Virus record (IMG/VR): IMGVR_UViG_3300021197_000071
Span: 1-42,726 of that record
Length of the DNA stretch: 42,726 nt
Origin: a virus
Direction: 5' to 3' (one strand)
Part shown: positions 1 to 42,726 of the stretch, piece by piece
How the letters are laid out: every line of letters begins with the position of its first letter
How positions within the stretch are numbered: the stretch's first letter is position 1
Notes under the pieces: model-generated
Seen by the model: the letters and a program-made list of their open reading frames with translations, nothing else
Database searches by the model: none
Told to the model about the DNA's origin: nothing
Translations under genes and position numbers: made by a program

Positions 1-309
1 AAGTTTAAACTAGTAGTTATCTACTGGTGGGTGGCACTATCTGTGTGTATGTTGTGGTTTATATATGGTAGTTAGATAGGTTTAATCGTTTGTTTGTAAG
101 GGTTTGAGAGTTAGTATCTAAAGTATCTAAGTTTTAGAAAGTAATCCTTGGCTACGCAAAATCCTTTATATTACACTAGATTTAGATTTGGAGAGTGATG
201 TATGTAAATTTAATAGATAATTTAGATAGTTAAGATAGTATTCTCCTGCGTATATGGTGTAAACCCCTGTAAACTAAGGCCATTTGGTAATCCAAGTGTA
301 AACTTTCGC

Positions 310-336
310 TATCTAAAACTCAAGATGTTGTGTCAA
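310..336 (-). promoter_or_regulatory. Possible leftward sigma70 promoter
   Basis: Read on the minus strand, TTGACA (336-331) is followed 15 nt later by TAGATA (315-310). The spacing is short. The -35 is preceded by the same GCATAC context seen at the clearer leftward promoter near 1152, which is the main support. It would fire towards position 1, in the direction of leftward genes lying off the left edge. Confidence 0.3.
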
Positions 337-368
337 GTATGCTTTTAGATACTAGATAGCTGTATAAC

Positions 369-397
369 TTTACACCAAATGTACCACAACCTGTCAA
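369..397 (-). promoter_or_regulatory. Possible leftward sigma70 promoter
   Basis: On the minus strand a perfect TTGACA (397-392) sits 17 nt upstream of TGTAAA (374-369), which matches four of six -10 consensus bases. It points towards position 1. The -10 overlaps the inverted TGTAAA/CATTTGGT repeats, so it may be regulated. No gene within the window lies downstream of it. Confidence 0.35.
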
Positions 398-487
398 CTA
401 AAGGTTTAACTTGACGTTTAATCTAAGATAATGTCGTGCCGAAACCCCCCGACGTATGGGATTATATATTTAATAAAAATAAAAGAC

Positions 488-520
488 AAAAAAAAGGAGA
501 GAGCTTGTTAGGCTCCCTCC
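488..520 (-). terminator. Rho-independent terminator of the left leftward operon
   Basis: On the minus strand a 9-bp stem (GGAGGGAGC with GCTCTCTCC, one G-U pair) has a 7-nt loop CTAACAA and is followed directly by eight Ts (495-488). It lies just after the stop of the 60-residue gene and closes the leftward unit that starts near 1124. Confidence 0.85.
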
Positions 521-527
521 GTTCTCC

Positions 528-710
528 TTAGTGTATCTTTATTGCTGGGTTGTGTGAGACTGATACATTGTCTGCTTCGATCTCTGTGTCATGCTTCAGC
601 TTGAATGCTAGGTTCTTGGCGTCAGCTTCCTTGTAGTACCATCTTGAGTAAAGGTTTCCGTATTCAATCCAATCTACTCGGTACTCTCTTTTACAATCTT
701 TCATTGACAT
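528..710 (-). CDS. Small hypothetical protein (60 aa)
   Basis: I do not recognise this 60-residue protein. It is charged and aromatic: the first half has the pattern KREYRVDWIEYGNLYSRWYY, followed by a Lys/Glu/Asp-rich stretch. No membrane segment or metal motif is visible. The start at 710 is preceded by TGGAG about 6 nt upstream, and an in-frame second Met follows at residue 3. It is the last gene of a two-gene leftward operon, 51 nt after the 97-residue gene, and is followed at once by a strong terminator. Position next to a control region and opposite the late genes suggests an early or host-interaction role, which is inference. Confidence 0.6.
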   Translation of the reverse strand: MSMKDCKREYRVDWIEYGNLYSRWYYKEADAKNLAFKLKHDTEIEADNVSVSHNPAIKIH

Positions 711-730
711 AATTGTCTCCAGTTTGTTGT

Positions 731-752
731 GAGGGGAGATTGCTCTCCCCTC
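731..752 (-). other. Intergenic RNA hairpin
   Basis: A perfect 9-bp inverted repeat (GAGGGGAGA with TCTCCCCTC, loop of 4 nt) lies between the two leftward genes. No T-run follows on the minus strand, so it is not a standard terminator. It could protect the mRNA end, be a processing site, or dampen expression of the distal gene. Confidence 0.5.
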
Positions 753-761
753 GGGGTTAAG

Positions 762-1055
762 TTAGGCTAGCTTTGTCACTTTGGACTTGGCTTGACCCTC
801 GGCCTTGGCTGGCAAGATGGTAATTCTAGGATTACCGTATCTGTCCGCCATTAGAAGAACATCGGTTCCTCCGTCGGCCTTGAAGAAACTCCACTTATGT
901 AGTGGCATTTTCTTCGCCTTACTAAGTTCCTGAGCCTTAGCGTACAGTTCCTTAGCGTTAGTTGAATTCCAAGCGCCGTTTAGGTCGCGCTTCAGGGCAA
1001 TCTCACCCTTGGTGTTAGCAACTAGGCTAACATTACCTTCAAAGATTCTACTCAT
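762..1055 (-). CDS. Hypothetical protein (97 aa), first gene of leftward operon
   Basis: This 97-residue protein is not recognised. It is basic (many Lys, C-terminal AKSKVTKLA) and starts MSRIFEGNVSLVANTKGE. A compact alpha/beta fold is likely: predicted strands at both ends flank a helical segment rich in Ala and Lys at about residues 35-50. No catalytic motif is evident. The ATG at 1055 has GGAGG about 8 nt upstream. A sigma70-like promoter with TTGACA and a leader of roughly 60 nt drives it, making this the best-supported leftward transcript at this end. An early role is likely from position and orientation only. Confidence 0.65.
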   Translation of the reverse strand: MSRIFEGNVSLVANTKGEIALKRDLNGAWNSTNAKELYAKAQELSKAKKMPLHKWSFFKADGGTDVLLMADRYGNPRITILPAKAEGQAKSKVTKLA

Positions 1056-1100
1056 GTAGACCTCCAGTTGTTAGTCAGTATTCCCGCTGACTGTTCGGGT

Positions 1101-1117
1101 ATCAACGTTTTGTTGAT
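1101..1117 (-). other. Dyad at the start of the leftward transcript
   Basis: ATCAAC and GTTGAT form a 6-bp inverted repeat around GTTTT, placed at about the expected transcription start of the promoter at 1124-1152. A second 6-bp dyad (AGTCAG/CTGACT) follows at about 1074-1093. These could be repressor sites or 5' leader hairpins. Confidence 0.35.
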
Positions 1118-1123
1118 GATTTA

Positions 1124-1152
1124 ACTATGGATTAAATTTACATGATTGTCAA
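1124..1152 (-). promoter_or_regulatory. Leftward sigma70 promoter for the two-gene early operon
   Basis: On the minus strand TTGACA (1152-1147) is followed after 17 nt by CATAGT (1129-1124; four of six consensus bases). The expected start is near 1117, leaving about 60 nt of leader before the ATG at 1055. The 12-nt block containing this -35 (GCATACTTGACA) also occurs at 342-331. Confidence 0.65.
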
Positions 1153-1211
1153 GTATGCCCTTTTTACGCCACTTATACGCGCCTTATATTTTGACTATTG
1201 GATTAATGGTA

Positions 1212-1244
1212 GGGGGGGTACATGGACACGCGACCGACCCCTCC
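1212..1244. other. G/C-run hairpin upstream of TerS, candidate packaging site
   Basis: Seven Gs plus T (1212-1219) can pair with ACCCCTCC (1237-1244) to form an 8-bp stem with a 17-nt loop, followed by further Cs to 1248. It stands out against the AT-rich surroundings, in the 290-nt gap between the divergent leftward operon and terS. There is no T-run next to it. A cos or pac recognition site beside terS is plausible from its position. It could equally be a transcription block between the divergent units. Confidence 0.35.
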
Positions 1245-1309
1245 CCCCCATATAAGTAAACCTCACATAACAAGACCCAAAAAATCCAAGTGTAAAGTTT
1301 CACTTGCGC

Positions 1310-1337
1310 TTGACAGCTCGGTAATTTTAGGCATAAT
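1310..1337 (+). promoter_or_regulatory. Strong sigma70 promoter for terS, nearly leaderless
   Basis: A perfect TTGACA (1310-1315) is followed after 16 nt by CATAAT (1332-1337). The expected start at about 1343-1345 is only 2-4 nt before the terS ATG at 1347, and no Shine-Dalgarno sequence is present. The AATCCAAGTGTAAA repeat at 1283-1296 lies just upstream of the -35 and could bind a regulator. Confidence 0.7.
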
Positions 1338-1346
1338 GTTTTAGTT

Positions 1347-1823
1347 ATGGACACTATACCTTTGAAACATACAAAGTGGTCTGACCGGTTTGCCTTCGAT
1401 ACAGCGCTTATGCTAGAAGGCAGCGGAGAGACTTTAGACGAAGTAAAAGATCGGCATAATATTACTGCCGAAGATATACTTACGTTTAATAAAGATCCTA
1501 TATTTCTTAAGAAGGTAACTTCTTATAGAGATGAGATTAAAGAAAAAGGCATGACTTTCAAATTGAAAGCTCGTGCTCAAGCAGAAGAACTACTAACAAC
1601 CTCTTGGAGTTTAATCCACAGTCCAGATACTTCGGCTGCGGTTAAAGCTGACCTTATTAAATCCACAGTTAAGTGGGGTGGGCTTGAACCTAAGGGTGAC
1701 GTTACAACGGAGGGTGCAGGTGGAGGAGTTAAAATCACAATCAATCTCGGAGGACAAGAACATCCAGCAACTGTTATTGACGCTGAGGCAGTTGAAGACA
1801 CAACAGCGATTGGAAGTTCTTAA
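1347..1823 (+). CDS. terS: Probable terminase small subunit
   Basis: The product (158 aa) probably recognises phage DNA and loads the terminase motor on it. This call rests on position directly upstream of the large subunit, on length, and on the N-terminal half: residues about 25-60 (GETLDEVKDRHNITAEDIL) resemble the helix-turn-helix of small terminases, followed by a charged helical oligomerisation-like segment. The tail from about residue 105 is Gly/Thr-rich, then acidic. The ATG sits 2-4 nt after the predicted transcription start, with no Shine-Dalgarno sequence, so translation may be leaderless. The 3' end overlaps the next small gene. No sequence match could be run, so a different DNA-binding role remains possible. 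Confidence 0.7.
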   Translation: MDTIPLKHTKWSDRFAFDTALMLEGSGETLDEVKDRHNITAEDILTFNKDPIFLKKVTSYRDEIKEKGMTFKLKARAQAEELLTTSWSLIHSPDTSAAVKADLIKSTVKWGGLEPKGDVTTEGAGGGVKITINLGGQEHPATVIDAEAVEDTTAIGSS

Positions 1824-2001
1824 AAAATTTACGGATTCATATGAAGGTAGTAAGTCAACATCATTTGACACTATCTCAGACTATGATAATTTCACTTACA
1901 AATTAGTAAAACTAGGTATATCCTACAGAACTAAAATTCTGAAAAGAAAGAATATACCAACGCAGTATATAGTTATACTGTTAGAAAAGGAGGAAGCATG
2001 A
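1777..2001 (+). CDS. Small hypothetical protein between terS and terL, start uncertain
   Basis: This frame stays open from 1678 to 2001, but only the part after the terS stop (from about 1824) is free of overlap, and that part looks coding. The product is lysine-rich and ends KILKRKNIPTQYIVILLEKEEA. I chose the TTG at 1777 (74 aa, 47-nt overlap with terS). GTG at 1678 or TTG at 1792 are alternatives, and none has a good Shine-Dalgarno sequence, so it may be translated by coupling to terS. Its own stop overlaps the next ATG (ATGA), and an AAGGAGG inside its 3' end serves that next gene. Function unknown; a packaging accessory is a guess from location. Confidence 0.5.
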   Translation: MTLRQLKTQQRLEVLKKFTDSYEGSKSTSFDTISDYDNFTYKLVKLGISYRTKILKRKNIPTQYIVILLEKEEA

Positions 2002-2108
2002 TTATATTTGGTCATACGCCTCGGGAATGGACGAGACGAGTAAGGTATCATAAGAAACCTATCATCGCTTGTATTGTTAGTTTCATTCTTGGCGCGGTTA
2101 TTTTCTAA
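1998..2108 (+). CDS. 36-residue single-pass membrane miniprotein
   Basis: A very short gene, ATG at 1998 with AAGGAGG 4 nt upstream, TAA at 2106-2108. The N-terminal half is basic (PREWTRRVRYHKKP), followed by a hydrophobic helix IIACIVSFILGAVIF up to the stop. This is the layout of a small cytoplasm-anchored membrane protein with positive-inside orientation. Both ends are coupled: ATGA with the upstream gene, TAATG with terL. That tight coupling and the good ribosome site make it a real gene despite its size. The role is unknown; a membrane-active or pinholin-like peptide, or a packaging accessory, would all fit. Confidence 0.65.
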   Translation: MIIFGHTPREWTRRVRYHKKPIIACIVSFILGAVIF

Positions 2109-3487
2109 TGGATATTGATTACACCCCTACAAAGACGTGTAAAGAATTTATGGCATCTGATTCAAAGATGCGTGTACTCATGGGGCCTGTTGGTTCGGGT
2201 AAATCAGTAGCCAGTTGTTTTGAGGTGATACGTCGAGCATCACAACAGGCTCCTAACAAACAAGGTATTCGTAAATCACGAGTAGCTATTGTCCGTGAAA
2301 CTGCACGTCAGTTGCAGGATACGACAATTAAAACTTTTTTAGATTGGTTTCCAACGGGAGTGTGTGGAAACTTTATGCGTACTACTAAAACTTTTTTCTT
2401 TAAAGTTGGTGATGTTGAGTGTGAAGTAATGTTTCGTGCACTTGATGATGCTGACGATGTCGCAAACTTGAACTCACTTGAATTAACATTCGCTTGGTTT
2501 AATGAGTGCAGAGATATTCATCCAGATATTATGGACGCGATGTCAAAACGTATTGGTCGTTTTCCATCTGCTAAAGATGGTGGGCCATCATGGTTTGGTA
2601 TGTGGGGTGACACTAACCCTCCGACTATGGATACTTGGTGGTATTATCAAATGGAAGGACTTGATTCTAAAGATGGAGTTAGTCCTAATGATAACGGGTG
2701 GCAAGTATTTAAGCAGCCATCAGGTCGTAGTCCACATGCAGAAAATATAGAAAATTTACCTGAAGGTTATTATGATACTCAAGGTAGATCAGATGAATAC
2801 ATTCGAGTTTATGTAGATGGGGAATACGGGTTAAGTTCTGCGGGACAACCTGTGTATAAGTATTTTAGACCAGACTATCATATTGCGGGGCAAACTCTAC
2901 GCCCGATTATAAATGGTGTACGTCCAATCGTAATTGGTATGGATTTAGGCTTGACACCAGCGGCAGTAATAGGGCAACAAGATCCTCGCGGACGGACGTT
3001 GATTCTTGATGAGGCAGTAAGTTTCGATATGGGCATACAGCGTTTCGTCCGCACCATACTCAAACCATTAATCTTTGAACGCTTTAGCGGAGCACCTGTT
3101 ATGATTATCTGTGATCCAGCAGGTATACAACGTGCTCAAACTGATGAACGATCAGCAGTAGATATTATTAAAGCAGAAGGTCTGCGTGTTATGCCAGCTA
3201 AAACAAATAGCGTGTCAGCACGTTTGTCTTCTGTTGATGATTACTTGATGCGTCAGGTAGACGGCGATGCAGCTTTTCTACTTGATCCAAAATGTACACA
3301 GCTTAAAGCAGCAATGATGGGAGGATACAGATTCCATAAAAAGAACGGCAACATAGAAAAAAATAAACATTCACATGTTGCAGAAGCGTTACAATATCTT
3401 ATGCTGCATATTAATCACGCGAGTGATGCAGCATATACTTTACAGAAAAGACCAGTCAAAAGGGTTGCGGCAACGGGTTGGACTTGA
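2108..3487 (+). CDS. terL: Terminase large subunit
   Basis: The 459-residue motor ATPase/nuclease pumps DNA into the prohead and cuts it. Walker A is GPVGSGKS at residues 26-33. The Walker B-like strand ends LTFAWFNE (126-133), with Glu133 as the probable catalytic acid and Asn in place of the usual Asp before it. The C-terminal RNase H-like nuclease shows GMDLG (Asp279), IICDPAG (Asp336) and the HSHVAEAL helix (421-428). Length and layout fit podovirus large terminases. The ATG overlaps the stop of the 36-residue gene as TAATG. A strong terminator follows about 45 nt after its stop, so packaging genes form a short unit separate from the head genes. Confidence 0.95.
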   Translation: MDIDYTPTKTCKEFMASDSKMRVLMGPVGSGKSVASCFEVIRRASQQAPNKQGIRKSRVAIVRETARQLQDTTIKTFLDWFPTGVCGNFMRTTKTFFFKVGDVECEVMFRALDDADDVANLNSLELTFAWFNECRDIHPDIMDAMSKRIGRFPSAKDGGPSWFGMWGDTNPPTMDTWWYYQMEGLDSKDGVSPNDNGWQVFKQPSGRSPHAENIENLPEGYYDTQGRSDEYIRVYVDGEYGLSSAGQPVYKYFRPDYHIAGQTLRPIINGVRPIVIGMDLGLTPAAVIGQQDPRGRTLILDEAVSFDMGIQRFVRTILKPLIFERFSGAPVMIICDPAGIQRAQTDERSAVDIIKAEGLRVMPAKTNSVSARLSSVDDYLMRQVDGDAAFLLDPKCTQLKAAMMGGYRFHKKNGNIEKNKHSHVAEALQYLMLHINHASDAAYTLQKRPVKRVAATGWT

Positions 3488-3530
3488 TATAATTCGCCTG
3501 TCACTTGATGTTTCATTCATGTTACTCCTT

Positions 3531-3570
3531 GTAGCCCCTGCTGGTTTGCCCCTAGCGGGGGTTACTTTTA
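3531..3570 (+). terminator. Rho-independent terminator after terL
   Basis: GTAGCCCCTGCT (3531-3542) pairs with AGCGGGGGTTAC (3554-3565) over 12 bp with two G-U pairs and an 11-nt loop, followed by TTTTA. It ends the terS-terL unit, and the next promoter begins within a few bases of it. Confidence 0.85.
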
Positions 3571-3573
3571 TGT

Positions 3574-3601
3574 TAGACAAACACAAACTTGTGTGTATAC
3601 T
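3574..3601 (+). promoter_or_regulatory. Sigma70 promoter for the head gene operon
   Basis: TAGACA (3574-3579; five of six -35 bases) is separated by 16 nt from TATACT (3596-3601; five of six -10 bases). The expected start near 3608 leaves a leader of about 25 nt containing TTGGAGG before the ATG at 3634. It lies directly after the terL terminator, so the head genes are transcribed independently. Confidence 0.65.
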
Positions 3602-3633
3602 ATGATGTAATATATACTTATTGGAGGTTGTTT

Positions 3634-3882
3634 ATGACTGATAGAGAGATGAAACTGCGAGAACAATATTTTGATGGGCCAGCTTCTGACAGTATGAGCC
3701 TTATGCAGTTCTTTCTGTCTAAAGGTTTTGACCCTCGAAAAGAAGCGAAGAAAACATCCGGTGGTGGGACAGTACCAAAATATAAAGATGGTGGCCTAGT
3801 ACCAAAACAATTTAAAGGTTTTGCTAAGTTACCAGAGTCTGTCCAAAAAAAGATAGATCCAAAATTGGCAAAAAAAGTTTAG
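3634..3882 (+). CDS. Small GG-motif protein (82 aa), head-region hypothetical
   Basis: An 82-residue basic protein. I chose the ATG at 3634, which has GGAGG 6 nt upstream, over an in-frame upstream ATG at 3589 that falls inside the promoter. The N-terminal third is charged (MTDREMKLREQYFDGP), the middle has SGGGTVPKYKDGGLVPKQF, and the end is Lys-rich. The Y-K-x-G-G-[LV] motif recurs in the 55-residue gene that follows, in the 43-residue gene at 17447, and loosely in the 288-residue gene at 24124. First gene of the head operon; a minor virion component is plausible but unproven. Confidence 0.7.
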   Translation: MTDREMKLREQYFDGPASDSMSLMQFFLSKGFDPRKEAKKTSGGGTVPKYKDGGLVPKQFKGFAKLPESVQKKIDPKLAKKV

Positions 3883-3892
3883 GAGGGTTAAT

Positions 3893-4060
3893 ATGAAATG
3901 TGGACAAGGTAAACCTTACAAGATGATAGAGACAAAAGTTCGAAGCTATAAGGATGGCGGTGTAGTTTACACTGATAAAAATGATCCTGAAGATGTAGTT
4001 AAAATGAAGGATCTTGAAGTTGTAGAGAAAAAGACTAAAGATAAAGAGAAAAAATATTAG
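3893..4060 (+). CDS. Small GG-motif protein (55 aa)
   Basis: A 55-residue protein starting MKCGQGKPYKMIETKVRSYK, with the motif YKDGGVVY at residues 19-26, and ending in a strongly Lys/Glu-charged helix. AGGAGG lies 6 nt before the ATG at 3893. It follows the 82-residue gene by 10 nt and precedes the portal gene by 15 nt. The shared YKDGG motif ties it to its upstream neighbour. Function not recognised. Confidence 0.65.
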   Translation: MKCGQGKPYKMIETKVRSYKDGGVVYTDKNDPEDVVKMKDLEVVEKKTKDKEKKY

Positions 4061-4075
4061 AGGTATAATACGGTA

Positions 4076-6115
4076 ATGCTACAAGTAATCGATAATGCGA
4101 CTCTTGTTAAGCAAGAGAAAGAGCTACGAGATAAAGCGCTCGCTGATCGTCAAGCGGATAGCGTTGTACTTGGTATTACATCTTATCTACGAACATGTTG
4201 GGACGCAGCTAAGCGTTCTAAGAAACCACTTGAAACAGTTATGCTCAAAGCATTACGTCAACGTAATGGTGAGTATGAAGCAGATAAATTACAACAAATT
4301 CATCAGCAAGGCGGTTCTGACATCTATATGATGATAACAGAAGTTAAGTGTCGTGCTGCTGAGAGTTGGTTGCGTGACATTCTTCTCGACCAAGGAACTC
4401 CCCCTTGGGATCTGCAGCCAACACCTATTCCAGATTTGTCTCCTGACCAAACTGCAGAACTACAAAATGTATTTGCAGCAGAAGTTGTGAAGATGATTGA
4501 GCAACATCAGAAAGCTCCAACACCTGATGACATTGCTGAAATGAAAGAAATGCTAACGCAAGATTATAGATTTAAACTTTTGCAAGATGCAGATAACCGT
4601 GCAAAGAAAATGAAAGTAAAAATTTCAGATCAGTTTGCACAAGGCGGTTGGGGAGAATCATTTAACGATTTTATAACTGACATGGTTACTTATCCATGTG
4701 CTTTCCTAAAAGGCCCTGTCGTTCGTAGGCAACGTAAATTAGTTTATGCAAAAGATGAAATGGGTAGAACTACTGTAGAAGCTGGTGAAGTTATTGCTCC
4801 AGAGTTTGAACGTGTTGACCCTTTTAAAATATATCCAGAACCCGGTATTACTAATATACGGGATGGGTATATATTTGAGCATCACCCATTAAGTCGTACT
4901 GAACTTGCAGATATGATTGGAGTTCCCGGTTATGATGAAGATGCTATTAGAAAAGTTTTAGAAATTGGTAATGGTCAATCATGGATCAACGAAGATGTTG
5001 AACTAATGAAAGATGAAGAAGAACGTAAGTTCCATACCGAGTCTAGACCTACCGACATTTATGACGCTCTAGAGTTCTGGGGTAAAGTCAGCGGTAAGAT
5101 GCTTGTCGAATGGGGTATGGACGAAGAAGAAATTGAAGATCAAGCTCGTGAGTATGATGCAAATGTTTGGATTGTAGGTAACTATGTTATCAAAGCAGTT
5201 CTTAACTATGATCCCCTTGGTGAAAAACCTTACGCCAAAACTTCCTTTATTAAATCTCCGGGGGCGTTTTGGGGTAAGGGGATTCCCGAAATTATTGAAG
5301 ACATACAAGGTGTATGTAACGCATCAGCTCGTGCATTAATTAATAACATGGGTATTTCATCAGGCCCTCAAGTTGAAGTAAACCTTGAGCGTATTCCACC
5401 TAATGAAGATATTACTCAATTACATCCTTGGAAAATATGGCAGGTAACTAATGATCCGTTTGGTTCTAGTTCTCCTGCAGTCCGATTTACACAACCAGAT
5501 GATAACGCTAACACGTTAATGGCTGTATACGATAAGTTTAGTAAATTAGCTGACGACCATTCAGGTATTCCCTCTTATGTTTATGGTGACTTGAATGTGT
5601 CAGGGGCAGGACGTACAGCATCGGGGTTATCAATGTTAATGGGGTCAGCTGGTAAGGGGATACGTCAAGTAGTAATGCACATTGATAATGATGTAATTAA
5701 ACCAGTTGTTCATCGGCAGTTTGTTTATAACATGCGATACGATGAGGATGAAAGTATTAAAGGCGATGTTGATATTATGCCTAGAGGAGCAGTTAACTTA
5801 GCTGTTAAAGAAACTGTCAACATGCGTCGAATAGAATTTCTTAATGCAACAGCCAACGAAATGGATATGCAGATTGTTGGTAAGGAAGGCCGTTCCGCGA
5901 TTCTTCGCGAGATTGCCAAAGGGTTGCAAATGCCTGTGGATGATATTGTTCCGTCTCGGGAAAAGTCCAGTCATGATGAAAAGCTAAAAGCTGAAATGAT
6001 GAAAGTTCAGCAGCAAGCAGAGATGCAAGCACAAGCTGCTCAACCTGACGGTTCTCCCAAAGGTGGAATGGAAGCAAACACAGTTGGTAACGGTGGCGCT
6101 GGGAGGTCAAGATGA
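4076..6115 (+). CDS. Portal protein
   Basis: The 679-residue product is the dodecameric head-tail connector through which DNA enters and leaves. It is long for a portal, as is usual in podoviruses. Visible hallmarks: an N-terminal helical region with WLRDILLDQGTPPWDLQP (about 95-112), a central wing/stem rich in acidic helices, the conserved block SFIKSPGAFWGKGIPEIIED (about 393-412) and the downstream AGRTASGLSMLMGSAGKGIR (about 513-532), typical of this portal group. A Gln/Ala-rich C-terminal tail follows. It precedes the scaffold and capsid genes as expected, and its stop overlaps the next start (ATGA). Confidence 0.9.
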   Translation: MLQVIDNATLVKQEKELRDKALADRQADSVVLGITSYLRTCWDAAKRSKKPLETVMLKALRQRNGEYEADKLQQIHQQGGSDIYMMITEVKCRAAESWLRDILLDQGTPPWDLQPTPIPDLSPDQTAELQNVFAAEVVKMIEQHQKAPTPDDIAEMKEMLTQDYRFKLLQDADNRAKKMKVKISDQFAQGGWGESFNDFITDMVTYPCAFLKGPVVRRQRKLVYAKDEMGRTTVEAGEVIAPEFERVDPFKIYPEPGITNIRDGYIFEHHPLSRTELADMIGVPGYDEDAIRKVLEIGNGQSWINEDVELMKDEEERKFHTESRPTDIYDALEFWGKVSGKMLVEWGMDEEEIEDQAREYDANVWIVGNYVIKAVLNYDPLGEKPYAKTSFIKSPGAFWGKGIPEIIEDIQGVCNASARALINNMGISSGPQVEVNLERIPPNEDITQLHPWKIWQVTNDPFGSSSPAVRFTQPDDNANTLMAVYDKFSKLADDHSGIPSYVYGDLNVSGAGRTASGLSMLMGSAGKGIRQVVMHIDNDVIKPVVHRQFVYNMRYDEDESIKGDVDIMPRGAVNLAVKETVNMRRIEFLNATANEMDMQIVGKEGRSAILREIAKGLQMPVDDIVPSREKSSHDEKLKAEMMKVQQQAEMQAQAAQPDGSPKGGMEANTVGNGGAGRSR

Positions 6116-6327
6116 AACGGCCTAGTCCAGAAGTTATCAAGGCGTTAGCTAACACTGTACGTCAATACCCGGAAGTCCTAGAGTGGCTTGAAGGATGGAG
6201 TACAGAGGAGTTATCGCGGCTACCAAATGCTACACAGAATACGGCACTTGCACAGGGGCGGTGTCAGATTTTGATAGAGCTAAGTAAGCTCGTAAAAGAG
6301 TCCCCTGAAACGGCGGCAAAGTCATGA
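6112..6327 (+). CDS. Small hypothetical protein between portal and scaffold (71 aa)
   Basis: A 71-residue, mostly helical protein coupled to the portal gene by ATGA, with GGGAGG upstream of the start. It has the pattern VIKALANTVRQYPEVLEWLEGW, then LPNATQNTALAQGRCQILIELSKLV. Small proteins with a 'QGRCQ' helix next to portals are, as I recall, common in marine podoviruses, without a known function. It could aid portal or scaffold assembly. No metal site: there is a single Cys. Confidence 0.65.
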   Translation: MKRPSPEVIKALANTVRQYPEVLEWLEGWSTEELSRLPNATQNTALAQGRCQILIELSKLVKESPETAAKS

Positions 6328-6370
6328 AGAAGGCAGCTGCTTTTAATTACGCACACCGATAGGAGCGATT

Positions 6371-7378
6371 ATGGGAATACCAAAGCAAGTTCAGAAACAG
6401 TCTGAGGAAGTACAAGAGTTGTATAAAGAGTTAAATGGCGAAACAGAAACAGCACAGGTTGAAAAGACCGAGGCTACTGAAGTACCTGTTGAACAGCCTA
6501 TAGAACAACCTTCCGACAGTGTAGAAGATCAGGCACCGAAGTCTGAGCCACAAGAGCAAGTGGAGTCAGACGCTCAACCAAAAGAGTCTTGGGAACAAAA
6601 GTACAAGACGCTACAAGGGATGTATAACGCCGATGTTCCGCGCCTAAACGCAAAGAACAGAGAAGTTAACGCCCGTGTTTCACAACTGGAACAGTTGCTA
6701 GGAACTATGCAGCAATCAGCCAAACCTGAAGAACCAGTATCTACAGATCCTTTGATCACAGATGCTGATATGAAAGAGTATGGTGATTCGATTGATGTTA
6801 TGAGACGAGCAGCTCGTGAAGAAGTTAATACCGCAAATGGGCGGATTGCACAGTTGGAGAAAACAATTCATCAGTTACAAGGAGTTGTGCCGCAAGTACA
6901 GCAAGTACAAGCACAGCAACAAGCTAGCAGTGAACAAGCGTTTTGGGCCGGACTTACCAATGAAGTATCTAATTGGCAAGATATTAATAACAATGCAGAC
7001 TTTCAGTCTTGGTTGTTATCTATCGATCCACTAACAGGTATTTCACGTCAAACATATCTGGAGGACGCACAAAAGAATCTAGATACAAAACGTGTGGCGA
7101 GTTTCTTTGCGGCTTGGGAAAAGGAATTTGGAGTACCCGAAACTGCTCGTGAGAACCGATCAAATACTAATTCACAGCTTGAGAAACAAGTTGCACCGGG
7201 ACGAGGACGTTCTAGTACATCTACAACTCAAGAGGCTAAGAATTATTCTCCTACAGACATCCAAAAGTTTTTTGAAGATGTTCGTAAAGGAAAATTTAAA
7301 GGTCGTGATGAAGAACGTGGTCGAATGGAAAGGGACATTTTCGCTGCACAGCGAGAAGGTCGAATCGTAACTGCTTAA
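6371..7378 (+). CDS. Capsid scaffolding protein
   Basis: The 335-residue protein should form the temporary core on which the capsid assembles. Evidence: location directly before the major capsid gene; an acidic, Glu/Gln/Pro-rich, low-complexity N-terminal third (about 15-75); a long coiled-coil region (about 85-185, including IAQLEKTIHQLQGVVPQVQQ); and a basic C-terminal helix-turn-helix-like tail (KGKFKGRDEERGRMERDIFA) of the type that binds coat protein. No protease motif is visible. The Shine-Dalgarno GGAG precedes ATG at 6371. Confidence 0.8.
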   Translation: MGIPKQVQKQSEEVQELYKELNGETETAQVEKTEATEVPVEQPIEQPSDSVEDQAPKSEPQEQVESDAQPKESWEQKYKTLQGMYNADVPRLNAKNREVNARVSQLEQLLGTMQQSAKPEEPVSTDPLITDADMKEYGDSIDVMRRAAREEVNTANGRIAQLEKTIHQLQGVVPQVQQVQAQQQASSEQAFWAGLTNEVSNWQDINNNADFQSWLLSIDPLTGISRQTYLEDAQKNLDTKRVASFFAAWEKEFGVPETARENRSNTNSQLEKQVAPGRGRSSTSTTQEAKNYSPTDIQKFFEDVRKGKFKGRDEERGRMERDIFAAQREGRIVTA

Positions 7379-7394
7379 TTAAAAGGAGGTCATA

Positions 7395-8306
7395 ATGGCT
7401 AAATTTGCAGTATCTCCGGGCCGCCCGGACTATAGCGGCAATTTCATTCCAGAAATCTGGAGTGGGAAGCTGATTGAGAATTTCTACGACGCTACGGTGT
7501 TGTCAGCGATCTCAAACACGGATTACGAAGGTGAAATCCGACAGATGGGTGATACGGTTAATATCCGTACTACACCAGAAATCACCATCAAAACGTATGT
7601 CAAGGGACAAACCCTTGCAGTCGAAAACCCTGATAAGGCTAAGATGCAACTAGTTATCGACAAAGGCGAATACTTCGCTTGTGTTGAAGATGACGTTGAT
7701 CAAGTACAGTCTGACATCGCATTGATGGATCAATGGTCTAAAGACGCTTCAGAGCGAATGAAGATTAAGATCGATCAAAGGGTTCTAACTGACATGTTGA
7801 CTGATGTACACGCTAGTAACAAAGGACAAACAGCAGGAGCAATCTCTGGTAACATCGATTTAGGTGTAGCAGGTACTCCAGAAGCGCTTACTAAGTCTAA
7901 TGTTATTGACTTGCTAATCAACATGGGGACGGTACTTGATGAAGCTAACTCACCTGAACAGGATAGATTTGTAATCATTCCTGCAAAGATGGCTGGTCTA
8001 ATCAAGCAATCTGATCTGAAAGACGCATCAATTACTGGTGATGGTTCTTCTCCTTTGAGAAATGGCCGTCTTGGTATGATTGATCGTTTCACTGTTTACG
8101 TTTCTCACAACCTAAAGAAAACTTCGGGTGGTGAGTTCAGTGTAATCGGTGGTCACAAAATGGGCTTTACGTTTGCATCTCAGATGACAAACATGGAGAC
8201 TATTAGATCAGAGACTACCTTTGGCAATATAATCCGTGGTTTACAAGTGTATGGCTATAAAGTTACTAAGCCAGAAGCTTTGGCAACCGCCATCGTAACG
8301 CTTTAA
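7395..8306 (+). CDS. Major capsid protein
   Basis: The 303-residue product is the probable HK97-fold shell protein. It follows the scaffold gene, has a near-perfect ribosome site (AAAAGGAGGT), and its codon use is more regular than its neighbours', consistent with very high expression. Features of this coat group: an N-terminal arm (SGKLIENFYDATVLSAISNT), the strand MGDTVNIRTTPEI (about 51-63), the basic/acidic helix around residues 100-135, the QDRFVIIPAKMAGLI strand-turn (about 192-206) and a C-terminal GLQVYGYKVTKPEALATAIV. No sign of a fused delta domain. Confidence 0.92.
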   Translation: MAKFAVSPGRPDYSGNFIPEIWSGKLIENFYDATVLSAISNTDYEGEIRQMGDTVNIRTTPEITIKTYVKGQTLAVENPDKAKMQLVIDKGEYFACVEDDVDQVQSDIALMDQWSKDASERMKIKIDQRVLTDMLTDVHASNKGQTAGAISGNIDLGVAGTPEALTKSNVIDLLINMGTVLDEANSPEQDRFVIIPAKMAGLIKQSDLKDASITGDGSSPLRNGRLGMIDRFTVYVSHNLKKTSGGEFSVIGGHKMGFTFASQMTNMETIRSETTFGNIIRGLQVYGYKVTKPEALATAIVTL

Positions 8307-8318
8307 GGAGGGTGAAAT

Positions 8319-8774
8319 ATGGCTACATATAATGATGGAACTGGTTACAATATGGGTACAGCTGCCGCGCACGTTGCTGCAGGCATCAATAAAGTATCTT
8401 CTGTAACCGTAGAGCTAAACTTCGCTACTATCACTACTGACAGAGCAGCAGCTGGTCTGACTGCTTTAGCAGGTACTGATATTCTTGAAGTTATCCGAAT
8501 CCCAGCAAAAACTTTGGTCACTAACGTGGCTCTAGAAGTTACTACTGCTGAGGGCGGAACACTAACAGTTGACGTTGGTGACGGCGATAATCCAGATGGT
8601 TATCTGGATGGTGTTAATGGTAATGCTACAGCAGCTTACCTTACTGTCGCTGGAACTGATGCCTTTGAAGCTGGTAAGTATTACACAGCCGCTGACACTA
8701 TTGACATTGTGCTAAACAATGCCGCTGATGCAGCAGTTATGAAACTTACAGCTGTAATGGTAGACTGTTCATAA
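8319..8774 (+). CDS. Probable capsid decoration or head protein
   Basis: A 151-residue protein rich in Ala, Thr, Gly and Val, with almost no Lys/Arg and the regular alternation of a beta-sandwich (TNVALEVTTAEGGTLTVDVG, then DTIDIVLNNAADAAVMKLTA). It lies 12 nt after the major capsid gene with its own AGGAGGG site, and before a terminator, so it belongs to the highly expressed capsid unit. Small beta-rich proteins in this position are commonly capsid-stabilising decoration proteins. Assignment is by position and composition only. Confidence 0.6.
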   Translation: MATYNDGTGYNMGTAAAHVAAGINKVSSVTVELNFATITTDRAAAGLTALAGTDILEVIRIPAKTLVTNVALEVTTAEGGTLTVDVGDGDNPDGYLDGVNGNATAAYLTVAGTDAFEAGKYYTAADTIDIVLNNAADAAVMKLTAVMVDCS

Positions 8775-8782
8775 TATTGATT

Positions 8783-8800
8783 GGGGGGCTTAGGCCCCCC
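8783..8800 (+). terminator. GC hairpin terminator after the capsid unit
   Basis: GGGGGGC (8783-8789) pairs perfectly with GCCCCCC (8794-8800) around the loop TTAG, followed by TCTCTAT. The U-tract is weak, so partial read-through into the next genes is likely. This would lower downstream expression relative to the capsid genes. Confidence 0.75.
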
Positions 8801-8818
8801 TCTCTATAGGAGTGTTGT

Positions 8819-9067
8819 ATGGCAAAACAAATTGATAAAGCGAAGATGGCTTGTAACAAACCGAAACGTCAGGTATCTGGTGGTAAGAAGTTTGTTGTTA
8901 AAGCATGTCAAAATGGTAAAGAAAAAGTAATTCGATTTGGCGATGCTAATATGACTATTAAAAAAGATCAGCCGGGAAGGCGAAAGAGTTTTAGAGCAAG
9001 ACATGGATGTGATTCACGACCACCATCTAAAATGACTGCTCGTTATTGGTCGTGTAAGAAGTGGTAA
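8819..9067 (+). CDS. Small basic Cys-containing protein (82 aa), marine phage/algal virus type
   Basis: A strongly basic 82-residue protein. Pattern: AKMACNKPKRQ near the start, then VVKACQNGKEKVIRFGD, KKDQPGRRKSFRARHGCDSR, and KMTARYWSCKKW at the end. I recall this arrangement (CNKP, KEKIIRFG, KRASFKARH, AYWxxKxxW) from small proteins common in cyanophages, other marine phages and large algal viruses, catalogued as a domain of unknown function; the exact Pfam name should be checked. Four Cys could bind a metal, and the charge suits DNA contact inside the virion. First gene of a three-gene basic cassette behind the capsid terminator. Confidence 0.75.
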   Translation: MAKQIDKAKMACNKPKRQVSGGKKFVVKACQNGKEKVIRFGDANMTIKKDQPGRRKSFRARHGCDSRPPSKMTARYWSCKKW

Positions 9068-9073
9068 TTTATT

Positions 9074-9259
9074 ATGGCAGCACCTAAAGCAAAATCAAAA
9101 AAAGACGCGTGTTACTATAAAGTAAAAGCTAGATATAGTGTTTGGCCTTCAGCATATGCTTCAGGAGCTTTGGCAAAATGTAGGAAGGTTGGAGCTGCTA
9201 ATTGGGGAAATTCTAAAAAGAAGAATACAAGTTCCTCAAAAAGTGGTAAAAGAGGTTAA
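9074..9259 (+). CDS. Small basic protein (61 aa), DUF5872-like cassette
   Basis: A 61-residue basic protein with the core KDACYYKVKARYSVWPSAYA followed by SGALAKCRKVGAANWG, then a Lys/Ser-rich tail. The 'KDACYxKVKxRY..WPSAYASGAL.KCRK.GA' signature is one I associate with a family of unknown function (DUF5872-type) shared by marine phages and giant algal viruses. Two Cys are conserved in the core. The start lies 6 nt after the previous stop, with no clear Shine-Dalgarno sequence, so coupled translation is likely. Probably a structural or DNA-binding minor protein; the function is unknown. Confidence 0.75.
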   Translation: MAAPKAKSKKDACYYKVKARYSVWPSAYASGALAKCRKVGAANWGNSKKKNTSSSKSGKRG

Positions 9260-9262
9260 CAA

Positions 9263-9505
9263 ATGGCAGTAAGAAAAACTGAGGAAGGAGCAAAGTTACA
9301 ACGTTGGTTTAAAGAAAAATGGGTAGATGTAAAAACAGGCAAGCCTTGCGGCAGACAACAGGGAGAGAAACGTGATTACCCTTATTGTCGCCCATCTAAA
9401 CGAGTATCAAAAGATACACCCAAGACCGCGTCGGAACTTACAGCTTCTGAAAAACGTTCTCGTACTGCTGCAAAGAAAAGTTCTAAGAAAGTAAAACGGG
9501 TATAG
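9263..9505 (+). CDS. Small basic protein (80 aa), DUF5872-like
   Basis: An 80-residue basic protein with RWFKEKWVDVKTGKPCGRQQ, then KRDYPYCRPSKRVSKDTPKT, then a Glu/Lys/Arg-rich tail (ELTASEKRSRTAAKKS). The 'WFKEKWVDVxTGKPCGR...YPYCRPSKRV..TP' pattern is distinctive and, as I recall, occurs both in marine phages and in large eukaryotic DNA viruses, alone or fused to the KDACY module seen in the preceding gene. It sits 3 nt after that gene. The repeated C..C spacing hints at metal or nucleic-acid binding. No enzyme motif. Confidence 0.75.
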   Translation: MAVRKTEEGAKLQRWFKEKWVDVKTGKPCGRQQGEKRDYPYCRPSKRVSKDTPKTASELTASEKRSRTAAKKSSKKVKRV

Positions 9506-9514
9506 GAGGATACA

Positions 9515-9826
9515 ATGATTAGATGGCTTAGAAATACAAAAGACGGTGAGATTTATGAGTGGGATGAAATTCTTGCTGAGAATCCATTGACTGAAGAAGT
9601 TACTGAGGAACAGGCGTTCCCAGAAAAATTTTTAGATAAGAAAAAGAAAAATCGCAAAGCTAAAGTAAATTTGGAAACTGAAGTCCCTGAAGTAGGTGAC
9701 GATACTCCAGAAGAATTAGCTGAAGAAGCAACAAGAGGTTTAGAGCGAGCTAGGAATGATAAAGGTCATTATGTAAAAGACGATCCTACTACGCCTCAAA
9801 ACGAAGCATGGGTTAAGAAAAAATGA
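9515..9826 (+). CDS. Hypothetical acidic protein (103 aa)
   Basis: A 103-residue charged protein: N-terminal MIRWLRNTKDGEIYEWDEIL, an acidic stretch, a basic patch KKKKNRKAKV at about residues 43-52, then an acidic helix EELAEEATRGLERARNDKGH. It has a good AGGAGG site. The C-terminus overlaps the next start by 4 nt (ATGA). It lies between the basic cassette and the first adaptor gene. Not recognised; possibly a minor head component. Confidence 0.65.
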   Translation: MIRWLRNTKDGEIYEWDEILAENPLTEEVTEEQAFPEKFLDKKKKNRKAKVNLETEVPEVGDDTPEELAEEATRGLERARNDKGHYVKDDPTTPQNEAWVKKK

Positions 9827-10467
9827 TACTAAACGATGTTGTTACAGAAGTAAGAAGAATAGTACAGGACACTAACACCCCTCAAAGGTATTCTGATACT
9901 GTACTTATAGGGTTTGCTAACCAAGCACTTAAACGTATTGCTGTGTTACGTCCTGATCTTTTTGCTTTTATTGGCGACATCACTAATACTGCAGATACTG
10001 TAGTACAATCTATGCCTTCTGATTCTATCCGTTTAATTGAAATATATAATGTAAAAGATGGTAACGGTATTACAGAAACAAATAGAGAATCATTAAATCA
10101 AGCTTATCCTTCTTGGATGAATGATGCAGCTGCTCCAGCTGTTAATTTTATGCGTCATACAAGAAATGCTAATAAATTTTTTATATATCCGAAAGCTCCT
10201 TCAGGCCAAGTTCTTATAGGAGAATATGCACAAACACCTCCAACATACGATGGAACAACTACAGTAGCTCTTTTACCTGATGCTTATTTTCCTGTCGTGG
10301 TTGATGCTACAGTGTTTATTACTGAGTCTGTTGATAACGAGCATGTTAATTCTAAACGTGCACAAATATTCCAACAGTCATTTACGCAGTCTCTTGGTGT
10401 AGCTGCTCAAAGTAGAGAAGTAACAGATACTGAGAGAGGCGGATTAGATGAGGAGGATGTAACATAA
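9823..10467 (+). CDS. Head-tail adaptor-like protein (214 aa)
   Basis: This 214-residue protein resembles the adaptor/connector proteins below portals: an N-terminal helical pair (DVVTEVRRIVQDTNTPQRYS then VLIGFANQALKRIAVLRPDL) as in gp6-type head completion proteins, then a beta-rich part with FFIYPKAPSGQVLIGEY and a C-terminal helix. I recall the family as a phage domain of unknown function (DUF6682-type) placed next to a second similar gene, as here. It should bridge the portal and the tail nozzle. It overlaps the next gene by 1 nt (TAATG). Confidence 0.7.
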   Translation: MILNDVVTEVRRIVQDTNTPQRYSDTVLIGFANQALKRIAVLRPDLFAFIGDITNTADTVVQSMPSDSIRLIEIYNVKDGNGITETNRESLNQAYPSWMNDAAAPAVNFMRHTRNANKFFIYPKAPSGQVLIGEYAQTPPTYDGTTTVALLPDAYFPVVVDATVFITESVDNEHVNSKRAQIFQQSFTQSLGVAAQSREVTDTERGGLDEEDVT

Positions 10468-11120
10468 TGGCTGACAGAACTTATTTAGATATAGTAAACA
10501 GATTGTCTCCTAGCGTACCGGGTTGTCCTACACCAGTTGTAGAACAGTATGTTCGTGATGCAGCAATCGAAGCGTGTGAAAAAACATTAGCATATCGATA
10601 TGAGCAACCTAAAATAAGGTTAGTTCCCGGTGGTCATGATTATCAATATGATACACCTAGTGAAACTGAGGTACATGCAGTATTAACTGCTACAGTTAAT
10701 GAAAGCAGGTTAACTCCTGTAACACTAGAACAATTATTTGATATGTATCCTAAGTGGCCTAATCAATCTACTGATGAACAAGCGGAACCTAGGTTCTTAA
10801 CACAGTTAGATCCTGATCATTTTTCTCTAGCACCAGTTCCGGATAATTCCGTGACATATGATGTTAGAATGATATTGTGTCTTAAACCATTAAGAACATC
10901 TACTAAAATGGATAAAACAGTTCTTGATGAATTAGAAAATGTAATTATGCACGGAGCACTTCAACATCTATTAGTTTTACCTGATAGATCATGGAGTGAT
11001 AGAGAGCTAGCTACTTATCATGCTAAGCAGTTTGTTATGAAGACTGCAGAACGTAGAGCTAGAACTAATCTCGGTGCTTCAAAAGCATCTATGCGTGTGC
11101 AGATGCAAAAGTTTGGGTGA
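10467..11120 (+). CDS. Second adaptor-like protein (217 aa), tail tubular A-like position
   Basis: A 217-residue protein starting MADRTYLDIVNRLSPSVPGC, with an N-terminal helical pair (VVEQYVRDAAIEACEKTLAY), a central beta region (RLVPGGHDYQYDTPSETEVH) and a C-terminal helix with WSDRELATYHAKQFVMKTAE. The layout parallels the preceding protein and fits a connector of the gp4/gp11 or tail-tube A type. The two genes are translationally coupled and are followed by fibre-type genes. No membrane or enzymatic motifs. Confidence 0.6.
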   Translation: MADRTYLDIVNRLSPSVPGCPTPVVEQYVRDAAIEACEKTLAYRYEQPKIRLVPGGHDYQYDTPSETEVHAVLTATVNESRLTPVTLEQLFDMYPKWPNQSTDEQAEPRFLTQLDPDHFSLAPVPDNSVTYDVRMILCLKPLRTSTKMDKTVLDELENVIMHGALQHLLVLPDRSWSDRELATYHAKQFVMKTAERRARTNLGASKASMRVQMQKFG

Positions 11121-11128
11121 GGTAAATT

Positions 11129-11461
11129 ATGGCTGATACAATAAAATTAGTAAAGGGAGATGAGTTACCACAGATTACACTTACACTTACTGACGACGTA
11201 GCCAATGCTGCTTTAGATTTATCTGGTGCTAATACGGTTGTAACAATTAAGTTTAAACTTAAAGGTGGTACATCTACCTTATCTACAATTAATACTAATA
11301 AAGTTACTAATGGTTCTGACGGTAAAGTGTTGTTTAATTTTGCTGGTGGTGTACTTGATGTTGATCCCGGTGAGTATGAAGGTGAGATTGTTGTTAATTT
11401 TAACGGAAGTGTACAAACAGTTTACGATACATTAAATTTTAGAGTACGGGATAATTTCTAA
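11129..11461 (+). CDS. Beta-sandwich fibre/baseplate-type protein (110 aa)
   Basis: A 110-residue beta-rich protein with LVKGDELPQITLTLTDDVAN at the start and the Ig-like pattern DVDPGEYEGEIVVNFNGSVQ then YDTLNFRVRDNF at the end. This resembles the N-terminal domain of BppU-type baseplate proteins, which attach fibres. It stands at the head of the adhesin block and overlaps the next gene by 1 nt. Probably a fibre attachment or tail-associated protein. Confidence 0.55.
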   Translation: MADTIKLVKGDELPQITLTLTDDVANAALDLSGANTVVTIKFKLKGGTSTLSTINTNKVTNGSDGKVLFNFAGGVLDVDPGEYEGEIVVNFNGSVQTVYDTLNFRVRDNF

Positions 11462-12933
11462 TGGCTAACGTTAGTGTATCTAACATTACACTATCAGCTA
11501 TTGTTTCTGTAACAGTTAGCGTAGCTAGTTATAGTGCTTCTGTTTCTTACACTGATGTTGTTTATTCTGCTAACAACGCTTTAGTATCTTACAACTATGA
11601 ACTTATTGAGACACGTCCGTTACCATCTGTATCGGTGTCAGTGTCTGAATTAATTTCTAAAGAGGCAAATAAAAGTCCAAGCGATGATATAACACTTTCA
11701 GATTCTGACCCAACTCTTAATATTCAATTAAATAAAACAGACTCAGTTACTATGGTTGAGTCTCGTGTAAAAGTATTTACAGACTTTATAGATTTTGATC
11801 CTACAGATGATGATGTAGATGCAACACCAGTTACAATGACTGAATCATCAGCTAAGACTTTAACTATAGGTGAGCTATCAGATAATGATGATGTAACAGC
11901 TTCTGAGTCTATTGTAAAAGCACCTAGCAAACCGGGAATTACAGCTTCGGTATCTACGTCAGAAAACATAAACAATTTTAATATTGGTAAAAATCCTAGC
12001 GACACAGCAACAACTTCTGAAGTGATTAACCGTTTTGATGTGACAACTGTATTAGACGACACAGTTACAATCACAGAATCTACAGCTAAAAACTTTACAC
12101 AACCTAATTCTGATTCTGTATCAGCTGTACAATCTAATATAAAAGCATTTACTTCAAATATAGATTTTGATTTATCAGATGCTGATGTAGACCCTGATCC
12201 TGTTACAGCTTCAGAACAAATAAATAGTTTTGGTATTACAAAAGGTCTATCTGATACACCTACTATTACAGAAGCTACAGCTAAAAACTTTACTCATGGT
12301 GGTTTTAGTGATACTGCATCACCAGTAGAATCAGCAGCATTTATTGTAACTATACCGAGTGTGACAGATAGTCTCACTGCAGTAGAAGGTATTAAATTAG
12401 AACCATCCAAACCATTTGGTCATTCAGTTTCTGCCTCAGAATCTATTTCTCTTGATTCTAGACCTGTGTTTTCACACGCTGTATCAGCTACTGAAAGTAT
12501 TAACACTTCACTTATATTAGGAGAGTCAGATTTCTTATATCCAAGTAATGCGTACATAGTTGACACTGATAAAGACTCGTCAAGTTTACGCGGTTATCAC
12601 AGAGGATTTAGTGAAACGGCAAGTTATTTTGTTCAAGATCAATATAGATTTAGGCGTACAGACTTTACTGGTAGGTTAGGCCAAGATGATAGTTTATTTA
12701 ATTCAACAGTATTATTTGAACCATCTCAAGATGGTAGCGCAAGAAGTGAAGCTGTTGGAATAATAGGTTCGTCAGGTTTAGTAAATATGGCTCGAATTAA
12801 TGGGGATACAATAACTTACGGAGAAATAACAAATGCTGGACTACTAATCAATTTCATGTATACTGATACGGAAGACACTACATTAGGCGGACATTACTTT
12901 AATGAAACTCCGTTAAGTGCAGGAGCTTATTAA
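11461..12933 (+). CDS. Ser/Thr-rich repetitive fibre-like protein (490 aa)
   Basis: A 490-residue protein, very rich in Ser, Thr, Val and Asp, built from degenerate repeats of about 25-40 residues with the core 'D.VT.xES.xK.FT'. A longer unit recurs: IDFDPTDDDVDATPVT (about 110) and IDFDLSDADVDPDPVT (about 234). At DNA level ACAGCTAAAAACTTTAC occurs at 12082-12098 and 12277-12293. The last 130 residues are not repetitive (SDFLYPSNAYIVDTDKDSSS onwards) and may be a distinct tip domain. Its place among fibre genes and its composition suggest an elongated virion fibre or shaft. No signal peptide, so the similarity to secreted adhesins is one of composition only. Confidence 0.6.
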   Translation: MANVSVSNITLSAIVSVTVSVASYSASVSYTDVVYSANNALVSYNYELIETRPLPSVSVSVSELISKEANKSPSDDITLSDSDPTLNIQLNKTDSVTMVESRVKVFTDFIDFDPTDDDVDATPVTMTESSAKTLTIGELSDNDDVTASESIVKAPSKPGITASVSTSENINNFNIGKNPSDTATTSEVINRFDVTTVLDDTVTITESTAKNFTQPNSDSVSAVQSNIKAFTSNIDFDLSDADVDPDPVTASEQINSFGITKGLSDTPTITEATAKNFTHGGFSDTASPVESAAFIVTIPSVTDSLTAVEGIKLEPSKPFGHSVSASESISLDSRPVFSHAVSATESINTSLILGESDFLYPSNAYIVDTDKDSSSLRGYHRGFSETASYFVQDQYRFRRTDFTGRLGQDDSLFNSTVLFEPSQDGSARSEAVGIIGSSGLVNMARINGDTITYGEITNAGLLINFMYTDTEDTTLGGHYFNETPLSAGAY

Positions 12934-12950
12934 TATAAGGAGATGGAAAT

Positions 12951-13388
12951 ATGATAAATGATACTATCAAAGTAACAGGTGAGCTAAAGCTTACACTTAC
13001 TAATCCAGATGGTAACACACATGAAACGGTTATACCAAACATTGTTGTTACTGATGGTAAAGAATATATTGCGTCACGAATGAAAGACGCATCAGCTACA
13101 GCTATGAGTCACATGGCTATCGGTACTGGCAGCACTGCTGCAGCCGCTGGTGATGCAGCTCTTGGAACTGAAGCTGGTCGAGTAGCTCTTACATCAACTA
13201 CTGTAACAAGTAATGCTGTTGCTTATGTAGCAACATTTCCTGCTGGTACAGGTACAGGTGCAATAGCTGAAGCCGGAATATTAAACGCAAGTTCAAATGG
13301 TACACTCCTGTGTAGGACTGTCTTCTCAGTAATTAACAAAGGAGCCGCAGACACATTAGGTATTACTTGGACTGTAACTGTTAACTAA
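12951..13388 (+). CDS. Tail fibre-associated protein (145 aa)
   Basis: A 145-residue protein with KVTGELKLTLTNPDGNTHET, then VVTDGKEYIASRMKD, MAIGTGSTAAAAGDAALGTE, and EAGILNASSNGTLLCRTVFS near the C-terminus. I recognise this as a recurrent small phage tail-fibre-region protein ('GKEYIASRM... MAIGTG... EAGI... LLCRTVF'), usually annotated as hypothetical or tail fibre. It has a good AAGGAGAT site and sits immediately before the first glycine-rich adhesin. Probably a fibre linker or trimeric beta protein. Confidence 0.65.
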   Translation: MINDTIKVTGELKLTLTNPDGNTHETVIPNIVVTDGKEYIASRMKDASATAMSHMAIGTGSTAAAAGDAALGTEAGRVALTSTTVTSNAVAYVATFPAGTGTGAIAEAGILNASSNGTLLCRTVFSVINKGAADTLGITWTVTVN

Positions 13389-13399
13389 GGAGTTACACA

Positions 13400-14992
13400 A
13401 TGGGCATCAAGTTTACAAATAATGGTCATTCGACCTTAGCGTCTAGCATTAATACTAGCGCAACTAGTATTACTGTTGCAAGTGGTCACGGAGCGCGTTT
13501 TCCATCTCTTAGCACTGGTGATTATTTTTATGCTACTTTAATTGATGCCTCAAACAATCTTGAAATTGTAAAAGTAACTGCGCGTTCTTCTGATGTTTTA
13601 ACAGTAACTAGAGCACAAGATAACACATCTGCTAGAGCTTATGGAGCAGGCGATAGAATTGAACTAAGAGTAACTGCTGCTGTCCTTGGTGAAGTAACTG
13701 ATATTTATAATAGTGTTACTGCTGAAACAGGATATTTTGCATTACCTTCTGGTACAACAGCTCAACGACCCGGTTCTGCACAATCAGGCTGGTCAAGATT
13801 TAACAGCACTACAGGATCACTAGAATTTTTTGATGGTACTTCTTGGATTGCTACTAATTTAATTCCTACAATATCCGCAATTAGCGGTAACTTATATCCC
13901 GGTCTTACAACGACTATAACGTTAACTGTAACTAATGGAACAGATACACTTGATGTAAAAATACTAGAAGGAAGTACCCTACATGCTACAGTTGAAGATG
14001 TAACTAACAGCTCTGGTACAGTTAGTGTTGTAATACCTTCTGCTGCATTTAATAATTTTAGCGGAGGTGATACAATAACTTTTAGTGTTTTAAATTCAGA
14101 TGGTACTCCTTCTTCTAATACTCAAAATTTAACTGTTACTGCTTTACCTTCTGGCGGTACTATATCTACTTATACTCTTAGTGGTCAACTTTATAGAGTA
14201 CACACATTTAACTCATCTGGTACTTTTACAAATACTGCAACCCGTAATGCTAGAATACTTATGATAGCTGGCGGGGGATCTACAGCTGGTGCTCAAGGTG
14301 CTGCAGGTGGTACAGGTGGTGGAGGAGCAGGCGGTCTTGTTTATTATAAAGACCAGTCCATAACTCAGAAAAACTACACAGTCAGTATTGGCGCAGGAGG
14401 TACATCAACATCAAGTGATGATAGTGGTGCTCGAACTGGTAATAATACGACTATGACAGATATGACTACTGCCGTTGGTGGAGGTAAATCTTTTCAAGGC
14501 ACCGATGGCGATGGAGCAAGCAGAAATGGTGGCTCTGGCGGTGGTGCAGGTTTCGGTAGTAATCAACCTTACACCGGAATAGGCTCCGGTACTACTAACC
14601 AAGGTAATAATGGCGGCGCAGGAAGTTCAAGTAATAGTGGAACAGGTGGCGGCGGAGGAGGAGCCGGAGAAGCTGGAAGTACAGATGGTACAGGTCAAGG
14701 TGGAGACGGAGTACAAGAAGGTTCAAGCTCTGTATATAATTTTAACGGAGGTGGTAATACCACATTCCAAGTAAACGGCACTAGTGATTACTACGCTGGA
14801 GGCGGCGGCGCTGGTTCTATAGGTGCTGATGGTATTGCAGGCGGCCAAGGCGGCGGAGGAAACGGTGACATTAGTACAAATAGTAACCACGGAACTGCTA
14901 ATACAGGTGGCGGCGGAGGCGGTTGCGCAACCCAAGCTGGTACAGGCGGTAACGGGGGTTCCGGTAAAGTTTGTATAAGTTACGCAATATAG
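13400..14992 (+). CDS. Glycine-rich tail fibre/adhesin, copy 1 (530 aa)
   Basis: The 530-residue protein has three parts. Residues about 1-100 form a conserved module (KFTNNGHSTLASSINTSATS, later RAQDNTSARAYGAGDRIELR). The middle is beta-rich. From about residue 290 to the end are runs of Gly with Ser, Asn and Ala (for example GGTGGGGAGG, GGGGGGAGEAG, GGGGGGC). The N-terminal module recurs in the 15306 gene, which also ends in a Gly-rich tip. Such poly-Gly tips resemble the polyglycine-II sandwich of gp38-type adhesins of T-even-like phages. The likely role is receptor binding. Opposite-strand reading frames within the Gly region are shadows. Confidence 0.75.
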   Translation: MGIKFTNNGHSTLASSINTSATSITVASGHGARFPSLSTGDYFYATLIDASNNLEIVKVTARSSDVLTVTRAQDNTSARAYGAGDRIELRVTAAVLGEVTDIYNSVTAETGYFALPSGTTAQRPGSAQSGWSRFNSTTGSLEFFDGTSWIATNLIPTISAISGNLYPGLTTTITLTVTNGTDTLDVKILEGSTLHATVEDVTNSSGTVSVVIPSAAFNNFSGGDTITFSVLNSDGTPSSNTQNLTVTALPSGGTISTYTLSGQLYRVHTFNSSGTFTNTATRNARILMIAGGGSTAGAQGAAGGTGGGGAGGLVYYKDQSITQKNYTVSIGAGGTSTSSDDSGARTGNNTTMTDMTTAVGGGKSFQGTDGDGASRNGGSGGGAGFGSNQPYTGIGSGTTNQGNNGGAGSSSNSGTGGGGGGAGEAGSTDGTGQGGDGVQEGSSSVYNFNGGGNTTFQVNGTSDYYAGGGGAGSIGADGIAGGQGGGGNGDISTNSNHGTANTGGGGGGCATQAGTGGNGGSGKVCISYAI

Positions 14993-15002
14993 GAGGATAA
15001 TA

Positions 15003-15299
15003 ATGGCAAATTACGCAAAAGTTAACCCTCTCACAAAAAAAGTAGAGGAGGTTATTGTTGCTGAACAAGAGCATATAGATACACTTCCTAACAGAGAGTT
15101 ATGGATTAAAACTAATACTGGTGTAGTAGGTTCTACTTATGATGCAGATAAAGATTTAGTTATACCACCAAAACCTTACCCTTCTTGGGTTTATAAAGAA
15201 TCAGATAATACTTGGGAAGCTCCTACTGCTATGCCTAGCGGTAAAACTGGAGATACTCATATTTGGGATGAATCTAAAAAAGCTTGGGTCGAGAGGTAA
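15003..15299 (+). CDS. Fibre companion protein, copy 1 (98 aa)
   Basis: A 98-residue protein starting MANYAKVNPLTKKVEEVIVA, ending IPPKPYPSWVYKESDNTWEA then THIWDESKKAWVER. The Trp-rich C-terminal half ('PKPYPSWV...W.AP..MP.GK...WDE....WVE') matches that of the 114-residue gene at 16760, so the two are paralogues. Each follows a glycine-rich adhesin gene. Proteins of this type are very common beside fibre genes in marine phages. They may be fibre chaperones or tip caps; the function is not established. Confidence 0.7.
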   Translation: MANYAKVNPLTKKVEEVIVAEQEHIDTLPNRELWIKTNTGVVGSTYDADKDLVIPPKPYPSWVYKESDNTWEAPTAMPSGKTGDTHIWDESKKAWVER

Positions 15300-15305
15300 A
15301 TAATT

Positions 15306-16760
15306 ATGGGAGTTAAAGTAACAAATAATGGCTTTGGTACTATCTCAGCTGGTATAACTAGTAGTGCGACTACTGTTACTCTTGATACAGGACAAGGTGC
15401 TCGTTTCCCAACTTTAGCTAGTGGTGATTTCTTTTTTGGTACTCTTGTTGATACATCTAATAATATTGAAATTATAAAAGTTACTGCACGTTCTTCAGAC
15501 TCTATGACAGTAGTAAGAGGGCAAGATAATACATCAGCTCGTGCTTTTGCTATTGGTGATAGGTTTGAACTTAGACCTACAGCTGCATTATTTGAAAGTT
15601 TAGCAACGTCGACAATTACTTGGCAATCATCTATTAAAACATCAAGTTTTACAGCAATCGCTGGTGAAGCTTACTGGGTTGATACATCATCAAACACAGT
15701 AACTATTACTTTCCCTTCTTCTGCAAGTGTTGGAGATACGATTGAATTAGTAGACTATGCAAGAAATTGGGGAACAAACAAAATTATAATAGATAGTAAC
15801 GGCTTAAATTATCAAGGTGACCCAGATACATATAATGTTGAATACGACACAAGTGGTCAAGGATTGAGAATAGTTTATTCTGGTGCAACTAAAGGATGGA
15901 TTCCTACTTCTGATGATATTTCAGAAGATAATCCAGCACCTCCTACTTATAACATAAATACTTTAGTTATTGCTGGCGGTGGTTCTGGTGGTAACAGACA
16001 TGCTGGAGGCGGTGGTGCTGGTGGTATGTTAACAACAAACTCAGTAACTTTAACTTCTGGCATACAGTATACTATTACTGTAGGCGCTGGAGCGACTGGA
16101 ACAGCCTATGATGCGTCTGCTGGTAATACAGGAGTAAATTCAACTATTACTGGTTCTGGTTTAACAACACTTACTGCTTTCGGTGGAGGCGGTGGAGGTA
16201 TTTTCCACAATGCTGGTCACATAAATGGAACTAATGGTGGTTCTGGTGGCGGCGGCGGTTCTGAAAGTAGTGGAGGAACAGGAACATCTGGTCAAGGTAA
16301 TAATGGTGGTAATGGTGGTGGTCAATCTGCTCCCGATTACGGTGGTGCTGGAGGCGGAGGCGCTGGTGCTGTTGGTGCTAATGGTAGTGCTTCAGCTGGT
16401 GGCGCTGGTGGAGCTGGTTCAGCATCTTCAATTACTGGTTCATCTGTAACATATGCTGGAGGTGGCGGTGGTTCTTCTTACACTAACAATAGTGCAGGTG
16501 GCGCTGGCGGTTCTGGTGGTGGTGCGGCTGGTACTGGACAAGCTGCTGGAAATCATGCATCAGCGAATACTGGTGGTGGTGGGGGTGGTAACACACACAA
16601 CAACGCAGGTAGCCCATCTGGTAATGGTGGTTCTGGTGTAATAATATTAAGCGTACCTACTGCTAATTATTCTGGAACAACAACTGGTTCACCATCAGTT
16701 GCAACATCTGGTTCAAATAAAATATTAACCTTTAATGGTTCAGGGAGTTATACAGCATAA
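15306..16760 (+). CDS. Glycine-rich tail fibre/adhesin, copy 2 (484 aa)
   Basis: A 484-residue paralogue of the 13400 gene. Residues about 1-97 match closely (KVTNNGFGTISAGITSSATT; RGQDNTSARAFAIGDRFELR). The middle part is different and beta-rich (about 100-215). The C-terminal part from about residue 222 is a Gly/Ser/Ala-rich repeat region (for example GGGGGSESSGGTGTSG), ending in a non-Gly cap (VATSGSNKILTFNGSGSYTA). The shared base and unlike tips fit two adhesins attached to the same site. The start is 6 nt after the companion gene, and the stop overlaps the second companion (TAATG). Confidence 0.75.
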   Translation: MGVKVTNNGFGTISAGITSSATTVTLDTGQGARFPTLASGDFFFGTLVDTSNNIEIIKVTARSSDSMTVVRGQDNTSARAFAIGDRFELRPTAALFESLATSTITWQSSIKTSSFTAIAGEAYWVDTSSNTVTITFPSSASVGDTIELVDYARNWGTNKIIIDSNGLNYQGDPDTYNVEYDTSGQGLRIVYSGATKGWIPTSDDISEDNPAPPTYNINTLVIAGGGSGGNRHAGGGGAGGMLTTNSVTLTSGIQYTITVGAGATGTAYDASAGNTGVNSTITGSGLTTLTAFGGGGGGIFHNAGHINGTNGGSGGGGGSESSGGTGTSGQGNNGGNGGGQSAPDYGGAGGGGAGAVGANGSASAGGAGGAGSASSITGSSVTYAGGGGGSSYTNNSAGGAGGSGGGAAGTGQAAGNHASANTGGGGGGNTHNNAGSPSGNGGSGVIILSVPTANYSGTTTGSPSVATSGSNKILTFNGSGSYTA

Positions 16761-17104
16761 TGGCACATTTTGCAAAATTAGGAATGGGTAATGTAGTTTT
16801 AAGAGTTGAAGCCGTATCAAACGATATTGCTAAAAATGAACAAGCTGGAGTAGATTTTTTAAATAAACTATATGGAACAAGAGATGTTTGGAAACAAACG
16901 TCTTATAATAAAAAAATAAGAAAAAACTATGCTGGTGTTGGTTTTACTTATGATGAAGCTAGAGATGCTTTTATTGCACCAAAACCTTATAATAGTTGGG
17001 TTTTAGATAAAGAAACTTGTATTTGGAAAGCTCCTAAAGATTATCCTGATGATGGGAAAAGATATTATTGGGATGAGTCGAAAACAAACTGGGTTGAAGA
17101 ATGA
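16760..17104 (+). CDS. Fibre companion protein, copy 2 (114 aa)
   Basis: A 114-residue protein with MAHFAKLGMGNVVLRVEAVS, the motif QTSYNKKIRKNYAGVGFTYD (about 52-71), and IAPKPYNSWVLDKETCIWKA then YYWDESKTNWVEE. The full-length form of this family ('MAHFA.L...NVV..V..V.N...RKNYAG.G..YD...D.FI.PKPY.SW.L......W..P...P.DGK.Y.WDE....W') is one I know well from marine phages, but without a defined function. It is a longer paralogue of the 98-residue companion at 15003. Coupled to the adhesin upstream and to the small gene downstream (ATGA). Confidence 0.75.
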   Translation: MAHFAKLGMGNVVLRVEAVSNDIAKNEQAGVDFLNKLYGTRDVWKQTSYNKKIRKNYAGVGFTYDEARDAFIAPKPYNSWVLDKETCIWKAPKDYPDDGKRYYWDESKTNWVEE

Positions 17105-17277
17105 CAACAAGGACTCCTTTATATATGTTGCCTAATGGAACATTTATTAGAACAGCAGATTCTGTTCCTGAAGGTAGTGTAATAGTAGAAGAACCACCGA
17201 TGCCTGAAGAACCAGAGGTAAAGGTAGAAGATCAAACAGCAGCTGTGGTAGCCGCAATGAGGTTAGGTAATGGCTAA
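17101..17277 (+). CDS. Small Pro/Glu-rich protein (58 aa)
   Basis: A 58-residue gene coupled at both ends: ATGA with the fibre companion, and an 8-nt overlap with the next gene. The protein begins MTTRTPLYMLPNGTFIRTAD, then is acidic and Pro-rich (EEPPMPEEPEVKVEDQ), ending in a short helix. Not recognised. Tight packing in the operon is the main evidence that it is expressed. Confidence 0.6.
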   Translation: MTTRTPLYMLPNGTFIRTADSVPEGSVIVEEPPMPEEPEVKVEDQTAAVVAAMRLGNG

Positions 17278-17446
17278 AGCAGCAGAGATAGAACAAGAAT
17301 TACTAAAGCATGAAGCGATTTGTGCTGAGCGATATGAGATGATTATATTTCGTATTGAGCGATTAGAAAAGATTATGATTGTAGCGGCTGGCGCTATGAT
17401 TATAGGACTAACGTCAATCCTAGCAACAATATTAATAGGAGGATAA
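17270..17446 (+). CDS. Small single-pass membrane protein (58 aa)
   Basis: A 58-residue protein: a charged helical N-terminal half (MAKAAEIEQELLKHEAICAE, then RIERLEK) followed by a C-terminal transmembrane helix (IMIVAAGAMIIGLTSILATI). The N-in/C-tail-anchored layout resembles small phage haemolysin XhlA-like or holin accessory proteins, which carry an amphipathic helix before a C-terminal membrane helix. It starts inside the 3' end of the preceding gene, and its stop abuts the next ATG. It opens the membrane/lysis block, so a role in lysis is plausible. Confidence 0.65.
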   Translation: MAKAAEIEQELLKHEAICAERYEMIIFRIERLEKIMIVAAGAMIIGLTSILATILIGG

Positions 17447-17578
17447 ATGAATAAAAATAAAAAAACAAAGTCTAAAGGTATGACTTACAAAGCAGGCGGA
17501 GTAATTTTTAAAAACTGCCCAACTTGTAAAACTAAAACTGCGTGTAAAAAAGCAGGTCGTTGCCTTAAAAAGACTTAG
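17447..17578 (+). CDS. Small Cys-rich, zinc-knuckle-like protein (43 aa)
   Basis: A 43-residue, Lys-rich protein, start directly after the previous stop with AGGAGG 6 nt upstream. It holds four Cys in the layout C-x2-C-x5-C-x5-C (CPTCKTKTACKKAGRC), which could bind zinc, and the motif YKAGGVIF resembling the YKDGG motif of the small genes at 3634 and 3893. Too short for a safe family call. A nucleic-acid-binding or structural role is possible. Confidence 0.6.
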   Translation: MNKNKKTKSKGMTYKAGGVIFKNCPTCKTKTACKKAGRCLKKT

Positions 17579-17592
17579 ATTGAGGTACTTAC

Positions 17593-18198
17593 ATGCGTCG
17601 GATGACTTGGGGAGCAAAACTATTTCTTTTTATAGTCTCTGTCATCTTTGGCGGAGTGTTAATGTTATTTGCAAATGTAGCGTTTGCAGAGACTAATACT
17701 ATTTCTAGTACAGTCACAGGCACTACTACTGTAGATAAAACCCCACCTACTGCATCAGCACCTTCTATAGTTATTAACAACCAAGATGTTTGTACGTCAG
17801 CATCATCAGTAGCTGTACAGACTCAGATACTTGGTTTTGCTACAGGTCAAACTGTTACAGACGAAAATTGTGAAAGATTAAAACTTGCTCGTTCTTTATA
17901 TGGGATGGGTATGAAAGTTGCTGCAGTATCTGTTCTTTGCCAAGATGAACGTGTTTGGGAAGGTATGTGGATGGCTGGAACACCATGTCCATATCTTGGT
18001 ACTATAGGTAAAGCAGCTACAGAAGCTTGGAAAGATAACGATTACCAAGCACCTACAATAGAAAGTTTACAAAAAGAAAAAGTAAAAGAGGTAAAAGAAG
18101 AAAAGAAAAAAGTAACTAAACCACAGGAGGGTAGTAATGTTGATAAAAAAGGTCTTTCCATTTTTGGCGGTCTTGCTGTTTTATTGTTCCTCCTCTAG
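17593..18198 (+). CDS. Secreted/periplasmic protein with signal peptide (201 aa)
   Basis: The 201-residue protein starts with a clear Sec signal: basic MRRM, hydrophobic LFLFIVSVIFGGVLMLF, and a probable cleavage after NVAFA. The mature part contains four Cys (VCTSAS; ENCERLK; VLCQDER; GTPCPYLG), which may form disulphides, and a conserved-looking core SLYGMGMKVAAVSVLC. A Lys/Glu-rich stretch (about 155-185) leads to a hydrophobic C-terminal end (LSIFGGLAVLLFLL), so it may be anchored. The last 62 nt overlap the start of the next gene in another frame. A phage-made exported protein between fibre and lysis genes is unusual; function unknown. Confidence 0.7.
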   Translation: MRRMTWGAKLFLFIVSVIFGGVLMLFANVAFAETNTISSTVTGTTTVDKTPPTASAPSIVINNQDVCTSASSVAVQTQILGFATGQTVTDENCERLKLARSLYGMGMKVAAVSVLCQDERVWEGMWMAGTPCPYLGTIGKAATEAWKDNDYQAPTIESLQKEKVKEVKEEKKKVTKPQEGSNVDKKGLSIFGGLAVLLFLL

Positions 18199-19663
18199 TG
18201 CATATGACCAACAATATACAGTTGGTGGTGTAGGCCCTAATGGTGGTACTGTTACAACGGTTACTGTTGTACCTGAACTTACTAATACTGAAGAAGTTAT
18301 GGTAGGTGATTTTTTAGAGACTACATACACATATACTTATACAGAGACGGTTGAAGAAACTGTTAACCAAACTTCATACGAAACTGTAACTGTTATTACA
18401 GAAAAAACAGACCAACTTATAGATACAGCTACTGTAACAAACAGTAACATTTCAACTAATTGTTCGTGGGCTAATAGTGCAGATTTTTGCACTGGCAGTC
18501 AAACTGTAGGTGGTGGGTCTAAAACATATGACTTTGATTTATCAGATTACCAGAATAAAACAGGCGTAGATTACGGCGCTAAAGTATTTTCACATGGCTC
18601 TAATGCAAATGTACCTTTATGTAATGCAACTAACGGTGACTGCAAAGATGAGTTTAAAGTTACTGTAAAATTATTAAACGACGGATCTGTAACAGAAACC
18701 TATACTCATAACTATACTAGTATGAATTGGATAGGGTCTCAGGATTTTTCTTATTCTCAAGATGTATCTAGTATAGCTTTTGATTCAGCTTCATTAGAGT
18801 TATATGGTATGGACGCAGGGTATTTTAATGGGTACTTTGGCCCCGGTTTTTCTGATGCTTTCTTTAATTTAACATATAACAATATATCTGAGATAATTAA
18901 TCAAATTATTACTCAGGTTGAAATGAATACTATATTAACAGCTACTGAGTACGCTTATAATTCTCAGTATATACCCCCACCCCCACCTGTAGAAATAGAT
19001 TATTCTGATTATAATGCTGATTCAGGCACTGTATTCGAAATGGAATTAGAAAATTTTGACGGAGGTATAACTACTTTTGAAGTAGAAGTTATGGACACAC
19101 CTACAGGTGATTTTGAGATTGCTATAAGTGAAGTAGAGTCTTTTGATATAGAACTCCCTTCAGATATGGCAGAACCAGAACCAGCAATGGTAGAGGTAGC
19201 AGCATCGGAGGAGCCGCAGCCTGAGACTGTAAGTGGAGATACCAATGAAACACAAGAACAAGCAGAAGATTCACAATCTGGAGAGGAGCAGGCTAGTGAA
19301 TCCGAACCTGTTCGAACCGCAAAGTCTTCAGGAGATAGCAACAAAACTAGAACTGAAGCCGGGGGAAAAAATACAGAAACCACCGAAAAACCAAAGCCTA
19401 GTAATACAAAAACATCAAATAAAAGAAGCACTTCTGTTGCTTACTCAACAGTCATGGAAACAGTGCGATTAGTAACAATGCAGCAATCTCAAGCTGTTAA
19501 GAATTTTAATGAGTATAGGTCAGTTACAATACCTACTACTGAGTTTTATACCTCTTACCAACTTGATGGTGGTAATAATTACGATAACCCGTATGCTGAG
19601 TATTATACAGGAGCGTCAGATTATCTATGGAATGAAATGGTGGATTTACAATGGCAGAATTAG
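18137..19663 (+). CDS. Exported Thr-rich protein with signal peptide (508 aa)
   Basis: A 508-residue protein with a signal peptide (MLIKKVFPFLAVLLFYCSSS, likely cut after SSSSA). The mature protein is Thr/Tyr-rich and probably beta (VGDFLETTYTYTYTETVEET). It has a Pro linker PPPPPVEIDYSDYN (about 283-296), then a long acidic Glu/Ser/Thr-rich disordered region (about 340-430), and a C-terminal part rich in Tyr (PYAEYYTGASDYLWNEM). A GGAGG site lies inside the preceding gene. Cys at the signal end lacks a proper lipobox. It is coupled to the spanin-like gene. Function not recognised; it may act in the periplasm or at the envelope during infection or release. Confidence 0.7.
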   Translation: MLIKKVFPFLAVLLFYCSSSSAYDQQYTVGGVGPNGGTVTTVTVVPELTNTEEVMVGDFLETTYTYTYTETVEETVNQTSYETVTVITEKTDQLIDTATVTNSNISTNCSWANSADFCTGSQTVGGGSKTYDFDLSDYQNKTGVDYGAKVFSHGSNANVPLCNATNGDCKDEFKVTVKLLNDGSVTETYTHNYTSMNWIGSQDFSYSQDVSSIAFDSASLELYGMDAGYFNGYFGPGFSDAFFNLTYNNISEIINQIITQVEMNTILTATEYAYNSQYIPPPPPVEIDYSDYNADSGTVFEMELENFDGGITTFEVEVMDTPTGDFEIAISEVESFDIELPSDMAEPEPAMVEVAASEEPQPETVSGDTNETQEQAEDSQSGEEQASESEPVRTAKSSGDSNKTRTEAGGKNTETTEKPKPSNTKTSNKRSTSVAYSTVMETVRLVTMQQSQAVKNFNEYRSVTIPTTEFYTSYQLDGGNNYDNPYAEYYTGASDYLWNEMVDLQWQN

Positions 19664-20163
19664 ATGTAGGTGGAGTGAAATTAAAAGGGGGTAAGGGGTT
19701 AACAATCCTTATCGCAATAGGAACAGTAGTAAGTTCGCTGTATGGCGGGTTTGTAATGTATAAAGACTATATGGATATGAAAGAAAAACTATCTGGTTTA
19801 GATACAGGTGCTATTGAAGCACAATTAGAAACCTCAATGATTAAATTAGATGAGGCAATAGATTATGCAAAAGATATTAAAGACGATTTACGAAGCGATG
19901 TCATCCAAGTTGAAAAAGCTTTGGGGCAAGTTGAAGACCGTATTAGGCAAGTCGAAGGTGAAAACAGAGAAACCATCCGAGACGCGAAAGACCACTTCGA
20001 AACCAAAACGGAAAAAGTTGAAGACGAAATAATTGCTGCTAAAGAATATTTTTCAGATAAAACTATGGATATGGATGAAAAATTTATACAATTAGAAGAA
20101 AGAATTAATAAAAAGCTAGAACGAGCTTTAGATAATCCGCTTCTTAAGGAGATGGGGAAATGA
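19651..20163 (+). CDS. Membrane-anchored coiled-coil protein, inner-membrane spanin-like
   Basis: A 170-residue protein with one N-terminal transmembrane helix (about 17-38: LTILIAIGTVVSSLYGGFVM) followed by a long charged coiled coil (about 45-165, with VEKALGQVEDRIRQVEGENR). This is the architecture of inner-membrane spanin subunits or periplasm-spanning accessory proteins. It sits 5' of holin and endolysin genes, supporting a lysis role. No matching small outer-membrane lipoprotein was found embedded or nearby, so the spanin call is tentative. Starts inside the 3' end of the exported-protein gene and overlaps the next by 4 nt (ATGA). Confidence 0.6.
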   Translation: MAELDVGGVKLKGGKGLTILIAIGTVVSSLYGGFVMYKDYMDMKEKLSGLDTGAIEAQLETSMIKLDEAIDYAKDIKDDLRSDVIQVEKALGQVEDRIRQVEGENRETIRDAKDHFETKTEKVEDEIIAAKEYFSDKTMDMDEKFIQLEERINKKLERALDNPLLKEMGK

Positions 20164-20498
20164 AGTTTGACTCTGTAGATAAAAATAATAATGGCACTAT
20201 TGAAGAACAAGAGTGGGCAGAAATGCAAGTCGAATTCGAAAGAAAAAGACTTGAGGATGAAGATGCTAAAAGAGATAGTCAGCGCAAAATGGCGTGGTTT
20301 TCTTTGGTGGGTATGTTGGTTTACCCTTCTGGTGTTTTTCTATCTAGCCTTATTGGTTTGGATACTGCTGCGGACTTATTAGCATCGATGGCTAATATTT
20401 ATTATGTATCTATAGCAGCTTTAGTAGGAGCCTATTTTGGCTTTACTAATCTTAATAATAAAGTAGGAGGAGGTTCAAATGTTAAACCTAGTAAGTAG
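20160..20498 (+). CDS. EF-hand plus membrane protein, holin-like (112 aa)
   Basis: The N-terminus carries a textbook EF-hand calcium loop at residues 7-18 (DKNNNGTIEEQE, with Asp1, Asn3, Asn5, Gly6, Ile8 and Glu12). A charged helix follows (RKRLEDEDAKRDSQRK), then two transmembrane helices (MAWFSLVGMLVYPSGVFLSS; IYYVSIAALVGAYFGF). I recall similar proteins in other marine phages. The location between a spanin-like gene and a GTA-type holin indicates a lysis-related membrane protein, possibly a holin or antiholin whose activity responds to Ca2+. The calcium role is inferred from the motif only. It overlaps the holin gene by 20 nt. Confidence 0.7.
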   Translation: MKFDSVDKNNNGTIEEQEWAEMQVEFERKRLEDEDAKRDSQRKMAWFSLVGMLVYPSGVFLSSLIGLDTAADLLASMANIYYVSIAALVGAYFGFTNLNNKVGGGSNVKPSK

Positions 20499-20883
20499 TT
20501 TAGTTGGCCCTGTAACAGGGTTGCTAGATAAATTTGTAGAAGACAAAGATACTAAAAACAAGTTAGCTCATGAAATTGCTACGATGGCAGAGAAACAAGC
20601 CCACGAAGCAAACATGGCACAAGTAGAAGTTAATAAAGCAGAAGCACAACACCGAAGCTTATTTGTTGCAGGTTGGCGGCCATTTGTCGGCTGGATTTGC
20701 GCCACTGCGTTGTTATACCATTTTGTTCTTAACCCAATTATAATGTTTGGAGCTGGCTGGGCTGGGGTAGAGATACCAGAATTACCTGCGTTTGATATGG
20801 ACAGTTTGATGACTGTCTTGTTAGGTATGCTTGGTCTTGGGGGTTTGCGTAGCTATGAAAAAAGTAAAGGATTAGCTAAATGA
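20479..20883 (+). CDS. Holin, GTA 3TM type
   Basis: A 134-residue membrane protein of the gene-transfer-agent holin type: N-terminal amphipathic part with GPVTGLLDKFVEDKDTKNKL, then EVNKAEAQHRSLFVAGWRPF, a transmembrane segment (WICATALLYHFVLNPIIMFG), and a final one (MTVLLGMLGLGGLRSYE). The 'EAQHRSLFVAGWRPFVGW' block is the family hallmark. It should form inner-membrane holes that release the endolysin. GGAGGAGG precedes the start, and the stop overlaps the endolysin start (ATGA), giving a holin-endolysin pair. Confidence 0.85.
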   Translation: MLNLVSSLVGPVTGLLDKFVEDKDTKNKLAHEIATMAEKQAHEANMAQVEVNKAEAQHRSLFVAGWRPFVGWICATALLYHFVLNPIIMFGAGWAGVEIPELPAFDMDSLMTVLLGMLGLGGLRSYEKSKGLAK

Positions 20884-21389
20884 AAGAAAACTTTAGTACA
20901 TGTTTAGATATGCTTCTTAAGCACGAAGGCGGTTTTGTTGACCATCCTCGTGATCCCGGAGGTATGACAAATCTAGGCGTGACATTAGCAGTCTATGAAG
21001 ATTATCTAGGCCGTGATGTAAGTGAAGACGAGATGCGTAGTCTTACACCTGAAAATGTAGCTCCTGTATATAAACAAAACTATTGGGACAGAGTTAAAGG
21101 TGATGAACTACCCTCTGGTGTAGATTGGTCTGTGTTTGACTGGGCTGTTAACAGCGGGCCATCAAGAGCGTCAAAGGCACTACAACGTATTGTAGGTTCT
21201 TACCCTGATGGTGCTATAGGGCCTAATACTTTAGCAAAAGTTTTTGAAGCTGACGTACATGTAATTTTAAATAATATGCACAAAAATAGACAAGAGTTCT
21301 ATGAAAACCTTAAAACATTTGATACATTTGGAAAAGGTTGGACTAGAAGAAATAATGAAACACTAGCTCAATCATTGGAGATGGTGTAA
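20880..21389 (+). CDS. Endolysin, glycoside hydrolase 108 family
   Basis: The 169-residue enzyme cuts peptidoglycan glycan strands at the end of infection. The N-terminal GH108 domain shows LLKHEGGFVDHPRDPGGMTN, with Glu16 of the EGGF motif as catalytic acid. The C-terminal half (VDWSVFDWAVNSGPSRASKA; DGAIGPNTLAKV) is the peptidoglycan-binding part usual in this family. There is no signal peptide, so it depends on the holin immediately upstream. Full length for the family. It overlaps the nozzle gene by 1 nt (TAATG). Confidence 0.92.
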   Translation: MKENFSTCLDMLLKHEGGFVDHPRDPGGMTNLGVTLAVYEDYLGRDVSEDEMRSLTPENVAPVYKQNYWDRVKGDELPSGVDWSVFDWAVNSGPSRASKALQRIVGSYPDGAIGPNTLAKVFEADVHVILNNMHKNRQEFYENLKTFDTFGKGWTRRNNETLAQSLEMV

Positions 21390-23767
21390 TGGCATCAGTA
21401 AAGTTAATAAAGTTTTTAGGTGAAGCTCCGAAGATTTCTTCAGAACTTCTACCAGATGGAGCAGCACAAAAAGCTTTTAATGTAAAGTTGTATTCAGGTG
21501 ACTTGTTGCCATACCGTACCCCTAAGGTTGTTGATAATACAGAACGTTCAGGTTCTACAATAAAAACTTTACATGCTTTACGAAATCCATCTACTAATGC
21601 TTTAGTATGGTTGTCTTTTACTAATGATGTAGATATTGCTTTTGCTTCTTCTTCTGAAGACGAGGAGCAACGGTTTTATTATTCAGGAGATGGTGTACCT
21701 AAAGTATCTAACTATGAGCTAGCTACTAATGGGTCAGAGCCTTACCCTGTTAACAATGGTTATTATGAGTTAGGTCTTCCGTTACCTGATGTAGCTCCTA
21801 CTAATACAGCAACATCTTTTTCTGTGGTAAGTGCAACTCATTATGAGCGTGACTCAGGAAACACAGCTACGTTTTATGGATCAGGAAACCATAACTTAAC
21901 TTCTGGTAATATAGTTAGTGTCAGAGACTTTGGGACTTCTGATGAAGCTAAATCATTTAATGCTACTAATGTAGAAGTTACTGTTCTTAATGCTACAGAC
22001 TTTCAATACTTTAGTCCCGGTGATCAAGTAGCTAAAACAGGAAACACTACAGGTAGAGCTGATCTTGCAGGTAACACACAGATTAGAACTTACATATATA
22101 CATGGATGACACCATGGGGTGAAGAATCTATTCCAAGTCTACCTTCTAATGAAACATATGTTAAAGAAGGTCAGACAAGTACAGTAGGCTCAATACCTAC
22201 TACTGCTCCTTCAGGTCAAAATTTTATTAGAGGTGTTAGAGTTTATCGAAGCGTAGTTTCTGCTTCTGTTACAGATTATTTTAGATTAGCTACATTATGG
22301 TATCCTACAGCTACAGCAAAAGTTAAACGTACATCTAATGTGTCAACTGTAACATTAGCTCATCCACATAATTTTATTAAAGGTGATAGATTTAAAATTA
22401 GTGGTCTTACAGGACAATCATCTTTTAACATTACAGATGGTATAGTTACAGCAGTAGTTGATGAATACGCATTTAGCTATACTCAAAATACTACAGATGT
22501 AGGAGAAACTGCAGATACATCTGGCACTTTGTTTCACGATGTTTCAGAATCTGTTAGTAACACAGCTAGGTATTGGGGTGATGGTAGTTATAATTTTACT
22601 GACGATTTTTCAGTTTCAGGACTTAGTTTTGTAGTTCCTTCTGAAGATTACGATCCACCTCCTGCAAACATGCAAGGACTTAAAGCGGGGCATAATAATA
22701 TTCTTGTAGGGTTTTTTGATAACCAACTTTGTTTTTCATTTCCTGATAAACCACATGCTTGGCCTGAAAAATATCGTATGACTTTTGAATCTGATATTGT
22801 AGCTATCCAACCAAATGCAGGTTATGTTACAGTTCTAACAAAAGAATATCCATATCAAGTATCTGGTAACGATCCGGCTACTATGGTTAGTTCGCGTATT
22901 GATACTTTATATCCATGTCTATCAAAACGATCTGTTGTTAATATGGGTTATGGTATTGTATGGGCTACTCATGGTGGACTTGCAGTATTTTCACCATCAA
23001 CTGGTATAGATTTAATTACTAAATTTGTTCATGATTGGGATACATGGGATGAAGAACTAGATCCTTCTACTCTTGTAGGTCATTTTTATAATGGTAAATA
23101 TTTTGGCTCCCATAGTAATGGATCATTTATATTTGAACGAGATGATAAAGTAGGTGGGTTTTTTGTAAACATTCAATACACTTTTACTGCTGCATTTACT
23201 GATCCAGAAGCTGGTACCATGTTTTATACTGGAGGTAATCTTGGTCATATTTTTGAGTGGGATTCTCCTACTGAAGTTTTATCTCCGTTAGAATGGAAAT
23301 CTAAAACACTAGTAACTAAAGATTATATTAACTTAGGTGCAGCTAGAGTTATAGCAGATTTTGAAACACCAGATGCTGAAGCAGAAAATATACAAAATTA
23401 TAACGGAACTGTGTCTGCTTTTAATAACGGTATATGGGCTAAATCAATCCAACTTGGTTGTATAAATGGGCCAACAGACTATTTAGATGCTGGTGTTAGG
23501 GTATCAAATTTAGCTCCTATGAATAGTTTTCCTGTAAATGGAGACGGACAAACCCGTAATTTAAAAGATTTATCTGGAGTTTTACCTGTAACATTTAAGT
23601 TGTTTGCGGATAAAGTTCTTATATTTCAAGCAACTGTGTCATCATCTGATATATTTAGATTGCCTACTGGCTACAGATCGGATACATTCGAAGTAGGTGT
23701 ATCTGGTTCGTCTAGAATACGAGCAATTCATTTTGGTGAAACACCTTACGGATTAAGGGCGGTATAA
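21389..23767 (+). CDS. Tail nozzle / tail tubular protein B-like (792 aa)
   Basis: The 792-residue, beta-rich protein fits the tail nozzle (gp12-like tubular protein B) of podoviruses. It starts with the typical 'KFLGEAPKISSELLPDGAAQ' and 'AFNVKLYSGDLLPYRTPKVV' block, in which phage nozzle proteins describe parameters of a propeller. An inserted beta domain lies at about 150-390. The middle and C-terminal parts repeat propeller strands (for example VGFFDNQLCFSFPDKPHAWP). No enzyme motif is seen. In sequence order it follows lysis genes and precedes internal virion genes. Confidence 0.8.
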   Translation: MASVKLIKFLGEAPKISSELLPDGAAQKAFNVKLYSGDLLPYRTPKVVDNTERSGSTIKTLHALRNPSTNALVWLSFTNDVDIAFASSSEDEEQRFYYSGDGVPKVSNYELATNGSEPYPVNNGYYELGLPLPDVAPTNTATSFSVVSATHYERDSGNTATFYGSGNHNLTSGNIVSVRDFGTSDEAKSFNATNVEVTVLNATDFQYFSPGDQVAKTGNTTGRADLAGNTQIRTYIYTWMTPWGEESIPSLPSNETYVKEGQTSTVGSIPTTAPSGQNFIRGVRVYRSVVSASVTDYFRLATLWYPTATAKVKRTSNVSTVTLAHPHNFIKGDRFKISGLTGQSSFNITDGIVTAVVDEYAFSYTQNTTDVGETADTSGTLFHDVSESVSNTARYWGDGSYNFTDDFSVSGLSFVVPSEDYDPPPANMQGLKAGHNNILVGFFDNQLCFSFPDKPHAWPEKYRMTFESDIVAIQPNAGYVTVLTKEYPYQVSGNDPATMVSSRIDTLYPCLSKRSVVNMGYGIVWATHGGLAVFSPSTGIDLITKFVHDWDTWDEELDPSTLVGHFYNGKYFGSHSNGSFIFERDDKVGGFFVNIQYTFTAAFTDPEAGTMFYTGGNLGHIFEWDSPTEVLSPLEWKSKTLVTKDYINLGAARVIADFETPDAEAENIQNYNGTVSAFNNGIWAKSIQLGCINGPTDYLDAGVRVSNLAPMNSFPVNGDGQTRNLKDLSGVLPVTFKLFADKVLIFQATVSSSDIFRLPTGYRSDTFEVGVSGSSRIRAIHFGETPYGLRAV

Positions 23768-23768
23768 T

Positions 23769-24119
23769 ATGGCAAGGTTTACAGCAATTCCAGCAGTGCC
23801 ACAAGGGGGTATAACTGACTGGCAAAGTATTTTGATTAGTTCTGTAAAAGAAAATGTAGAACTATTAACAGGACTTCGTGGTGAATCTGACCTACAGAGT
23901 AAAGCTATTACTCGTGGTCAAGTTACCATTAAGGAAATGTCTGAACAAGACATGAAACAAGTAAGTGCAAAAGGCGCTGGGTTTACAATTAGTAGTCAAG
24001 AGGTGGCAGGTCTTGATGATTATGGTAAACTTATTACAGACGTACAAACTTTAGCTAATGATTTAGCATTAACTAGAGCTGTGTTAAATGCACTTATTAG
24101 ACAAATAAAAGGAGAATAG
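23769..24119 (+). CDS. Small structural hypothetical protein (116 aa)
   Basis: A 116-residue protein one base after the nozzle stop. It begins MARFTAIPAVPQGGITDWQS, then is largely helical (LISSVKENVELLTGLRGESD; LANDLALTRAVLNALIRQIK). Its place directly behind the nozzle gene, and its short N-terminal strand followed by helices, suggest a minor tail component or chaperone. Not recognised by family. Confidence 0.65.
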   Translation: MARFTAIPAVPQGGITDWQSILISSVKENVELLTGLRGESDLQSKAITRGQVTIKEMSEQDMKQVSAKGAGFTISSQEVAGLDDYGKLITDVQTLANDLALTRAVLNALIRQIKGE

Positions 24120-24123
24120 AGTT

Positions 24124-24990
24124 ATGGCTAACTATACCAATGATACGAATGTTGGAATGGATACTGCTAGCGCAACTGCATCCGACCAAGTCGGTGGTGG
24201 TGTAGTTGGAGCTATGGGTGCTGTTCCTTCGTCAACTTCTTTGGATTTGCCTCCGGCGATTCAAAGTTTAATTGACATGCCTGCAGCAGGAGTTGCTTCA
24301 GGTGCTATAAGACCAATCCAAACAGGCACTGTTGCACAAGATCCAAACTATGCAGCTTTGGATTTTAGAATGCAACCAACTTATGAAGAAGGTGGAATGG
24401 TAGGGCCGGGCGGAATGCCTATGCGTCCTGCAGGTGTACAACCTCAGCAAGGTGCTGCAGTAAATCCTCAAATGTTGGATATGCAAGTTAATGAAATAAT
24501 GTCCCAAAACCCAGAAGCGGTAGCAAGGATAAGAGCAGGTATTGAGGCAGGTATTCAATCAGGAGAATTAGACGCTAATGAATTAAATACAATTATTCAG
24601 CTAGCTAAAACTGTAATGCAGAATCCTGAAATGTACCCACAAATTAGACAGATGGCTATTTCTAGGGGGATTGCTACAGAAGCTGATCTTCCTGCACAAT
24701 TTGACCAAGGACTTGTTATGGCAATTATTGCAGCAGGTAAGTCTATGGAAGCTGATGTGCAGATAGAAGGAGGACAAGCTCCTATGCCACAACCACCAGT
24801 TCAAGAAATGGAATTTGGTGGAATGGTTAATGGCCCATCTCATGATCAAGGCGGTGTTCGTGTAAAAATGAAAGGCGGCGGTGAGATTGAAGTTGAAGGT
24901 GGTGAGTATGTTATCCCTAAAGATGTTGTCAAAAAGAAAGGTACAGATTTTTTTGATAAAATGTTACAAGCTGAAAAGGATAAAGCATGA
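24124..24990 (+). CDS. Hypothetical virion-region protein (288 aa)
   Basis: A 288-residue, Gly/Met/Pro/Gln-rich protein. The N-terminal third is low complexity with YEEGGMVGPGGMPMRPAG (about 86-103). The centre is helical (MLDMQVNEIMSQNPEAVARI), and the C-terminus has MVNGPSHDQGGVRVKMKGGG followed by EVEGGEYVIPKDVVKKKGTD and a charged helix. The 'GGEYVIPxDVV...G..FFDKML' ending is one I associate with proteins of unknown function in marine podovirus tail clusters. Possibly an internal or tail protein. It overlaps the GNAT-like gene by 4 nt. Confidence 0.65.
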   Translation: MANYTNDTNVGMDTASATASDQVGGGVVGAMGAVPSSTSLDLPPAIQSLIDMPAAGVASGAIRPIQTGTVAQDPNYAALDFRMQPTYEEGGMVGPGGMPMRPAGVQPQQGAAVNPQMLDMQVNEIMSQNPEAVARIRAGIEAGIQSGELDANELNTIIQLAKTVMQNPEMYPQIRQMAISRGIATEADLPAQFDQGLVMAIIAAGKSMEADVQIEGGQAPMPQPPVQEMEFGGMVNGPSHDQGGVRVKMKGGGEIEVEGGEYVIPKDVVKKKGTDFFDKMLQAEKDKA

Positions 24991-25475
24991 GTTTACAAGT
25001 AGTGGAAAAAGAAACAATACAAACTCCAGAGCTTAAGTATGAAGCTCAACTTCTATCAACAAAAGAATTGATAGATAAATACTGGGGTCAGTGTGTGCCA
25101 CTTCTTGACGAGTGTATTAAACGTGCGATGCACGGCGAAATGCTTGTAGAGGATTTATATACCAGAGCCATGAAAGGTGAGGTATTTACAATCGTTGCTA
25201 AAAACGATGAAACTGAAGTTCCAACTGTTAAGTTAGTTATTGTGTTGGAACTTGTAACGTACCCTAGATTTACAGCGATGAACGTTGTAGCTTTAGGTGG
25301 TAAAGATTTAAAAAACCTGATACAACAACATTGGAAAGATGTTTGTAGTTGGGCAAAAATCTGCGGTGTAAAACAAATAGAATGTTCAGTACACCCAGCC
25401 ATGGAAAGAATTTTAACACCGCAAGGTTTTGAAAAGAAGTATGTTCAACTACGACAGGATTTAACGGAGGTCTAA
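24987..25475 (+). CDS. GNAT-like acetyltransferase-fold protein (162 aa)
   Basis: A 162-residue protein with the length and order of small GNAT-fold proteins that sit in podovirus tail/internal-protein clusters: an N-terminal helix (KELIDKYWGQCVPLLDECIK), a helix with LVEDLYTRAMKGEVFTIVAK, strands around TVKLVIVLELVTYP, and 'WAKICGVKQIECSVHPAMER' then 'LTPQGFEKKYVQLRQDL'. A clear acetyl-CoA loop (Q/RxxGxG/A) is not evident, so catalytic activity is doubtful and the fold may have been reused structurally. Coupled to the 288-residue gene. Confidence 0.6.
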   Translation: MSLQVVEKETIQTPELKYEAQLLSTKELIDKYWGQCVPLLDECIKRAMHGEMLVEDLYTRAMKGEVFTIVAKNDETEVPTVKLVIVLELVTYPRFTAMNVVALGGKDLKNLIQQHWKDVCSWAKICGVKQIECSVHPAMERILTPQGFEKKYVQLRQDLTEV

Positions 25476-25477
25476 TT

Positions 25478-26779
25478 ATGCAAACTATAAACCCACTAGT
25501 AGTTTCAGTTGGCCCTGCAGCTGGTACTACTCCAATATATCCTACACAGCTCATAGAGCATGGTGGAGGAGTTAAGAAAGTTATCGCTGTAGCAGCTATG
25601 GTAATTATACCTGTAGCAGCTCCGGCTATCGCAAGTTCAATCGCAGCATCTTCGCTTGTTAGTGCAAGTGTTGCAGCAGCTATGACTAGTACAGCTGGAG
25701 CTGTTGTAAGTTCAGCTATTGTAGGCGCAGGACTTGGCGCAATAACAGCAAAAGTCACAGGTACTAGTGTAAAAGCAGGTGCTATTGGAGGTGCTCTTGG
25801 TGGCGCATTCGGTGGATACCGTTCTGCTAGCGCTGGCACATTTGGTACACCACAAGGTGGTATTAGTGCTACTGCCGATAGAACCCTTGGTACTAACTTC
25901 AGCGGAGCAAATACTGCAACTGACACTAGCACATTAACTACTGGCGTCGATGGTAATCCAACTGGCGGTAATCTAGGTGGAGATCAAGTTCTTAATACTT
26001 CAACAGATGCAGTTGTAGGTGAAGCTGGTAAACAAACATTTATGGAAAAAATGGCATCAGTTCCATCTAAGATAGCTGATAAGATTACTAATCCAGATAC
26101 CCTTGCTAACCTAACACTACAAGCAGGTGGTCAGTTGTTGGCTACAACTTTGGTTCCTCCGGGATCAATGCCAGAACTGTCAGCAGAAGAACAACAAGTT
26201 CTAGAAGAATATAAAGCAGAACTTGCAGACCTTAAACAAAACAATGAGGCTGCATTTAATGCTAAGATGGATGCTTCTAAACAGTTCCTTGTACAAGCAG
26301 GCTACTTCTCTCCAGAATATTTTGGACTTCAGTCAGCAAACAAAGCTGCTACAGACCAAGAACGTAAACTACGAGAGTACAGACGTACAGCTGGGTTAAC
26401 AAGCTTTAGAAATACTGGTATGAGTGCTGCAGAAGAAAGACGTGCTGCTTTAGATAGTGGTAGAAATGTTCAATCTGCTTATGACTCAGGTTTCCAAAAA
26501 GGTATGACTGCACAGAACCAAGCTTTGACAACAGGTTATGGTATGATTCCTTCAGGAGATGCTAGTTATGCAAATGCTTTAGCAGGTCTAGCAAATACTT
26601 ATAGTGGTCTACGATCACAACAAGATAAGAAACGTGAAAATATTGCCGAGTTCTTTGGTGGCCTTAATACTGCTTCAGGTAATTCTAAAGAAGATGAGGA
26701 AAAACTAAAGAAAACTAAAAAAGATGGTGAAGCACCTATAGGTGGTTTAAATCTTAATGGTAATACAGCATTCGGGTAG
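25478..26779 (+). CDS. Internal virion protein, gp14-like (433 aa)
   Basis: A 433-residue protein with an extended Ala/Val/Gly-rich hydrophobic N-terminal part (about 35-110: VIAVAAMVIIPVAAPAIASS; GAIGGALGGAFGG), then a helical, charged part (about 245-330: EEQQVLEEYKAELADLKQNN; ATDQERKLREYRRTAGLTSF). Position before the transglycosylase and giant gene, and this mix of membrane-seeking and helical regions, match the smallest of the three ejection proteins of T7-like phages, which forms an outer-membrane pore. The tail ends Lys/Glu-rich. Confidence 0.65.
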   Translation: MQTINPLVVSVGPAAGTTPIYPTQLIEHGGGVKKVIAVAAMVIIPVAAPAIASSIAASSLVSASVAAAMTSTAGAVVSSAIVGAGLGAITAKVTGTSVKAGAIGGALGGAFGGYRSASAGTFGTPQGGISATADRTLGTNFSGANTATDTSTLTTGVDGNPTGGNLGGDQVLNTSTDAVVGEAGKQTFMEKMASVPSKIADKITNPDTLANLTLQAGGQLLATTLVPPGSMPELSAEEQQVLEEYKAELADLKQNNEAAFNAKMDASKQFLVQAGYFSPEYFGLQSANKAATDQERKLREYRRTAGLTSFRNTGMSAAEERRAALDSGRNVQSAYDSGFQKGMTAQNQALTTGYGMIPSGDASYANALAGLANTYSGLRSQQDKKRENIAEFFGGLNTASGNSKEDEEKLKKTKKDGEAPIGGLNLNGNTAFG

Positions 26780-26788
26780 GGAGGAATC

Positions 26789-29284
26789 ATGGCAAGCTTT
26801 GGATCATTTTTAGGAACAGCACTTGGCACAGACCCTCAAGCTTTTCAAAGAGGTGCTGAGAATCAACTGAAACTTCAGGCACTGCAGAGGGCTGAACAAG
26901 ATCGTCTGAACCTAAAAAACTATGCTCCAAACCAAATGAACCTTGGTGTTAATCTGCGTGAGACACCTAATCTTGATTCTTCAAAGTTTGGCTCAGACCA
27001 GTTATTTATTGAGCCACCTAAAAAAGTAGAACCAGAAGTAGTAAAACCTATTGATGTTCCAAAGGTAGAGGAGAATATTACTGAAGAATCTATTGTTGGT
27101 GATGACCAAACTGTTATTGATAACCAAGAAACAAATATTCCATCTACACTAGTCCTACCTAATTTTGATGCTGATGCTGACCGAGATATGTCTAAGATAG
27201 GTGTAAGTAAAACACCTGACATTACTCAAATAGACCCAGAATCTTCTCAGTTTATACAATCAATAGATAAGTTATTTGCCGATGGTAATTTTCAAGGTAT
27301 TATGAGTAGCATCCAAACTCGTATCGCTACGGGTTATGGAGATATGCTTGCAGGTTCTCCTGCTGGTAGAGCATGGGGTTGGCTTACTGATAGTCCTGAT
27401 GAAGTAGCAAAACGAAAAGATAGTAAATCAGCACTCGATTGGTTTCAATCAGATGAAGCAAGAAGGTACTTTGAGCAAAACCCAAATGAACTAACAGGAG
27501 CAGCGGCAGACCCAATCGGGTTTCATAAAACATTTATTGCAGATGCACCTGCTCGTAAAGAAATAAAAATTAACGAAGAATCTGAAGAAAAAGCTAATAC
27601 ATTAATAGCTAATACACTTAACAGTTTAACTGACGGTTTATCTACATCTACTTCTGTGGATGTTAGTCAGATGTCAGACCTATTAGGTCTTGATAAATTC
27701 ATGGCTCTATCTGTTCTTGGAGTAGAATCCAATTTTGGTAGAAATTTATCTGACGCTGGAGCAGGCGCACAAGGTGCTATGCAGGTTATGCCCGGTACTT
27801 TTGATCAGATGAAAGCATGGTACACAAACCCTGCTAATATTGAAAAATATAATATATCACCTAGAGTAGTAGATATAGCTAGACGACTTAATCCAAAGTC
27901 TGCACAGATGCAAACTATGGCTGGTCTAATGTACTTAAAATACGGTGAGTATATTGGTGTACCTAAGAACTTGCTTGCTGCAGGTTATCAAGGTGGTATG
28001 GAAACTGTTAAGAAAAACGGTCAACCTAGCTCAGCTAATGATGGAAACCTAACAAACGTAGATTATAACCGAGCTGTTATTGAAGTTTATAACAGCATGG
28101 TATCTCAATTTGGCCCTGTAGTTAAACAAGATAATGTTGAAACAGCTAATCTTACTACTGACAACAAAGTAGCAGGAGTTGTAACAGACGATACTAAAAC
28201 TACAAATGCAGGTGTAGATACCAGCACTCTTATAGAAGGTGCTATAACTAACGATATAGAAAAAGGTAAAGCAGATAAATTTTTTGCTGATGAAGCTAAG
28301 TCTGATAATACTACAAACACAGCAGTAGCTAGTGAGAATGTAAGTTCGTTAGAAGTAGTAGGTACCGAAGTAGTTACACCTAATGATTCTAACATTACTA
28401 ATGGAGATGTAGAAAAAGCAGGAGAAGTTAACTCTCCAGCTATCTATATTGAAAATCCTTCTAAAGTTGGGTTTGATATGCAACAAGCTCAAAAAACTAG
28501 AGAAGAAGCTGTTAGAGCATTTAACCTAGTTAACAGACAAGTTGCAGATTACCAACGTCTTGCTGAGATATACAGAGTATCAGGCTCAATGGATAAATAC
28601 TTTGAGTATAAAAGTTTAGCCGAGCAGGCATATAGTAATGCACTAGCTTCTAGAGATGCAGTTACCAAATTAGACAATAGTATGGTATATCTACAAGGTA
28701 TGCAGGGTCTTAATGATTTAAGGTTTGGTAATAATACAAACAGATTATCTCAAGTTTGGTCTATGTACTCAGGCAGAGATGTAAGAGTTGTACCTCGTTC
28801 AGACGGATTGTTTAATATTATGATGGATGGAGAAACCATTTCTGAAGGTGTAAGCCAACGAGATGTTGGACACCTAGCTCAACTTCAGTTTGATTCTAGT
28901 TATAGAGAAACTGTTAAAGCAGCAGCAAGTGAGCGAAGTTCTAAACTATTTGATCAATCACTTGATGTTAATATGGAACAAGTCAAGATGCTCAATGAGC
29001 TAACTATCGAGAAGTTTAAAGCTAGAGCAGCAAATATGCTTGAAACACTTAAACAAGTAGGTGCAGAATTTAAAGCTATCGGTGATGGTTCAGGAAAAGG
29101 TATTGTACAAAAAGGTGGTGAAATATACTTGTTTGATCCTATGATGGAATATACTAAACCAAACTCTGATGAGAAAGAATACAGACCGGGATTGAAAAAA
29201 CTTTCAATGGGAGAAGCAACAGCTTTGCTGAGTGGTAATGCGTATGCAGAAGGTGATGCAGTTAAAGAAGTATTGGAGAAATAG
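26789..29284 (+). CDS. Internal virion protein with lytic transglycosylase domain (831 aa)
   Basis: The 831-residue protein carries an SLT-type lytic transglycosylase domain at about residues 295-410: catalytic Glu313 in VLGVESNFGR, then GAMQVMPGTFDQMKAW (329-344) and MQTMAGLMYLKYGEYIGVPK. It probably cuts the cell wall locally when ejected with DNA. The N-terminal part (about 1-130) is acidic and disordered; residues about 450-560 are Thr/Asn/Asp-rich linker; the C-terminal third is coiled coil (QQAQKTREEAVRAFNLVNRQ). It lies directly before the giant gene, like gp15/gp16 of T7-type phages, and abuts its ATG. Confidence 0.85.
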   Translation: MASFGSFLGTALGTDPQAFQRGAENQLKLQALQRAEQDRLNLKNYAPNQMNLGVNLRETPNLDSSKFGSDQLFIEPPKKVEPEVVKPIDVPKVEENITEESIVGDDQTVIDNQETNIPSTLVLPNFDADADRDMSKIGVSKTPDITQIDPESSQFIQSIDKLFADGNFQGIMSSIQTRIATGYGDMLAGSPAGRAWGWLTDSPDEVAKRKDSKSALDWFQSDEARRYFEQNPNELTGAAADPIGFHKTFIADAPARKEIKINEESEEKANTLIANTLNSLTDGLSTSTSVDVSQMSDLLGLDKFMALSVLGVESNFGRNLSDAGAGAQGAMQVMPGTFDQMKAWYTNPANIEKYNISPRVVDIARRLNPKSAQMQTMAGLMYLKYGEYIGVPKNLLAAGYQGGMETVKKNGQPSSANDGNLTNVDYNRAVIEVYNSMVSQFGPVVKQDNVETANLTTDNKVAGVVTDDTKTTNAGVDTSTLIEGAITNDIEKGKADKFFADEAKSDNTTNTAVASENVSSLEVVGTEVVTPNDSNITNGDVEKAGEVNSPAIYIENPSKVGFDMQQAQKTREEAVRAFNLVNRQVADYQRLAEIYRVSGSMDKYFEYKSLAEQAYSNALASRDAVTKLDNSMVYLQGMQGLNDLRFGNNTNRLSQVWSMYSGRDVRVVPRSDGLFNIMMDGETISEGVSQRDVGHLAQLQFDSSYRETVKAAASERSSKLFDQSLDVNMEQVKMLNELTIEKFKARAANMLETLKQVGAEFKAIGDGSGKGIVQKGGEIYLFDPMMEYTKPNSDEKEYRPGLKKLSMGEATALLSGNAYAEGDAVKEVLEK

Positions 29285-32200
29285 ATGGCAAAGGCGGGAC
29301 TTTCATTAGGCGCACCGCTTAATGCAATGGACATAAACCCAATAGGGAATCCGTATGACCCTACGCCTAGCAGTGGTCTATCATCACTTAATAATAATTT
29401 AGCAGACACAGCAGCCTTAGGAGAACTTGCATTAGAGAATGCTAATCTTGGTGTACCTGATCTTAAGCCACCACAAGGTACTGGCCCGTCAGTTCTATAT
29501 AGTCCTTCAACTAACAAGATGTTTGTTAATGGTGCATTGTTTGATGCTGATGATTCACAATCAGCACTAGATTCAGTACCATTTGTTAAAGAGTCTAGGA
29601 AAGAAGCTCCTGCTGGTTTTGACTGGCAAGAAGTTTCACCACAAAATTACAACGAATACATAAAAAATATTAACGACCCCGGTCTTGGTCAGTTGATGGC
29701 TCGTAACTTTGAGATAGGTGGTAGTAATCTAAAACTACTAGCTGGTCGAGGTATGCAATTTCTTGGTGCTGAAGACACAGGTCAAGAATGGGTAAACGAT
29801 GCTGTCTCAGAACTTTATTACAATCAACCATATCAACGTGAATTTACTAGTATTGAGTTTGGCGATGATAAATCCCATGGTGCAATCGATTGGTTTGTAG
29901 CTAACCTTGCTCAGCAAGGGCCAATGCTTATCGAATCTATTGTTACTACGCTTGCAGGTGCAGGCGCAGGTGCTGTAGCAGGTGGTGGTGCTAATCCATT
30001 TACTGCAGTAGGTGGTGGTATCATGGCATTTATGGGTAAAGAAACTTTTAAACAAAGTGTTCTTGCCGCCGCTAAGAAATATATGAAAGGACAAGCTCTT
30101 ACTAATGGTGAGAGAAAACTCCTTCGTGAAGTTGCAGGACTTACAGGTGCTGCTCAGATTAAAAACCCTAAAGCTTTTATTGTTAATCCTGCAGGACAAG
30201 CAGTTCTTAAAAGAAACACTGCCGCAATTAGGTCACAAATAGACGATGCAGTATTATCAGGAGCAAAAACAGCCGCAAAAGGTGGCCGAAATCAGGCACT
30301 AGTAGGTGGCGGATTCCTAGGTAATCTTGGTGGTTCATACGCTTTAGGTGTATCAGATATTTATGGTGAAGTACGAGACACAGGTGTAGGTGATAGAGGC
30401 ACAGCACTACTAGGTGCTATACCTTATGCTGCACTAGAAACACTTCCAGAGTTTATTTTAGCAGGTAGAATCTTAGGCTTGCCAAATTCTGCGTTATCTC
30501 CAGCTGGTATGGCTAGAGGTGGTATTGCTAAGCGAGCAGGTAAAGGCTTCGCTGTTGGTGGTACACTAGAAGGTCTTACTGAACTAGGGCAAGAGAGTAT
30601 TCTCTTAGCTGCTACGAATCAGTTTGGAGACGCAGAAATTGGTAAAAGGTTAATCAACGCATTTGCTGCAGGCTTTGCAGTAGGTGGCCCAATAGGTTCA
30701 CTAGCCAATCTTAAAAGAGGGGAACCAACTAATCTTCTTAAAACAGATGACAATCCAGAACCGGGTAATGCTCTAGTTCCTATAGATCCAGAGAACCCGA
30801 ATCCTAGTCCTCTAGAAGGTCAGGTGTTAGGGCCGGAAGCTCCTCCCTCTCCTGTTGCGCTCCCTGCTCCTTCTAGAGGGCAACTTCCTGCCCCTATACC
30901 TCCTGTTACACAAGTGGGTCAACAACCTGATTTTGTAGCTGGACAAGAAACAAGACAAGGAACTGCCGCAGATATTCCTGTACAGGTAAATGCTCCTGTT
31001 ATTCCTGCTGCTCAGTCAGGACAACAAGGACTACTAAATGTTTTTGGGGATGAACCAACCACAGCTACTGAAATTCAATCTAGAATGGAACCTACTGGTA
31101 CTAATAACTCAGTAGAAGAAGCTCTTAATAATACAGCACAGACTACTAATGCTCAACAACTAGAACTTCCATTAGAAGATCCAACTATTTCTGCAGTTAA
31201 ACAGACTGCTCAACAGCCTGAAGCACAAGAAACTGCTATGGGTCAGCAGATGTTACAAGCTGCTACAATTCGTGAGAATGTATTAAAACAAGAATCTGAA
31301 CAGGCTAGACTAGAAGCTGAGCAAGCTAAACTAGAAGCTGAACAAGAAAGAACTAGAGCTGAGCGTCAGCGTCAGTTTGATGAGGCTCTACAACAAAGAC
31401 TAAGACAACAGGTACAAGAACTAGAAACCGCTAGAGTTGAACAGATTCTAGCTGATAATGAAAGGCTAGCTGATGAAAATGCTCAGCTAAGAATGCCTAC
31501 AGTTCCTGCTGTAAGACAACCAATTCAGCCAAGTTTGCCGGGATTTGCCATACCATATGGTGAAAGACGACTACGTCAACGTGTGGCCGAAAGGTCACAA
31601 CCTGTTGCCGAAATACAACAACCTACTGCCGCTGAGCTTGAGCAAGCTGGCCAACTGCCATTACCTTTTGATGAGCCTGCAGCAGCTAACCTAAGGAGGG
31701 GAGATGCCGTACAAGAGCGAAGCACAGAAGAAGTGGATGGAAGCCAACAGGCCAGACCTAGCGAAGGAGTTCAAGAAGGAGACACCCAAGAACGCCCAGT
31801 TACCACAACGGCTAGGAAAGCCGAGCGACTCCGAAAGACGCCGGTTAGCGAGGTTGCTCGCCAAGAACAAATCACGGACGCAACTATCGAAAGGGCTGAC
31901 AGACGGGCTGCGCAACCAACAGATCAAACACAACAAACAAGGGAACAGGATAGGCAAGAAGTCACTAGTGTAGATGATACTGCTTATGCTTCACCTTATG
32001 AAGCTTGGGAAGATATGGCGGTTACAGATATACCTCTTGATGATCTCCCGGTAGCTTCAAGACAAGCATTTGAGAACTTAGTGTCAAGTGGTGCTGTTAC
32101 ATATGAACAAACAAAAGACATATATGATAAAGCTCGTGGTGAAATGGAGCTTACTCCACTGCAAGAATTAGAAGAAGCTGTAACATTTCTTGAGACAGCT

Positions 32201-35200
32201 ACTGATTCGGCCACGTTTGACTATGCTGCTGAGACTATTTTAGATTATGCTTTCTTCAATACAGACTCAAACCTTGGTAAGAAAACTGCAGGTGGACAGC
32301 CTAGTATTCGTGAAAGAGCATTAGCTTATATACAAAATACAGAGTTTAGTGCTAGACAATGGAGTGCTATTGACCAAGCTTTCGTAGCTGGTGCAAACCT
32401 AAACGACAGACTTACAGGAACTTTCCGTGGTAAATCTAAACCATGGGTAACTTTTGCTGCACAACGTAATCTATTAGATTCTATTGAAGCTCCTATGAGA
32501 GCTATGCCTAAATGGTATAAAGCAAAACAAGCAGAAGTTGTTGCAGAACCTATAGCAGAAGCTAGCCAAGCTGAAGTACAAGATACAGCCGCGATGGAAG
32601 AAGATACTCCAGAGCGTGTTAGGTTGTTTGCAAGCCAAGAAATAGAAAAACAAATTGACTTACAGATTCGTGACCTAGCAATAAATCAAATCAAACGTAA
32701 GAACTCTAAAGAAATTACACGTCTTAATGAGTTGTTTGCTAAGGCAGATCCTGAATATCGTATGGCTAGAGGGCCTAAGATTAAGGATTACTTCAATGAA
32801 AATGGAGAGATTAAACTAGTAAATTCTGGTGAGGGTAGGCTAATACCAACTACTAAAGAGTTTACTCAAGCAGAATTAAAAGAACGTAACACACAACAAA
32901 GAGCAGCAAGACTTAAAGCTGCTGAACGTGAGAAAGAACAACTAGAAGAAATAGCTAGGCAAAACGAACAAGCAGTAGACAATCGTAGTTTATCTGATGA
33001 GCAACTGTTCTCATCATTTGATGATTCAGAAGGTAACTTCTTTAGAGCAGATGGCTCACCTGTTGGTAATCCTGTACCAAAAGGTAAGATTAAAATTATT
33101 GTAGCTCAGGTTCTTAAGAAACTTAAAGTTAAACCTACAGTTACAGTGGTATCAAATGTAGAAGAACTACGACAGACTAATCCTAAGTTATTTGAAAGAG
33201 CAGTAAAAAGTAGAGCTGACTTTACTACCACTCCTGCTGTAGGTTTTTCAGTAGGTGATCAGATTATTATCTTTAGTGACTATGCTAAGAGTGAACAATC
33301 TGTACGTCTTGTTATAGCTCACGAAGCCTTAGGTCACTTTGGATTCAGAGCATTCATGCCTGATTCTAGACTTAATGCTATCTTCAGAGAAATATATAAA
33401 ACAGATGGACATATCCGTGCAGTTGCTGACAGGAAAATGGAAGCAGGTATGGGACTACAAGAAGCAGTCGAAGAAGCAATGGCTGATTCTGCAGCTTATC
33501 TAGATACTAGTGTTGTTGCTAGGTTCTGGGCAGCTGTAAAAAACTTCTTAAATAGAATTGGTATGACATTTGAAGATGACCTCGCCCGGTACCTACTAAG
33601 TCAAACGCGTAGAAACTTACGGTCAGGTGGTAGTGGTACAGTATCAGGTCTACAGCTAAGCAAAAACCTTAAACGACTATCACAGGAGAGCTTGTATGGA
33701 CGCTTTAGTCTTGAGAATGATCGAGCTGATCTAGCTTCTACATTGTTTTCTATGTATGGAATGAACAAGAAAGCTGGCCCATACGGATCATTTGAAGGAG
33801 TAAAGAACCTAGTTAAGAATGCTAAAAATATAAACAACACCAACGCAGCAGCAAACTGGTTAGGTGAAGCCTTAGAAAATGTACAAACATTAGATAACGT
33901 AGCCACTCGTAACGAAGGCTTATCTAAAATATTTAAAATATTCCAAGCTCAATCAGCTAGAGTTAAACGACTTCATGCTGAGTATGAGAAGATGACTGCC
34001 TACTCACATACGCCTAGTTGGTTTGGTGTAGCTAAAGGGCCTACTGTAGAAGAACTACAACAAGCAGGTGAGTTGTTAGCTTATGCTGCTTTATATAAAG
34101 GTAAAGCTGTTAACGACCAAATGATTAGAGACATGCCTAACCTAGCAGTGGCTGATGCAAATGGTAATGTAGTTATTGATAGTAATGCTTTTGAAAGAAT
34201 CAAAGCTGCTGGTGAAGTAACACAACAAGAATTTTTAGATGGTTTTCAAGTTACTCTAGATTTAATTGACGGTAAGGAAAACTCACAACCACTACCATAT
34301 AAGCCTGACTTTCCAATTACAGAAAATGTATGGCGTATCTATACTGAACAACGTAATGCAGTAAACCAATCTGCGCTGGATGTGCTTGAAGCTAACCTAG
34401 GTGCTGCACTTGATCAAAAGAATGAAGCGCTAGAAACATTTAAAGATGTAGTTGGTTCATCAGGTAATGCTCCTACTACTGTAGAAATACAAACACTGCG
34501 TAGAGTTATTGAAGAATACTCTAACCTTTATAAAGAAGGTGCAGTCCAAGAAGGCGCAGGATTAAAATACAAAGAAGAATCTGTAGCAAAAGCTAGAACC
34601 TTTATAGCAGCTATCAATCGTGCAATGCACAATGAATCAAAACTAAACGACTGGAAAGCAGGCACAGATAATACTGCTGACTTCCAAGGTGAGCAATACC
34701 AAGATATTATTGCAGGATTAGAAAGATTAAATGCTTTAGGTCTACGAGAGAAACAGGCTTATAACATAACCAACGCTATACAAAACATTTACTTACTAGA
34801 TGTTAAGAATGCTAATGCAGAGTTCTTAGCTAAGCGAACAATCATGGGGGCGTATGTACCATTTACTAGACGTGGTAAATTCCAAATCATGGTTAAGGCT
34901 TATGATTCTAATGGTAAAGCAGTTGAAATGGATGAGGCATACAAGAGTTCAATGCCTTACTTCCAATCTAATAGTCGTGCAGAAGCCGCAGAAATCCAAC
35001 AGAATATAGATGAAGCATTCGGTGATGCTGACTTTACTGTACTAAATGCTAATGGAGAAGAAGTTAAAGTTAAGTTTGCTGCTGAATATAGTGCAGCAAG
35101 ACAGTCACCACCTATTACACACTCAGTAAATTTATCAGAATTTGTTGATGTTCTATCCAGATTAAATATAAACATCACACCACAAGAGCGTGAACGTATT

Positions 35201-37312
35201 GTTGTGTCTTTGACTAGACAAGGTGAACGAGCACGGAGAGGTCTACAGAGATCAGGTGTAGCAGGTTGGGATACTGATGTTGTTCGTAGTGTATCAGAAC
35301 ACTTGGAAACTCAAGGTCATCTAGCAGGTAAAACATTCTATAGACATAAGTTAAATAGAATTATGCTTGATAACTCTATGTGGAGAGGTAATCCTGAAAA
35401 GCTTAATCGACTTGAAGAAGCTATGCTTAGAGCAGAAAGACAAGGTAATCCTGAAAGAATTAAAACTGCTCGTCAAGAATATGATAGCTATGCTTCTATG
35501 TATCAATACTCCGCTGATGTAGGTGCAAACAAAACTGTTAATCTTTATGGTTCTGAAAACAACGATGGAACTAGAAAAGTTAAAAAAGCTAAGACTGAAG
35601 GTAGAGGTGAGTATTACAGAGAGCAAGCTAAGAGAACTCTTGCTTGGTTTACTGATGCAGCTAACATTGATCAGTCTACTGAGGATATATTATCAGGTGA
35701 AGTTGGCTCTAGGTTTAAACTAGTTGCAGTATTATTCCAATTAGGTGGTTCATTTGCTACCGCTGCAATTAATGCAGTATCTATGGTAACTCATTCTGTA
35801 CCATATCTAGCTACTTATAATCCAAAGCGTGGTTATGGTGGTGGATTTGGTTTCAGTGCATCAGGTGCAGGAATGATTCGTGCCGCTTCTAATATGAAGA
35901 ACTATAAACTAGCTGAGTTTGCTTATGTAAATGAAGTAGCTAATGGTGAAAACTCTGCACAACTACAAGAGAAACATGGTCTAAGCCAAGATGAAGCTGA
36001 TGCTTTGTTTGAAGCTACAGGACAAGGTGTTCTTCAAGCTGCTCAATTTAATGCACTAGTTGGTACAGCTAGAGGGGGAGTAAACAGTAATCAAACTGCT
36101 TCGGTTATTAAAGGGTGGATGTTTATGTTCTCTCTTACTGAGCAGTTAAACCGTAGAACTACCTACCTTGCTGCATATAGATTAGAGCGAGACCGTCAAT
36201 TAGCATCAGGTGCAACGCAACAAGAAGCACAAGAAAGAGCACAAGAGTTTGGACGTAAGGCTGTTAATACCTCTCAAGGTGAATACGCTATGTACAACAG
36301 ACCTGAAATGGCCAGAGGTAACGTAGCTCAATACATATTTATATATAAACAGTTTGTTATTATCAGTGTCGAACTGATGAAAGGTATGAATTACAAAGGA
36401 AGATTATACTTCTTAGGTCTACTTCTACTAGCATCTGGTGTTAAAGGGATACCATTTGCTGACGACTTGATGGACTTAGTTGATACACTTGCTCAGAAGT
36501 TTGGTATTAAGATGGGAAGCATAGAGAAAGAACTTGCTAAGTTATCTGATTCCCTTCTACCCGGATCTTCACCGTATGTAATGAGAGGTTTAATGGATAG
36601 ATTTACTGGTGCCACAATTTCTACAAGACTTGGTTTTGGTGATTTAGTTCCGTTGACTGGAGCATTTAAAGAAGGTTCAGACCCATGGCGTGAAGTAGAA
36701 AACTTCTTCGGGCCAGTCTATAATGCAATGCAGGAGGGTTTGTTTACAACTGGTAGGCTTGTAAGTTACGGGGCTGAAACAGTAGGACTAAAAGATGATA
36801 CGACTAGGTTCGTAGATATTCTTCGTGATAATCCTATTGCTGCACTACGAGGTGTAGCAGATGGTTATACATATCTAAGTGATGGAAGAATTAGTAATTC
36901 CAAAGGTAATGTTATCTCTAATGATGTGCCTATCTCTACAGCTATATTCCGAATGTTAGGTTTCTATCCTGCTGTAGCAACATTACAAAATGATTTAGTT
37001 CGTATCAGTAAGTTCTCAGATGCTTATGTAAAATCAATGAAGATGAAGTACACTCAGGCATATGTAAAAGCTAAACTAAATGGTGATATACAAGAAGCAC
37101 AACGTATTGTGCAGATGGTTAATGAACATAACCGTACACACAGAGGTACAGAGTTTGAGTTTAAAGGATTTGTTAGGTCTGCTAATCGTTCATACAATGC
37201 AGCTAAGAAACCAACACTTCTAAGGTACAAGAAATATGCGCCTAGAAACATCAGGTCTGAACTAGATGAGTTAATGGAAATCTATGGTATTGACCCTGAG
37301 GATTTAAAGTAA
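29285..37312 (+). CDS. Giant polyvalent-type internal virion protein (2675 aa)
   Basis: The last and largest rightward gene. Visible parts: Gly/Ala-rich hydrophobic stretches (about 219-252 and 370-480), a Pro/Gln-rich linker (about 485-660), a coiled coil (about 665-735), a basic/polar stretch encoded where a second gene is overprinted (about 807-897), a zincin-like HEALGHF site (His1346, Glu1347, His1351; acidic EEAMAD at 1396-1401), long helical regions, and near the C-terminus NVAQYIFIYKQFVIISVELM plus a hydrophobic helix and GIPFADDLMDLVDTLAQKFG (about 2346-2405). This last block matches my memory of large polyvalent protein-associated domain 38. Such proteins are packaged and injected with DNA, with mixed enzymatic domains against the host. 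Confidence 0.8.
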   Translation: MAKAGLSLGAPLNAMDINPIGNPYDPTPSSGLSSLNNNLADTAALGELALENANLGVPDLKPPQGTGPSVLYSPSTNKMFVNGALFDADDSQSALDSVPFVKESRKEAPAGFDWQEVSPQNYNEYIKNINDPGLGQLMARNFEIGGSNLKLLAGRGMQFLGAEDTGQEWVNDAVSELYYNQPYQREFTSIEFGDDKSHGAIDWFVANLAQQGPMLIESIVTTLAGAGAGAVAGGGANPFTAVGGGIMAFMGKETFKQSVLAAAKKYMKGQALTNGERKLLREVAGLTGAAQIKNPKAFIVNPAGQAVLKRNTAAIRSQIDDAVLSGAKTAAKGGRNQALVGGGFLGNLGGSYALGVSDIYGEVRDTGVGDRGTALLGAIPYAALETLPEFILAGRILGLPNSALSPAGMARGGIAKRAGKGFAVGGTLEGLTELGQESILLAATNQFGDAEIGKRLINAFAAGFAVGGPIGSLANLKRGEPTNLLKTDDNPEPGNALVPIDPENPNPSPLEGQVLGPEAPPSPVALPAPSRGQLPAPIPPVTQVGQQPDFVAGQETRQGTAADIPVQVNAPVIPAAQSGQQGLLNVFGDEPTTATEIQSRMEPTGTNNSVEEALNNTAQTTNAQQLELPLEDPTISAVKQTAQQPEAQETAMGQQMLQAATIRENVLKQESEQARLEAEQAKLEAEQERTRAERQRQFDEALQQRLRQQVQELETARVEQILADNERLADENAQLRMPTVPAVRQPIQPSLPGFAIPYGERRLRQRVAERSQPVAEIQQPTAAELEQAGQLPLPFDEPAAANLRRGDAVQERSTEEVDGSQQARPSEGVQEGDTQERPVTTTARKAERLRKTPVSEVARQEQITDATIERADRRAAQPTDQTQQTREQDRQEVTSVDDTAYASPYEAWEDMAVTDIPLDDLPVASRQAFENLVSSGAVTYEQTKDIYDKARGEMELTPLQELEEAVTFLETATDSATFDYAAETILDYAFFNTDSNLGKKTAGGQPSIRERALAYIQNTEFSARQWSAIDQAFVAGANLNDRLTGTFRGKSKPWVTFAAQRNLLDSIEAPMRAMPKWYKAKQAEVVAEPIAEASQAEVQDTAAMEEDTPERVRLFASQEIEKQIDLQIRDLAINQIKRKNSKEITRLNELFAKADPEYRMARGPKIKDYFNENGEIKLVNSGEGRLIPTTKEFTQAELKERNTQQRAARLKAAEREKEQLEEIARQNEQAVDNRSLSDEQLFSSFDDSEGNFFRADGSPVGNPVPKGKIKIIVAQVLKKLKVKPTVTVVSNVEELRQTNPKLFERAVKSRADFTTTPAVGFSVGDQIIIFSDYAKSEQSVRLVIAHEALGHFGFRAFMPDSRLNAIFREIYKTDGHIRAVADRKMEAGMGLQEAVEEAMADSAAYLDTSVVARFWAAVKNFLNRIGMTFEDDLARYLLSQTRRNLRSGGSGTVSGLQLSKNLKRLSQESLYGRFSLENDRADLASTLFSMYGMNKKAGPYGSFEGVKNLVKNAKNINNTNAAANWLGEALENVQTLDNVATRNEGLSKIFKIFQAQSARVKRLHAEYEKMTAYSHTPSWFGVAKGPTVEELQQAGELLAYAALYKGKAVNDQMIRDMPNLAVADANGNVVIDSNAFERIKAAGEVTQQEFLDGFQVTLDLIDGKENSQPLPYKPDFPITENVWRIYTEQRNAVNQSALDVLEANLGAALDQKNEALETFKDVVGSSGNAPTTVEIQTLRRVIEEYSNLYKEGAVQEGAGLKYKEESVAKARTFIAAINRAMHNESKLNDWKAGTDNTADFQGEQYQDIIAGLERLNALGLREKQAYNITNAIQNIYLLDVKNANAEFLAKRTIMGAYVPFTRRGKFQIMVKAYDSNGKAVEMDEAYKSSMPYFQSNSRAEAAEIQQNIDEAFGDADFTVLNANGEEVKVKFAAEYSAARQSPPITHSVNLSEFVDVLSRLNINITPQERERIVVSLTRQGERARRGLQRSGVAGWDTDVVRSVSEHLETQGHLAGKTFYRHKLNRIMLDNSMWRGNPEKLNRLEEAMLRAERQGNPERIKTARQEYDSYASMYQYSADVGANKTVNLYGSENNDGTRKVKKAKTEGRGEYYREQAKRTLAWFTDAANIDQSTEDILSGEVGSRFKLVAVLFQLGGSFATAAINAVSMVTHSVPYLATYNPKRGYGGGFGFSASGAGMIRAASNMKNYKLAEFAYVNEVANGENSAQLQEKHGLSQDEADALFEATGQGVLQAAQFNALVGTARGGVNSNQTASVIKGWMFMFSLTEQLNRRTTYLAAYRLERDRQLASGATQQEAQERAQEFGRKAVNTSQGEYAMYNRPEMARGNVAQYIFIYKQFVIISVELMKGMNYKGRLYFLGLLLLASGVKGIPFADDLMDLVDTLAQKFGIKMGSIEKELAKLSDSLLPGSSPYVMRGLMDRFTGATISTRLGFGDLVPLTGAFKEGSDPWREVENFFGPVYNAMQEGLFTTGRLVSYGAETVGLKDDTTRFVDILRDNPIAALRGVADGYTYLSDGRISNSKGNVISNDVPISTAIFRMLGFYPAVATLQNDLVRISKFSDAYVKSMKMKYTQAYVKAKLNGDIQEAQRIVQMVNEHNRTHRGTEFEFKGFVRSANRSYNAAKKPTLLRYKKYAPRNIRSELDELMEIYGIDPEDLK
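31704..31973 (+). CDS. Overprinted small basic gene inside the giant gene (89 aa)
   Basis: An 89-residue gene in a different frame within the giant gene, with its own strong AAGGAGGGG about 3 nt before the ATG. The N-terminus MPYKSEAQKKWMEANRPDLA is instantly typical of small phage proteins of the 'M[PA][YF]KSxAQ[RK][RK]...' type (I recall DUF3008-like and related families), followed by KEFKKETPKNAQLPQR and an Arg/Lys-rich tail (SERRRLARLLAKNKSRT). Base use shifts here: this stretch is richer in G and C and in AAG/GAG/GCC codons than the giant gene on either side. I judge it real and co-expressed; function unknown. Confidence 0.7.
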   Translation: MPYKSEAQKKWMEANRPDLAKEFKKETPKNAQLPQRLGKPSDSERRRLARLLAKNKSRTQLSKGLTDGLRNQQIKHNKQGNRIGKKSLV

Positions 37313-37737
37313 CCATCCCTATAGAAGCAGTGTCTATCTATACAAGTGGTTAGACTAAACCTCTTTGCCCATGTAGGACTAACATAATCAGCATGATAAT
37401 GCGTAGCACCATCAGTTAAATCATATACTTGATGGTTAGATACCACTGCAAAAGCTAACGCTTCTGCCTTAGAATAGGCATATTCTTCATATATATTCTC
37501 GGGTTTTCCATCACAGTAAAAACTAAACTGGCACTTATGTTTCTTCATTTGACCAGACTCATGCCTCATACCTTCAGTAACAACATCACATACATTGTCA
37601 GGATACCTAGGGTCATCTACTCTATTAAGTATTACATGACCAACAGCCATTTGTGCGGCAGTAGATTCAGACCTAGCTTCGAAATATATAGCATGAGCCA
37701 TACATATCATTGCGGTTGCTGCTTCTAGTAACATCAC
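37282..37737 (-). CDS. SleB-like cell wall hydrolase (151 aa)
   Basis: A 151-residue enzyme of the Hydrolase_2/SleB type: AIYFEARSESTAAQMAVGHV with the probable catalytic Glu at residue 20, VILNRVDDPRYPDNVCDVVT, and KCQFSFYCDGKPE. Such proteins cut peptidoglycan between N-acetylmuramic acid and N-acetylglucosamine. The GTG at 37737 overlaps the primase stop (GTGA); the ATG at 37734 is an alternative start. No clean signal peptide, although the first residues are hydrophobic (ICMA). Its 3' end overlaps the 3' end of the giant gene by 31 nt on the other strand. As a second lysin in the early arm it may act in superinfection, lysis or wall remodelling. Confidence 0.85.
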   Translation of the reverse strand: MMLLEAATAMICMAHAIYFEARSESTAAQMAVGHVILNRVDDPRYPDNVCDVVTEGMRHESGQMKKHKCQFSFYCDGKPENIYEEYAYSKAEALAFAVVSNHQVYDLTDGATHYHADYVSPTWAKRFSLTTCIDRHCFYRDGYFKSSGSIP

Positions 37738-40580
37738 TTCACCATAGAAAATTGTCCGTAAGTCAGATCATCAGCGGCTGTGTCAGCATTCTCCAATAAG
37801 TTTTGGAATCTTGGATGTATTAGGTTGAGTCCCATTACATAAGTTTGTGCTAACTTAACAGGTGTATCTTTACCCATAGATGCTTTCTCAGACTTAGGAG
37901 TAGCTATTGCACTCTCAAGAGCAAGTTCTTCTTTGAGTGATTTGTAGTCAGCTCCTCGAACAGACAACCATTTACGGAAGTGGGTACGGTCTAACATCAT
38001 TGTACCTTTATCAAATGGGTCTGCCGCTGATTTACGATACACATCAAGACGTACACGAATATCATTTCTAGGCATACGACTAAAGTCAGGTGCAGGTTTC
38101 TGTCCTGCTGTGTGCATTACAGTTACTTGTGCTTCTGCAAAGTCTGCCATGTACTCAGCTATTAAATCAAATGAATCAAACTGGTTTTCTTTAACTGTTC
38201 TACGGATAGCACCAATCTGAGATAGAATCCATTCAGTAGCTTTCCTATAATCAAACTGTATCAATCCCCATTCATCAGCTAGCTTCATACCTAAGTCAGC
38301 TAATATAATAGACTGCTCCCAGTATCTTTCTTGACCTGAGAACTGTGCTTTATATCTAGCACGGAAGGTTGATGATGCTTCTGCAATGGCTGATTGTATA
38401 CCTTCTTCACCCATCTCAACTAAATTTCTTAGATAGGTACGACCTACATGACCATAATGAGAATGAATAGATTCATATATTCTCTTACCAACATTAGTAT
38501 CTCTAGTAAATAATGGTGTGGCAGGTACAGTTATCTCTAACATCCTAGCCATCTGTGCATCTGTATCTAGTCCGGACGCAATCAGTTTACTTTGTAGAGA
38601 CTTGTTGGTAGATACTATAACAGGTGTTGCCCATGTCTTAGCATCACGTTCTTCAGCATTACGATTAAGTCTTGCTTTATCTCTACCTTGTGACACCCAA
38701 TAACAGAAGTCACCGACCTCTTTATCGTTCATCATAGTAACTTCATCTATAGTTAAAGGTAGGTTTGCATATGTACCTAACCTAGAAAACAAACTGTTCT
38801 GCGTATACTTAGCCGCAAAATGTAGCTTGTCAGGATTACCATAGATTGACTGTGCCCAATACTGTGCGAGTGTTTTACCACCTCCGGTAGGGCCGTAGAG
38901 AGACACAGTCAAACCCTTTAGTCCAGTAAAGTTGTAGAGTGGTGCAGATAATCCCACACCTAAGACAAACATGTGTGCATGTAAGTGTCCTTTCTCTAGG
39001 ATCTGAGTTAACGCAGACCATTCTTCTGCTGAACCTTTTATATTATATAATTCTGCACCTTGTCTCTGTACTGTAGATGCTAGATTAATTACTTCTTCAT
39101 TAACGACACCATTGGCATCACGCCTAATTAATGTGTTACCTAAGACAAATGCCGTATTCTTTTCTTTCCAACCCATAGTTGAATACAGGTTAGTCATCTT
39201 ACGGATTTGTCTCAACTCATCCATGTATGTTCTTAACATAAGCTGAAAATACTCCGTTTGTCTTTTATTGTACAATACTATTCCTTGGTCTGCTATTGCT
39301 GTAGCAAATTCACGATTACCATCAGTGAGGTGTGCTTGCCTTAATACAAGTTCTGTCCAACCTGTATGTGTTCTATGCCAGTGGAACCTAACTGTTTCGT
39401 AGCCTAATGATTCATCGTATCCATAAGCCACAGGGTAGACATCAAACTTACAGACATCTATATCAGTATCATCAATCGTTACCTTTATCCCATCTCTTGT
39501 TCTTTTAAATGGTTTAGGTATAGGAATAGAATTAGCTGTTGAATCAGGTGCTTCCTCAGACACAGCTATCTCTTGATACTGAACACCTAATCTTGCAGGT
39601 GAACCTATCTTACCTTTATATTTACAACCCTTACATCCGTTTGGTCTATCGTTTTCAAACTTCGTACATGTTGCCGGGCCAGTCGCAGACTCTCTCCAGT
39701 GAGTAAGTTTGTGTAAGGTGTCCTTCTCACTAAACTTTGTATGACCTTTACTCCATTCTAATGCAGTGTTCTCAGGGTCTACACAATAAGCGGCTACACC
39801 AACTAGGTCATACCATAATGGTTCGTCTACTTTATCTTGGTTGTCTATTGCCCATTCAATCTGTTTACACTTACTAGCAACTACAGACCCAACAGCAGGT
39901 GGAAACTCTTTCTTGACTGCAAGATTATCTAACAATGTGCTGTCACGAGTGTGATCGTTTGTGCCCGCAGCTGCAGCTCGGTAGTAATAACTTAGCTTAT
40001 CCTTGAGTGTCAAACTTTTGACAGGCTCAGCATCTACCAACAGCTTTACCTGATTACCATTCTTAGGATTATGTGTACCAACAGGTCTTAATACTAACGC
40101 ACTGTTAGCTGTTAGTCCTGCATCAATCTTAAACTCTTTTGCAATAGCCGCTTGCTTCATAGCTTCGGCTAATGGTTTCCATTCATTAGGTTCTAGTTCT
40201 TCTGTCAATACCCAGTACGCATGTAGTCCATTACCTGAATGAATTATCATAGGTTTAGGTAAACTAAGTTCTTTTACAAACTTACCTAATGCGACAAGAC
40301 CTTCTTTCCAAGATGGAAATGGTTTGTCTGAGCCACAGTCAACGTCAATAGCCACTACCTTTGTGGCTCTTACATTATCTTGTTTTCTTGTGCCCTTTTC
40401 TCTAAATGCAGAGATAGCAAAGTAAGTATTATTCTTTGTCTTATCTAATCTCTCACATGTTTTTGCGAGTTCCTCTACCGTTTGAAAAAACCCTTGTTGT
40501 CTACCGTTAGGATTAATAACAGTAGTAACGTAGAATCCTTCTTCCGGCAGGACTCGCTGAAGAAACTCCAACGTGTTCAT
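37734..40580 (-). CDS. Replicative primase-helicase (AEP-type primase fused to DUF927-like ATPase)
   Basis: The 948-residue protein should start and drive phage DNA replication. The N-terminal part fits an archaeo-eukaryotic-type primase: AIDVDCG (Asp79, Asp81), SGNGLHAYWVL (115-125, His120) and KIDAGLTANSALVLRPVGTH (Asp153). A Cys cluster follows (Cys306, Cys317, Cys320, in CTKFENDRPNGCKGCKYKG), typical of the linker. The C-terminal ATPase has Walker A GPTGGGKT (about 562-569) and Walker B TIDEVTMM (about 610), as in DUF927-type helicases. Its length fits a fusion. No DNA polymerase is in the window. The ATG at 40580 follows a 74-nt gap holding a large dyad; the gene is coupled to the SleB gene. 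Confidence 0.85.
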   Translation of the reverse strand: MNTLEFLQRVLPEEGFYVTTVINPNGRQQGFFQTVEELAKTCERLDKTKNNTYFAISAFREKGTRKQDNVRATKVVAIDVDCGSDKPFPSWKEGLVALGKFVKELSLPKPMIIHSGNGLHAYWVLTEELEPNEWKPLAEAMKQAAIAKEFKIDAGLTANSALVLRPVGTHNPKNGNQVKLLVDAEPVKSLTLKDKLSYYYRAAAAGTNDHTRDSTLLDNLAVKKEFPPAVGSVVASKCKQIEWAIDNQDKVDEPLWYDLVGVAAYCVDPENTALEWSKGHTKFSEKDTLHKLTHWRESATGPATCTKFENDRPNGCKGCKYKGKIGSPARLGVQYQEIAVSEEAPDSTANSIPIPKPFKRTRDGIKVTIDDTDIDVCKFDVYPVAYGYDESLGYETVRFHWHRTHTGWTELVLRQAHLTDGNREFATAIADQGIVLYNKRQTEYFQLMLRTYMDELRQIRKMTNLYSTMGWKEKNTAFVLGNTLIRRDANGVVNEEVINLASTVQRQGAELYNIKGSAEEWSALTQILEKGHLHAHMFVLGVGLSAPLYNFTGLKGLTVSLYGPTGGGKTLAQYWAQSIYGNPDKLHFAAKYTQNSLFSRLGTYANLPLTIDEVTMMNDKEVGDFCYWVSQGRDKARLNRNAEERDAKTWATPVIVSTNKSLQSKLIASGLDTDAQMARMLEITVPATPLFTRDTNVGKRIYESIHSHYGHVGRTYLRNLVEMGEEGIQSAIAEASSTFRARYKAQFSGQERYWEQSIILADLGMKLADEWGLIQFDYRKATEWILSQIGAIRRTVKENQFDSFDLIAEYMADFAEAQVTVMHTAGQKPAPDFSRMPRNDIRVRLDVYRKSAADPFDKGTMMLDRTHFRKWLSVRGADYKSLKEELALESAIATPKSEKASMGKDTPVKLAQTYVMGLNLIHPRFQNLLENADTAADDLTYGQFSMVK

Positions 40581-40609
40581 ATTTGCCCTACCTTCATGTT
40601 AAACCTTGG

Positions 40610-40645
40610 TGGGAATAGGTTCCACTCTCGCTTTCCCTATTCCCA
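40610..40645. promoter_or_regulatory. 10-bp inverted repeat between HTH gene and primase gene
   Basis: TGGGAATAGG (40610-40619) and CCTATTCCCA (40636-40645) are perfect inverted repeats with a 16-nt spacer, in the only real gap of this leftward operon. No T-run follows. It could be an operator bound by the HTH protein encoded directly upstream, or an mRNA hairpin that regulates or protects the primase message. Confidence 0.5.
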
Positions 40646-40653
40646 TTACTAGT

Positions 40654-40938
40654 TTACTCGTTTTCTTTGAAAATCTCAAGAAGCCTTTCAAAGCGTTGCT
40701 TTTGTTCAAGTGCTATGACCTCGGGTTGAGGCCATCCATCATTAAGAATGGCTAGCATTTTCCTTAATATTTCTCGTACTTTCTCATCATTCTTAGCACG
40801 GACAGGCTTACCTTTAACCCATCCGTAGTAAGTCATACGAGATATACCTAACAACTCTGCCATATTGGAGGTTGTCAAAAGCATATGCTTCCTCAAAGCT
40901 TCGACTTTTTTGAAGTTAAGAGGAGGATTCTTAGTCAT
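40654..40938 (-). CDS. HTH (Cro/XRE-like) transcriptional regulator
   Basis: A 94-residue protein if started at the ATG at 40938; an upstream in-frame ATG at 40965 lies inside the preceding gene and would add nine residues. The helix-turn-helix is clear: HMLLTTSNMAELLGISRMTY followed by YGWVKGKPVRAKNDEKVREI, where the second helix reads 'ISRMTYYGWVKG'. The C-terminal helix is charged (EQKQRFERLLEIFKENE). It overlaps the binding-protein gene by 8 nt (ATGACTAA) and precedes the primase gene, with an inverted repeat between. Probably a repressor or timing regulator of the early operon. Confidence 0.8.
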   Translation of the reverse strand: MTKNPPLNFKKVEALRKHMLLTTSNMAELLGISRMTYYGWVKGKPVRAKNDEKVREILRKMLAILNDGWPQPEVIALEQKQRFERLLEIFKENE

Positions 40939-41686
40939 CAGCATTATCCCCAACAAGTTTAGCAATCTCTGCCGCTAGGTCATCAGCTTCACTAGATGCA
41001 ACTGGTGCAGGGGCAGGCTCCTCAACTACTCTTGCCTTTGGTTTAGGTGCAGGAGCAGGCTGTTGTATTTCTGCAACAGGTGCAGGTGTAGGTTTTTCCT
41101 CTAAATCAATAGATAAATTACCATTACCAACCACTGCTTCATCGTTTACAGCAACTGATTCATCAGCTGTGAATCCTACTTCTTCACCGAATCCAAACTT
41201 ACCTGCGCCACTAGAGCCTTCAACGTACTCAATAACTTGTACTGCTCTAAGACGTAGTGTTACTCCTGCTCCAATAGATGGAGAGTCGTAGAAAGCGGCA
41301 GAGCCATTGACCTTAACAACAGAGCCACCATAGATATTATGCTTGGCCATCATGCTACCTTTAGCATCAAACACAGCAGGTTTATAAGCCGCTTTAGATT
41401 TGAATTTAATAATAACATTACCTGTTGGTTCACCAGTCTCATCGTCCAACTCGTCGTGGTATGGTAGTGGTGCTTGCTTGATCTGCTTGTTAGGCTTAGC
41501 TTCTTTCATTGCTTTGATACCTGCTAGTATCTCACCTTGGATAAGGTCAGTTACAGGTTTAGCTTCTTCTTTAGATAAACACAGGTTAACTTTGTAGTGT
41601 CCTGATTCATCAAATTTAGTATCGGGTGCGCTAATGTACGGATAGTACGCAACACCTTTATTAGTAGTAAAAGTTTTATTTGTCAT
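40931..41686 (-). CDS. Single-strand DNA-binding-like protein, DUF2815 type (251 aa)
   Basis: The 251-residue protein has the OB-fold-like layout of DUF2815-type ssDNA-binding proteins: TTNKGVAYYPYISAPDTKFD then GHYKVNLCLSKEEAKPVTDL at the start, VIIKFKSKAAYKPAVFDAKG, IYGGSVVKVNGSAAFYDSPS and IGAGVTLRLRAVQVIEYVEG. A motif FGFGEEVGF lies at 164-172. The C-terminal third is Pro/Ala linker (about 200-230) ending in an acidic tail EIAKLVGDNADD, as in proteins that recruit partners by the acidic tip. It stands directly beside the Cys-containing gene and the primase operon. Good AGGAGG site before ATG. Confidence 0.75.
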   Translation of the reverse strand: MTNKTFTTNKGVAYYPYISAPDTKFDESGHYKVNLCLSKEEAKPVTDLIQGEILAGIKAMKEAKPNKQIKQAPLPYHDELDDETGEPTGNVIIKFKSKAAYKPAVFDAKGSMMAKHNIYGGSVVKVNGSAAFYDSPSIGAGVTLRLRAVQVIEYVEGSSGAGKFGFGEEVGFTADESVAVNDEAVVGNGNLSIDLEEKPTPAPVAEIQQPAPAPKPKARVVEEPAPAPVASSEADDLAAEIAKLVGDNADD

Positions 41687-41695
41687 TTGAACCTC

Positions 41696-42370
41696 CTAGT
41701 TCATTTCATGTTGATTGAAACCTGCTTCTTCTGAAAAACCAAAATCAGAAGCAACAGGGGTTTGCCCACTAGCTACACTAACTTCACCTGTAACAACCTT
41801 TACATCGTTGGTGCCTATAAGTTTATCGACATTACGTTGCATTTCATCTGTATTAAAACCACCAAAGGAAAATTTTAATTTAGGGAAACGCACAGACGTA
41901 TCAAAAGATATTGTTGTTACAGCAATATCAGGTGCAATACCTCTGCTTTGTAGTGTCTTCTGATAAGCATTTAAGTTGCCTAGTGAAGATGGTGTAACTT
42001 GTAACAGATAGAGTTCACCATCTGTCTTATCCGCCATTACCAAAGCTATTCGCTTTTGGTCAGAGCAAGCTTTAATCTTGCGTCCTTCAGGCGTAATCTT
42101 AGAACCCCATGCGTTTTGTGGACACGAAGCGCATAGGTCATTCTGTTTAAGTTCACTTCTCTCATGTGGTGTTTCACCATTCAAAGAGTAGCAGTCAGGT
42201 GCAGATGATTCTCTATCTACACTATACTCACCTGCATACCATACCTTAGACAGCCTAGGGTTTGCTCCAACAATTACTGTATTCAAACTTGTTGTAGTAA
42301 TCTGAGCATCCCCTGCCGCCGTCGCAAGATGGAAACGTGAGTTCTTAATTGATAGTTTAGAACCAATCAT
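41696..42370 (-). CDS. Cys-containing replication-module protein (224 aa)
   Basis: A 224-residue protein of unclear family. N-terminal KLSIKNSRFHLATAAGDAQI; a Cys cluster at about 60-110 (APDCYSLNG; LCASCPQNAWGS; KACSDQK), with spacing C-x20-C-x2-C-x18-C suited to a zinc site; then YLLQVTPSSLGNLNAYQKTL; the C-terminus ends FGFSEEAGF (210-218), nearly the same motif as in the ssDNA-binding-like protein beside it. The gene order and shared motif suggest a partner in ssDNA handling or recombination. Similar proteins occur next to primases in other phages, as I recall, without a set name. One base (42370) overlaps the next upstream gene. Confidence 0.6.
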   Translation of the reverse strand: MIGSKLSIKNSRFHLATAAGDAQITTTSLNTVIVGANPRLSKVWYAGEYSVDRESSAPDCYSLNGETPHERSELKQNDLCASCPQNAWGSKITPEGRKIKACSDQKRIALVMADKTDGELYLLQVTPSSLGNLNAYQKTLQSRGIAPDIAVTTISFDTSVRFPKLKFSFGGFNTDEMQRNVDKLIGTNDVKVVTGEVSVASGQTPVASDFGFSEEAGFNQHEMN

Positions 42371-42726
42371 TAATCATCCACCTTGGCTACAGGTTTACGA
42401 ACATTTACATCAATGCGTGTTCCGTAGTTCACACCTGATGGTACGGTTTTATTCTTCTCAATATAACCTCGTACAGCAGTCTTACTAACTCGCTTCTCTA
42501 GCATATCAAAGGCATCGTTGTTCTTAATATATTCAAGAACAGAATCCCAATCAGCTACTTGTGCGAAGTCAGTGGTAGTTAAGAAGGCAGTACCATGGTC
42601 AGTCTTAAAAGACTTTACCCCTTGTGTATCTGCTTGTTCCTTAATCCATCCCTCAAGTTTAGCCATGTTATCTTTGATGCCTTTGACTTTATCTTTAGTC
42701 TCAGCTTCAATGGCTTCTTTCTTCTT
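42370..42726 (-). CDS. Gp157/Gam-like phage protein, cut by the window edge
   Basis: The frame is open through the right edge, so the gene probably starts outside. An internal ATG at 42666 would give 98 residues, but the 20 codons before it (KKKEAIEAETKDKVKGIKDN) read as charged coiled coil and look coding. The visible part is VKSFKTDHGTAFLTTTDFAQ then WDSVLEYIKNNDAFDMLEKR and GYIEKNKTVPSGVNYGTRID. The 'T..GTAF..TT....V.DW......I..N.....LEKRVSKTAV...I......P.GV' pattern is shared with small phage proteins of Gp157 or Gam type, which bind DNA ends or host nucleases. Function is therefore tentative. Confidence 0.55.
   Translation of the reverse strand, partial: KKKEAIEAETKDKVKGIKDNMAKLEGWIKEQADTQGVKSFKTDHGTAFLTTTDFAQVADWDSVLEYIKNNDAFDMLEKRVSKTAVRGYIEKNKTVPSGVNYGTRIDVNVRKPVAKVDD

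Follow-up and report, generated by a model that had tools for sequence, protein, structure and literature searches.

Architecture of the locus

The window, by which we mean the whole stretch of DNA analysed, is the 42,726-base virus record IMGVR_UViG_3300021197_000071. Its genome is podovirus-like: the genes for a terminase, a T7-type head-tail connector/portal, tail fibres and an internal virion protein share one direction, and the replication genes run the opposite way. The nearest relative of the portal is that of Rhizobium phage RHph_TM3_14A (36%); HMO-2011-type phages reach about 27%. The structural gene run is closed by a giant ORF, and a small ORF lies wholly within it, on the same strand and in its +1 frame. 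The features of the locus are as follows:

29285..37312, + strand: giant ORF, 2675 aa, PLxRFG domain-containing protein, host of the nest (NF032893, phrog_11358, dN/dS)
31692..31694, + strand: TAA stop in the small frame, 12 nt (4 codons) upstream of the ATG and overlapping the Shine-Dalgarno sequence
31693..31699, + strand: Shine-Dalgarno sequence AAGGAGG, spacing 4 nt (from the sequence)
31704..31973, + strand: nested small gene, 89 aa, basic, in the +1 frame of the giant (relatives, nested copies, selection, helical model)
31703..31975, + strand: dual-coded linker, giant residues 807-897, predicted to be disordered (AlphaFold pLDDT, giant dN/dS 1.09)

The giant protein matches the PLxRFG model NF032893 near its C-terminus (residues 2140-2633; 175.7 bits, cut-off 100) as well as phrog_11358 (E=4e-42), and related giants are annotated as DarB-like. 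A Pfam search of the giant returned no domain above threshold; besides the PLxRFG region, its sequence contains a HEALGH motif at residues ~1346-1351. This motif is zinc-metallopeptidase-like and conserved among the four closest giants, which is in keeping with self-processing ejected proteins.

The small gene extends from an ATG at 31704 to a stop codon ending at 31973 (89 codons), and the giant frame remains open across its whole length. The complete frame with its own Shine-Dalgarno sequence inside an uninterrupted giant frame, as described in the initial sequence-only reading, is thus confirmed. The TAA just upstream of the ATG argues against the small frame being the extension of an upstream +1 reading. 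The encoded protein carries the N-terminal motif MPYKSEAQKKWMEANRPDLAKEFKKETPKN..LP. Inside the giant gene of the window, no other out-of-frame ORF of 30 codons or more has a Shine-Dalgarno match of at least 5 nt.

The two frames of the overlap differ in their predicted structure. AlphaFold models the small protein as three helices with confidence (mean pLDDT 82), whereas in a model of giant residues 740-1000 the overlap reaches a pLDDT of only ~37-50 and is predicted to be disordered, with a folded domain starting from about residue 904. The polar, low-complexity character previously ascribed to giant residues 807-897 is borne out by the sequence.

A rise in GC content had also been noted. 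The overlap indeed has a GC content of 0.53-0.555 compared with ~0.36-0.44 over most of the giant gene, but the claim that composition rises only here was overstated, as 200-nt windows around 30,780-31,030 reach 0.50-0.52. A more telling sign is the loss of T: none of the 89 codons of the small frame in the window ends in T, which is expected if the giant frame has to stay free of stop codons. This depletion is present in all 64 distinct nests (as we call small genes nested in giants) and largely explains the local GC rise. When the small protein of the window was held fixed and its codons were drawn according to the codon usage of the giant, 13.4 giant-frame stops were expected and none of 400 simulations was stop-free; the open giant frame is therefore not due to chance.

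A reverse-strand ORF at 31691-31957 (88 aa) was considered as well. A similar frame is open in L004 and L005 and closed in L016, and there is no independent support for it; we take it as a by-product of the T-less third positions of the small frame.

Conservation of the nest among giant genes

A search with the C-terminal domain of the giant yielded 154 loci, which were chosen blind to the small frame. The nest is present in 39 of the 49 close-group loci whose giant is long enough and in 18 loci of the distant group, where it was undetected in 42 other long giants. The small gene occupies the +1 frame in 57/57 of these nested loci. They include near-copies and are related by descent, and thus do not represent 57 independent events; two further loci (L038 and L055) were excluded for the short open frame around their small gene. 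The preference for the +1 frame may partly be due to the stop-poor +1 frame of RNY-rich coding sequence, which is an inference.

When 12 giants are aligned, their nests all start at the same column. The tree contains one clade that is nested in all 35 members, and at least seven changes are required overall to explain the distribution of nested and non-nested labels. In nine contigs with a giant devoid of the small gene, a search of the whole record found no copy elsewhere, although most of these records are possibly incomplete.

Shine-Dalgarno matches of at least 5 nt precede 57 of the 64 distinct nests, compared with 6.6% of the other out-of-frame ATG or GTG codons in the same giants; for matches of at least 6 nt the figures are 46/64 and 1.1%. 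ATG serves as start codon in 57 and GTG in 7 of the distinct nests, and in 45 of them a stop codon in the small frame occurs within ~20 codons upstream.

Selection in the two frames

We sorted substitutions in the overlap by their effect in both frames, in a manner comparable to an overlap-aware dN/dS. This test is rough and includes no correction for multiple hits. Across 29 disjoint pairs, the small frame shows purifying selection (NN/SN 0.36, CI 0.30-0.42), whereas the amino acids of the giant frame appear neutral (NN/NS 1.09, CI 0.94-1.23); at the protein level the giant is not conserved there. In the flanking giant sequence the giant frame gives 0.43 upstream and 0.33 downstream by the same measure, and a pseudo-small +1 frame gives 0.74 and 0.80. 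The nest is thus precisely where selection switches frame.

Even so, selection keeps the giant frame open in the overlap. In 53 nested genes we observed no giant-frame stop where 394.5 were expected from synonymous codons drawn by the giant's own usage, and the third frame contains 194 stops compared with 182.1 expected. In stand-alone relatives of the small gene, the equivalent of the frame that nests invariably leave open contains 8.2 stops per 100 codons. The earlier statement that both frames are maintained therefore holds for the small frame, which is conserved as a protein; the giant frame is merely kept open while its amino acids drift neutrally.

Relatives of the small protein

An initial scan of viral contigs found three copies of the small gene, one identical and two 66-69% identical, each of them nested at the same position inside an uninterrupted giant frame. 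In an alignment-based scan 169 viral contigs were found to encode relatives, of which 80 were kept. A protein search of the 89-residue frame thus does reveal homologues, and the stops in relatives that would have refuted the gene do not occur. The kept relatives are of two kinds: stand-alone genes, and genes nested in a giant ORF with a relative frame that never varies. Stand-alone relatives mostly comprise 40-60 codons; nested copies are often longer (80-98 aa) and bear a longer basic C-terminal tail than stand-alone phrog_1375-type proteins, with which they share the region of the N-terminal motif. The homology between the two kinds rests mainly on the first ~37 residues.

Stand-alone relatives are found in the named phages P-RSP2, S-CBS2, C75C1, 023Pt_psg01 and Vorvolakos, and more weakly in Indlulamithi. 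Among the genes next to them are those for terminase, portal, tail sheath, tail fibre and head proteins; in 023Pt_psg01 the relative sits among head genes. Nests of this family, which we refer to as MPFKSEAQ-type, were found in uncultured contigs alone and in no cultured phage; a scan for the family in the giants of eight cultured DarB/PLxRFG phages showed it to be absent there.

Database searches provide little information on function. Matches to phrog_1375, a family of stand-alone small phage proteins of unknown function, reach E-values down to 2.5e-6 for stand-alone relatives and 0.0046 for one nested copy (L016). The small protein of the window itself has no PHROG match at E<=1 and therefore no direct match to phrog_1375, and Pfam and NCBIfam searches assigned it to no family. 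Its structural model gave no significant match in a fold search of the PDB, and in a viral structure library it matched only short uncharacterised phage proteins, none of them below 0.001. Based on the charge of the protein, the virion gene with which it would be co-expressed and the structural genes around its stand-alone relatives, a role as a late virion-assembly or DNA-associated accessory protein is conceivable; this is a tentative working guess without direct support.

The small genes beside the portal of HMO-2011 and CRP-603 were checked as possible relatives and belong to a different family. In five other loci (L039, L046, L053, L086 and L100) longer proteins of 133-670 aa begin with the MPFKSEAQ motif, as though a short N-terminal module had been fused to various partners.

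A probable exchangeable slot in the giant linker

The movement of small genes into and out of the linker is supported mainly by their presence, replacement or absence among close relatives. Giant L160 carries the MPFKSEAQ small gene in the slot. The giants of L143, L146 and L166, which are 85-87% identical to L160, hold an unrelated 60-codon gene at the same place (near giant residue 790). This gene, termed MPLKKG and starting with MPLKKGSSNKVV, has the same kind of Shine-Dalgarno sequence and lies in the same frame; it is also present in L147, where the giant is truncated, and in L130, which is 67% identical to the nested L131. The MPLKKG gene matches phrog_2423 over its first 22 residues (E=6e-8), and its small-frame measure is 0.11. 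L153, 87% identical to L160, contains neither small gene, and its giant lacks ~52 residues at the slot.

Comparison of relatives for presence or absence of the insert, suggested with the sequence-only reading, thus revealed slots that are nested, empty, or occupied by a phrog_2423 gene. The best reading of this pattern is that linkers of giant virion genes are an exchangeable slot for small genes. As to the dual coding described as rare in the sequence-only reading, the nest is no isolated case: it is met again in dozens of lineages, and other small genes can occupy the slot.

Probable origin and inferred expression of the nested gene

We are highly confident that the small ORF represents a real nested gene. 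It is very probable that 31704-31973 is a phage gene translated on its own, with its entire length contained in a giant virion-protein gene. Its nesting, its conservation, the Shine-Dalgarno sequence, the selection on either frame and the presence, absence or replacement of the gene rest on the data, whereas its translation, capture and function are inferred. The core of the earlier proposal, a complete small gene of a known small class, captured in a linker, dual-coding and easily missed, survived every test run, and the observation is both real and stronger than originally claimed.

According to the mechanism we propose, ribosomes would start on the giant mRNA at the internal Shine-Dalgarno sequence and ATG, which would yield a small basic helical protein, and for ribosomes on the giant frame this stretch would serve as a disordered spacer between domains. 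In the giant frame selection merely bars stop codons, while it preserves the sequence of the small protein. The linker most likely captured the gene from a small-gene family that is found elsewhere as single genes among structural ones; as close relatives show, the slot can lose its gene or take an unrelated one, making it an exchangeable site.

Capture by the disordered linker is the most likely origin of the nested gene, although it is inferred and no rooted tree of the short domain is available. The opposite direction, in which the small frame was born in the giant linker by overprinting and later escaped to become stand-alone genes, could account for the age of the nest in the lineage of the giant (35/35 members of one clade) and for the often greater length of nested copies (80-98 aa compared with 40-60 aa). 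We consider it unlikely, as stand-alone relatives occur in very different phages, including tail-sheath myovirus-like contigs and phages of Prochlorococcus, Streptomyces and Mycobacterium; the same slot houses an unrelated gene that is also known elsewhere (phrog_2423), and the giant amino acids in the overlap look neutral, as if passively read. It is this wide stand-alone distribution, together with the exchange at the slot, that favours capture over birth in place.

Two further alternatives concern the way the overlap is read. If the giant were not a single chain through the nest, for example if it consisted of two proteins, the overlap would not be truly dual-coding, and the neutrality of its giant amino acids would be readily understood; the complete avoidance of giant-frame stops (0 compared with 394 expected) and the purifying selection on both flanks in the same frame make this very unlikely. 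A frameshift from the giant frame, producing a fusion of the N-terminal giant with the small protein without internal initiation, would be compatible with the shared strand, the +1 frame and the ability of Shine-Dalgarno-like sequences to stimulate frameshifting. However, homology to stand-alone proteins begins exactly at the ATG or GTG, the Shine-Dalgarno sequence is found at the spacing of a start codon, and stops in the small frame lie 4 codons upstream in the window and within ~20 codons in 45/64 nests, which leaves frameshifting hardly credible. There is no point in favour of a chance open frame or an assembly artefact; the conservation pattern already refutes this explanation, and with independent contigs from many metagenomes, homology, Shine-Dalgarno sequences and selection against it, it can be set aside.

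Comparison with known nested genes

Nested genes of phages are usually regarded as rare and as fixed pairs, with each protein constraining the other. The closest known cases are Rz1 nested in Rz and gene E nested in gene D of phiX174; the record of phage PEp14 also shows rz1 inside rz. As in the window, these are complete small genes in the +1 frame of a larger phage gene with a start of their own. In contrast to the window, where the host frame is a neutral giant linker, they form fixed functional pairs or both of their products are constrained; moreover, the nested gene of the type seen in the window can be absent or swapped for an unrelated gene. With one partner freed by its position in a linker, the nest described here is almost cost-free, exchangeable, and conserved over deep divergence. 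It further offers a natural experiment on the tolerance of a protein to sequence imposed on it and on the forces that select the small proteins.

Other systems to compare are the PLxRFG/DarB-like giant phage proteins and the polyvalent proteins (Iyer et al. 2017, PMC5512222). The host gene of the window carries the PLxRFG model above its cut-off; the word "overlap" is absent from the main text of that article. We found no description of nested or overlapping genes in such giants in the open-access literature, which is only weak evidence of absence as subscription papers and preprints were mostly outside its scope. Gene callers that bar long overlaps will miss nests, and the linkers of giant structural genes suggest themselves as a place to look for missed genes.

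Further nested families

The MPFKSEAQ family is accompanied by other nested genes. A family of ~85 aa (WEQYQSKEEQ) with the Shine-Dalgarno sequence AAGGAG is nested near residues 549-595 of six giants (L230, L234, L238, L241, L248 and L250). Most of these also carry the MPFKSEAQ nest near residue 850-930, and thus contain two nested genes in one giant. A TnpV-like family (PF14198, score below the cut-off) of ~102-132 aa, with the N-terminus MNLNxWxxxAxxHWK..., is nested in the +1 frame of DarB/PLxRFG giants, among them those of the cultured phages PEp14, Pavtok, LASTA, SopranoGao, Itty13, VvAW1, Atu_ph08 and Mwe-JY07. Its positions are:

L262 (PEp14): 6022 onward
L268, L269, L270, L271 and L273: 1501
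L261: 6526
L265: 7249

In the records of PEp14, Pavtok, LASTA, SopranoGao, Atu_ph08, VvAW1 and Mwe-JY07 this stretch is covered by a single giant CDS only, and in that of Itty13 the CDS annotated at the nest is on the other strand. No giant-frame stops were found in WEQYQSKEEQ nests (49.3 expected) or in TnpV-like nests (32.0 expected). The small-frame measures of 0.57 and 0.62, respectively, are weaker than that of the main family and derive from overlapping sequence pairs.

Disordered linkers of giant phage virion genes might be general docking sites for mobile small genes, which would arrive complete with their own Shine-Dalgarno sequence, enter in the +1 frame, be selected as proteins, be tolerated by the host protein as spacer, and be gained, lost or swapped in the manner of accessory genes, making the giants gene clusters folded into one frame. 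We regard the case for this generalization as evenly balanced.

In Sinorhizobium phage PBC5 (L272), the TnpV-like frame lies within the annotated orf33 and is open for ~500 codons upstream; this record is old and contains many conflicting ORF calls around the giant.

As codon bias yields long +1 frames in GC-rich giants, out-of-frame ORFs with a Shine-Dalgarno sequence were counted as nests in such giants only if conserved. Further +1 ORFs of this kind that resemble small phage proteins (e.g. MTSELPKVTKAQQLKARNVLMKL...), for which there are no selection data, were seen in L244 (at giant residue 1086), L256 (at residue 1153), L245, L207, L213, L221 and L249.
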